Assembly: GCA_018303025.1 (NCBI GenBank)
Contig: JAGVYZ010000024.1
Span: 1 to 41,066, forward strand
Source: Candidatus Woesearchaeota archaeon
GTDB lineage: Archaea; Nanobdellota; Nanobdellia; SCGC-AAA011-G17; GW2011-AR20
Reading direction: 5' to 3'
Length of the DNA: 41,066 bases
In this document: piece after piece, positions 1 through 41,066 of the stretch
Layout: each line of letters starts with the position of its first letter
Numbering within the stretch: the first letter of the stretch is position 1
The notes under the pieces: model-generated
Database searches by the model: none
Told to the model about the DNA's origin: nothing
The model's input: the letters and a program-made list of their open reading frames with translations, nothing else
Made by a program: the position numbers and the translations under genes

Positions 1-92
1 ATATGGAGATAACGTTCCATAGGGAAATGCAATGCCTCTTTATTCAAGGTATTTTAGTAGAAGGAAATATCCTTCTACGCTGTTTTAGCGGA
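1..92. other. Cluster of three small hairpins upstream of tfb
   Basis: Three inverted repeats lie in a row. TATGGA (2-7) pairs with TCCATA (16-21). GTAGAAGGA (57-65) pairs perfectly with TCCTTCTAC (70-78) around an AATA loop. CGCT (78-81) pairs with AGCG (87-90). They sit upstream of the TFB TATA box, so they probably belong to the 3' end of an upstream transcript or to a small RNA cut off by the window edge. No coding potential is evident. Confidence 0.4.
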
Positions 93-111
93 GATACTAT
101 AGAAACCGAAA

Positions 112-177
112 GCTTTAAATAGGGGGTGCAATTTTTCTTTATAAAGGTTCTCATAATTGATTTCATTATGGGGGGGT
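112..177 (+). promoter_or_regulatory. tfb promoter and Shine-Dalgarno
   Basis: A TATA box (TTTAAATA, 114-121) is preceded by purine-rich CGAAAG that could serve as a BRE. The start site should fall near 142-146, leaving a leader of about 40 nt. A G-tract at 170-176 lies just before the ATG at 182 and probably acts as the ribosome binding site. A true leader is the exception among genes of this window. Confidence 0.6.
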
Positions 178-181
178 AAAA

Positions 182-1102
182 ATGATACAAGCAATTAAAA
201 AATGCCCTGAGTGTGGCAGTGCAAATCTTTCTCATAACAAAGAGCTAGGTGAATTTACTTGTAAATCTTGTGGTTTCGTAATAGAAGACAGGATGATTGA
301 TTTTTCTCAGGAATGGAGAGAGTTTGGTCATGAACAGTCTGAAAAAAGAAGAAGAGCTGGTGCTCCATCTACATTTACTAAGTTTGATAGAGGTATGGGC
401 ACTGATATTGGACAAAGAAGTGATGTTTACCAATTACAAGCTAAGGAAAGAAATAAGTACTTTAGATTAAGAAAATGGCAGCACAGAATTTCTACTGCTA
501 TTGAAAGAAACTTAAAATTAGCTTTAGCTGAAATGAAAAGAGTTTCTTCTTATTTGAAATTACCGGGTGCTGTTGAAGAAGAAGCTGCTAGAATTTATAC
601 ATTATCTGTTCAGAATGGTTTAGTTAGAGGAAGGTCTATGGAGTCTGTTGTTGCTGGTGCATTATATGCTGCTTGCAGAAGACATGAAATTCCAAGAACA
701 TTAGATGAATTAAGTGATGCTTCTGGTATTGATAAAAAAGAAATAGGAAGAACTTATAGATTTGTAACTCGTTCCTTAAGCATAAGAATCTTGCCTTCAA
801 ATCCAATTGATTATATTCCAAGATTTGCTTCATCTTTGAAATTAACACCTGCTACTCAAAGCAAGGCTGTTGATATTTTAGAAAAAGCACAGAAAGCTGA
901 GTTAACTTCTGGTAGAGGACCTACTGGTATAGCTGCTGCTTCACTTTATGTTTCTGCTTTAATGAATAATGAGAAGAGAACACAAAGAGAAGTTGCTGAT
1001 GTTGCTGGTGTAACAGAAGTTACTATAAGAAACAGGTACAAAGAACTTTTGAGAGAACTTAACTTAAAAGACGAAGTTAAGAAAAGCATGGAAGACGACT
1101 AA
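182..1102 (+). CDS. tfb: Transcription initiation factor IIB (TFB)
   Basis: This is the archaeal general transcription factor that bridges TBP on the TATA box and RNA polymerase. The 306-residue protein has the usual TFB length. An N-terminal zinc ribbon uses Cys8, Cys11, Cys27 and Cys30. It is followed by the B-reader/linker segment (RRRAGAPSTFTKFDRGMGTDIG region, about residues 57-79), then two cyclin repeats (about 110-200 and 205-300). The second repeat ends in a helix-turn-helix (VADVAGVTEVTIRNRYKEL) expected to read the BRE. It is a full-length gene with its own promoter and Shine-Dalgarno. The gene at 1124 follows after 21 nt and may be cotranscribed. Identification is secure. Confidence 0.97.
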   Translation: MIQAIKKCPECGSANLSHNKELGEFTCKSCGFVIEDRMIDFSQEWREFGHEQSEKRRRAGAPSTFTKFDRGMGTDIGQRSDVYQLQAKERNKYFRLRKWQHRISTAIERNLKLALAEMKRVSSYLKLPGAVEEEAARIYTLSVQNGLVRGRSMESVVAGALYAACRRHEIPRTLDELSDASGIDKKEIGRTYRFVTRSLSIRILPSNPIDYIPRFASSLKLTPATQSKAVDILEKAQKAELTSGRGPTGIAAASLYVSALMNNEKRTQREVADVAGVTEVTIRNRYKELLRELNLKDEVKKSMEDD

Positions 1103-1123
1103 AGTTTTTTTATTTTATGACCT

Positions 1124-1816
1124 ATGTTAACTATCCCTGAATTTTCAATTTTATCAGAGGATTTTATTCCTGAATCTAATATTAGATTGAGTGATTTAAA
1201 GGGAAATGTTACTGAATATATCCCTTCTGTTATGAAACGTAGTGGTTCATTAATGATTAGACCTCCTTCAGTTGTTTATGTTTTTTTTCCGTATAATGAA
1301 AAAGATTTGCATATTAAATTAAGGCATATTCCCGGAGTATTAGCGTATATTAATTTAAGGAAATCAGATTATGGTATGCCTCTTGAAGATTTATTAGAAG
1401 ATGCAAGTGCTTTGATTAATAATGGAATTGAATATGATGTTGAGTTATGTTTAAGTAAAATTAGAGACTTGATTAATCCTTCTGCAACAAAATTAAAAAA
1501 AATTGAATCCTATTTAAGATCTGGAAGGTATGAACCTTCAGGTCAAGAAGTATTAAAAGGAATTTGTAGTGAATCTGGCTTTTTAATTAGATCTTACTTG
1601 AATAAATTAGAATTGCCTGATTCTGTTAAGTTTATTGAAGTTACTAGTACTAATCCACATAAACTTGGCAGATTTGGTTTAAGTCATGATACTACTTTAG
1701 TATTTGATAATGTAACTGGAAGTTGGATAGTTATTAATTCAAAAAGTCCAATAAAACATTATAATGTAGTGCCTAAAGGAAAATTAGCTGACTTGGGCTA
1801 TCCTTATGTCAAATAA
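1124..1816 (+). CDS. Unrecognised 230-residue protein
   Basis: I do not recognise this protein. It has 230 residues, no signal peptide and no membrane segment. It is a mixed alpha/beta sequence with a helical, charged middle (about residues 95-135) and a C-terminal part rich in beta-type residues (VKFIEVTS, TTLVFDNVTGSWIVINS). No catalytic motif stands out. It follows tfb by 21 nt, so cotranscription is likely, but no function follows from that. Its 3' end overlaps the convergent RNase Z gene by 8 nt. Codon use and composition match its neighbours. Confidence 0.75.
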   Translation: MLTIPEFSILSEDFIPESNIRLSDLKGNVTEYIPSVMKRSGSLMIRPPSVVYVFFPYNEKDLHIKLRHIPGVLAYINLRKSDYGMPLEDLLEDASALINNGIEYDVELCLSKIRDLINPSATKLKKIESYLRSGRYEPSGQEVLKGICSESGFLIRSYLNKLELPDSVKFIEVTSTNPHKLGRFGLSHDTTLVFDNVTGSWIVINSKSPIKHYNVVPKGKLADLGYPYVK

Positions 1817-2687
1817 TTATTTCCATAAAATCATAAGCTAATTTTGTGTTTTTGAAAACAGCTTTTGCTTCTTTTTCGAGTTCATCTACACTTTTATATC
1901 TCTGGGAGAAATGTGTTAAGATTAAATTTTTTACTTTTGAGTCTTTTGCCATCTTTGCTGCTTCTTTTGCTGTTAGATGTTCTGGATTTTTATGCTCCTC
2001 TAATAATGTACCTTCACTGATTAAATAATCAGAATCTTTTACAAACTTGTTTATTTCTTTGAAGTATTTTGTGTCAATAACGAAAGATATTACTTTTCCT
2101 TTTTTTAGAATTGTTCCTTGTTTTACACTAATTTTATGTCCATCATAGACAATGTCTTTTCCTTTTTGCAATTTTCCTAATATTGGGTCTTTTTCTAAAC
2201 CAAACTTTTTAGTGTAATCTAAGTTAATGTTTCTCTTGTCATTTTCAATGAATTTATAGGCTAAGCAAGAAGCTGAATGTTTTAATGGAAATGCTTCTAA
2301 TTTGTAGTTTTCATTTTTGAAAAAAATACCTTTACTTATTTCTTCTACATTTAAGTTAATTAAATGCCTTATTGAAACTCCTTTTAGTAAATGGTTTAAA
2401 TATTCTTTGCTTCCTTTTGGACCGAAAATATTTAATGTTTCTGTGTAATGATTTGCACCTAAGCTTTGAATTATTCCTAGCAATCCAAGAACATGGTCTC
2501 CATGCCAATGGGTAATTAATATTTTTTTTACTTTTGTTACTGGAATGCCTTTTATTCTTAATTGGCGTTGAGTACCTTCTCCTGCATCTATTAAAATGCC
2601 CTCTCCCTTGTATTCTAAGTAAATTGAAGAGTGATTCCTTTCTCTAGTTGGTACCATTGCTGTTGTTCCTAAAAAAGTGATTTTCAT
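1809..2687 (-). CDS. rnz: Ribonuclease Z (tRNA 3'-processing endonuclease)
   Basis: RNase Z removes the 3' trailer from pre-tRNAs; the tRNA genes in this window do not encode CCA. The 292-residue protein is a metallo-beta-lactamase fold of the short tRNase Z length. Diagnostic parts are the N-terminal FLGTTAMVPTRERNHSS block, GEGTQRQL (about residues 37-43), the metal-binding HWHGDH (His60, His62, Asp64, His65), His137 in LKHSAS, Asp in the VIDTK segment, the EHLTAKEAA block and the C-terminal ILTHFSQRY histidine. It diverges from endA and appears to share a TATA box with it. Its leader of about 30 nt is almost entirely a hairpin element found elsewhere in the window. Confidence 0.93.
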   Translation of the reverse strand: MKITFLGTTAMVPTRERNHSSIYLEYKGEGILIDAGEGTQRQLRIKGIPVTKVKKILITHWHGDHVLGLLGIIQSLGANHYTETLNIFGPKGSKEYLNHLLKGVSIRHLINLNVEEISKGIFFKNENYKLEAFPLKHSASCLAYKFIENDKRNINLDYTKKFGLEKDPILGKLQKGKDIVYDGHKISVKQGTILKKGKVISFVIDTKYFKEINKFVKDSDYLISEGTLLEEHKNPEHLTAKEAAKMAKDSKVKNLILTHFSQRYKSVDELEKEAKAVFKNTKLAYDFMEIII

Positions 2688-2690
2688 TTT

Positions 2691-2725
2691 TTCTTTCCTT
2701 AAGGTTTCTTTCCTAAAGAAAGCTT
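2691..2725 (-). repeat. Palindromic element, copy in the rnz leader
   Basis: Read on the minus strand, this begins AAGCTTTCTT, continues with a short loop and AAGAAACCTT, then AAGGAAAGAAA. AAGGTTTCTT and AAGCTTTCTT form the two arms. The same order of blocks occurs at 36897-36932 in the adhesin gene and at 20003-20037 in the tRNA-Val intron. Here it forms the 5' untranslated leader of rnz and ends 3 nt before the ATG. Confidence 0.6.
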
Positions 2726-2734
2726 AATAGAAAG

Positions 2735-2746
2735 TATTTTATATAG
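2735..2746. promoter_or_regulatory. Bidirectional TATA box shared by rnz and endA
   Basis: One TTTTATATAG block serves both strands. It lies 26 nt upstream of the endA ATG on the plus strand, which implies a leaderless mRNA. On the minus strand it reads CTATATAAAA and would place the rnz start near 2716, about 29 nt before its ATG. No second TATA-like block is visible in the 79-bp gap. Confidence 0.55.
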
Positions 2747-2766
2747 TTTGTTATTGATATTTTCTT

Positions 2767-3297
2767 ATGGTAGAGACTGAAGCGATAATTGCAGTAATGA
2801 TGAATGAGAGGGTTACTTCTGTATCTGAATTAGCTAGAGCATTATATGAACAATCTAGATATGGGGAGATTAAAGAAGATAAGGTACAGTATTCTTTAGT
2901 TGAAGCACTTTATTTATTAGAAAAAGGAAAATTAGTTTTAAAAGATTTAAAAGATAAAGACATTGTATTTGATAAAGCCTTGAAAAAAGCAATTAAATTA
3001 GAGCCAAATTTTTGGGTTAGATATATTGCTTATAGAGATATGAGAAATAGAGGATATATTGTTAAGACTGCTTTAAAATTTGGAGCTGATTTTAGGATAT
3101 ATGACAGAGGGGTTAAACCTGGTGAAGACCATGCTAAATGGATTTTATATCCTGTTCATGAATCATCTGCATTAACCTGGTATGAGTTCGCTGCTAAGAA
3201 CAGAGTAGCTCATTCAACTAAGAAGAAGTTGCTGTTAGGAATAGTTGATGATGAGAACGATATAACTTATTATTCTATTTCCTGGACAAGACCATAA
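2767..3297 (+). CDS. endA: tRNA-intron splicing endonuclease EndA, single-domain type
   Basis: EndA cuts bulge-helix-bulge junctions in pre-tRNA and pre-rRNA. The 176-residue length and single N-domain plus C-terminal nuclease domain match the homotetrameric alpha4 class. The catalytic triad is visible: Tyr112 in FRIYDRG, His122 in DHAKW and Lys153 in STKKKLL. The offset is constant relative to the Tyr115/His125/Lys156 triad I recall for the Methanocaldococcus enzyme. The C-terminal ITYYSISW strand supports the dimer interface. The start codon is 26 nt from a TATA box, so the mRNA is leaderless. All three tRNA genes of this window carry introns that this enzyme should cut, most at non-canonical positions. 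No second (beta) subunit is seen here. Confidence 0.94.
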   Translation: MVETEAIIAVMMNERVTSVSELARALYEQSRYGEIKEDKVQYSLVEALYLLEKGKLVLKDLKDKDIVFDKALKKAIKLEPNFWVRYIAYRDMRNRGYIVKTALKFGADFRIYDRGVKPGEDHAKWILYPVHESSALTWYEFAAKNRVAHSTKKKLLLGIVDDENDITYYSISWTRP

Positions 3298-3320
3298 TAG
3301 CTTTTTTGTATAATAAATCT

Positions 3321-3327
3321 TTTATAC
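3321..3327 (+). promoter_or_regulatory. TATA box that sets the start at 3349
   Basis: TTTATAC lies 25 nt before the ATG at 3349. A leaderless transcript would begin at or beside that ATG. This favours 3349 over the upstream TTG at 3334. Confidence 0.5.
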
Positions 3328-3348
3328 TTTCATTTGTCTTCTTTTTAT

Positions 3349-4317
3349 ATGGATATGATTGCTATCAAAGGAAGGGTATTAACTTTAGTTCAGAGAAGCG
3401 GACCTATATTGCCTATAAAGCTCTGTAATGAATTAAAAATAACTACTATATTTGCTGGTGCTATTTTGTCTGATTTAATTGGTTCTGGGAAAGTAAAAAT
3501 AAGCAGTGCTAAAATAGGCTCTTCTCCTCTGTATTATGTTATAGGACAAGAAGATAAATTAGAGGTTTTATACTCACATTTGAAAGATCCTGAAAAAAAA
3601 GCTTATGATTTGTTAAAAGAGAATAAGATATTAGAAGATAGTGCTTTAACGCCTTTGCAGAGAGTTGCTTTAAGAGAAATTAAGGATTTTGCTGTTCCTT
3701 TGAATTTAACAACAGGCCAAATATTCTGGAAATTTCATTTAATTGAAGATAATGAAGCTGAAGTTTTAATCAAAGCATATTTATCTCCTCCTGAAACAAT
3801 AAAAGAAGAAATTCGCCCAATAGAAGAGACCAAACCGAGAAAAGAGGAGTTAAAACAGGAAATACCTGTTCAGAAAGAAGTCAAAAAAGAGTTGCCTGTG
3901 CAAGAGGAGATTAAACCATTAAAACAAAGTTTTGCAAAAGAGCCTGAACCAAAAGAAAAAATAGAAGCTAAAATTAAAGAAAAGAAACAAAAAAAAGAAA
4001 GAGCAAAATCAAAGAAATATTCTATTTCAGAAATTGTTAATTTTTTGGATGGGAAAGGAATGAGAGTGTTAAATGAAGAACTAATAAAGAATAATGAGTA
4101 TAATTTTGATATTCATGTAAAATCACAATTAGGAATGCTGAAATATTTATTAAAATTCTCTTCTAAAAAGAGTGTTTCTGATAAAGATTTAATACTGGCG
4201 CAACATGAAGCAACCTCAAAGAAACTTCCATTAATTTATTTAAGCCCAGGAAAAGTATCTGAGAATGCAAGAAAATATGCTGAAATGAATAATATTGTGG
4301 TGCAAAATTATGGCTAA
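3349..4317 (+). CDS. Winged-helix protein with C-terminal nuclease-like domain
   Basis: A 322-residue protein in three parts. Residues 1-75 look like a winged helix-turn-helix. About residues 140-225 form a very charged Lys/Glu linker with KEE/PVQKEV repeats. The C-terminal 100 residues (YSISEIVNFL to the end) resemble a restriction-endonuclease-like fold with FDIHVKSQLG and KYLLKFSSKKSVSDKDLI. I do not see a complete PD-(D/E)xK triad, so nuclease activity is uncertain. I chose ATG 3349 because a TATA box lies 25 nt upstream. Its stop overlaps the methyltransferase start by 8 nt, so the two are translationally coupled. A role in DNA or RNA handling is inference. Confidence 0.7.
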   Translation: MDMIAIKGRVLTLVQRSGPILPIKLCNELKITTIFAGAILSDLIGSGKVKISSAKIGSSPLYYVIGQEDKLEVLYSHLKDPEKKAYDLLKENKILEDSALTPLQRVALREIKDFAVPLNLTTGQIFWKFHLIEDNEAEVLIKAYLSPPETIKEEIRPIEETKPRKEELKQEIPVQKEVKKELPVQEEIKPLKQSFAKEPEPKEKIEAKIKEKKQKKERAKSKKYSISEIVNFLDGKGMRVLNEELIKNNEYNFDIHVKSQLGMLKYLLKFSSKKSVSDKDLILAQHEATSKKLPLIYLSPGKVSENARKYAEMNNIVVQNYG

Positions 4318-5311
4318 ATACTTGTTTGTTTTAGGAAGGGACATTGAATTAAGCAAAGCTGAATTATCTGTTAAATTAAATGAGAAACCAATTTACCATG
4401 AAGATAATTATTTAATATTTGAAATGAATTCTTTTGATGTAAATATAAAAGATTTTTCAGGATTAGTTAAAATAGGAAAAGAGATTTCATTTAATGATAT
4501 TGAGTTTAATCAGGATAAAATAAAGTTAGTAACAAATAGTGGAGAATTAACTGCTTTTTTTAAAGATAAGTGCAAGGAATATAGAATAAAATATACTATA
4601 AGTGCTGTTGATTCATTGGACATTAAACAAGGTGATTTAGAAATTTTAGAAGTAAATGGATTATATTTTAGGATTATACAGGTTACTAATACTAAAGAAT
4701 ACAAATTAAGGGATGAAAACAGGCCAAAATTTGATGAGAAAAAAGTTATTTCTATAAGACTTGCTGGGATTTTGTTAAATTTATCTAAAGCTGAAAAAGA
4801 AGTTTTAGACCCATTTTGCGGTACAGGAACAATATTGCAGGAAGCATTATTGAAAGGATTAAATGCTTATGGCTCTGATTTAAGAATAGAGGATGCAAAA
4901 GAAAATTTAGAATGGTTAAAGAAGAAGTTTAATGTTAAAGGAAGATATAGCTTATTTCAAGATGATGTTAAAAATTTATCTAGACATCTAAAATCTGTTG
5001 AGTGCATTGTTTCTGAGCCTGATTTAGGACCTTACTGGACAAAATATCCTTCTAAGCAAGAAGCACAAAAGGCTCTTGATACTTTGAAAATAACTTATGA
5101 AAATTTTCTAAGAGAAGCTAGTAAAATTGTAAGAAAAAGGATTGTTTTTTTAACACCTATAATTAAAACAAATGACAAAAAAGAAGCTAGATTAGATTTT
5201 GAAAGTTTAGCTAAAAAATATGGTTTTATTCCTGTTATTCATCCTATTAAATATTCTTTGAAACGCTCTTTTATTATTCGTGAGATTTGGGTTTTAATAA
5301 GACAAAAATGA
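4310..5311 (+). CDS. Trm11/Trm-G10-like methyltransferase with variant motif IV
   Basis: A 333-residue SAM-dependent methyltransferase of the family that makes N2-methylguanosine in tRNA. The N-terminal half is a degenerate THUMP-like region. The SAM-binding motif is DPFCGTGTILQEAL (residues 167-180), followed by an acidic GSDLRIED strand end. The position of the usual catalytic (N/D)PPY motif is occupied by SEPDLGP (235-241), a variant I recall from related proteins of small-genome lineages. I chose ATG 4310 over TTG 4295 because it overlaps the upstream stop by 8 nt. The next gene starts in an ATGA overlap. tRNA G10 is the likely target but is not proven. Confidence 0.8.
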   Translation: MAKYLFVLGRDIELSKAELSVKLNEKPIYHEDNYLIFEMNSFDVNIKDFSGLVKIGKEISFNDIEFNQDKIKLVTNSGELTAFFKDKCKEYRIKYTISAVDSLDIKQGDLEILEVNGLYFRIIQVTNTKEYKLRDENRPKFDEKKVISIRLAGILLNLSKAEKEVLDPFCGTGTILQEALLKGLNAYGSDLRIEDAKENLEWLKKKFNVKGRYSLFQDDVKNLSRHLKSVECIVSEPDLGPYWTKYPSKQEAQKALDTLKITYENFLREASKIVRKRIVFLTPIIKTNDKKEARLDFESLAKKYGFIPVIHPIKYSLKRSFIIREIWVLIRQK

Positions 5312-6285
5312 TAGAGAAAAGAACTTATGCAAGAGCAGCAATTGTTGGAAATCCATCTGATGGTTATTATGGGAAAACAATTGCATTTACTTTTGAACAG
5401 TTTTCTGCAAATTGTGCTTTAGAAAAATCCAAAGAAATGACTATTAAACTGGATAATATTGAAAGAAAATATTCAAATATTGATGAGATTAAAAATAAGA
5501 AAAGTGGGGAATATGATAAAGAAATAGGAATAATTGAGGCAACTATTAAAAAATTTTATGAGTATTCTAAAGTAAAGGATAATAGTAACTTGCTTATTTC
5601 TTGTAAATCAAATATTCCAAAACAGGTTGGTTTTGCAGGAAGCAGTGCAATAATAACTTCTTTAATGAAATGCTTAATTGAATTATATAATATTGAGATA
5701 AAAAAAGAGATTCTTCCTAATATTATCTTATCTGTTGAAACAGAAGAACTTGGAATTGCTGCTGGTTTGCAAGATAGAGTTGTGCAAGTTTACCAAGGAT
5801 TAGTTTACATGGATTTTTCTAAAAATTTAATTGAAGAAAAAGGTTATGGAAATTATGAAAATTTAAACCTGAAAAAAATGCCTAATTTTTTTATTGCTTA
5901 TTCTTTAATTGGAGATGAGGCATCTGGTGTTTTTCATAATAATATCAAAGAAAGATTTCTTGCGGGTGATGAAAAAGTCATTAATATGATGAAAAATGTT
6001 GCTAGTTATGCAGCTGAAGCAAAAGAATGCTTATTGGAAGGAGATAATGAGAAACTGGCTATGTTAATGAATGAAAATTTTAATAGAAGAAGAGAGATTT
6101 ACAACTTAAGCAAGAGAAATATAAGAATGATTGAAATAGCTAGAGAGTTAAATAGCTGCTCTAATTTTACTGGTTCTGGTGGAGCCTGCGTTGGAATATA
6201 CCAAAATAATGAAATGCTTGAAAACTTAAAAGAAGCTTATAAGAAAGAGAAGTTTGGGGTTATTATTCCTAAAATAAAAAGATGA
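5308..6285 (+). CDS. GHMP kinase, glucuronokinase-like sugar kinase
   Basis: A 325-residue member of the GHMP small-molecule kinase family. The N-terminal GNPSDGYYGK (residues 14-23) resembles glucuronokinase-type proteins. The ATP loop is QVGFAGSSAIITS (about 106-118), the catalytic Asp is in AGLQDR (Asp156), and motif 3 is TGSGGACVGIY near the C-terminus. The substrate is probably a sugar or sugar acid entering nucleotide-sugar synthesis, which would suit the heavily glycosylatable surface proteins encoded nearby; that link is inference. The ATG lies in a 4-nt ATGA overlap with the methyltransferase stop, which decides the start and makes this the third gene of an operon. Confidence 0.85.
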   Translation: MIEKRTYARAAIVGNPSDGYYGKTIAFTFEQFSANCALEKSKEMTIKLDNIERKYSNIDEIKNKKSGEYDKEIGIIEATIKKFYEYSKVKDNSNLLISCKSNIPKQVGFAGSSAIITSLMKCLIELYNIEIKKEILPNIILSVETEELGIAAGLQDRVVQVYQGLVYMDFSKNLIEEKGYGNYENLNLKKMPNFFIAYSLIGDEASGVFHNNIKERFLAGDEKVINMMKNVASYAAEAKECLLEGDNEKLAMLMNENFNRRREIYNLSKRNIRMIEIARELNSCSNFTGSGGACVGIYQNNEMLENLKEAYKKEKFGVIIPKIKR

Positions 6286-6299
6286 GAAGGAAATAGCAA

Positions 6300-6330
6300 A
6301 GTTTATATACCTGATTATATTGGTATAATC
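6300..6330 (+). promoter_or_regulatory. vapBC promoter with overlapping palindromic operator
   Basis: GTTTATATA (6301-6308 core) is the TATA box. It is followed by a perfect inverted repeat, GATTATA (6313-6319), TTGG spacer, TATAATC (6324-6330). The palindrome lies between the TATA box and the predicted start near 6330, where binding of the AbrB-fold antitoxin would block initiation. Autoregulation is known for VapB families; here it is inferred. Confidence 0.6.
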
Positions 6331-6347
6331 AAGAGGATTAAATTAAT

Positions 6348-6569
6348 ATGATAGAAACAGAAGCTCAAATTCGTGAATGGGGAAGGTCAGTTGGAATTGT
6401 AATTCCGAAAGAAATAGTCATAAAAGAAAGGATAAAAGTTGGAGATAATGTTAAGATTTTAATAAAGAAAAAATCCAGTCCACTTAAAGAGACATTTGGT
6501 ATATTGAGGCTAAAAAGAAGCACTGAAGAAATATTAAAGGAAATTGATAAAGAGGGTTGGAATGAGTGA
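6348..6569 (+). CDS. vapB: AbrB/SpoVT-family antitoxin VapB
   Basis: A 73-residue antitoxin. Residues 6-45 form an AbrB-type swapped-hairpin DNA-binding domain (REWGRSVGIVIPKEIV, then IKVGDNVKILI). The C-terminal tail (TEEILKEIDKEGWNE) would wrap the toxin. Its stop overlaps the VapC start by 8 nt, the normal antitoxin-first order. A palindrome over the transcription start is a plausible autoregulatory operator. Confidence 0.9.
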   Translation: MIETEAQIREWGRSVGIVIPKEIVIKERIKVGDNVKILIKKKSSPLKETFGILRLKRSTEEILKEIDKEGWNE

Positions 6570-6924
6570 GCTATATTTTTTTGATACATATGCCTTTTTT
6601 GAAATAATTAATGGCAATCTAAATTATAAGAAATATGAAGAAGTTAATGTAATAACAACTGTTTTTAATTTAGCAGAATTAAATTATGGACTAAAAAAAG
6701 AAAAAGATGAAAAATCTGCAAATGAAATAACTGAAAAATATAGGGCTTTTTTAGTTGAAGTTACGCTTGATGATGTAAAAGAAGCGATGAGCTTAAAAAT
6801 CAAGAATAAGCAAATGTCAATTCCTGATGTTATAGGATATATCATAGCAAAAAAGTATAATGCAAAATTTCTTACTGGAGATAAAGAATTCAAAGATAAG
6901 CATAATGTTGAATTTGTGAAATAA
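6562..6924 (+). CDS. vapC: PIN-domain toxin VapC
   Basis: A 120-residue PIN-domain ribonuclease, the toxin of the pair. The acidic metal-binding residues are Asp8 (FFDTYAF), Glu39 (NLAELNYG), Asp89 (SIPDVIGY) and Asp107 (LTGDKEF). VapC toxins typically cut tRNA or rRNA; the target here is unknown. I chose ATG 6562, inside the end of vapB, over the in-frame codon at 6544 because PIN domains begin a few residues before the first Asp. The IS605-type element begins about 80 nt downstream. Confidence 0.9.
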   Translation: MSELYFFDTYAFFEIINGNLNYKKYEEVNVITTVFNLAELNYGLKKEKDEKSANEITEKYRAFLVEVTLDDVKEAMSLKIKNKQMSIPDVIGYIIAKKYNAKFLTGDKEFKDKHNVEFVK

Positions 6925-7004
6925 ATTTCTATACTCAGCCATACTCGGCAGGAGCATTTTAATATTGTACAAAGTAAACCTGTAAAGTATACATTTGTGA
7001 ACTA

Positions 7005-7040
7005 CCATAACCTAAATTCATTTTGAATTTAAGGATATGG
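7005..7040 (-). repeat. Right-end hairpin of the IS605-type element
   Basis: CCATA (7005-7009) pairs with TATGG (7036-7040) and CCTAAATTCA (7011-7020) pairs with TGAATTTAAGG (7024-7034) around a short T loop. The hairpin overlaps the last codons of tnpB, whose stop is at 7018. In characterised elements this region also forms the scaffold of the TnpB guide (omega) RNA, so a minus-strand omega RNA ending near 7005 is likely. Confidence 0.55.
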
Positions 7041-8178
7041 CTTCTGACTTCATAGATGCATCTTGCTGAACGAATTGTTCAGTATTGGATGCTTTCTCCA
7101 TCGAGGCAAGTTCCTTACCTCTTGCTAATATATTTAGTGCAGAATTGTAGTCTCTTGAAATTTCTTTGTTGCATTTTTTACAAACAAACTTTCTTTGTGA
7201 AATTTCAAGCTTGTTGTTTCTCGTTCCACAAAAACTACAATCCATCGTAGTATAAGCAGGGTCTACATCTTGGACTACACAACCAGCACTTTCAGCCTTG
7301 TAGTGTAGATAACAAGATAGTTTTCCCCAGCTTGCATCTGCGATATTTTTAGCATTATACGAAATTGACATTAAGTTTTTTATATTCAATTTTTCAATAG
7401 CAATAAACTTGTTTTCTTTAATAAGTTTAGCAGAAAGCTTGTGAATAAAATCATCTCTTGCATTAGCAATCTTTTCGTGGATTTTAGCAACTTTTATCCT
7501 TGCCTTTTTTCTGCTATTACTTCCTTTATTTTTCCTTGATAAAGATTGCTGTGCAGTCTTTAGTTCTGAATGATACTTGTCAAAATGCTTGGGATTTTCA
7601 TAAGCATTTCCCTCGCTGTCATAAATATAATTCATAATACCAGCATCAATTCCAATTTCTTTAGTTCCACATTCTCTTTTAATAATTGCATCGGTTGTAA
7701 TGGAAGCATACCATTTTTCATTAGACTTTTTTATTGTAATATTTTTTATATTTCCTTCAACTTCTCTGTGTAGTTTGATTGGAATATATCCAATCTTTGA
7801 CAAATGCAACAAGTCATACCTTTTGTTTGTCTTAATCAACTTGAATCCAGATTGATTATAAGTGAAAGTCTTAAACCAGTTTTTTCCTTTGAATCTTAAT
7901 CTTCCAACTTTATGCCCTTTCTTTTTTAATTTAGAAAGCGAAGATAAATTAGAAAACAATCTTTGATTTTCCATCTGCAAAACTTTAGAATGAATCTCAT
8001 TCATTTCAGGATAACAAACCTTCAAATCAAGCAAGTAATTCTGAATTTCGTTTTTTGTATATCTTCCATTGAGTTCTGAAAGCAGATGATTATAAGTTTG
8101 CCTGCAAACTTCTTTAGCTATTTCTAGCTTTTCTTCTTCTGCTTTCTTTAGGTATAATCTGAATTTGTAGGTTATCAT
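7018..8178 (-). CDS. tnpB: TnpB, RNA-guided nuclease of an IS605-type element
   Basis: A complete 386-residue TnpB. The RuvC catalytic residues are intact: Asp178 in EIGIDAG, Glu262 in IAIEKLNI and Asp343 in SRDYNSALN. A zinc ribbon lies between them (Cys314, Cys317, Cys333, Cys336). The N-terminal OrfB helix-turn-helix region is present. TnpB proteins are ancestors of Cas12 and cut DNA guided by an RNA from the element's right end. Its ATG lies in a 4-nt ATGA overlap with the stop of an upstream AbrB-like gene, so the two are coupled. All catalytic residues being kept suggests recent or retained activity. Confidence 0.93.
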   Translation of the reverse strand: MITYKFRLYLKKAEEEKLEIAKEVCRQTYNHLLSELNGRYTKNEIQNYLLDLKVCYPEMNEIHSKVLQMENQRLFSNLSSLSKLKKKGHKVGRLRFKGKNWFKTFTYNQSGFKLIKTNKRYDLLHLSKIGYIPIKLHREVEGNIKNITIKKSNEKWYASITTDAIIKRECGTKEIGIDAGIMNYIYDSEGNAYENPKHFDKYHSELKTAQQSLSRKNKGSNSRKKARIKVAKIHEKIANARDDFIHKLSAKLIKENKFIAIEKLNIKNLMSISYNAKNIADASWGKLSCYLHYKAESAGCVVQDVDPAYTTMDCSFCGTRNNKLEISQRKFVCKKCNKEISRDYNSALNILARGKELASMEKASNTEQFVQQDASMKSEAISLNSK

Positions 8179-8303
8179 TTTATTTTCTTTATGTCTATTT
8201 CAACATAATCTCCTTCTTTTACTCTTATTTTCTCAATTATTGGTTTATCTATAATAATTCCTAAACTATATGCAATCTTTATAACTTTCTTGGTCATTTT
8301 CAT
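8175..8303 (-). CDS. 42-residue AbrB-like protein coupled to tnpB
   Basis: This small gene reads MKMTKKVIKIAYSLGIIID, then KPIIEKIRVKEGDYVEIDI and a Lys-rich tail. The pattern, two short hydrophobic strands, a turn, IRVKEGDYVEIDI and then stop, matches a minimal AbrB/MazE swapped-hairpin domain. It has a promoter of its own: a TATA box 26 nt upstream and no leader. Its TGA overlaps the tnpB ATG. An 18-bp palindrome covers the promoter-to-start interval. The likely role is autorepression of tnpB, by analogy with VapB; this is inference. Confidence 0.75.
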   Translation of the reverse strand: MKMTKKVIKIAYSLGIIIDKPIIEKIRVKEGDYVEIDIKKIK

Positions 8304-8333
8304 ATTATACATATAATATTACACTTTATATAC
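8302..8333 (-). promoter_or_regulatory. Promoter and palindromic operator of the AbrB-tnpB operon
   Basis: The TATA box (GTATATAAAG on the minus strand, 8325-8333) lies 26 nt before the ATG at 8303. Between them is an inverted repeat, ATATTATA (8302-8309), CA, TATAATAT (8312-8319). It covers the expected transcription start. Its arms resemble those of the vapBC operator. Confidence 0.55.
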
Positions 8334-8351
8334 TTTTTTATGCCAATTCAT

Positions 8352-8380
8352 CCATAACCTAATTGCAATTCAGGATATGG
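8352..8380 (-). repeat. Left-end hairpin of the IS605-type element
   Basis: CCATA (8352-8356) pairs with TATGG (8376-8380) and CCT with AGG inside it; the centre is a short ATTGCAAT palindrome. The outer blocks match the right-end hairpin at 7005-7040. It marks the upstream boundary of the element. Confidence 0.55.
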
Positions 8381-8410
8381 ACTTCTTGGCAACGAGGTTA
8401 AATATTCTTT

Positions 8411-8560
8411 TTATATTTCATCAACTCTTCTTATACTGATTTTAGCTATTTTTCTTGCCTGATAACTGCTTTTACCTTCGGTTTTCAACCGCAGAGTCTC
8501 AAAAAGACTCTTTTTTGTAAATTTTATAGACTGATTTAAATCAGCCTTGAGAACTAATTT
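8411..8560 (-). pseudogene. Remnant with a transposase-type helix-turn-helix
   Basis: A 49-codon open stretch without a start codon ends in TAA at 8411-8413. It contains LRLKTEGKSSYQARKIAKIS, then IRRVDEI, a pattern like the N-terminal helix-turn-helix of archaeal DDE-type transposases. It lies just outside the left end of the TnpB element. I read it as a decayed fragment of an older mobile gene. The family call rests on pattern memory only. Confidence 0.35.
8479..8544. other. Hairpin pair with T-run, and a 14-bp palindrome
   Basis: CGGTT (8479-8483) pairs with AACCG (8487-8491). GAGTCT (8494-8499) pairs with AGACTC (8505-8510) and is followed by six Ts. CTGATTTAAATCAG (8531-8544) is a perfect palindrome. 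The second hairpin has the shape of a plus-strand terminator, but no plus-strand gene precedes it. It overlaps the transposase remnant. Confidence 0.35.
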
Positions 8561-8623
8561 TCAGATAACACATAAAAATTGAATTTAGAAAGGTTTAAAA
8601 ATCAACTTTCAGCATTCTATACA

Positions 8624-8827
8624 ATGGGAAGAATTAAAACTAAGTTAACTAAAAGAGTAAGCTTGAAGTTATTTAAGAATAATCCTGAATCTTTTTCCAG
8701 CACTGATTATGCTAAAAATAAAGGAAGAGTAGATGCTTCTTTAGAGTTGTATTCTAAAAAATTAAGAAATGTTATTGCTGGTTATTTGACCAGATTGAAG
8801 AAAGCTGAAAAACAGAAAAATCTATAA
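8624..8827 (+). CDS. rps17e: Ribosomal protein S17e
   Basis: A 67-residue small-subunit protein shared by archaea and eukaryotes. It begins MGRIKTKLTKRVSLKLF, and the C-terminal half carries the family pattern SKKLRNVIAGYLTRL. I chose ATG 8624 over the TTG at 8579 because S17e proteins begin at this Met-Gly-Arg/Asn-Ile and because a TTTAAAAA TATA-like box (8594-8601) lies about 27 nt upstream, giving a leaderless mRNA. Alba follows after 40 nt. Confidence 0.9.
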   Translation: MGRIKTKLTKRVSLKLFKNNPESFSSTDYAKNKGRVDASLELYSKKLRNVIAGYLTRLKKAEKQKNL

Positions 8828-8855
8828 ACTTGGGTTCTTTGTTATTTTTATACTT

Positions 8856-8861
8856 GGAGGG
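8856..8861 (+). promoter_or_regulatory. Strong Shine-Dalgarno of alba
   Basis: GGAGGG lies 6 nt before the ATG at 8868. It is one of few strong ribosome binding sites in the window and suits internal translation of a two-gene rps17e-alba message. Confidence 0.65.
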
Positions 8862-8867
8862 ATTTAC

Positions 8868-9173
8868 ATGGAAGAACATCAAAAACATCGAAACCCAAAC
8901 GACCACATTGTTTTAGTTGGTGATAAGCCTTTTATGAATTACGTCACCGGCGTGGTAATGCAATTTACAACACAAAATGCAAATGAGGTTGTAATTAAGG
9001 CAAGAGGCAAGTTTATATCAAGAGCAGTTGATATAGCCGAAGTAACAACAAAAAGATTTCTAGAAGGAACAGTGGATACAGCAGGCATAAAGATTGGAAG
9101 CGAAGACTTTGAAAACAAAGAAGGAAGGCAGGTTAGAGTCTCTACTGTGGAAATTACCTTGATTAAAAAGTAA
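8868..9173 (+). CDS. alba: DNA/RNA-binding chromatin protein Alba
   Basis: Alba coats DNA and RNA in most archaea. The 101-residue protein has the family core: VLVGDKPFMNYVTGVVMQF, then NEVVIKARGKFISRAVDIAE, with the lysines and arginine of the nucleic-acid face, and a C-terminal strand VRVSTVEITLIKK. Length and order are normal. It follows rps17e by 40 nt and has its own strong Shine-Dalgarno. A TATA-like TTTTTATAC at 8845-8853 is too close to the ATG to serve this start, so cotranscription with rps17e is the simpler reading. Confidence 0.95.
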   Translation: MEEHQKHRNPNDHIVLVGDKPFMNYVTGVVMQFTTQNANEVVIKARGKFISRAVDIAEVTTKRFLEGTVDTAGIKIGSEDFENKEGRQVRVSTVEITLIKK

Positions 9174-9208
9174 TTCTTTTTTTATTTTTTGAAGCCTTTA
9201 AATAGAAT

Positions 9209-9865
9209 TTATTCTTCAAATTTTTTAATTAGATATTGCTTGTAAACTGAGAACAGAAAAATTAATATTAATGCTGTTAATGGAAATATAAAATTTGAAA
9301 AGTCAAATATAAACAATAATGAAGAAGTTAAGGCAGCTAAAATTAATAAGATTAATATTAAATATAAAACATATGCTGGTAAGGTTAAGTAAAATTTCTT
9401 TAACAGTTTATTGAAATTATGCTTGTTAAAGCCAAAATATAAGCAGAAGATTAGATAAGACAAAATTAATGTTAAAACTGCTAAAAAAATGCTTAAATAA
9501 ATTAAAGATAAAATTAAAAATAAAAAAGGTATTAAGGAAAATAAAGAAAATTTTAAAAAATATTTTTTATTGCTTTGAAATGTAAATGACTGGGTAAATA
9601 TAAAAATTAAGTAAATTAAAAATAATGCTAATGCTATAATAACAAATGCTTTCATAATTATTGAGTTTAAAGATTGCAGAACAGTATAAGTATCTTCTAA
9701 ATTTGCTGTAATCTGCAATTCCTGCAATGTTGGAGAGTATGAATTAATTAAAATCCAATAAGATGTTACTTTAATTTTAGCATAAATAATTACCAAAAAT
9801 GACAAGATGAAAAAAGACAAATCTAAAAGAAATGGCTTTAATGTTTTTTTTAGATGAAATTTCAT
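9209..9865 (-). CDS. Polytopic membrane protein, last gene of the surface operon
   Basis: A 218-residue protein, strongly hydrophobic. I count five or six membrane segments: about residues 15-32, 72-92, 104-142 (probably two), 162-182 and 190-207. The outward loop at about 35-68 is the only long polar stretch. No catalytic or transport motif is visible. It starts 4 nt after the stop of the 2505-residue protein, so the two are surely cotranscribed. It may anchor or assemble that protein at the membrane; this is inference from position only. Confidence 0.75.
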   Translation of the reverse strand: MKFHLKKTLKPFLLDLSFFILSFLVIIYAKIKVTSYWILINSYSPTLQELQITANLEDTYTVLQSLNSIIMKAFVIIALALFLIYLIFIFTQSFTFQSNKKYFLKFSLFSLIPFLFLILSLIYLSIFLAVLTLILSYLIFCLYFGFNKHNFNKLLKKFYLTLPAYVLYLILILLILAALTSSLLFIFDFSNFIFPLTALILIFLFSVYKQYLIKKFEE

Positions 9866-9869
9866 TTTA

Positions 9870-12800
9870 TTATTTAAAAATTATGGTTGCTGTTGCTGGA
9901 TTAGTGCCTGATGCTGGAATAAATGAAGTTATTGCTATTTTTTCAATATTTAAACTATTTATATTGTAATAAATTAAATTTGAACCAGTCGAAATTGGTA
10001 ATTGCTGGGCAATAGGCTTGTTGTCCCTTAAAATATTCGAGCCTGTTAAATACAATTTTGAAGCATCCCTTTGATCAGGATTAATTATAATTGTTTCTTC
10101 TTTTTTATCCAATGTTGTGCTTCCAGAAGCAAAATATCTTGTTAATGTTATTGGCAGTGTTGCAGACAATTTTATATTAGGACAGGTTATTATATTATTT
10201 GCTTCCTGACATGATATAAATTTACCATCCTGCTTTGCTAATACATCGGGAGCATAATTACATATTACTTTTATAATTTCCTGATTGACTTGCCCATGGG
10301 GAATATCATAATCCTTATTATTAAAATTTACAATTAGATGGTCATCATCTCTTCCTTCATTATTTCCATTTGCATAATCTATTAAAACTTGCATACCGCC
10401 ACTAAAACTTCTTGGATTATTTTTTAATGACAAAAGTATTGAAGGGAATATTGCTTCTAACATGCCTGGAGGGAAGAATGTATTAAGATCTATAGAGCTA
10501 AGAGCAGAGTATATTTCTTCTTCTTTATTTCTTTCATGAAAATTTATTCTACTATTCCATTCGCTATTAATAAAAGAAAATTGTAAATTGGTGAGTTGGT
10601 AGTCATCATTGTCATATTCTATCTGGCACATTGGAGTGGAAGTTGGGGTAATGGTTTGTTCTGCTGCATTCTTTATAACTAAATCTAAAAGGTAATTTTG
10701 TTTTAATTTAAATTCAATTTCCTTTTTAGGATCGCAATTTATAATTACTTTTTTTGAACCTAGAATTATAACACTACCAGTAATATCTTTAAAAGAAATA
10801 TGTTGATTTCCTTGAGTATTACAAGCGTACTTAGTATAATAATTTCCTTCTTTCTCTTTTATACTATAATATACATGTCCCTGTTCTCGAAATAACTCCA
10901 TAGTAATCTTCTTTCCGTCTACTACTACACTACTTTCTTCTGTTAAATCATAACAATTAATTGTATTCGCGTCTACTTTTTCGCATCTGGGTCCTGTTCC
11001 GCTTTGTCCAGCAGAATTTGCAACTTTAGTAAGTTCGCATTGATTTAGTATTAAATTTAAACTATACTCTAAAGCAGAAGTTGTTACTGTGTTGACTTTT
11101 ATTGAACCCTTATCACTATTTTCTAGATGAACATTTACATAATCATCATCATTTTGACCATTTTCAAGTATCATTCTCTGTAAACCGCTTAAGAAATTTT
11201 TATTTTCTAAATCTCGAATAAGAGTTTGCACCCCTGTATCTCCTTTAGTTGGAATTGTTCCAGTAGGTTTATAATTTTCATTAGTGTTTTCTTTATACTG
11301 CCATTTATTTAAAGGACCATTTGGTTGCTTGATATATTTTAAGATAATATTAATATCACTTATGCCTAAGAATGCCCCATTGTTGTATTCAAATCTACAA
11401 AGAGCAAGATTTCCTGCGATTCTATCACCAGTCATATGTTCACCACCAGATGGATTAAAAGATAAAGTTGTTTCTTCTGCTTCTTGCTCTCCTGATGATT
11501 CTACTGGAGTTTGTTTTAATTTACAACCTTTTGTAGTTGAATCTGGTTCGTATTCTGTTGAAGTGCATTTACACTGGTTTTCTGAAGCAGGTGGGTTGCA
11601 GAATTTACTTGCCCAGTCTGTTGAACTTAGACTGCCTAAATCACATTGCTCTTCTGTATTTGCATCAATAACATTATTCCCACATTTTCTTCTGTCTGCT
11701 TCTAATTTTATTGTATTTGTTAAATCAGCAAATGCAAAATAAATCATGCTTATTCTTAATTGAGACTGGGATATTATTTCTGGGTCGCCATCAACTGTAT
11801 TGGTTAAGTCTGCTAATTTTCTATAATTAGTAAAAGTATTTCCTGAAGAAATTCCAGTTAGTGTTTGTGAATTAACAAGTTGATTGGAAGTTATTAAGGC
11901 ATTTTTTAATGAACCTGAATCTGTTTGAGCTAATATTTCTGATAATTTTGTATTAAAGCTTTGTAAGTTTTCTTGTGGCAATAAAGCAATCTGGGAAGAA
12001 AATGTTTTTCCATTTGAACTTAATTCAAATTTGTCTGAAATTATTTTATTTAATTCTACCTGTAATTTTGTAAATGATTCTCTCATGAATTTTATTTTTT
12101 GATTTGTTGGCTGATTTTCTTCTGAAGAAGTTATTGTTGTTTGAACCTGACCTGCTAATTGCCTATCTGTAATATCTATTGTTGAAATATCAATCCAACA
12201 CTGGCCTAAACTTCTTCCTAATTCATCCTTGCCACATGTTCCTATTATTTGCCATGATTCTATTTTACCTGTTGATTTTCCTGGATTTTCATTGCTGCAT
12301 AACCTGTTAATTCCTGCATTAGAGTTTCCTAATGTTGTAGGAAGAGCGAGAACATCATTTACAACAGGACCTTGATTAGATGGCATGCATTCATCTGCTG
12401 TTTTTATTAATTGGTTAGCTGAGTTAGCTGTCAATTGATCCTGGACTGCTGTGAATGCTAATGATGTTGATAATCTTGAATTGCCACATTCTTCTTTTCC
12501 ATTTGCCCAGATGCATATTTGTGTATAACCTGGACGAGATGTTACACTTAATGATTTGTCTATTGTAGAACCTTTTGCTGTTCTTGCTAATTGGGAATTA
12601 ACTTCATCTGTAACATAAATTACAGGAACTCCTGATACAGGGTGCTTCATATAAACTGAATATTTTAAATCATTTGAAGAACCTGCATAAACATGGTAAT
12701 AAATATTATAACGAGATAATCCTGCTGACCTTTGCTGTAAATTACCTGTTGTTGGATTTTCTTCACTATAAGGAGATTCATCAAAATAAGCTGAAAACTG

Positions 12801-15800
12801 AACAGGACTTTCAGGTGTAAGCATCTGGGATGAAATTTCTCCTAAACTTGGCATTTTACCATAAAATGCCTTTGCACATATTTGAGTTCCAATTTCTTCT
12901 GTTGATTTTGATTGGAATGAAGCAATGGGACTTGATTTGTATTGTTCTGTAAATGTTTTAAATTGATTCGTAACTAATTGTCCTTGAGAAAGCATATTGG
13001 AATATTCTCCTCCGCCTGAAAGAGGATTATCAAATGAAGGTATTAATCCCCATTTTGTTCCTAAAACATTTCCAATCAAATAAGCTTCTTTCCAAATTAA
13101 TTCACAAGCATAAGTACTTTGTATCTGGTCACAAATGCCAACTGCTTTTCCTTCTTTCTTTTGTGTTTGCAAACATTGATTGTAACCTTGCAACATTGAC
13201 CTTAATCCTTCTAAACCTGCCTGAACACCTGGAAGGCATACTTTAAGATGAGCTGCATTTGATACAATTGAAGTTGGATTTAATGAATCTCCACCTAAGA
13301 TTAATGAACCATAAATCCCTGTTGAAATAACATTTGAAACAGGATATCTTCCACCTAAATTAAATCTTGAACTTGGACACATTACTGGGTCACATACAAA
13401 AAATAATGTTTTACAACTTGAAATTGACATTGTATCTGTGCATTGTGATTTTGCTGCTTCTTGCTCTAAATTTTGTGTTCCTAAAACACATCTTAGATTA
13501 GGTCTTCCTGACATTGAAATTCTATTATTTCTGCAGTTTTCATATTGAGCTTGACGCCATAAATTAATTGCTTTATTGTAATCAGAAGCTGTGACTGGAT
13601 TATTTTCTGATAAAACCTGAACCTGATTTGTATTTGGATTTACAAGCCAAACTTTTCCAGGCGTGCTTCCTGGAGTTGAATAATCTCTAAATTCCAGAAA
13701 TAAACATTTTGAAGCATCATAAGGTAATCTGAATAATGATTTATCATTATTATAATCAATTTGATTTACATATTCATCTTTGCATTGAATTGAAGTTGCT
13801 ATTTTGGGTGCTAGATAATAAACAGGAGGAGTTGAAGCTGTTTGATATAAATCATACATACTTTGATCTAACTTTTCTCTTGTAACTCCTTCAAGCAATG
13901 AAGTTGATTTTGTTACTGAAACAGGCATAATTTTACCAGCTGTATCTTTGGTATATACTATAATGTTATTCCCAATTTGTTTTGGCTCTTCTGTTAATAA
14001 ATTATTTATGTTTAATCCAGTAATAGAATCTGCTCCTGTAACATCTTTAATTGTAGTTCCTATATTAGAAACTGTTTGAGAAGGCAGTTCTCTATTGTAA
14101 ATTTCTAAAATTAACTCTTCTTTTTGTGCAGGTGTTAATCCTGGAATGTTTATTTCACTTCTTTCTCTGATAGCTGTTAATTTAGTTAATTTTTCTGCTG
14201 GCAAATCACTTGTAAAACCACATGTAATTCCGAGACTAGTAGGGCAAGAGTTAGATAATTCATTATTCATAAAAGAATCATAAACACTTTGCTCACTTAT
14301 GCCTATTTTTTCTAAGTCTGCTTTATTTGTACCTTTACTTAAATAATTTTTAGCTTGTTCCTGGCTTGATTTTATTTTAGTATTATAATTTTCAACTTGG
14401 ATGTTAATTTCTTTTTCTTTTGCAAAAACACAGGCATCATAATTTGAAAATCCTTCTCCTCTTTTTTTACCTGTTGAATCAATTCCTGAATTTTCCTGAC
14501 AATATTTAAACCATCCTGATTTTCCATCTGCTCCTCGCATTACTAATGACTGGGCTTTTTGTTTTATTGGATCTCCTTTAAAGAATGTTTTTACCATAAT
14601 TATTGTCCAGGTTGCATAACAAATTGCAACACCAACCTGAATTACTTTATTTAAAAAATCAATGTAACCTGATAATTTGTTAATCATTTTTTGAGTTGCA
14701 TTAATTTGAGAATCAATTTGCTCATCTGTAAATTTGATTGTTCTTTTTGCAACAGGTATATGGACTGAGAAAGTTGAATCTGAAACTGCTTTTCCTGTTC
14801 CTGGAAGAATAGTTACAGAAGCTTCTGACTGAGTATTAATATTTGTAACTGATAATAAAAGCTGATTATTTGGCTGGTAATCTGTTTTTGATTCTAAATT
14901 AAGATTAAGATTAATTGAAGCTTCTACTGGCTGAGTTTCTAATGGATTTTTTTCAGCATCAATATAAATTCTTTTTAAAATTACTTTATTTGTCTGGACT
15001 TCCTGAACTTCAAAATAGAATTCTTGTGTTGTCTCTACATCATTTACTTTTGTTACTTTTTTTCCTGTTATTTCTTTTCCTGCATTGTCTTTTAATTTAT
15101 CTCCTTCCCTATATTGCTGTTCATTAGCGCCTTCAATTCTTATTGAAGCAATTGGTTTTTCCAATAAAGAAGGCCTTCTTACACCCATTAAAGCTATTTT
15201 ACCAGATTCTCCTGGCAAGTTTAAGAAATCTGACTGAATTCCTGAAATTATTTTCCATTCAAGAGCTATTCTTCTGTTTGTTGCATCCTGATTTGTTGAT
15301 TGCTTGTAATATTCTATTGCTGTTATTGGTGTTTCTAAGTTTTCATACAACCTGCCAAGAAGATAATTGGTTATATCTTCTGATTGCTTATCTTTTGTAT
15401 AAGGCTGTTCTAATAATTTTTTTAATTCTGAGATTGAGGAACACTGCATGTTTTTATTTAATGCTGCTAAATTTGCTGAATTTGAAATAGCTGCTGTTAA
15501 ATCAAAATTTGTTAAATCCTGTTTTACAAAATCTACGCATGGGTCTGGTTCTTTAACAAAATTTCTAGCATCAGTTGTTTGTGGTGTTTCTGTTGCGGAA
15601 GTTTGTGGTGTTTCTTGCGTTTCTGTTGATTGGATATTACTTAATACTTGATAGATTGGATAAACATAAAGGTCAACATAATCTTTAGATTCACTTTTAG
15701 TTATACATGCGTTAGAATATACACCTGAACTAGTACAACTTGCAGATACAGCACCAGTACCACCATTATAAGAAGCTATTGTAAATCGTATATCTTTATT

Positions 15801-17387
15801 TTTGAAATTTATATTTTTTAATTTCCATAAATATCTTGCACTTAGTTCTATGCTTTTTGCTGGATCAAAACGAGAGTCTATTGATGCTGCTTGTTCTTGA
15901 GTTTTTCCTCTAATTGCTAATTCCAAAGCATCTGTATATGCATCATCACAAGAAGTAATAGAATCATCTCCTGGATGACTTGTTCTTTTGAATAAATCAA
16001 ATTTGAAGTTAGAAGGTAAACTTGGTATTCCTGGTGAAGTTTCAGTTAGCCTATCTTTTGCTGTTCCAGGCATAATTTGCATTAAACCTGCTGCACCACA
16101 TCCTGTTCCATCTCGTCTATGAGAAACAGCCAGAGGATTGCCTACAGATTCTCGAGTCATTATTGCAATCATGAGATTGGGGTCAATATTGTAGCGAGTA
16201 GAAGATTCAGAGATTTTTTGCAAAATAGCGTGATTTTCTTCAGCACCAATATAATTTAATGTTGATACGGCTTTTTGTTTATTATCTGCACTTAATGATG
16301 AGCTTGTGATTTCTGCTTTTAGTTTTTCAATTTCTAATGTTGTTGTAGATGAGACTGGCTTTACTAATGTTAATGTAATATCGTGACCCATGCCATCTGA
16401 TATTACAACAGTGTCTCTGAAGGCGTTTTCTTCTCCAATTGATTTAACAAAATAATTTGTATCTGGGATTTTCTGGCCTACTGCCAAGGATAATTTATTG
16501 CCATTGTAATTTAATAATGCATGATCTCTTGGAGCATCGATTGAATCTAATCTTATCCTGTAATATTGTGATTGAGAATCTACATTATTTGGAATTGCCA
16601 ATGGATTAGATATTTCTCCTACTTTCAAAGAACTTGTACTTCCTACTGTTTCTAAATTCTGATTTTGGAAAAATGAAACTCCTGGTGATTTGTCTTTGTA
16701 AATTTCAAATGAAGCATGTTCTGAAGGATTATTAACATTAAATGCCCTAAGATATAAATTGCCATAAAACAAAGAATTGTAAGCTAATTCTGAGTTTAAG
16801 ATTGAATTTATCCAGATATTTTTATTAGGATATTCATTTAATGTCAATGATTGGGTTCCTAAACCAAAGGCAGCTGTTTCTGTATTAAAATGGATTGCCA
16901 TTGACAAGTCAGCATCAATTGTTTTTGAACCTATTTCTAAGGTGCTTTTTCTTTCACCAAATAATTCATCTTCTGAATTTATTTTTTTCAAATAAACTAT
17001 TAAACTTCCTAAATCTACTGTTCTGCCATCTTGACTTAATCTATAAGTTCCTGAAGCAGGCGGGACATGAACAACTGAGGAGATTAATGGACTTCTTTGA
17101 GTTAATCTTGGATTTTCTATTCTAGATATTGCTGGCTGGGAATATAAAGGAGAATATTGAGAACCTTCATTGCCTAATAATATACTTCCTAATGTTAAAC
17201 CTTTCAAAGAAATTATGACTGGTGTCTGCTGCTGTTTTTCCAAAATATCTGCATGCAAAATTTGTGGTTCATATTTTGCTACTTCAACAACAACTGATTC
17301 ACCTGTTTTTTCTGTAATTTCAGCTGAAGTCAATGGCATACTGATTATTAAAATTACTAATATTAGGGATATTATACTTTTATTCAT
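9870..17387 (-). CDS. Giant exported protein with a lytic-transglycosylase-like domain
   Basis: A 2505-residue protein with a signal peptide (residues 1-22, ending PLTSA). Residues about 385-570 form a lysozyme-like SLT domain: catalytic Glu413 in MTRESVGNP, AAGLMQIMPGTA near 433, and IASYNGGTGAV near 541. A hydrophobic segment lies near 905-930 (VIQVGVAICYATWTIIMV). A Cys-rich stretch (CGNNVIDANTEEQCDLG, about 1898-1915) resembles myxobacterial Cys-rich surface repeats. Two related C-terminal domains start at about 1995 and 2254 (LCRFEYNN and MCQIEYDN, both ending in DDD then V/I-x-V-x-(L/F)). Its ATG overlaps the upstream stop by 4 nt. Archaea lack peptidoglycan, so the domain may act on bacterial walls or other glycans. 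Confidence 0.85.
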   Translation of the reverse strand: MNKSIISLILVILIISMPLTSAEITEKTGESVVVEVAKYEPQILHADILEKQQQTPVIISLKGLTLGSILLGNEGSQYSPLYSQPAISRIENPRLTQRSPLISSVVHVPPASGTYRLSQDGRTVDLGSLIVYLKKINSEDELFGERKSTLEIGSKTIDADLSMAIHFNTETAAFGLGTQSLTLNEYPNKNIWINSILNSELAYNSLFYGNLYLRAFNVNNPSEHASFEIYKDKSPGVSFFQNQNLETVGSTSSLKVGEISNPLAIPNNVDSQSQYYRIRLDSIDAPRDHALLNYNGNKLSLAVGQKIPDTNYFVKSIGEENAFRDTVVISDGMGHDITLTLVKPVSSTTTLEIEKLKAEITSSSLSADNKQKAVSTLNYIGAEENHAILQKISESSTRYNIDPNLMIAIMTRESVGNPLAVSHRRDGTGCGAAGLMQIMPGTAKDRLTETSPGIPSLPSNFKFDLFKRTSHPGDDSITSCDDAYTDALELAIRGKTQEQAASIDSRFDPAKSIELSARYLWKLKNINFKNKDIRFTIASYNGGTGAVSASCTSSGVYSNACITKSESKDYVDLYVYPIYQVLSNIQSTETQETPQTSATETPQTTDARNFVKEPDPCVDFVKQDLTNFDLTAAISNSANLAALNKNMQCSSISELKKLLEQPYTKDKQSEDITNYLLGRLYENLETPITAIEYYKQSTNQDATNRRIALEWKIISGIQSDFLNLPGESGKIALMGVRRPSLLEKPIASIRIEGANEQQYREGDKLKDNAGKEITGKKVTKVNDVETTQEFYFEVQEVQTNKVILKRIYIDAEKNPLETQPVEASINLNLNLESKTDYQPNNQLLLSVTNINTQSEASVTILPGTGKAVSDSTFSVHIPVAKRTIKFTDEQIDSQINATQKMINKLSGYIDFLNKVIQVGVAICYATWTIIMVKTFFKGDPIKQKAQSLVMRGADGKSGWFKYCQENSGIDSTGKKRGEGFSNYDACVFAKEKEINIQVENYNTKIKSSQEQAKNYLSKGTNKADLEKIGISEQSVYDSFMNNELSNSCPTSLGITCGFTSDLPAEKLTKLTAIRERSEINIPGLTPAQKEELILEIYNRELPSQTVSNIGTTIKDVTGADSITGLNINNLLTEEPKQIGNNIIVYTKDTAGKIMPVSVTKSTSLLEGVTREKLDQSMYDLYQTASTPPVYYLAPKIATSIQCKDEYVNQIDYNNDKSLFRLPYDASKCLFLEFRDYSTPGSTPGKVWLVNPNTNQVQVLSENNPVTASDYNKAINLWRQAQYENCRNNRISMSGRPNLRCVLGTQNLEQEAAKSQCTDTMSISSCKTLFFVCDPVMCPSSRFNLGGRYPVSNVISTGIYGSLILGGDSLNPTSIVSNAAHLKVCLPGVQAGLEGLRSMLQGYNQCLQTQKKEGKAVGICDQIQSTYACELIWKEAYLIGNVLGTKWGLIPSFDNPLSGGGEYSNMLSQGQLVTNQFKTFTEQYKSSPIASFQSKSTEEIGTQICAKAFYGKMPSLGEISSQMLTPESPVQFSAYFDESPYSEENPTTGNLQQRSAGLSRYNIYYHVYAGSSNDLKYSVYMKHPVSGVPVIYVTDEVNSQLARTAKGSTIDKSLSVTSRPGYTQICIWANGKEECGNSRLSTSLAFTAVQDQLTANSANQLIKTADECMPSNQGPVVNDVLALPTTLGNSNAGINRLCSNENPGKSTGKIESWQIIGTCGKDELGRSLGQCWIDISTIDITDRQLAGQVQTTITSSEENQPTNQKIKFMRESFTKLQVELNKIISDKFELSSNGKTFSSQIALLPQENLQSFNTKLSEILAQTDSGSLKNALITSNQLVNSQTLTGISSGNTFTNYRKLADLTNTVDGDPEIISQSQLRISMIYFAFADLTNTIKLEADRRKCGNNVIDANTEEQCDLGSLSSTDWASKFCNPPASENQCKCTSTEYEPDSTTKGCKLKQTPVESSGEQEAEETTLSFNPSGGEHMTGDRIAGNLALCRFEYNNGAFLGISDINIILKYIKQPNGPLNKWQYKENTNENYKPTGTIPTKGDTGVQTLIRDLENKNFLSGLQRMILENGQNDDDYVNVHLENSDKGSIKVNTVTTSALEYSLNLILNQCELTKVANSAGQSGTGPRCEKVDANTINCYDLTEESSVVVDGKKITMELFREQGHVYYSIKEKEGNYYTKYACNTQGNQHISFKDITGSVIILGSKKVIINCDPKKEIEFKLKQNYLLDLVIKNAAEQTITPTSTPMCQIEYDNDDYQLTNLQFSFINSEWNSRINFHERNKEEEIYSALSSIDLNTFFPPGMLEAIFPSILLSLKNNPRSFSGGMQVLIDYANGNNEGRDDDHLIVNFNNKDYDIPHGQVNQEIIKVICNYAPDVLAKQDGKFISCQEANNIITCPNIKLSATLPITLTRYFASGSTTLDKKEETIIINPDQRDASKLYLTGSNILRDNKPIAQQLPISTGSNLIYYNINSLNIEKIAITSFIPASGTNPATATIIFK

Positions 17388-18994
17388 ATTATCTCCGGAA
17401 TTTTGAATTTATCTGAAATATGATTTGTTTCTATTGACTGAATTATGTTTGAAAGCTCTTCCTGATTGCCTGGCTTTTCTTCTATTATTAAATATATTTT
17501 CAAGGTTCTTCCTAAAAAGTTCTCTTTGGTTATTGTAAAATCAAATTGATTACCGCCAAGGATTATATTTGATAAAGAGATTGGATCTATAATGACATCT
17601 GTACATTCTTTTCTTTTTAGTATTAAACCCAATGCACTTGGATAAGGCACTGAAGTGCATTTTGTTATTTTTTGCTCTTTAAATGTGAAATTGCCATTTA
17701 ATGCAACCTGGGCTTGCAAATGATAAGTTCCAGGAGCTATTTTTATTTTATTTTGCTCTGGATATTGCAAGATTTCTGAATAGCCATAATCATCTGAGAT
17801 TGACAAATATATTTTTTCATTTGAAACCTGTTTTGTTGAACCTGTTTTTTTATTGATTAAAACTATTTGCAAATCCTTTTCTATTAATGGTTCCATAAAT
17901 AATGAAACTGAAGATTCCTGGTTTGTAGAATACTGGATTGAGGAAGGCAGGTAATTTTCTTTTTCCACAATTAACAAACCATTAAGACAAGGAGGGAATT
18001 TTTCTTTTAATGTTCCATTATTAGTTGTTCCTATGCTGCATAATTGAGTTATGCATTTATATTTAACTTCTGCATTGTCTATTGGACTCATATCTGAAGA
18101 GAAGACATTTATTTCCTGCTGATTAATTCTTTTATCACATATATAATATTGCGAATCTGTGTCTATAACTTCTGGTGCTTTTGTTGAAACTCTTGGTTCA
18201 TTGCTTCTTATTATTGTCTGGAATGCAAACTGAAACATATGATTGTTTTTAACTAATCTTACTAAAACAGGATATTTTACATTATAAACAAAATTATAAT
18301 TATTCAAGCAAACCAAAGATGTTAAAGAAGAAGATGATAGTTTTTTGCTTATTGATGATTCTGGATATAATAAGCCATTTTTTTGAGGTTCTGCTTCCAA
18401 TAAGAAAGGCCATTCCTGATTATAAGAGAAAAAAGAGTCTACATTTGCATTTGAAATGTCTAAAGAATAATACTTATTTGAAGATTGCAGGCTTACTGCC
18501 TCTAAATTGTTATTTACAATATCTTTGAATGATTTTTTTACATTTTCTACTATCCATGGTTTTGGAGTACAATCTAAAGTTACGCCTGTCAATGGAATTT
18601 CATCATAAACTGACATTATGTCAATTGTTCTTTCTTCAAAGAAGAATTCATTGTTTTCTTTTTCCATTATTTTCACAGCTGAATCATATAAAGAGCCTAA
18701 TGGGAACTCTATTGAAGTAGCATATCGTTTAAAAGAAAATTCTGTTTCTTTATAATTTATTTTAATATTACTTTGCATTTCTAAGAATACTTGTTCATCT
18801 TCTATTTTTGTTGTGAATTTTGCTGAATCTAAATTTTCTATTGAATATCCATTAAATGAAGTAAAGTTAGAAAAACATACTTGCATATTATTTTTGGTAT
18901 AATTGCTTATTTCATTTTCTATAAATGCTTTTTTTGGAATGTTTAAATGCTGGACTGTATTTGCATCTTCATAGAACCAATATGGAACTTTCAT
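17384..18994 (-). CDS. Exported pilin-like protein, large frame of a split gene
   Basis: This 536-residue frame has no start of its own that looks natural: it opens MKVPYWFYEDANTVQ inside the end of the 89-residue frame before it. In DPANN proteins of this kind, as I recall them, an N-terminal membrane anchor followed by a Gly-Gly-Tyr-Ile type motif leads directly into a Pro-Tyr-Trp/Tyr-Phe-Tyr-Glu motif. Here those two parts lie in different frames (offset 1). The rest is extracellular in character, with scattered cysteines and beta-rich segments and a probable Ig-like region near residues 370-440. It could be made by frameshifting, by reinitiation at ATG 18994, or be broken. Confidence 0.65.
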   Translation of the reverse strand: MKVPYWFYEDANTVQHLNIPKKAFIENEISNYTKNNMQVCFSNFTSFNGYSIENLDSAKFTTKIEDEQVFLEMQSNIKINYKETEFSFKRYATSIEFPLGSLYDSAVKIMEKENNEFFFEERTIDIMSVYDEIPLTGVTLDCTPKPWIVENVKKSFKDIVNNNLEAVSLQSSNKYYSLDISNANVDSFFSYNQEWPFLLEAEPQKNGLLYPESSISKKLSSSSLTSLVCLNNYNFVYNVKYPVLVRLVKNNHMFQFAFQTIIRSNEPRVSTKAPEVIDTDSQYYICDKRINQQEINVFSSDMSPIDNAEVKYKCITQLCSIGTTNNGTLKEKFPPCLNGLLIVEKENYLPSSIQYSTNQESSVSLFMEPLIEKDLQIVLINKKTGSTKQVSNEKIYLSISDDYGYSEILQYPEQNKIKIAPGTYHLQAQVALNGNFTFKEQKITKCTSVPYPSALGLILKRKECTDVIIDPISLSNIILGGNQFDFTITKENFLGRTLKIYLIIEEKPGNQEELSNIIQSIETNHISDKFKIPEII

Positions 18995-19238
18995 GAACTG
19001 TTATATAACCTGCCTGCATTGATGAAATTAAAACAGCATCATTGAAAACTGAAGTTATACAATCTTGAATATAATTTTGCACTGGAACAAACTGGGATTC
19101 TGTTTCGCTTGTTTTTCCTAATTTTAGAGGGTTTATTGCAAAATAAGCTATTACTAAGCCTAAGATGACTATACCTAATATAATATAGGGAGTTACTTGG
19201 GCTTTATTTCTTAACTCTGACAATTTTACTCCCTCCAA
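18969..19238 (-). CDS. N-terminal membrane anchor, small frame of the split pilin-like gene
   Basis: An 89-residue frame. Residues 10-33 read RNKAQVTPYIILGIVILG and then more hydrophobic residues, a class III (type IV pilin-like) signal with a Lys-Ala/Gln cleavage context. The segment after it ends with SMQAGYI, and the last ten codons look like out-of-frame read-out. It overlaps the preceding winged-helix gene by 35 nt and the following 536-residue frame by 26 nt. A one-base frame change near GTT-C-ATG (about 18995) would join both frames into one protein of about 620 residues. Confidence 0.6.
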   Translation of the reverse strand: MEGVKLSELRNKAQVTPYIILGIVILGLVIAYFAINPLKLGKTSETESQFVPVQNYIQDCITSVFNDAVLISSMQAGYITVHESSILVL

Positions 19239-19392
19239 GCTTTTTTACTTCGACTAATTTCTTTTTTTCTAGGTCTGCTATTAAGTCAGAAACTGTCGAG
19301 TTATTTATCTCAAAGAACTTTGCAATTATAGAAAAATTCACTAGATCTCTCTTTTTTAGAAAGTCCAGGAGCTCCTGTTGTGTTGGTACCAT
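19204..19392 (-). CDS. Small winged-helix DNA-binding protein
   Basis: A 62-residue single-domain regulator: DFLKKRDLVNFSIIAKFFEI, then NNSTVSDLIADLEKKKLVEV as the recognition helix region, then a wing with KKLGGSKIVRVKK. It is the first gene of the minus-strand surface operon that includes the giant SLT protein, and its 3' end overlaps the next frame. A short palindrome lies in the divergent promoter region at 19469-19482. It probably regulates its own operon; this rests on position only. Confidence 0.7.
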   Translation of the reverse strand: MVPTQQELLDFLKKRDLVNFSIIAKFFEINNSTVSDLIADLEKKKLVEVKKLGGSKIVRVKK

Positions 19393-19468
19393 ATAAATAA
19401 GCTTATTTTAACCTCTTTTTCCCAGTCAAAGCTTTTTAAAGGCTTTGAATCACCTTACTAACCTGTAT

Positions 19469-19482
19469 ATAAGTGAACTTAT
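19469..19482. promoter_or_regulatory. Candidate operator in the divergent promoter region
   Basis: ATAAGT, GA, ACTTAT is a perfect inverted repeat. It lies next to TTTATAAAG (19483-19490), a TATA box for the plus-strand gene at 19538, and upstream of a TTTAAAAAG box (about 19430-19438) for the minus-strand winged-helix gene. It could bind that regulator. Confidence 0.35.
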
Positions 19483-19537
19483 TTATAAAGTTTACCCACT
19501 TGGAAAACATTAAAAAGAACGAGATTGTTCAATTGTT

Positions 19538-19951
19538 ATGAAAATTTTTATCTGCTGCAGCAAGCATTTTTATGATAAAGTTGATTCTATAAAAAAAGAG
19601 CTTGAAAAAGAAGAGCATGAGATAACATTGCCTAATAGTTTTGATAAACCTTTTATGGAGGAGGAAGTTAGAAATTTAGGAAAAGAACAGCATGCTAAAT
19701 GGAAAGGTGAAATGCTTAGGTTACAAGAAGAGAAAATAAGAAATAATGATGCAATCTTAGTTTTAAATTTTGAAAAAAATGGGCAGGCAAATTATATTGG
19801 TGGTGCAACATTTTTAGAAATGTTTAAAGCTTGGGAATTAAAGAAAGAATTATATTTGTTTAATCCAATACCTGATAATATTCTTAAGGATGAAATTTTA
19901 GGTTTTAGTCCTATAATTATAAATGGTGATTTAAGTAAACTAAAAAAGTAA
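19538..19951 (+). CDS. Nucleoside 2-deoxyribosyltransferase-like protein
   Basis: A 137-residue Rossmann-like protein. It starts MKIFICCSKHFYDKV, has a central NNDAILVLNFEKNGQANYIGGATFLEMFKAWELKK with the Gly-rich turn followed by a Glu, and ends with a strand naming the sugar-binding edge. This arrangement (initial strand, NDA(I/V)LV strand, GG-x-T-x-x-E helix) fits the NDT-like superfamily, which cleaves or transfers nucleobases from deoxyribosides. The Glu in FLEM is the candidate nucleophile. Many archaeal members have no assigned substrate, so only the fold is claimed. It has a separate promoter and precedes tRNA-Val. Confidence 0.65.
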   Translation: MKIFICCSKHFYDKVDSIKKELEKEEHEITLPNSFDKPFMEEEVRNLGKEQHAKWKGEMLRLQEEKIRNNDAILVLNFEKNGQANYIGGATFLEMFKAWELKKELYLFNPIPDNILKDEILGFSPIIINGDLSKLKK

Positions 19952-19952
19952 G

Positions 19953-19962
19953 CTATATAAAT
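19953..19962 (+). promoter_or_regulatory. TATA box of tRNA-Val
   Basis: CTATATAAAT is centred about 28 nt before the tRNA 5' end at 19985. It follows the stop of the upstream gene by 1 nt. Confidence 0.65.
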
Positions 19963-19999
19963 GACTGAAATTTGATAATTTTAAGGGCTCATCGTCTAG

Positions 20000-20098
20000 A
20001 CGAAGCTTTCTTTTGTAAAAGAAACCTTCAGGAAGAAGCTTTTTAGAAAAAAGCTTCAGCAAAAAGGAACATCTGAAGAAAAAGAAAGGAAGGGACAA
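20000..20098 (+). other. tRNA-Val intron 1 (D loop, 99 nt)
   Basis: The junction helix is GTCT (19994-19997) with GGAC (20093-20096); the bulges are AGA (19998-20000) and AAC (20097-20099). The intron holds two hairpin modules, one at 20008-20025 (TTTCTTTT, GT, AAAAGAAA) and one at 20035-20057 (GAAGCTTTTT with AAAAAAGCTTC). Both modules recur elsewhere in the window. Confidence 0.7.
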
Positions 20099-20120
20099 CG
20101 GTTATGACGTCACCTTGACG

Positions 20121-20132
20121 AAGATTTCAGAA
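20121..20132 (+). other. tRNA-Val intron 2 (canonical 37/38, 12 nt)
   Basis: The junction helix is TTGA (20115-20118) with TCAG (20127-20130), with one T-G pair. The bulges are CGA and AAT. At 12 nt this is about as short as an archaeal tRNA intron can be; there is no room for a distal stem. Confidence 0.75.
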
Positions 20133-20154
20133 TGGTGAAGGTCGCAGGTTCAAA

Positions 20155-20222
20155 AGAAGCCTTTTCTTGTAAGAAAAGCCTTCGGGGAAAAGAACACCCT
20201 GAAAAAGAAAAGCTTTTGAAAG
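20155..20222 (+). other. tRNA-Val intron 3 (T loop 59/60, 68 nt)
   Basis: A textbook junction: helix TTCA (20149-20152) with TGAA (20217-20220), bulges AAA and AGT, distal stem GAAGC (20156-20160) with GCTTT (20212-20216). The interior hairpin CTTTTCTT, GT, AAGAAAAG (20161-20178) resembles the first module of intron 1. Confidence 0.85.
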
Positions 20223-20262
20223 TCCTGCTGGGCCCAATTTTTATTATTCTTTTTCATTAAAG

Positions 20263-20280
20263 TTTTTCTTACAAGAAAAA
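20263..20280. terminator. Hairpin between convergent tRNA-Val and the M14-type gene
   Basis: TTTTTCTT (20263-20270) pairs with AAGAAAAA (20273-20280). It ends 2 nt before the stop of the minus-strand gene at 20283 and follows the tRNA-Val trailer, which has T-rich stretches (20237-20256). It could terminate both transcripts. Its sequence matches the hairpin motif of the tRNA-Val introns. Confidence 0.45.
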
Positions 20281-20282
20281 GT

Positions 20283-21254
20283 TTATTCTACATAAGCAAA
20301 AGACATTATAGGTGTACCTGGAAAGGAAACAGCTGAATCAGAATAACCGAGAACTATTCCATCTTTTAATGCTGATATTGATTCCTGGACTGTGCCAAAT
20401 ATACTGTATATTTTTGCAACTGTCTGACCTGCTAAAACAAAATCACCTGGTTTCGAAGTATATCTAATTATACCTGATTTAGAAGTATGGGGATGAGAAG
20501 AATACTTGAATTTCTTATCTTTTATGTTCAATAAAGGAAATTCAAATTGTTCTCTTTTTTCAACCATGTTAAAAGACATTAAAATATTCCATATTGAGTC
20601 TACGCCATATTCTACATTTTTTTCATTAACAACGCTTGATTCACCTAATTCTAATGTTAATGAAGGTATATCTTGATTTAACAAGCTAAAAGATAATGTT
20701 CTGTCTAAATTATCCTGCTTTATGCTTTCAATTGCTTCCTGAACAACTAAAAAACCTGTTTTTCTTGCAAAATATCTTGCTTTTTTATATGCTAATTTAT
20801 TTTGCTTTCCTGGCTGGACATCTACTAAGCAATAAGGGATTGAATTTGTCCAATCATTATGCAAATCAATTACTAATCTTGGTTTTGTTTCTTGTATTGT
20901 TGAAAATATCTTGAATGCTATTCTTTCTGCAAATGAGCCGTCTTCATCACCTGGAAAAGACCTGTTTAAATCTTCTTCACTTAGAGTTATATCTCTTGAA
21001 GAGGTTTCAAATCCAATTGGATTCATTAATGGAAATGCATAAATTGTGCCTTTTAACAAAGGTGATTTTTTTAATCTCTTGAAAAGTTCTTGAATTATAA
21101 CTATTGTTCCTACTTCATCACCATGAGAACATGCGGTTAACCAAATTATTGGACCTGAGGTATTGCTCTTTGCTTTCATAATAGGGAGCCTTCTAGATGA
21201 AATTTCTGAACCTGTAATTATTTTCAAGAATGAAAACTCAATTTTTTGTGTCAT
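20283..21254 (-). CDS. Succinylglutamate desuccinylase/aspartoacylase-family metallohydrolase
   Basis: A 323-residue M14-like zinc enzyme. Zinc ligands are His44 and Glu47 in SHGDEVG and His132 in DLHNDW. Substrate-binding blocks include NPIGF (78-82), SSRD (85-88), DLNRSFPG (95-102) and the catalytic Glu in LELGES (201-205). The C-terminal 90 residues form a beta-rich, lipoyl-like domain (KPGDFVLAGQTVAKIY). The family includes enzymes that remove acyl groups from amino acids and peptidase-like members; the substrate here is unknown. A TTTAAAT box about 27 nt upstream suggests a leaderless message. Confidence 0.88.
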   Translation of the reverse strand: MTQKIEFSFLKIITGSEISSRRLPIMKAKSNTSGPIIWLTACSHGDEVGTIVIIQELFKRLKKSPLLKGTIYAFPLMNPIGFETSSRDITLSEEDLNRSFPGDEDGSFAERIAFKIFSTIQETKPRLVIDLHNDWTNSIPYCLVDVQPGKQNKLAYKKARYFARKTGFLVVQEAIESIKQDNLDRTLSFSLLNQDIPSLTLELGESSVVNEKNVEYGVDSIWNILMSFNMVEKREQFEFPLLNIKDKKFKYSSHPHTSKSGIIRYTSKPGDFVLAGQTVAKIYSIFGTVQESISALKDGIVLGYSDSAVSFPGTPIMSFAYVE

Positions 21255-21344
21255 TAGAATATGTATTTTGAAGAATATTTAAATTCTTTGTAAAGAAAAT
21301 AAAAAAAAAGCCTCAAAGGAGATTTGAACTCCCGGCCTACTGCT

Positions 21345-21372
21345 AACTTTCTTGAGCAATAGTAAACTCAGA
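21345..21372 (-). other. tRNA-Thr intron 2 (canonical 37/38, 28 nt)
   Basis: The cut bulges are TAT and TTA. The central helix CTTG with AAAG has three pairs and one mismatch, so this junction is weaker than the others. The distal stem is CTGAG with CTCA(A)G, one base bulged. Confidence 0.75.
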
Positions 21373-21382
21373 TACAAGGCAG

Positions 21383-21403
21383 CTGAGCATATAAGATTAT
21401 ATT
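21383..21403 (-). other. tRNA-Thr intron 1 (27/28, 21 nt)
   Basis: The junction helix is GAGC (21409-21406) with GCTC; bulges are AAA and AGC; the outer helix is GGTA with TGCC and the distal stem ATATA with TATAT. Removing it turns an otherwise impossible anticodon stem into five perfect pairs. Confidence 0.85.
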
Positions 21404-21454
21404 TTGCTCTACCAGGCTGAGCTATTGAGGCTTAAAATTAAGAAATTTGAAGCA

Positions 21455-21464
21455 ATTATAAAGC
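21455..21464 (-). promoter_or_regulatory. TATA box of tRNA-Thr
   Basis: GCTTTATAAT on the minus strand is centred about 28 nt upstream of the tRNA 5' end at 21431. Confidence 0.55.
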
Positions 21465-21476
21465 TTTTTGTTAGAA

Positions 21477-22037
21477 CTATAACCTAACTATCATTCTAAT
21501 TTCAGCCAAGGTAACTGGATAAACTTTGGTTACTCTTTCTTTTATCTGGCTTTGAATTTTATGAAAAATAACTTCTGTTAAGAATTGATTATAATCATAT
21601 GCAGCTGCTTCTTTGATTAAAATTTCTCTTGCTGTTTCTCTTATTGACCTTTTTATTGAATTATTGCATTTGAATTTTGTAACTATGAAAGGCTTTATTC
21701 TTATTCTTACTTTGTCTTTTGTTTCTGTTATGAAAGAATCATCTATCCTGTCTTTACCAACTTTTACTGCTCTTCTTAGATAAGAGGAAACTAATTCATA
21801 ACCTGAAACAATTGTTAAGCACCTATTATCAATAACATTGTTTATAGCAAAAGTTATTTTTGCATTCTGCATTTTAGGGTCGCCTGTAACTTCTGACAAT
21901 CCTTTTGAAAGATGCTTGTTGATTAGATTCTTTGGGTCTATTGAAGTTGTTTCACCTAATGTATTTTTAGAGATGAAATCAGGTGACTGGATTTGATACC
22001 ATTTTTTCTTTCCTTTCTTTGTTGTGTCTTCTGCCAT
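21477..22037 (-). CDS. rps3ae: Ribosomal protein S3Ae (eS1)
   Basis: A 186-residue small-subunit protein found in archaea and eukaryotes. It starts with a Lys-rich tail and WYQIQSP, then has the family patterns GETTSIDPKNLINK and VSSYLRRAVKVGKDRIDDSF, and ends with REILIKEAAAYDY and VYPVTLAEIRMI. Length is normal for small archaeal genomes. It starts 1 nt after the S15 stop, so the S15-S3Ae pair forms one operon, an arrangement common in archaea. Confidence 0.93.
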   Translation of the reverse strand: MAEDTTKKGKKKWYQIQSPDFISKNTLGETTSIDPKNLINKHLSKGLSEVTGDPKMQNAKITFAINNVIDNRCLTIVSGYELVSSYLRRAVKVGKDRIDDSFITETKDKVRIRIKPFIVTKFKCNNSIKRSIRETAREILIKEAAAYDYNQFLTEVIFHKIQSQIKERVTKVYPVTLAEIRMIVRL

Positions 22038-22038
22038 T

Positions 22039-22494
22039 TTATCCTATCAATAATTTTGCATTCTCTCTTGAGAACTCCCAAGTTAATGGTAGCATTTTAT
22101 GTGCTTTGTAATATTTAACTAATCTTTTGATTTTACTTTCTGTAAGTATTAAACCTCTTTGCGCTGAGGTGTCTTTTTTGTTTGTTTCTAAATGTTTTGC
22201 TAAGTCAATTTCTCTTCTTATTAATGAAATTAAATCTTCTGGTAATTTAGGCAATGCACCATGTTCTTTTAATATCTGGGAAATTTTCTTGCTTGTTATT
22301 ACCTGAACATCTGGAATACCATATCTGTCTCTTAAGTTTAAACCAATCTGGCTTGCTGTTAAACCTGATTTTGCTAATTTTACAATTAATTTTTCTATTT
22401 CTTCATTAGAATAAGATACCCATGGCTGTTTTTTTGCATCTAAAGGTTTCTTGCTTCCTGCTTTTCCTTTGCTTCTTGAATATAGTCTTGCCAT
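22039..22494 (-). CDS. rps15: Ribosomal protein S15 (uS15)
   Basis: A 151-residue archaeal/eukaryotic-type S15. It begins MARLYSRSKGKAGSKKP and continues with WVSYSNEEIEKLIVKLAKSG and LNLRDRYGIPDVQ, and the C-terminal S15 domain includes RREIDLAKHLETNKKDTSAQ and KIKRLVKYYK. I chose ATG 22494 because S15 proteins start at this Met-Ala/Gly-Arg; the frame stays open to 22551 only because it runs through a hairpin-rich leader. The leader may control translation. Confidence 0.94.
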   Translation of the reverse strand: MARLYSRSKGKAGSKKPLDAKKQPWVSYSNEEIEKLIVKLAKSGLTASQIGLNLRDRYGIPDVQVITSKKISQILKEHGALPKLPEDLISLIRREIDLAKHLETNKKDTSAQRGLILTESKIKRLVKYYKAHKMLPLTWEFSRENAKLLIG

Positions 22495-22496
22495 AT

Positions 22497-22552
22497 GAGG
22501 GTTGCACCCTTCATGAACCTGCGCACTTTTTTCTTGCAGAAAAACCTGCACT
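22497..22552 (-). promoter_or_regulatory. Structured leader of rps15 with sequestered Shine-Dalgarno
   Basis: On the minus strand TGCAG (22552-22548) pairs with CTGCA, and nearer the start AGGGT pairs with ACCCT around GCA. The second hairpin covers GGGTG, the only Shine-Dalgarno-like block before the ATG at 22494. The second hairpin and its flank match a 27-nt block in ftsY (33328-33354) at 22 positions with a compensatory pair change. Confidence 0.45.
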
Positions 22553-22682
22553 AAAAATGCTTGCCTTCATGAATAGTTTTATTTTAGGATAATATGCTAG
22601 AAGTTTATTCTGGCATAAGTGAGCTTTCACCAACTTATCCTATTTTATTTCAAAGACTGCTGTTTATAAAACTATCTTTAGA

Positions 22683-22874
22683 ATGATTTTGTGTAACCTA
22701 GGGACATATGTCACCCCTAGATTAGAGAAGAATAATATTGTTATAAAAACAAGAAGAGTTGGGAAATCTGATTTGTATAAGTTAAATACTAAAAATACTG
22801 CTATAAAACAATTAGTAAAATTAGACTGGAATTTAGTAAATAGAGAAAAATGTGAATATATAGAAAAGAATTAG
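22683..22874 (+). pseudogene. C-terminal fragment of a winged-helix regulator
   Basis: The 63-codon frame reads as the second half of a winged-helix domain: PRLEKNNIVIKTRRVGKSDL, YKLNTKNTAIKQLVKLDWNL. The recognition helix and wing tail fit small DPANN regulators, but the first half of the domain is missing upstream in this frame. A hairpin (CTAGGG with CCCCTAG, about 22699-22722) replaces it. It overlaps the antitoxin-like gene on the opposite strand by 4 nt. Confidence 0.45.
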
Positions 22875-22987
22875 AGTTTTTTAAGTTCTTTGAGAAAATC
22901 TTTAGTAGAAAGAGTTTTGAATTCTTCTTTTTCATATTTTTTCCATGCTTCTTCAGTTCTTCTAACAAATTTTAGTTTACTCATCAT
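22871..22987 (-). CDS. Small antitoxin-like protein, 38 residues
   Basis: Reads MMSKLKFVRRTEEAWKKYEK, then EEFKTLSTKDFLKELKKL. The FVRRTEEAWKKYEKGEFK-type pattern is one I associate with short archaeal RelB/VapB-like antitoxins. No toxin gene adjoins it. Start may be either of two tandem ATGs. A weak TATA-like block lies about 23 nt upstream. It could be an orphan left after toxin loss. Confidence 0.5.
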   Translation of the reverse strand: MMSKLKFVRRTEEAWKKYEKEEFKTLSTKDFLKELKKL

Positions 22988-23065
22988 ATTAACTTAATTT
23001 AGACCTTTGTAAAGTTTTCTAAAAAGAATAATAGTTAATAATAGATTTCATGCTTAAAAAATCAG

Positions 23066-23389
23066 TTAGCCAAAAGTGAGAATTTTATCAGATTCTTCAA
23101 CCATTTCCAATAGGTCTTTCATTGTTGACATTGGACATGAATTTGTTGTTCCTTTTTGCCGTGCTTTCAGGCATGTTCCGCATGCAAGTATTTGCCCTTT
23201 ATCTTCGAGAAACTGGCTTAATTGTTGTTTAATATTATATTTTTTATCATTAAGGTCTTCCACCTCTACTCCTTTGTTCATAAGAAATACCTTAACCTCG
23301 TGACTGGACTTTAGTGCTGTTACTCCAAACCTGAATGCATTCCAGACAACTTCTGGTTCATTTGTACTTATCACAATTCCTATTTTCAT
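23066..23389 (-). CDS. DsrE-family sulfur-carrier-like protein
   Basis: A 107-residue protein of the DsrE/DsrF/TusD fold. It begins MKIGIVISTNEPEVVWNAFR, and has VKVFLMNKGVEVE and ILACGTCLKAR with two cysteines of the kind that carry persulfide, then CPMSTMKDLLEMV and a C-terminal DKILTFG. Such proteins relay sulfur to tRNA thiolation or sulfur metabolism; the partner is not visible here. I chose ATG 23389 over GTG 23398 because GTGAG then acts as the Shine-Dalgarno. Confidence 0.85.
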   Translation of the reverse strand: MKIGIVISTNEPEVVWNAFRFGVTALKSSHEVKVFLMNKGVEVEDLNDKKYNIKQQLSQFLEDKGQILACGTCLKARQKGTTNSCPMSTMKDLLEMVEESDKILTFG

Positions 23390-23642
23390 ATTTCTCACTA
23401 ATTTCTTTATTACCTAATGAATTTAAAATTTCCATCCTTTGGATTGAAAAATCTTCCCATATTTTCAGATTAGAATAGTCTAATATATAAATTCTTTTAT
23501 TTTACAAATTTATAAGAAAAACATAAAAAATAGCCCCACTAGCCTTATAACTAAAAATTATTTATCAGACTTTTTTGCTTAAAACTGGCTGATAAGGCAC
23601 AATTACTTCAATTATTTTAAGTCTAGGAAATATATGTCTTGT

Positions 23643-23909
23643 TTACACCGAGTCATCTAAGTCCAGGTTTTTTCTTAATTTTTCTAATCTTTCTCTGTAG
23701 GATCGAACCAATTTATCATCTTCTATTCCCAGAATTTTGATCTTAATTTCTAATGCTACTAATAAGCTTTTATCTATTTCTTTAAAATGATATCTTCCTC
23801 TATCAATATTATTTTCTTGGATGTCTGCTTCAATTTTTCCAAAATGTTTTTCTATTTGCTTTTTCAGACTTTCAATTCCTTTTTCTGCTCTTTTAATTCT
23901 TTTAACCAT
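23643..23909 (-). CDS. Small helical partner of the AbrB-nucleotidyltransferase
   Basis: An 88-residue, highly charged and probably all-helical protein (KRIKRAEKGIESLKKQIEKH, later VRSYRERLEKLRKNL). It overlaps the nucleotidyltransferase gene by 46 nt in another frame, so the two are made together. Position and size recall the second gene of MNT-HEPN pairs, but I see no HEPN Arg-x4-6-His motif; RGRYH (about residues 37-41) is too short a spacing. No function is assigned. Confidence 0.6.
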   Translation of the reverse strand: MVKRIKRAEKGIESLKKQIEKHFGKIEADIQENNIDRGRYHFKEIDKSLLVALEIKIKILGIEDDKLVRSYRERLEKLRKNLDLDDSV

Positions 23910-24634
23910 TTTTTAGATAATTCCATTGCGTTTATTACTTCATTTGGAGAAAGATTATTTAATTCTTTCTCATTTCTTTTTATTCTAAGATAAGCAGTAT
24001 AAACTTTATCTCCTATTGATTCTAAAAAGTCTTTTTTAGAATAACTCCTTTTAGAAAGAAGGCACTTCATAAGATATAATTCTCTTAATCTTAAGACAAC
24101 AGAATAAACGACCCCGTCGGGGAGATTTAAATTATTATCTTTGCACATGTTTATAGACTCTTGATTTATCTTAAAAACTCCTGTAATCTCCGAAAGGTTT
24201 ATTTTAATATTAAAATTATACTTTTTGATCTTATACTTCTCAATTAATTCTTTATTTAAAATAACTTTTATTTCTTTCAGAAGGCTTAAATAATTCAGGT
24301 TATTTGGCAAGTTTTTTGAAAAAGAACTTTCTGAAACTAAAAGGATTTCATAATTATTATAATTGACAAGTTTATTTGTATTTTGTGTGATAATCAAAAT
24401 GTCTATATCGCTATTAAAGTCAGAATCTCCTCTCGCATAACTGCCATACAGATAAATGCCCTTTACTTCTTCATTTAGATCATGTTCAAATAAGCAAATT
24501 ATAATATCTTGGAGAATTTTTTCTTTTGATGGTTCGAAAAGAGTTACAACTACTTGTTTGTTTAACCAGCTTCTAGGCAATAAAACCCCTGCTGAAGTTC
24601 CAACCTCCCTAGTTTGTTTTGTTATAGTTTCCAT
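23864..24634 (-). CDS. Nucleotidyltransferase with N-terminal AbrB-like domain
   Basis: A 256-residue fusion. Residues 5-32 (TKQTREVGTSAGVLLPRSWL, then NKQVVVTLF) resemble the short AbrB-like/DUF2080 domain often attached to such proteins. Residues 56-80 are the minimal nucleotidyltransferase core: GSYARGDSDFNSDIDILI, with the GS motif and Asp76 and Asp78. The C-terminal half is helical. It resembles MNT-type antitoxins that modify their toxin, with the overlapping 88-residue gene as partner; this is inference. A palindromic tandem repeat lies just upstream of the ATG. Confidence 0.8.
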   Translation of the reverse strand: METITKQTREVGTSAGVLLPRSWLNKQVVVTLFEPSKEKILQDIIICLFEHDLNEEVKGIYLYGSYARGDSDFNSDIDILIITQNTNKLVNYNNYEILLVSESSFSKNLPNNLNYLSLLKEIKVILNKELIEKYKIKKYNFNIKINLSEITGVFKINQESINMCKDNNLNLPDGVVYSVVLRLRELYLMKCLLSKRSYSKKDFLESIGDKVYTAYLRIKRNEKELNNLSPNEVINAMELSKKWLKELKEQKKELKV

Positions 24635-24637
24635 GTG

Positions 24638-24668
24638 TATTATAATATATTATAATATTAAACTATTT
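24638..24668 (-). promoter_or_regulatory. Operator and TATA box of the AbrB-nucleotidyltransferase gene
   Basis: TATTATAATA occurs twice in tandem (24638-24647 and 24648-24657), and the 20-bp block is a perfect palindrome. It starts 3 nt before the ATG and runs towards a GTTTAAATAG TATA box (24660-24669). The arms resemble those of the vapBC and tnpB operators. Confidence 0.5.
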
Positions 24669-24816
24669 AAACATTTTGGTTACAAGTATTGGTAAAATGC
24701 CATTATAATGCAATAGATTCATTTAATGCAAAAGGGTACTCATATTATCCTTTTAAAATCTTTCAGTTATGTAACTACTATACAATTATAAATAAATAGC
24801 CCCACCAGGATTCGAA

Positions 24817-24840
24817 TTCCCAGCATATTTTCTTTATGCT
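24817..24840 (-). other. tRNA-Gln intron 2 (53/54, 24 nt)
   Basis: The junction helix is CCCA with TGGG; bulges are GGA and AAT; the distal stem is GCATA with TATGC. Cutting at the standard bulge positions restores CCAGG-TTCGAAT-CCTGG exactly. The outer helix is only two pairs. Confidence 0.85.
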
Positions 24841-24873
24841 CCTGGGTCTCAGGCTCCAAAGGCCCACGTCCTT

Positions 24874-24897
24874 TTGTGGCTAATTTTTCTAATTAGA
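24874..24897 (-). other. tRNA-Gln intron 1 (D loop, 24 nt)
   Basis: The junction helix is GTGG with CCAC; bulges are TCT and AAA; the distal stem is CTAATT with AATTAG. The outer helix GTCT with GGAC is separated from the junction helix by an A-A mismatch. Confidence 0.8.
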
Positions 24898-24940
24898 GAC
24901 CACTAGACTATGGGGCTATCAATAGAAAGAGAAGAAATTG

Positions 24941-24950
24941 AATTTAAAAC
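24941..24950 (-). promoter_or_regulatory. TATA box of tRNA-Gln
   Basis: GTTTTAAATT on the minus strand is centred about 28 nt upstream of the tRNA 5' end at 24917. It overlaps the stop region of the small membrane protein gene by a few bases. Confidence 0.5.
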
Positions 24951-24951
24951 T

Positions 24952-25062
24952 TTATTGTTTCTTGTTTTTATTGAAAATAGAGTCTTTATTGAAAATTAAG
25001 TAGATAACTACTAAAAAACTTGAAAATGATAAAAATCCTATTAAATAAGGGCTAGGTTCCAT
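24952..25062 (-). CDS. Single-pass membrane microprotein, 36 residues
   Basis: Reads MEPSPYLIGFLSFSSFLVVI, then YLIFNKDSIFNKNKKQ. One hydrophobic segment (residues 6-24) is followed by a Lys-rich tail that should face the cytoplasm. Its ATG lies inside the end of bud32 (11-nt overlap), so it is translationally coupled to it. No known function is recognised, and it is too short for confident family assignment. The overlap and clean membrane pattern argue that it is real. Confidence 0.5.
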   Translation of the reverse strand: MEPSPYLIGFLSFSSFLVVIYLIFNKDSIFNKNKKQ

Positions 25063-25636
25063 TTTTGTTTTTGTATCTACCTCTTGCTTCTACTTTTTTT
25101 AATCTTTCTATGACATCTTTGTTTTTATAACCTTTTAAGACATATTCAAATAAACTAGGATATTGATAATGTTTTGAGCTTAAGCATTGTTTTAACAAAT
25201 GCAAGTCAACTGCCTTGTCTTCTATTTTGTCTGAGATGAAGCTTAAGCCAAAGTCAATGAAAAATAGTTTGTTTTCTTTTAAAAGCATGTTTGAGGTTGT
25301 TAGGTCTCCATGAATTATGTTTAAATTATGCATTTGCTCTATTTGATTACCTAATAAGATGAATAGTTTTTCTCTGTCTTTTAATTTGTCTATTGAATCA
25401 TTTAATGTTTTTCCTTCAATATACTCCATTTCTATTTTGAAGTTTTTTTCATCTAATTTGATTAGTTTGGGAGAAAAAGAAAGTTTTTCCAGGATTTTTG
25501 CTTCTCTTCTTGTTCTTATTTTCCTTAAAGGGATATCTATTTCTGGAATTCTGTAAGATTTTTTTATTCTTTCTTTTATTAAAGAATTGTTTTCTTTGTA
25601 CAAAACTGCTTCTGCTCCTCTTGCTATGATTTTCAT
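25052..25636 (-). CDS. bud32: KEOPS-complex kinase/ATPase Bud32
   Basis: Bud32 is the small RIO-like kinase of the KEOPS complex, which makes t6A at position 37 of ANN-decoding tRNAs. The 194-residue protein begins IIARGAEAVLYKE and has IKERIKKSYRIPEID with the ATP-binding Lys, the catalytic loop IIHGDLTTSNML (His109, Asp111, Asn116), the metal-binding IDFG (127-130) and the conserved C-terminal VEARGRYK. It is a stand-alone gene, not fused to Kae1; Kae1 is not in the window. Confidence 0.94.
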   Translation of the reverse strand: MKIIARGAEAVLYKENNSLIKERIKKSYRIPEIDIPLRKIRTRREAKILEKLSFSPKLIKLDEKNFKIEMEYIEGKTLNDSIDKLKDREKLFILLGNQIEQMHNLNIIHGDLTTSNMLLKENKLFFIDFGLSFISDKIEDKAVDLHLLKQCLSSKHYQYPSLFEYVLKGYKNKDVIERLKKVEARGRYKNKNGT

Positions 25637-25701
25637 AAATTAATAAAAAAATAGAATATTATAAATCTTTAGATTTAGAATAAAAATAAATCTTTATTCT
25701 C

Positions 25702-25962
25702 TTAAACAATATAGGGTTTTGATCTGACACAGGCATATAAAATTTCTTTTGAGGTATCTGGAGTCAAATTTGGATTATCTAAACATAATGTTTGCGGTTC
25801 AGGACGAGGACTTTTTGGTGGAGGACCTTGATAACCTCTTAGAATAGGTCTTCCAACTATAGAAAAATTATCTGGAAGTAAAGGAAAATAATTTTTTATT
25901 CTACTAGAAAAAATTTTGCAGGATGCAATAATTGAATCTAATGTTTCTCTTGTTGTTTTCAT
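25702..25962 (-). CDS. Unrecognised 86-residue protein downstream of the DGR
   Basis: Reads MKTTRETLDSIIASCKIFSS, then a Pro-rich middle (GYQGPPPKSPRPEPQ) and a short tail with two cysteines. No domain is recognised. The Pro-rich linker looks like a disordered connector. It lies 39 nt beyond the ASCH fragment on the same strand as the DGR genes. It could be a chance frame, but start, length and composition are compatible with a real gene. Confidence 0.4.
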   Translation of the reverse strand: MKTTRETLDSIIASCKIFSSRIKNYFPLLPDNFSIVGRPILRGYQGPPPKSPRPEPQTLCLDNPNLTPDTSKEILYACVRSKPYIV

Positions 25963-26000
25963 TTAATTATTAATTTAAGAAAATTTATAAGATTATTGAT

Positions 26001-26063
26001 TTATATTTCAACCTCAAAAAAATGTAATGCTCCTTTTTGTTTAATTGGATTTATTCTTTTAGG
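26001..26063 (-). pseudogene. C-terminal fragment of an ASCH-domain gene
   Basis: About 20 codons ending at TAA 26001-26003 read NPIKQKGALHFFEVEI. The C-terminus of the intact ASCH protein at 30365-30736 reads KPIKQKGQLGFFEVDKN. The underlying DNA also matches over about 45 nt. The fragment starts at the stop codon of the reverse transcriptase, so the rest of this paralogue is missing. Confidence 0.6.
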
Positions 26064-27138
26064 GTTTTGCTATCTTTAACCATCTGTTAATTTCTATATC
26101 GGCTAGTTCATTAGGAAAACTTTTTTCAATTTTCATGATTAATCGTCTTTTAAGTCTATAAGTATTAGCATTGTTCATATAAGCAAAAGAACCTTGAATG
26201 GTTTCATAAAATTTATTATAATTAATGTTATCTTTTAGCAAAGAACATTCTTTTAATTTTCTTTGAATATTTTTTCTGTTAAACCTTTTTAATAATTTAT
26301 AATAATAAAATATTCTAAATCCAACAAAAGATACTCCTCTTCCTAAATAAATAATCTTTGACTTATCTGGATGAAGCTCTAATTTTAATTCATTTTTAAG
26401 AAACAAATTTATTTTTTCTTTGTTCTTTTCTAAGATTTCTTTATTGCTGTTAAAAATAACAAAATCATCAACATATCTTATGTAGTATTTTATTTTTAAT
26501 TTGTGCTTAACAAAATAATCCAGTTCATTTAAATAAACATTTGCGAAAAACTGAGAAGTTAAATTGCCTAAAGGCATTCCTTTGCCTTTAACTTCTGAAT
26601 TAAAATTGCTTAAAATTTGCTTAATTAACCAAATAATTTTCTCATCTTTTATTTTTCTTTTTATGATATTAATTAATATTTCATGAGAAACTGTGTCAAA
26701 ATAATGCCTGATATCTGCCTTAAGAATAAAGCAGTTTTTTGTATTATTTTTTGAAACTTTTCTTTTGAAAAAATCAAATCTGTTTAAGGCTGATAAGGTT
26801 CCTTTGCCTAATCGGTTTGCATAGGAATCAAAAATAAAAATCCTTTCAAAAATTGGTTCTATTATATTGCATAAGGCATGGTGAACTATTCTATCTTTAA
26901 AATCTGATTTGTTTATCTTTCTTGTTTTTGGGTCTCTAATGATAAAAGTTTCCAATGGTTTTGGTTTGTAAGAATGCAATAATAATTCTATTCTTAAAAG
27001 AGAAAGATTCTTCTTTAAATCTTTTCTAAATTCTTGCACATATTCTTTCTTTGTTTTTCTTTTTCTTGCTTTTTTATATGCTAAATGTAAATTTTCTTTT
27101 GAAGTAATCTCTGGATAAAGATTCTCATAAGTTTTCAT
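26059..27138 (-). CDS. Reverse transcriptase of a diversity-generating retroelement
   Basis: A 359-residue group II-intron/DGR-type reverse transcriptase. Counting from Met at 27138: RT fingers begin near residue 20, the first catalytic Asp is in KADIRHYFD (Asp142), the DGR-type LGNLTSQ motif is at about 189-195, and the active site is YVDD (222-225). The C-terminal thumb is present (LELHPDKSKIIYLGRGVSFV). The frame stays open upstream to 27279 through the template repeat, but the domain starts at MKTYENLYPEI. The enzyme copies the TR RNA with adenine-specific errors into the VR of the adjacent gene. No Avd gene is visible. Confidence 0.93.
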   Translation of the reverse strand: MKTYENLYPEITSKENLHLAYKKARKRKTKKEYVQEFRKDLKKNLSLLRIELLLHSYKPKPLETFIIRDPKTRKINKSDFKDRIVHHALCNIIEPIFERIFIFDSYANRLGKGTLSALNRFDFFKRKVSKNNTKNCFILKADIRHYFDTVSHEILINIIKRKIKDEKIIWLIKQILSNFNSEVKGKGMPLGNLTSQFFANVYLNELDYFVKHKLKIKYYIRYVDDFVIFNSNKEILEKNKEKINLFLKNELKLELHPDKSKIIYLGRGVSFVGFRIFYYYKLLKRFNRKNIQRKLKECSLLKDNINYNKFYETIQGSFAYMNNANTYRLKRRLIMKIEKSFPNELADIEINRWLKIAKP

Positions 27139-27160
27139 TGTCTTAGATTCTAGGGCTATT

Positions 27161-27250
27161 CCAAAAGCATGACCATCCCTGTTGTTGCCATGATTGTTGC
27201 CATTAACGTTAAGCCTGTTGTCAAGGTTCCAATCGGAGTACAAAGCGGAA
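27161..27250 (-). repeat. DGR template repeat (TR)
   Basis: This 90-bp block aligns without gaps to the VR at 27471-27560. It differs at 12 positions, every one an A on the coding (minus) strand of TR. It lies 22 bp upstream of the reverse transcriptase ATG. Similarity continues beyond the core towards 27267 with a one-codon gap. Its sense strand is rich in AAC/AAT codons, the usual DGR template signature. Confidence 0.93.
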
Positions 27251-27371
27251 TAGTTATGTAGCTCATTAATTAAAAGCAAATCACCACCATTTCATATTTC
27301 ATTTTTTACTTAATGTCATGGTTGAATTTTATGGCTTTATCTATAAAGCACTATCAATGGGCGTGTAGCCC

Positions 27372-27394
27372 TAGTTTAGCTTACGCTAAAACTA
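27372..27394. other. Inverted repeat between VR gene and TR
   Basis: TAGTTTAGC (27372-27380) pairs with GCTAAAACTA (27385-27394) around TTAC, with one bulged base. It lies in the 139-bp gap between the variable gene's end and the TR-RT frame. It may be a terminator of the variable gene or part of the TR transcript. Confidence 0.4.
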
Positions 27395-27421
27395 AGACAT
27401 AAAAAAGAAAAATAATTTGGC

Positions 27422-28162
27422 TTATAAACTTTTTTCGGCTGGACTGGCTTCGCCAGTCTTTCTCTGTACCCCAAAAGCATGACCATCCCTGCCGCTGCCA
27501 CGAACGTTGCCATTAACGCAAAGCCTGTTGACAAGGCTCCAAACGGAGCACAAAGCGGAAACTCTGGTTACTGGTTCATTAACAGAAGTCAAAGCAAGTA
27601 AATATGGATTTTTTCTATGCTTATCCGCAATATCTGCTAATTTCTCTGCACCTTCTCTATCTTGGGCCATTGCTATTACAAGCCTATTTCTAGCTAAGTC
27701 TTTAACTTTCATTTCTTCTGTTTTAAAACCATAAGGTATAAATCTTAATAATCCATCATCACTATAAACAACCCCATCTTCTTCTCTGCTTCCTAATTTC
27801 TTTTCTAAATCAGATTCGTTCATAACAGCAGTATTATTTACAACATCAGGAAAGTCTAAAACAAAAACTCCTTTGGAATAATGAATACCAGTAAATCCTC
27901 TAACCCATGCATCTTTCATAATTTTTTTAATATAATCAGCATATTTGGCATAATCTGGATTTTTATTAGTAAAACCAGCATGAACTATATCAACAGAATC
28001 TCTAAAACTTGGTCTTATTAAACCGTCTGCTGGTATTCTATCATTAAGCTCAGAATAAGTTCCTTGATAAGCTGGATGAATAAAAGTTGTTGTTTTTTGT
28101 CTATCTGAAATAACATCTAATTCTGTTCTTCCTTCTCTTACTTGTAATAATGATTCTACCAT
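27422..28162 (-). CDS. DGR variable (target) protein
   Basis: A 246-residue protein whose C-terminal part (about residues 200-231) is the variable region, ending GHAFGV. This W-x-NG-x-GHAFG-type ending is typical of the C-type-lectin fold used by DGR target proteins. There is no signal peptide, so it probably acts inside the cell. Residues 1-190 are not recognised; they contain IHYSKGVFVLDFPDVVNN and a helix-rich middle. Compared with TR translation, the variable positions are Cys, Val, Ser, Val, Cys, Val, Arg, Ser and Gly in place of Tyr, Asp, Asn, Asp, Asn, Asn, His, Asn and Asn. A strong Shine-Dalgarno and TATA box precede it. Confidence 0.88.
   Translation of the reverse strand: MVESLLQVREGRTELDVISDRQKTTTFIHPAYQGTYSELNDRIPADGLIRPSFRDSVDIVHAGFTNKNPDYAKYADYIKKIMKDAWVRGFTGIHYSKGVFVLDFPDVVNNTAVMNESDLEKKLGSREEDGVVYSDDGLLRFIPYGFKTEEMKVKDLARNRLVIAMAQDREGAEKLADIADKHRKNPYLLALTSVNEPVTRVSALCSVWSLVNRLCVNGNVRGSGRDGHAFGVQRKTGEASPAEKSL
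27442..27458 (-). other. GC-rich hairpin downstream of VR
   Basis: GACTGGC (27458-27452 on the minus strand) pairs with GCCAGTC around GAA, a 7-bp stem in otherwise AT-rich DNA. It begins 12 nt past the VR core. Studied phage DGRs have a hairpin at this position that aids target recognition; the match in place and shape is good. Confidence 0.65.
27471..27560 (-). repeat. DGR variable repeat (VR)
   Basis: The 3' part of the target gene. It is 78/90 identical to TR, with all 12 differences at TR adenines (A to G, A to T). The end nearest the gene's 3' terminus, which should contain the initiation-of-homology site, is identical in both copies for 21 bp (27471-27491). Confidence 0.93.
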
Positions 28163-28171
28163 TTTTAATTG

Positions 28172-28218
28172 CCTCCGATTAAATATTATAAAAATTAAAG
28201 AATAATGGTATTTATAAA
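28172..28218 (-). promoter_or_regulatory. Promoter and Shine-Dalgarno of the DGR target gene
   Basis: The TATA box (TTTATAAATA on the minus strand, 28210-28219) should start transcription near 28188. GGAGG (28172-28176) lies 9 nt before the ATG at 28162. A strong ribosome binding site suggests steady production of the target protein. Confidence 0.6.
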
Positions 28219-28254
28219 TCTTTTGTTTTTGTTACCACTTACTAATTAATATCT

Positions 28255-29541
28255 TTACTCCAAAAGCCATTTCCATAATGGAATAAAATTAATATCTTGC
28301 TGTTTCTTTTCAATATCTTTAGTTATAACTATCAACTCTTTTGTTTTTTTGAAGCTTTCTTTAAATTTTAATAAAGATTTTAATTCCCTTTCATTAATAT
28401 CATCAGAGTAAGAAACATTTATTGCATCTAAACTATTATCTTTATTTTTTACTATAAAATCAACTTCTTCTTGTTTTGAATTTTTCCAATAATAAATTTC
28501 ATTTCCTTTTCTTTTCAATTCTAAAAAAACAAGATTCTCCACTAGTCTGCCTTCATCTTTTGAAAACTTGAATGAAACAGCATTCCTTAATCCATTATCT
28601 ATACAATAAATCTTTGAAGCAAGTGTTTTTTGCTCTTTTAAGGAATAAGAAAAATGCTCTAAGGTAAAAAAAATAAATGCTTCTTTGAAATAAGAAAGAT
28701 AATCCTTAATCAAATCATAAGATACTCCAAGAGAATTTCTTACATTTCTTAGAGAAATAGGGCTTGTGAAATTAGTTATTAAAAATAAAGCCAAATCGCT
28801 GGTTTTTTGTGAATTTAAATTATATCTATCTACTATATCTTTATAGAGAATATCATCAAAATACTGTTTAAGAACCTGCATTTTAAACTGCTCTTCTTTT
28901 AAAACAATTTCAGGAAATCCGCCAAGCTCTAAATATGCATTTAATTTGTTTAAAATAACAATTTTTGATTTTTCCAGCAAAATTCCTTTTTCAATATTTT
29001 CTTTTTCTAATTTTATATTATTAAATAAAAGAAACTCTTTAAAATCAAGAGGAAAAACTTCAAATGTTAAGTTTCTTCCTGTTAAAAGAACAGAATATTC
29101 TTTTTTTAATAAATAAGAGCAGGAGCCAGAAATAACAAACTTATCTTTAGTTTTTAAATCATATTTTTTTCTTATCCACGATTCCCAATCATTTTTTTTA
29201 TGAACTTCATCAAAGAAGATATATGCTTTTTTTTCTGGATTTAAATTGATTCTATAACTTTCGTATATATCATCCAAGGAATCTGGGGATAATTTTTTAT
29301 CATCAAAATTAACAAATAATATCTGCTTAGAAGAAATGCCTTTTTCTAAAAGCTTCTTAATCATCTGATACATTAGTGTTGATTTCCCTGATCTTCTTAC
29401 ACCAGTTATTATTGTTATCTCTCTTATTTCAATTGAGTTAACCAATAAATTGTACTCATCTCTGGTTATACCAATAAGTTCGTTTATTAATTCCTTATTT
29501 TCCCACCAGGGATTCCACTCATTTAATTTTTCTAATTCCAT
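28255..29541 (-). CDS. AAA ATPase of the DUF4143 family
   Basis: A 428-residue ATPase. Walker A is GVRRSGKST (residues 47-55), Walker B is AYIFFDEVHK (Asp111, Glu112), and sensor-like residues follow in KFVISGSCSYLLKKE and GRNLTFEVFPLDFKEFL. The C-terminal DUF4143 part is a winged helix (LRNVRNSLGVSYDLIKDYL) plus a nuclease-like region (EIYYWKNSKQEEVDFIV). Such ATPases are abundant in archaea, and their role is unknown. The promoter holds two identical-arm inverted repeats, one over the start codon. Confidence 0.9.
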   Translation of the reverse strand: MELEKLNEWNPWWENKELINELIGITRDEYNLLVNSIEIREITIITGVRRSGKSTLMYQMIKKLLEKGISSKQILFVNFDDKKLSPDSLDDIYESYRINLNPEKKAYIFFDEVHKKNDWESWIRKKYDLKTKDKFVISGSCSYLLKKEYSVLLTGRNLTFEVFPLDFKEFLLFNNIKLEKENIEKGILLEKSKIVILNKLNAYLELGGFPEIVLKEEQFKMQVLKQYFDDILYKDIVDRYNLNSQKTSDLALFLITNFTSPISLRNVRNSLGVSYDLIKDYLSYFKEAFIFFTLEHFSYSLKEQKTLASKIYCIDNGLRNAVSFKFSKDEGRLVENLVFLELKRKGNEIYYWKNSKQEEVDFIVKNKDNSLDAINVSYSDDINERELKSLLKFKESFKKTKELIVITKDIEKKQQDINFIPLWKWLLE

Positions 29542-29593
29542 GTTACATTTTAGAGTAACATTTACTATTTAAATGTTACGTTTTTTTGTAACA
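29541..29593 (-). promoter_or_regulatory. Promoter with two TGTTAC-N8-GTAACA operators
   Basis: TGTTAC (29541-29546) with GTAACA (29555-29560), and TGTTAC (29574-29579) with GTAACA (29588-29593), each 8 nt apart. Between them lies a TATTTAAAT box (29565-29573), about 28 nt from the ATG at 29541. The repeats therefore flank the TATA box and cover the start codon of a leaderless message. Confidence 0.65.
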
Positions 29594-29693
29594 AAGTCTT
29601 TTCATTTGCATTGCACAGAATATCTGCTTTTTGTTCAATGGCGTTGCATAATTTACTTTCAATTTGACTAATATTGTTCTTATTAAGTTGCCC

Positions 29694-29724
29694 ATAGTAC
29701 AATTTTAGTATACTTTTGTACTAT
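29694..29724. other. 9-bp inverted repeat in the ATPase-TA intergenic region
   Basis: ATAGTACAA (29694-29702) pairs perfectly with TTGTACTAT (29716-29724) around a 13-nt centre that contains GTATAC. It lies midway between two divergent genes and has no T-run. Its role is unknown; an operator or small-RNA stem is possible. Confidence 0.4.
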
Positions 29725-29769
29725 TCAACTTTTCTAAGTCCACTTCAAAGTTATTTAATAAAAAAGAAA

Positions 29770-29803
29770 GATTTAAAAACTATAGAAGCTATAGGTACTA
29801 TAG
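29770..29803 (+). promoter_or_regulatory. TA promoter with three phased CTATAG repeats
   Basis: A TATTTAAAAAC-type box (29770-29778) is followed by CTATAG at 29780, 29789 and 29798, a strict 9-bp period. The gene starts at 29810. Short palindromes in tandem just downstream of the TATA box fit binding by a ribbon-helix-helix-type antitoxin. Confidence 0.5.
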
Positions 29804-29809
29804 GTTAAA

Positions 29810-30025
29810 ATGGAAATAACAACTATTCAATTAACAGAAGATACAAAAGAAAAGATTTCATCTTTTGGAGTAAAGGGAGAAAGTTATAATGATATTCTTA
29901 GAAAGATGTATTCTCTTGCTGTTAAAGAGCAATTAAGGGAATTTTTAATGAATGAAAAAGGATTTATTCCAATAGAAGAAGCTATAAAAGAAGCTGAAAA
30001 TAAATGGCCGGAACAGTCAAAGTAA
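29810..30025 (+). CDS. Antitoxin, ribbon-helix-helix-like
   Basis: A 71-residue antitoxin. The N-terminus (MEITTIQLTEDTKEKISSFG, then ESYNDILRKM) has one strand and two helices like a ribbon-helix-helix DNA-binding domain. The C-terminus (FIPIEEAIKEAENKWPEQ) is the toxin-binding tail. Its TAA overlaps the toxin ATG (TAATG). Three CTATAG repeats before the gene are candidate operators. Confidence 0.75.
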   Translation: MEITTIQLTEDTKEKISSFGVKGESYNDILRKMYSLAVKEQLREFLMNEKGFIPIEEAIKEAENKWPEQSK

Positions 30026-30357
30026 TGATTTCTGAAGCTTTAAAAAATGAAATTTTTAAAAAGTTCAAACAGGACTCTAAAAAAATCTTCAAGTTAATGT
30101 ATGATTTAAAAGATAATCCTAAAAAAGGAAAATTATTAGGAAATGTGGGCGGACTGCAAATAAAAGAAATAAAATATAATTCCTTTAGATTTTATTTTAT
30201 TACAGATGGTTTCAAGTTAAAATTGTTAGATGAGAACAATCTTATTGAGATTTTAATAAAATTTATTAGAATGTCTGATAAAAATTCCCAACAAAAGACA
30301 ATTGATGAAATTAAAAATATTCTTACTATTCTTGGTTCTAATATTTTTAGTGAGTAA
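30025..30357 (+). CDS. RelE/ParE-superfamily toxin
   Basis: A 110-residue toxin. The pattern EIFKKFKQDSKKIFKLMYDL, then NPKKGKLLGNVGGLQIKEIK and SFRFYFITDGFKLKL fits the RelE-like fold: two helices, then a sheet bearing the conserved Arg. The family cuts ribosome-bound mRNA or poisons gyrase; which applies here is unknown. I chose ATG 30025 in the TAATG junction; ATG 30004 is a possible alternative adding seven residues. Confidence 0.7.
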   Translation: MISEALKNEIFKKFKQDSKKIFKLMYDLKDNPKKGKLLGNVGGLQIKEIKYNSFRFYFITDGFKLKLLDENNLIEILIKFIRMSDKNSQQKTIDEIKNILTILGSNIFSE

Positions 30358-30364
30358 AATTTTA

Positions 30365-30736
30365 TTAGTTTTTATCAACCTCAAAAAAACCTAATTGTCC
30401 TTTTTGTTTAATTGGTTTTTCTAATCTGACTGGATTTTCTAAAATAAAACCATAACTTCCAAATTCCATTTTCTCTGCCTGATGTTTGTTTTTATCTTTT
30501 AAGAATTCTTGCTCATTTTCATATTTTTTTACTTCTACTAAAGTTATTTTTCCAATTATTGCTTGTCTTGGCAAGTCTTTAAGATTAAACCTTTTCATTT
30601 GCTCTTCATCTTGATTTCCTGATGCATGAACATAAAATTCACCTTTAAAAGAAGTTTTCCACTTTCTTAGTTCAATTGATTTCTTGCCTTGCATTATTAA
30701 TTCTGCCCAAGGCTGCTTTATAGATAGAGATTTCAT
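30365..30736 (-). CDS. ASCH-domain protein
   Basis: A 123-residue ASCH protein: MKSLSIKQPWAELIMQGKKS, then IELRKWKTSFKGEFYVHASG, with the conserved QPW and Glu-Arg of the RNA-binding-like fold, and a C-terminal LGFFEVDK strand. Some members hydrolyse modified nucleosides or bind RNA. It starts 1 nt after the SRP54 stop, so it shares that transcript. The C-terminal fragment of a second copy lies behind the DGR reverse transcriptase. Confidence 0.85.
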   Translation of the reverse strand: MKSLSIKQPWAELIMQGKKSIELRKWKTSFKGEFYVHASGNQDEEQMKRFNLKDLPRQAIIGKITLVEVKKYENEQEFLKDKNKHQAEKMEFGSYGFILENPVRLEKPIKQKGQLGFFEVDKN

Positions 30737-30737
30737 C

Positions 30738-32060
30738 TTACATCCCAGGAAGCTTGCCTTTGAATTTTTTCATTAGCTTTTCAGGGTCTTGGTCTTTCAT
30801 CATTTTGACCATTTTTTTAGATTGCCTATACTGCTTGATTAAGTCTCTAATTTCAGATTCTTTACAACCACAACCTTTTGCTATTCTGGTTATTCTATCT
30901 GAATCTAGAATTTCTGGGTCTTCTAATTCTTCTTTAGTCATGCTTTGCATTATGAATTTCCATCGTTTTAGTTTTTCTTCCTGAACTTCTAATGCTTCTT
31001 TTGGAATTTTAAGATGAGACATACCTGGAATTAGTTCCATTAGTTTTGAGATTGGGCCCATTTTCCTCATTTCACTCATTTGATCATATAAATCAATTAA
31101 AGTAAAATCTCCTTTTAGAACTCTCTTTGATAATTCTTCTGCTGATTCTTTATCAATAACTTCTTCTGCTTTTTTCAATAAAGCATCTAAATCGCCCAAA
31201 CCTAGAATTCTTGAAATAAAACCTTTTGGATTGAATTCTTCTAGGTCTTCAAATTTTTCTCCTGTTCCTATGAAAACTATTTTAGAACCTGTTGAAGAAG
31301 AAGCTGTTAATGCTCCTCCTGCTCTTGCTGTTCCATCCATTTTAGTAACAATAATATTGGTTATATTACAGGCTTCATGAAAAGATTGAGCTTGTTGTAT
31401 TGCTGCCTGGCCAATATCTGCACTAATAACTAGAATAGATTCATCTGAATTAATTTCTTTTTTTAATTGGTTTAATTCTTCTATTAGTTCTTTGTCTAAA
31501 GAATGCCTTCCTGCTGTATCTATTAAAATAATATCAAACTTTTCTATTTCTGCTTTGAATTTTTTATAAACTTTTAATGGTGATTTTTCTGATTCATCTA
31601 TGAAACATGGAATGCCTATTTTATCTGAAACTTGTTTTAATTGCTCTCTTGCTGCTGGCCTGTAAGTATCTAAACCTAATGAACAGACTTTATAGTTTCT
31701 ATTTTTGTAATATCTTGCTAGTTTTCCAACTGTCGTCGACTTTCCAGAACCTAACAAACCAACTAACATTATCTTGAATGGCTTTTTTGTTATTTTAATT
31801 TGAGTTTGCTCTTTGCCTAAAATATTAGTTAATTCTTCATAGATAATTGTAATTAATGTTTCTTTTGTTGCTTTTTCTTTTAAAGCACGCTCTTTAATTT
31901 TATTTGTAAATTCAAAAACTAATTTAACATTAACATCGGCTTTGATTAAGCTTCTTTGCAAATCTTTGGTTAATTCATTGATTAGAGTTTCATCTATGAA
32001 AAGAGCTTTCTTTACTTTCCATAGTGTTTCTTTTAATGATGTTGATAGTGATTCTAGCAT
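30738..32060 (-). CDS. srp54: Signal recognition particle protein SRP54
   Basis: A 440-residue GTPase that binds signal sequences and SRP RNA. The N domain is residues 1-90. The G domain has the P-loop GLLGSGKSTT (101-110), DTYRPAAREQL, the DTAGRH switch, and TKMDGTARAGG. The M domain (from about 300) has GPISKLMELIPGMS and ITRIAKGCGCKESEIRDLI for RNA binding. A TTTATAAAA box about 27 nt upstream implies a leaderless mRNA. The receptor FtsY is encoded just upstream on the same strand. Confidence 0.97.
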   Translation of the reverse strand: MLESLSTSLKETLWKVKKALFIDETLINELTKDLQRSLIKADVNVKLVFEFTNKIKERALKEKATKETLITIIYEELTNILGKEQTQIKITKKPFKIMLVGLLGSGKSTTVGKLARYYKNRNYKVCSLGLDTYRPAAREQLKQVSDKIGIPCFIDESEKSPLKVYKKFKAEIEKFDIILIDTAGRHSLDKELIEELNQLKKEINSDESILVISADIGQAAIQQAQSFHEACNITNIIVTKMDGTARAGGALTASSSTGSKIVFIGTGEKFEDLEEFNPKGFISRILGLGDLDALLKKAEEVIDKESAEELSKRVLKGDFTLIDLYDQMSEMRKMGPISKLMELIPGMSHLKIPKEALEVQEEKLKRWKFIMQSMTKEELEDPEILDSDRITRIAKGCGCKESEIRDLIKQYRQSKKMVKMMKDQDPEKLMKKFKGKLPGM

Positions 32061-32097
32061 GGTTTTATAGAAGAATAAGATTTTATAAAAGTACTGA

Positions 32098-32199
32098 TTA
32101 AGAGATTAATTTATTTAAATCACATTTTGTGAAACTTGATTTTTTTGCTGCTTCTCTAAAAGGTTTTACTGCTTCTTCCCAAGATTTGATTTTTTTCAT
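32098..32199 (-). CDS. Small antitoxin-like protein, 33 residues
   Basis: Reads MKKIKSWEEAVKPFREAAKK, then SSFTKCDLNKLIS. The WEEAVKPFREAAKKSG-type helix is typical, in my memory, of short archaeal VapB-like antitoxins, cut down to the toxin-binding part. A TTTTAAATT box 25 nt upstream gives a leaderless message, which supports expression. No toxin adjoins it. It sits between ftsY and srp54. Confidence 0.5.
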   Translation of the reverse strand: MKKIKSWEEAVKPFREAAKKSSFTKCDLNKLIS

Positions 32200-32264
32200 A
32201 TAAATCATAAGATTGTACAATTTAAAATATTTTCCAACTTAAACCAAAATTTTTGATTTAGTCT

Positions 32265-32371
32265 TACTGCCAGAAATGTAAAGAAATTAAGTTATTTTAC
32301 TGCCAAAATGGTAAATAATTTAAGGTATATCGACTATTAAATTATATTATTTTACTGCCAAAATGGTAAAT
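32265..32371. repeat. Repeated TTAC...GTAA hairpin motifs behind ftsY
   Basis: A 25-nt block is present twice without a change (32292-32316 and 32347-32371). Each contains TTTACTGCC and ATGGTAAA, a short inverted repeat. A third degenerate copy (TTACTGCC then AATGTAAA) is at 32265-32284. Spacing between the exact copies is 55 bp. They lie between the ftsY stop and the small antitoxin-like gene. Confidence 0.55.
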
Positions 32372-32385
32372 TTTTTGAGATAATC

Positions 32386-33642
32386 TTAGTCTTTTATACC
32401 TAAATTTTTAAGAATTTTATCTTTATTAAATAATTCTAAGGAATCTAATTCCTGACCGGTTCCTAAATAAATAATTGGTTTTTTAGTTACATATGAAACA
32501 GACAAAGGTGTTCCGCCTTTTTCATCTACATCTACTTTTGTTAAAATAACTGCATCTATGAATTCTTTGAATTCATTTAACTGGAAAATAACATCATTAC
32601 CAGTAATACTTTCTCCTATGAAGATTTTCAAATCTGGCTGTGTAACTCTTATTATTTTTTTCATTTCATTCATTAAATTAGTGTTAGAATGCTGTCTTCC
32701 TGCTGTATCTATTAAGACTACATCGATATTATGAGACTCTGCATAACGAAGACCATCAAAAGCAACTGCTGCTGGGTCTGCTCCATAATTTTGCTTTATA
32801 ACTTTTACATTTAATCTTTTACCCCATTCTTCTAGTTGCTCTGCTGATGCTGCACGATAAGTGTCTGCAGCAACTAAAATGTTGGAGAGTTTGTTTTGTT
32901 TTAATAAATATGAAATCTTCGAAATCGTTGTTGTTTTTCCTGCTCCATTTTGACCTAAAAATAAAATTTTATATGGTTTATTTGCTTGTTTTATTTTTTC
33001 TACTAAATTGAATGATTCCTGGGATAAGATTGAGTCTAATGATTTCAACAAAGATTCTTTGACTAAATCTTCTATGTTTCCTTTTAGTGGCTGATTTACT
33101 AAATTTTCTTTTAAATCTTCTTTTATTTTTTCAATTACTTCAAAAGCTACATTGCTTTCAATCAAAGCCATTTCCAAATCCTGGAATATTTCTTCAAACT
33201 TTTCATTTGAGATTTGCTTTGTTGTTAGCTTTTCTTTAAATCTTGAAAAAAAACCTTGTTTTTCTTTTATTTCTTTAACTTCTGGTTCTTTGGGAAGCTC
33301 TTTCTTTTCTTGTAAGGGTTTGGCAGTAAGGATTGCATCCTTCACGAACCTGCCATTATTATTTACGAACCCGCTTTCTTCTTTCTTTTTTTCAGGTTCT
33401 TTTGGAAGCTCTTTCTTTTCCTTAATTTCTTCTTTTACTTTTTGTTCTTTAACTTGTTCTTTTTTTGGTTGCTCTTTCTTTGTTTCTATTTTGACTGGCT
33501 TTTCTTTAACTTTAATTTCTTGTTTAACTTTTACTTCTTTAATTTCTTCTTTAATTTCCTCTTGTTTTTCTGGAGCTTCTTCTGCCTCTTTAGAGAACTT
33601 ACTAGTAATATCTTTCAGTTTTTGTTTTAGGAAGCCGAACAT
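32386..33642 (-). CDS. ftsY: SRP receptor FtsY
   Basis: A 418-residue receptor GTPase. Residues 1-130 are a Lys/Glu-rich acidic-basic extension. The NG domain follows, with P-loop GQNGAGKTTT, DTYRAASAEQL, DTAGRQHSNTN, and TKVDVDEKGG. Within the extension, a segment rich in uncharged residues (SGFVNNNGRFVKDAILTAKP) stands out from its KE-rich surroundings. It is flanked by a 26-bp direct repeat and holds a palindromic element also found before rps15. A TTTTAAATAG box about 28 nt upstream drives it. Confidence 0.96.
   Translation of the reverse strand: MFGFLKQKLKDITSKFSKEAEEAPEKQEEIKEEIKEVKVKQEIKVKEKPVKIETKKEQPKKEQVKEQKVKEEIKEKKELPKEPEKKKEESGFVNNNGRFVKDAILTAKPLQEKKELPKEPEVKEIKEKQGFFSRFKEKLTTKQISNEKFEEIFQDLEMALIESNVAFEVIEKIKEDLKENLVNQPLKGNIEDLVKESLLKSLDSILSQESFNLVEKIKQANKPYKILFLGQNGAGKTTTISKISYLLKQNKLSNILVAADTYRAASAEQLEEWGKRLNVKVIKQNYGADPAAVAFDGLRYAESHNIDVVLIDTAGRQHSNTNLMNEMKKIIRVTQPDLKIFIGESITGNDVIFQLNEFKEFIDAVILTKVDVDEKGGTPLSVSYVTKKPIIYLGTGQELDSLELFNKDKILKNLGIKD
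33284..33420. repeat. Direct repeat flanking an insertion-like segment in ftsY
   Basis: A 26-bp block at 33284-33309 recurs at 33395-33420 with one mismatch (111-bp period). Both encode KELPKEP. Between them lies the palindromic segment 33322-33354 (GGCAG with CTGCC, AAGGAT with ATCCTT around TGC). Confidence 0.6.
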
Positions 33643-33916
33643 TTTAATTTTTTATCTCATTTCTATTTAAAACTTTGGAATTAAAAATATTTTATTTGAT
33701 GACTATTTATAACCAAATTTTTTATTATAATCTTTTCTAATCAGTTTCATACTTCTGTTCCTCTTTTTATTAAACTTTCAATATCCTTTCTTTCTGCAAA
33801 AATCCATAAAATTCTTTTTATATTAAATAAAAGATTTGGTTTCTATTATTCTCCCCTGATAAACCCTGTTCTTGTTTACACCAATGATATGGTTTTACTA
33901 ACCAATACTAATAATC

Positions 33917-34450
33917 TTAAAGTAACTCTTTGGGAACTTTGTATTGCTTATCTGAAAGAACAATGTCCTGTGCTTGAGATATCGCTCTTTTACATAAGGT
34001 CATCATTTCGTCATATTGCTTTTCAACTTCTTTCATTTTTATGCTAGAGCCATATCTTGCCTCTTCTCTTTCATCAACAGCACTTTTATTTTCTTTTTCC
34101 TTATAAACCATAATTTTCTTAATGAACTCATCATCATATTCAATTAACCCCTTTTCTTTGACATACTGGATAAATAGGGCAGTACACCTTTGGCTTCTTG
34201 TTTCTACTCCGAATTTGCATAAAATGGCCAAAGCACAATAATATAATGAATAATACCATTCTTCTGGAATTTTATAATCTGAACCAGAACTTTTGCATAT
34301 TTCACAAAATCTCAAGCTGTCTCTAGCTTTGTCTAGATATTCTTCTGCTTTCTTAGAAGAGGTTTCAACAATAAGCAATCCTTTATGTTTTTTCCCTTTT
34401 TCCTCATCTTTTCTAGCTGATTCAAAACATTCTCTAATTTTTATACTCAT
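33917..34450 (-). CDS. HEPN-domain protein, toxin partner
   Basis: A 177-residue helical protein of HEPN type: KKAEEYLDKARDSLRFCEIC at about 33-52, WYYSLYYCALAIL at 65-77, and DEREEARYG at 126-134, where HEPN RNases have their Arg-x4-6-His. The His is absent here, so ribonuclease activity may be lost or differ. Its ATG overlaps the stop of the nucleotidyltransferase gene by 4 nt, forming an MNT-HEPN pair. Confidence 0.75.
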   Translation of the reverse strand: MSIKIRECFESARKDEEKGKKHKGLLIVETSSKKAEEYLDKARDSLRFCEICKSSGSDYKIPEEWYYSLYYCALAILCKFGVETRSQRCTALFIQYVKEKGLIEYDDEFIKKIMVYKEKENKSAVDEREEARYGSSIKMKEVEKQYDEMMTLCKRAISQAQDIVLSDKQYKVPKELL

Positions 34451-35043
34451 TTTGAAGTCCCTTTAATAAATTTTATAAAGGTCTCCTGTCCAAATAAGAC
34501 TACTCCTTTTTTAAAAGCTTCTAAATATGCTTTATTTTTATCTGTTAATTCGTGTTTTAATTCTTTTTTTGTAAGGTTTATAGAGTGTATCTTCTTGTTT
34601 TGTGTAATTTGTATGTTAGTTATTATCTTGCCTATTTTCACAAAATTTTCTTCATTTGAAACTAAACTTAAAATATCTATATCGTTAGCTTCTTTTGGGG
34701 AGTGAAGTATGCTTCCAAACAGTATCAAAAAATTAACATGATTTTCAAGTTCTTTAAAATTATATCTCCATTTGCTTTGTTTTAATGTGTCTTCAGTAAG
34801 CAGAAGAGCTAAAGTCTTTTCTAGTATAGGATTATTCCAGTTTAAGCTTACTTCTAGTACACTAGTTTTCTCATGCCCGATTGGAGTAAGTATAATAAGA
34901 TTTTCTTTTTCTAGTTCCTTCAACAGTTTCCATGATCCTACTCTGCTTATCTCTCTATCCTTTGATAGAGAGGTTACAGTGTGCTTATTGCTAATATCTT
35001 TTAATAAGATTTTCAGTATTTCGTATGATTTTTTAATTACCAT
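34447..35043 (-). CDS. Winged-helix MNT nucleotidyltransferase, antitoxin partner
   Basis: A 198-residue fusion. Residues 5-68 are a winged helix (HTVTSLSKDREISRVGSWKL, LKELEKENLIILTPIG). Residues 104-128 are a minimal nucleotidyltransferase core: LILFGSILHSPKEANDIDIL, with GS at 110-111 and Asp121/Asp123. In studied MNT-HEPN systems the MNT protein neutralises HEPN by adding nucleotides. The winged helix should bind the repeats in the promoter. The gene overlaps the HEPN gene by 4 nt. Confidence 0.82.
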   Translation of the reverse strand: MVIKKSYEILKILLKDISNKHTVTSLSKDREISRVGSWKLLKELEKENLIILTPIGHEKTSVLEVSLNWNNPILEKTLALLLTEDTLKQSKWRYNFKELENHVNFLILFGSILHSPKEANDIDILSLVSNEENFVKIGKIITNIQITQNKKIHSINLTKKELKHELTDKNKAYLEAFKKGVVLFGQETFIKFIKGTSK

Positions 35044-35045
35044 GG

Positions 35046-35099
35046 TATTAAGTTATTGGTTAATAACTATTAACTTATTGGTTAATAGCTTATTTAAAT
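35046..35099 (-). promoter_or_regulatory. MNT-HEPN promoter with a tandem palindromic operator
   Basis: Two 20-bp copies lie at 35046-35065 and 35068-35087, period 22 bp. Each is TATTAAC-CAATAA-GTTAATA on the minus strand, a perfect inverted repeat in the distal copy and one mismatch in the proximal. A GATTTAAATA TATA box (35091-35100) precedes them, so both sites cover the start of transcription and the leader. Confidence 0.65.
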
Positions 35100-35131
35100 C
35101 TTTCTTTTTTTAACATTTGTCCCAAACTCGG

Positions 35132-35410
35132 TTATCTTGATAGTTCTGGTCTATTAAGTAATTTTTTTAATAATTTGGGATTCCAAATATAAGCAATTTT
35201 TCCTTCTTTATCTACTGCGATTTTGTTGATAGACTCTAGATAGTCTAAAATAATTAGGTAAGTTTGCCACATTACTTTTTTTGGTAGTTTTTTCCAGATT
35301 TCTGTTCTGTTAAATTCTCCACTAAATTCTTCAATAATTTTTTCAACCATTAGAACTGTTTCTAAGTTAGGGGATCTTACAAAAGGATTCTTTTCTATTT
35401 CTTGTTCCAT
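35132..35410 (-). CDS. Winged-helix-like protein of 92 residues
   Basis: Begins MEQEIEKNPFVRSPNLETVL and continues IIEEFSGEFNRTEIWKKLPK, KVMWQTYLIILDYLESINKI, then a wing with GKIAYIWNPKLLKKL. The helix-helix-wing order fits a small DNA-binding regulator. I chose ATG 35410 over 35455 because a TTTATATA box lies about 27 nt upstream, and because the extra residues look like promoter DNA. An 18-bp palindrome lies between TATA and ATG. Confidence 0.65.
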   Translation of the reverse strand: MEQEIEKNPFVRSPNLETVLMVEKIIEEFSGEFNRTEIWKKLPKKVMWQTYLIILDYLESINKIAVDKEGKIAYIWNPKLLKKLLNRPELSR

Positions 35411-35418
35411 AAATATTA

Positions 35419-35436
35419 ATATATCAATTGATATAT
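35419..35436. promoter_or_regulatory. 18-bp palindrome at the winged-helix gene promoter
   Basis: ATATATCAATTGATATAT is a perfect palindrome between the TATA box (about 35434-35441) and the ATG at 35410. It covers the expected transcription start and is a candidate autoregulatory site. Confidence 0.5.
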
Positions 35437-35455
35437 AAATGTTTCTATCTTTCAT

Positions 35456-35920
35456 GGAAAGTCTTGGGTTAATTATATTAACTAAAGAGCATATTAATAT
35501 ATTTTAAGTTAATACTATTAACTAACTAATATTTTGTTAATTTTAAAGGAAACTTCCCATTTTTCAAAAATTTTCTTTAGAGTCTTTATCTGAGGACTAT
35601 AATTGAACCTTTACCTGAAAATTCTTAACGTATTAACATGTAAGTATTTTACTTACTTAAATGTATTATTTATATAATAATTGACTTTTAAGAGAGTATA
35701 TCTTTGTAAAATAAGATATTATCATGTAAGTCTTATAGTAATAACATGTAAGTTAAGACAATAATATGTAAGTAGTAAAGAAAAACCTACATCCTATTAA
35801 AAGTAATAACATGTAGGATATTTAAGTGATATCTTGTAGGTTAAAATTAAGCTTTAGAAAGATATATAAATAAAAAAACTTACATAAAGAGATATTTTAG
35901 TGTAGAAAAAAGAGGTGTAA
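35456..35920. promoter_or_regulatory. Phased repeat array upstream of the double-HTH/adhesin operon
   Basis: No gene is seen in this stretch. Six copies of TA(A/T)CATGTA(A/G)GT lie in direct orientation at 35634, 35720, 35742, 35762, 35807 and 35830. Two inverted copies are at about 35785 and 35876. Steps of 86, 22, 20, 45 and 23 bp are all near multiples of 21-22 bp, so the sites lie on one face of the helix. A TATA box (GATATATAAATA, 35860-35871) ends the array and should start transcription near 35893. Left of the array (35456-35633) I see only AT-rich DNA with TTAATA motifs. Confidence 0.65.
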
Positions 35921-35923
35921 AGA

Positions 35924-36442
35924 ATTAAGGAACCCCCTTTAGTAGAGTTCATTAGTAATGAGAATGCAAAAGATTTATTGAATAAGTTAGTTATTACTAT
36001 ATCTAAAAAATATGATTTAAGCCAGAATGATATTTTAAATTTATTAAAAGAAGAGAAGATTAACGAGGAGAATATTCCTGTTTCTGTTTTTAATTCTGAA
36101 TTAAGCACATTAGAAACTATTGTAAAATATTTGCATGAAGAGTATGGCTTGAAATTTTCTGAAATTGGAAAATTATTAAACAGAGATGCAAGAGCTATAT
36201 GGAATACTTATCATAAGTCTCTTGATAAGTTTCATGGGAAATTAAAAGTAGTTGATACTGGTTATGTTGTTCCTGTTTCTGTTTTTACTTTGCGCAAGTT
36301 TGGAGTACTAGAAATTCTTGTTCATTATTTGAAAGATCATTATCATTTGAAGTTTGTTAATATTGCTTCTATCTTGAAAAGAAACCAGAGAACTGTCTGG
36401 ACTGTTTATTCAAGATATAAGAAAAAGGAGCAAAATGAATAG
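35924..36442 (+). CDS. Double helix-turn-helix regulator of the adhesin operon
   Basis: The protein has two sigma-like helix-turn-helix segments: VKYLHEEYGLKFSEIGKLLN then RDARAIWNTYHKS, and VHYLKDHYHLKFVNIASILK then RNQRTVWTVYSRY. The two halves are alike, so it arose by duplication. From the first ATG-type alternative (TTG 35978) it has 154 residues. The frame is open to 35921, and the extra EPPLVEFISNENAKDLL looks like real protein. An ATT at 35924 lies 6 nt after GAGGTG and may be the start. The adhesin ATG overlaps its stop by 8 nt. It is a good candidate to bind the upstream repeats. Confidence 0.75.
   Translation: MKEPPLVEFISNENAKDLLNKLVITISKKYDLSQNDILNLLKEEKINEENIPVSVFNSELSTLETIVKYLHEEYGLKFSEIGKLLNRDARAIWNTYHKSLDKFHGKLKVVDTGYVVPVSVFTLRKFGVLEILVHYLKDHYHLKFVNIASILKRNQRTVWTVYSRYKKKEQNE
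36427..36430 (+). promoter_or_regulatory. Shine-Dalgarno of the adhesin gene
   Basis: GGAG lies 4 nt before the ATG at 36435, inside the end of the regulator gene. It supports coupled translation and decides the start. Confidence 0.5.
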
Positions 36443-39400
36443 AAGACTCCTGATTATTGGGATTGTATTATTGCTTCTTTTAGGCTTTGGAGTCTTGAAT
36501 CAGTATACTGGAATGATTGTTTATACTGGTGAGCCTGTTGTTGAGAATAAAGTTATGAGCTTAGAGCTAACTAAAGATTACTCTGAGAATGCTTACTTCT
36601 TGCTTAATGTAAATGGCAAAGATTACAAGAAAAACTATAATGAATTGTTTAGTGAGAAGTTGAATACATTAGAAGTAAATGTTGATAGTTTCACCTACTT
36701 AGAAAGTGGAGAATATCAAGCAATACTTTCTTTGATTGATAATGGAACTTTGATTGGGTTGAGTGTTGATAAAATTGTAATTGTTAATGAAGATTATATC
36801 ACTGGTATTGTACTACAAAATGAAAGCGAAATAAATGAACAAATTGAAAATCAGACAGAATTAAATGAGCAAAACAATGAAATAATTACACTACAGGAAG
36901 CTTTCTTAGAAAGAAACCTTCAGGAAAGAAACGAAACAATAGTTGAACAGAACATTAGTGCAATAAATGAGACAAATATTTCTGAAATAAATACGACGCT
37001 AAATGATGTAAATGTTACACTACAGAATGAAAGCAATTTAACAATAGAAATTAATAATACATTTACACTACATAACACTACTGAAAGAAGTCTAAAGAAA
37101 ATCAGAGTGGGAGAAAATGTAACTTTAATTAGAAAGATTAGTTTGAATGAAACACAAGATAATTTAACTATTCAAATTCCTGGAAATGCTGAACTTTTGA
37201 AAGTTGAGAAAATTACTGAAAATGGAAGAGTAGATATTACTTATAATGTTAATAGTTACAAAGGAAACAAAGCTAGCAAAGGAAACTTGTTTACTGGATT
37301 GTTTTTCTTAGACTTCTTTAGATTTACTGGGTTCTCTGTCTACTCAGAAGAAGCTTCTTCACAAGAAGCTTCAACAAAAACTATTTTGACTTTGGAGATA
37401 ACTAAAGAGTTTAGTCCTAATGCTTACTTCTTGCTTAATGTTGATGGACAAGATTACAAGAAAGGTTATACTGAATTGTTTAGTGAAATTAAAACAGGAA
37501 GCTTGGATGTTGATGTTACTCAAATAGGTGATTTGGAAAATGGAAAACATGATGCAATACTTTCCTTGATTGACAATGAAACTTTGGTTGGATTGACTTC
37601 TGGAGAGATTGTCATAAATAATAAAGACAAGAAAGAAGAGCCAAAAGATGAAAAGAACATTACTGAAAGCTTGGAAGAAGAAAAGCTTACTATTGAAATA
37701 GATGGACCTGTAAAAGAAGTTGAGGTTACTTTTGAAATACCAGGACCTGTTGCTTATGAAAAGAACTTGAGTGAAAATAGAAAGGAAGTAATTGTTAGTT
37801 CTGATTATGGTTTTGTAAATGTAACTGCTTATACTAAACTTCCTAAAGAAGTTCCTAATAATCAGATTAGAGTTTATTGGGTAAATGAGAATAGACTTAA
37901 AATAGGGAACTTGACTTATTATGATTATGATAATGATTCCTTAATTGATGAAGTTGAATGGATTGTTCCTCATCTTTCTAATCAGACATTTGAAGTTTCA
38001 ATTGAAATTTTGAATGTGCAATCATATCCTATGGTTGGTGGAACATGGATTGTTAGGTTTGAAACTTCTGAAATTGGAAACTTAACTATTGAAGGAAGTA
38101 ATGGAACAACATATGGTGAAGTTAATTCAGATAATGAAGGAACTGCAAATGATTTAATACCTCTTACTTTGAAATGTGGAAATGAAACTCTTTTTGATAA
38201 AGAAAATTTGATTGCTTCTGAAAATATTAAAATAAATGCTTCTGGAAACTTAGTTGACTTTAGTTCAACATTAGGTTTTAGTTATAATTTTGATTCTTTA
38301 ACTGCAAATGATTATTCCTGTAACTCTACTGGTGAATGGACTGTTAAAGTTTTAACACAAGGTAAACATACTCAGAAATTTACATTAAATGATGAAATTG
38401 TTTATGCATATAATGATGCACAATCGTGTGATGCACCTACTGATGGACCTTGGAATATTACTTCAATTGTAACTTGTGCTAATGTAAATAATATTACAAT
38501 GAATGGCAACATTAATATTACTCCTACTGGCTGGTTGAGATTAGAGAATGTTACTATTTATATGAATTCTACTTATTCTGGACAATATGCATTGTTGAAT
38601 TATGGTAATCTTACTATAAATCAATCTACTCTAAATGCTACAACAGGTATAAATACTCAAACTGGAGATAAAAACTGGCACTTCAGAAGTTATCCAAATA
38701 GTTTCTTGGAAATTTATGAAAGCAGATTAGCATATATTGGAAATTACAGTTTGAATCTAGGTGGCAGTGGTTTTATCGGTTATGCTGAAAGCAATAATGA
38801 GTATCAATTTTATGTAAACACAAATAATAGCATTATTAAGTTTACTAATTTTAGCCAGAATTGGGGAATTTATTTAAATGGAAATAATCATACTTTTTAT
38901 AAAAATACACGATATAACATTGGTTCTTCAAATGCTTTCAAGGGATATATACATTTGACTAATGTTACTAATAGCAACATATCAAGCAATGCTTTTTCAG
39001 AAAATCTTGGTTATACTTATGCAAATCATGCAGTTTATATTTATCACAGTTCAGGTAATAGTTTTACCAGCAATGTTTGGGTTACTGGAACGAGATATGC
39101 AGCAAATAACTTATATTTTCCAATGGTTTTTATTGGTGATTCTGATAATAATAGATTTATTGGAGAGACATGGCCATGGGGATATTATGGATATATTGAA
39201 GTGAATGGAAGAGATAATTATTTCCAAAGCAATAATTATTATGGTGGATGTGGTGGAACTTATAATGATGCAACCAATGGATTTACATGGAGCGCTGTCT
39301 TAAAGAATGCCTATAATACAACATTTTATAATGATACAATTGAGAACTGCTGGTATATTTATGGCAATCAAACACATAGAGATACTACTTCTTTTGAAAA

Positions 39401-41066
39401 TAGCACTACTACTGCTGGCAATTATCCTGTTGTGTATTATCATGATACTGGAAATATAACTATAAGCGACAATCATACATTAGGTTTAATTATGCTTGAC
39501 CATGTTGATAATTTTACTATAATTAATTCAACTATTGGAAATATTTTGATTTATCATTCGAATAATGTAAATATAAGCCAAAACAGAATTTTAAATTCAA
39601 CAATGTGGTCTTACATAGATGGTGGTCCATTAATTCTTAATTCAACTAATGTTAATTTAAATAATAATGATATTGGATATGTTAACAGAGTTAGTTTTTT
39701 TTGGGTTGTTCAGTCATCAAATATTGGAATAAGATGGAATAATGTTACTGCCTCTGATGCTGGTTGGATGGCAACTGGATTAAGAAGCACACCTGGTGCA
39801 AGCCAATATCACTATTATATGGCACCAGGTGTTATAAATTATAATGTTTCTATTGAACATAATATAATCAACCATGCTTCCGGGCAATATGGGGATGGGT
39901 ATAATTATATGTTTGCAGGTTATTTAAATGGACTTTATGGATTTAGTTTCAAGAACAATTCATATTTACATATAGTATATTCTACTGGTGGAGGATATGC
40001 AAATCTTTATTTTTATAATGAAGTAAAAAATGGTATTATTGAATACTTAAATTATTCAAGTCAAAATATAAGAGATTATAGTATCTATGGTGTAATGACT
40101 AATGTTACTATAAAAGATATAGACTTTTATGGAGCCCTATCGAATAATCCTATTTATTTAAGTGGAAATAATATTACTTTGCAAAATTTAAGAATATTGC
40201 ATAAAGGACAAGGAACAGCTAATACTTATAATCCTTATTTAGTTTATATTGATGGTGGAACTCATGGAATTAGAATAGAGAATAGTACATTAATAAGAGA
40301 AAATTCAGGAGTTTATGTAAAAAATGTTTCTGTTCTTTATGTTAATACTGGAAACAGAATCGAGTTAGTAAATGTTACTTTTGAGGAAAATAATGTTTCT
40401 TTTATTGGCTCTGGAAGCATTAATGTTTCATGGTATGCAAATATTAGTGTTAACAGGACTGATGGAAACAAAGTTGAAAATGTAAATGTTTCATTTGTTG
40501 ATTCTTTTGGAAGTGTTTCTAAAAGTGTTTTAACTGATACTAATGGTATAGTTGTTAAACAAATAATAACTGAATATTTCCAGAATAATACGAATCAAAT
40601 TTATTACACTAATTATTCGATTACTGCTGTAAAATCTGGATACTCTATTGGAAATCTTAGTTATAACATAACTACTAATTTTCAGAATAATTTCCAGATT
40701 AATTATTTGCCTGTAATTAATTATACTTACTTAACTACTGACTTGACTAATAATACATTTGCTTATACTAACAATACGTTATATTGTAATATTTCTTCTG
40801 TATATGATGAGGATTCATTAGATGTAAATTATACTTATATATTTTACAATCAATCAAAAGAGTTAGGATTTTATCATGAATATAATTATTTGAATTTTAG
40901 TTATTCTAATAAGACTGATTTAATGATTTGCTCTGTTATTCCTTATGATGGAATAGATAATGGAACACAAGTTAATTCAACTAATGAATGGAGAGTTGAA
41001 ACTTCTCAGAATGACTTTTCTTCTGGAACTCATGAAGGAACTAATTATACCACTGAATCTGGAAAT
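36435..41066 (+). CDS. Giant beta-helix surface adhesin, 3' end beyond the window
   Basis: Open for 1544 codons and still open at the window edge. Residues 1-35 are a signal/anchor segment (MNRRLLIIGIVLLLLLGFGV). A domain of about 75 residues occurs twice, at about 41-120 and 318-395 (both with NAYFLLNV-(N/D)-G-x-DYKK and AILSLIDN). Between them is a Gln/Asn/Glu-rich linker. Residues about 665-1320 show the irregular NNN-I-x-N and (S/N)N-N pattern of a right-handed parallel beta-helix, followed by Ig-like repeats. Asn-x-Ser/Thr sites are very frequent. Two palindromic elements lie in the linkers. The role is probably cell-cell or host attachment. Confidence 0.85.
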   Translation, partial: MNRRLLIIGIVLLLLLGFGVLNQYTGMIVYTGEPVVENKVMSLELTKDYSENAYFLLNVNGKDYKKNYNELFSEKLNTLEVNVDSFTYLESGEYQAILSLIDNGTLIGLSVDKIVIVNEDYITGIVLQNESEINEQIENQTELNEQNNEIITLQEAFLERNLQERNETIVEQNISAINETNISEINTTLNDVNVTLQNESNLTIEINNTFTLHNTTERSLKKIRVGENVTLIRKISLNETQDNLTIQIPGNAELLKVEKITENGRVDITYNVNSYKGNKASKGNLFTGLFFLDFFRFTGFSVYSEEASSQEASTKTILTLEITKEFSPNAYFLLNVDGQDYKKGYTELFSEIKTGSLDVDVTQIGDLENGKHDAILSLIDNETLVGLTSGEIVINNKDKKEEPKDEKNITESLEEEKLTIEIDGPVKEVEVTFEIPGPVAYEKNLSENRKEVIVSSDYGFVNVTAYTKLPKEVPNNQIRVYWVNENRLKIGNLTYYDYDNDSLIDEVEWIVPHLSNQTFEVSIEILNVQSYPMVGGTWIVRFETSEIGNLTIEGSNGTTYGEVNSDNEGTANDLIPLTLKCGNETLFDKENLIASENIKINASGNLVDFSSTLGFSYNFDSLTANDYSCNSTGEWTVKVLTQGKHTQKFTLNDEIVYAYNDAQSCDAPTDGPWNITSIVTCANVNNITMNGNINITPTGWLRLENVTIYMNSTYSGQYALLNYGNLTINQSTLNATTGINTQTGDKNWHFRSYPNSFLEIYESRLAYIGNYSLNLGGSGFIGYAESNNEYQFYVNTNNSIIKFTNFSQNWGIYLNGNNHTFYKNTRYNIGSSNAFKGYIHLTNVTNSNISSNAFSENLGYTYANHAVYIYHSSGNSFTSNVWVTGTRYAANNLYFPMVFIGDSDNNRFIGETWPWGYYGYIEVNGRDNYFQSNNYYGGCGGTYNDATNGFTWSAVLKNAYNTTFYNDTIENCWYIYGNQTHRDTTSFENSTTTAGNYPVVYYHDTGNITISDNHTLGLIMLDHVDNFTIINSTIGNILIYHSNNVNISQNRILNSTMWSYIDGGPLILNSTNVNLNNNDIGYVNRVSFFWVVQSSNIGIRWNNVTASDAGWMATGLRSTPGASQYHYYMAPGVINYNVSIEHNIINHASGQYGDGYNYMFAGYLNGLYGFSFKNNSYLHIVYSTGGGYANLYFYNEVKNGIIEYLNYSSQNIRDYSIYGVMTNVTIKDIDFYGALSNNPIYLSGNNITLQNLRILHKGQGTANTYNPYLVYIDGGTHGIRIENSTLIRENSGVYVKNVSVLYVNTGNRIELVNVTFEENNVSFIGSGSINVSWYANISVNRTDGNKVENVNVSFVDSFGSVSKSVLTDTNGIVVKQIITEYFQNNTNQIYYTNYSITAVKSGYSIGNLSYNITTNFQNNFQINYLPVINYTYLTTDLTNNTFAYTNNTLYCNISSVYDEDSLDVNYTYIFYNQSKELGFYHEYNYLNFSYSNKTDLMICSVIPYDGIDNGTQVNSTNEWRVETSQNDFSSGTHEGTNYTTESGN
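36897..36932 (+). repeat. Palindromic element, copy inside the adhesin linker
   Basis: GAAGCTTTCTT, AG, AAAGAAACCTTCAGGAAAG follows the same block order as the rnz leader copy and the tRNA-Val intron 1 copy. It is read in frame as EAFLERNLQER in a low-complexity linker. Confidence 0.6.
37346..37380 (+). repeat. Palindromic element, second adhesin linker copy
   Basis: A 35-nt block that aligns without gaps to 20031-20065 in tRNA-Val intron 1 (28 of 35 identical). The hairpin arm is GAAGCTTCTT with AAGAAGCTTC. A T-A pair in the intron copy is C-G here. It is read in frame as SEEASSQEASTK, just before the second copy of the duplicated domain. Confidence 0.6.

Follow-up and report, generated by a model that had tools for sequence, protein, structure and literature searches.

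tRNA genes interrupted by three introns are known in the Thermoproteales and in a red alga (PMC4033280, PMC8450103 and PMC9602550). In the algal case, PMC9602550 describes a tRNA-Ile(UAU) with introns in the D, anticodon and T arms. tRNAs with multiple introns have also been reported in Nanoarchaeum equitans and ARMAN (PMC4033280). In the Thermoproteales, introns have been transposed among tRNAs on a large scale (Fujishima 2010, as cited in PMC4033280 and PMC4090602), by a mechanism that one review calls unknown (PMC4090602). A 2012 paper noted that no direct evidence then tied disrupted tRNA genes to mobile elements (PMC3293823). The three-intron gene described below is thus of a known kind; what appears to be new is the connection between its introns and a dispersed repeat.

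The gene lies in a window of 41,066 nt (the whole stretch of DNA analysed) and is read from the + strand. Exon 1 (19985-19999) contains the 5′ strand of the acceptor stem and continues up to position 15, exon 2 (20099-20120) supplies the remaining D arm, the 5′ strand of the anticodon stem, the anticodon GAC and position 37, exon 3 (20133-20154) extends from the 3′ strand of the anticodon stem through the variable region and the T arm as far as position 59, and exon 4 (20223-20236) completes the T arm, the 3′ strand of the acceptor stem and the discriminator A. A candidate TATA-like box (TATATAAA, 19954-19961, +), picked out by reading the sequence, is located 24-31 nt 5′ of exon 1. The exons are separated by a 99-nt D-loop intron (20000-20098, +) at position 15/16, a 12-nt anticodon-loop intron (20121-20132, +) at the canonical position 37/38, and a 68-nt T-loop intron (20155-20222, +) at position 59/60. 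All three junctions show the two 3-nt bulges and 4-bp helix of a bulge-helix-bulge (BHB) motif. The helices are GTCT (19994-19997)/GGAC (20093-20096), with one G-U pair, TTGA/TCAG, with one U-G pair, and TTCA (20149-20152)/TGAA (20217-20220), which is wholly Watson-Crick. The T-loop motif is fully canonical, with inner and outer helices of 5 bp; the inner helix of the D-loop intron consists of one pair followed by an internal loop, and the anticodon-loop intron has no inner helix (a relaxed motif). A strict filter calling for an inner helix of at least three pairs missed the D-loop intron and was dropped.

Joining the exons gives a 73-nt RNA (GGGCTCATCGTCTAGCGGTTATGACGTCACCTTGACGTGGTGAAGGTCGCAGGTTCAAATCCTGCTGGGCCCA) that ARAGORN calls tRNA-Val(gac). 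Neither ARAGORN nor Rfam scans of the window detected the unspliced gene, much as the first-pass annotation had anticipated for ordinary tRNA finders. Its three-intron reading of the locus is the right one, on the evidence of the exons, the BHB motifs and the call on the spliced sequence, and the intron lengths and the junction structure that it described agree with ours at every site. It had also called the joined exons a perfect 73-nt cloverleaf; all four exon coordinates and the length are exact, but "perfect" is slightly too strong, given one U-G pair in the acceptor stem and a U-U apposition at 13:22 in the D stem. We also looked for a second Val(GAC) gene, a check that the same annotation had proposed. 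None was found in the assembly, which is 87.5% complete, and the only other Val genes seen were Val-CAC and a Val-TAC interrupted in the D loop. The best explanation of the sequence is that this locus encodes a working tRNA-Val(GAC), made from a precursor with introns at 15/16, 37/38 and 59/60.

Three introns in a DPANN-like genome had been considered remarkable. The three-intron reading stands, but its rarity is less than was claimed, as multi-intron tRNAs occur in N. equitans, in ARMAN and in this genome. The term DPANN-like is itself loosely supported: a scan of the genome contigs gave the eS1 protein a single, distant named relative, from a "Nanoarchaeota" MAG, at 40% identity. Elsewhere in the window, tRNA-Thr(TGT) (21309-21431, −) has a 21-nt intron near position 26 and a 28-nt intron in the anticodon loop, both unrelated to the repeat discussed below. 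The genome has several further multi-intron tRNAs, some apparently with three introns, among them a gene (L145, G000:C40:11763-11811, −) whose apparent three include a T-loop copy of that repeat. An ARAGORN call of tRNA-Arg (10581-10679, +), antisense within an ORF for a 2505-aa protein with a transglycosylase domain, is probably false.

Related genomes provide a view of the exon boundaries that does not pass through the BHB motifs. We searched 60 of them with a pattern taken from exon 2. In eight genomes of the same order, tRNA-Val(GAC) is uninterrupted at exactly these joins, and in two others (G028 and G043) it has an intron at 59/60 only. These genes settle where the exons end without recourse to the motifs, and argue that the exon-intron pattern is not due to chance. 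In G043, which belongs to another family, the T-loop intron is the same dispersed element as in the window, and removal of 49 nt yields a tRNA-Val(gac). No empty version of this locus turned up in a closely related genome, and the comparison spans genera. Other tRNA genes of the order, in L088 (G002), L090 (G039), L092 (G021) and L084 (G022), have element-like sequence in or beside their introns. Brute-force splicing gave clear results for L079 and L088 and ambiguous ones for L090 and L092.

A tRNA-splicing endonuclease, EndA, is encoded at 2767-3297 (+) of the window (PF01974, 98 bits; PF02778), adjoining the gene for an RNase Z-like protein of tRNA 3′ processing (1809-2687, −; PF12706/PF13691). 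Its best solved relative is the catalytic subunit from N. equitans (3iey_A, E 1e-37). Because EndA, when aligned with the N. equitans subunit, lacks a short insertion found in the latter, it may be an alpha-type enzyme. It is the only splicing endonuclease found in the assembly, where a search for a second gene came up empty, although in an incomplete assembly a beta subunit that has diverged could escape notice. Alpha-type enzymes have been described as a class restricted to canonical motifs (PMC4033280). An alpha-type EndA alone sits badly with a 12-nt intron that lacks an inner helix, and this counts against the best explanation given above. As with archaeal BHB introns generally, intron removal leaves a cloverleaf and the genome encodes a splicing endonuclease. 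We infer that tRNA-Val(GAC) is spliced in the cell: EndA from the same window would cut the three BHB motifs, and the exons would then be joined.

By eye, a common core could be seen in the D- and T-loop introns, in other tRNA introns and in intergenic DNA. This relationship, which we regard as the more important feature of the locus, had escaped the first-pass annotation. This element is ∼46 nt long and consists of a hairpin, GAAGC-TTTTCTTT-NN-AAAGAAAA-CCTTC, with an A-rich tail. A degenerate hairpin pattern had 12 exact matches in the genome, compared to 0 for the reversed control. We then built a covariance model, R1, from 15 copies (12 pairs, one hairpin), in which 6 pairs change on both sides and 99.4% of cells pair. 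Across the 1.06-Mb genome, R1 identifies 103 copies at E ≤ 1.3e-4. Given the high A+T content of the element and its partly low complexity, the weak copies may be chance matches. A second model, R2, was built from 26 copies, none of them in a tRNA, and its covariation is similar (20 double-change cells in R1, 45 in R2; covariation score reached in 0 of 500 shuffles). R2 recovers both the T-loop and the D-loop intron of the window, and the introns of Lys, Asp, Glu, Ser, Leu, Trp, Gly and other tRNAs (E 7.6e-13 to 4e-5). Since R2 contains no tRNA copies, the homology between introns and repeat is independent of training on introns. In having many similar dispersed copies and a palindromic structure with covariation, the element resembles miniature transposable elements (MITEs) and Rickettsia palindromic elements (RPEs).

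Within the window, the element makes up the first 46 nt of the T-loop intron (20155-20200, +; R1 55.9 bits, R2 48.1 bits, E 4e-9) and, over its first 34-36 model positions, the 5′ end of the D-loop intron (20002-20034, +; R1 42.6 bits, R2 38.8 bits, E 5.6e-7). A possible second, degenerate hairpin of the element follows in the D-loop intron and is a weak match (20035-20065, +; R2 19.4 bits, E 0.017). The 12-nt anticodon-loop intron is unrelated to the element. Another copy sits at the stop codon of the downstream convergent gene (20241-20286, −; gene 20283-21254, −; R2 42.9 bits, E 6.3e-8). Two more belonged to the R2 training set, one at the start of the RNase Z gene (2683-2727, −; R2 57.4 bits) and one in frame in an ORF (LQEAFLERNLQERNE; 36896-36938, +; R2 46.8 bits).

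Of the 103 copies in the genome, 18 belong to introns of tRNAs (D, anticodon or T loop), 23 overlap ORFs (21 of these in sense) and 62 are intergenic, mostly in the sense of transcription, with the ORF and intergenic classes resting on mechanical ORF calls. Between co-directional genes, 36 copies are sense and 5 antisense (P 8e-7), and start or stop codons are touched by many copies. One copy, in an ORF of 186 aa (G000:C2:5571-5616), is identical to the T-loop intron of the window over the first 42 nt. Unrelated proteins contain the element as in-frame coding sequence, with each of the three frames used; examples are a PEP synthase and, in its large subunit, DNA polymerase D (PolD), for which the predicted peptides include SVSFEKETLQEKKTEI and KLFLWKEKSSIKRNQNEE, respectively. 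Both of these copies lie in variable linkers in which solved relatives show no clean insertion, and they are marked by DNA homology only. A second repeat, ∼AAGGG-N-CCCTTCACGAACC, is nested in the first element in L040; in L045 it lies within the tRNA-Trp anticodon intron, and in L018 it precedes tRNA-Leu(CAA). This tRNA-Leu(CAA) (L018 1501-1800), with a T-loop element and no 3′ exon over the stretch examined, could be a decayed gene, a split tRNA or an assembly problem.

At least a dozen tRNAs carry the element as an intron, in one or another of three loops. For the T-loop introns and the D-loop intron of the window, it starts 0-2 nt from the 5′ splice site, which indicates that the element is the body of the intron, as opposed to an insertion inside an older one. 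The D-loop intron of Val-TAC (L015) measures 28 nt and shares its position and its 3′ end (GGACAA) with the 99-nt intron of the window, but the element is absent from it. Given these shared splice-site ends, at this D-loop site the element may have moved into, or displaced, an intron that was already present.

The relationship between intron and repeat could in principle run the other way, with ordinary archaeal introns, as in the Thermoproteales, moving from tRNA to tRNA and the copies in mRNA genes being escapees. The intron transposition documented in that group (PMC4033280, PMC4090602) is a precedent, and seven of the 18 tRNA copies, all T-loop introns (Ser, Glu-CTC, Val, three Leu and one on C3), do form a tight tRNA cluster, with 0.93-1.0 identity. 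However, the closest copy of each of the remaining 11 in a nearest-neighbour test is a non-tRNA copy (0.81-0.96 identity), implying repeated insertion. Moreover, non-tRNA copies outnumber tRNA copies 85:18 and share the ∼46-nt core only, without the splice-site end YGAAAG. We therefore regard an origin as ordinary introns as unlikely. With 11 copies resembling the dispersed pool and seven clustered, both repeated insertion and spread from tRNA to tRNA are needed.

It is less likely again that the hairpin serves as a functional RNA or as a signal in mRNA, for example where gene junctions are processed or bound by a protein, and that it is selected and immobile and was borrowed by the introns. 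Such a role would fit the strong sense bias, the covariation in the stem and the frequent placement between operon genes, right at a stop or start codon, but not the copies read in frame within unrelated proteins such as PEP synthase and PolD, the near absence of the element from genomes of the same family, or the existence of flanking duplications. We think it highly improbable that tRNA-Val(GAC) is a decayed, non-functional gene whose intron-like pattern is a by-product of repeat insertion. The tRNA-Leu(CAA) at C35:66085, with no 3′ exon in the sequence examined, could be seen as a precedent. In tRNA-Val(GAC), however, all stems are intact and none of the three BHB motifs is missing, and we found no other Val(GAC) gene that could read GUC/GUU.

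Returning to insertion of a mobile repeat as the preferred reading, we found direct repeats of at least 12 bp around 10 of the 103 copies and around 0 of the re-paired controls. They often take in the start codon of the next gene. Because they surround only ∼10% of copies, vary in length (12-25 bp) and in two cases lie at contig ends, they do not establish target-site duplication for the majority of copies. A survey of 103 genomes of the order gave no match at E ≤ 0.001 in 78 and about 15-21 matches in some members of families f15 and f17, although R1 counts across genomes of the order exceed those in this survey. Most genomes of the same family, which serve as a control, have 0-3 matches, arguing against an A+T-rich background as the cause.

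Candidates for the mobilising enzyme were also considered. The one clear Y1 transposase (C20:8804-9151, in L160) was not supported, as the surrounding sequence examined holds no match to the element; a REP/RAYT-type arrangement, with palindromes on either side of a RAYT gene, was not seen there either. The window encodes a lone TnpB-like protein (IS605 OrfB; 7018-8178, −) with no adjoining TnpA. It also contains a diversity-generating retroelement (26059-28162, −), made up of a reverse transcriptase (26059-27279), an RT-16 RNA (27253-27397), a template repeat (27161-27250) and a variable repeat (27471-27560); 12 of 12 differences between the repeats fall at template adenines (8 A>G, 4 A>T). 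Its reverse transcriptase is the only one found, and no link to the element was found. Reverse splicing fits poorly as a mode of spread, since the intron 3′ end YGAAAG is absent from non-tRNA copies. An RNA intermediate would suit the A-rich tail, the sense bias and the variable duplications. Archaeal terminators are T-rich, and selection against the T-rich strand in transcripts would produce the same sense bias.

We infer both the mobility of the element and the direction of change, from repeat to intron. On this account, a palindromic repeat would have spread to >100 places, in tRNA loops, at gene junctions and at in-frame sites in protein genes. Insertion into a tRNA loop would be tolerated when the 5′ arm of the element (GAAGC) and a 3′ segment ending in YGAAAG together complete a BHB motif, and from such a site the T-loop version would also have moved on to other tRNAs. 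Insertion by itself leaves completion of the motif unexplained, because the YGAAAG ends of the T-loop introns lie outside the dispersed element.

Collectively, these data suggest that mobile DNA creates tRNA introns. We are fairly confident that tRNA-Val(GAC) is a working three-intron tRNA whose introns EndA would remove, and that a mobile palindromic repeat, turned into BHB introns, gave rise to those in its D and T loops. The broader proposal, to which we incline with more reserve, is that the element would be the first clear "introner" of the archaea: a mobile palindrome whose targets are mRNA genes, gene junctions and tRNA loops, and which in tRNA loops becomes a BHB intron. If true, such an introner would account for the repeated gain of non-canonical tRNA introns in these DPANN-like archaea, and intron gain becomes directly testable by comparing occupied and empty sites. 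Element-bearing introns would also explain why the tRNA sets of such genomes look incomplete under standard annotation, and the element could serve as a seed model to find hidden tRNAs.

A search of open-licence papers returned no report of tRNA introns derived from a repeat family that is also inserted in protein genes. The introns of the Thermoproteales are likewise of BHB type, with similar introns in different tRNAs; the DPANN-like archaeon studied here differs in that its intron core belongs to a repeat of >100 copies that also lies outside tRNAs, in intergenic DNA and in frame in protein genes. For tRNA-Thr of Caldiarchaeum, too, a mobile element that integrated has been put forward as the origin of the intron (PMC3293823). 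That proposal concerns one tRNA and a plasmid-like integrase element with an att site, whereas the present case involves a short dispersed palindrome and at least a dozen tRNAs. RPEs (PMC10969869), likened here by description, are also short palindromes that occur in frame in unrelated protein genes. However, they are bacterial and ∼150 bp long, compared to ∼46 nt for this archaeal element, which forms tRNA introns predicted to be spliced. Eukaryotic introners (PMC11782384) are mobile repeat elements that turn into spliceosomal introns in many genes. As in that class, the introns described here are homologous to a dispersed element and point to separate insertions (R2 and the nearest-neighbour result for 11 of 18 copies). 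Introners depend on the spliceosome, whereas this very short element targets tRNAs and would rely on EndA and the BHB motif.
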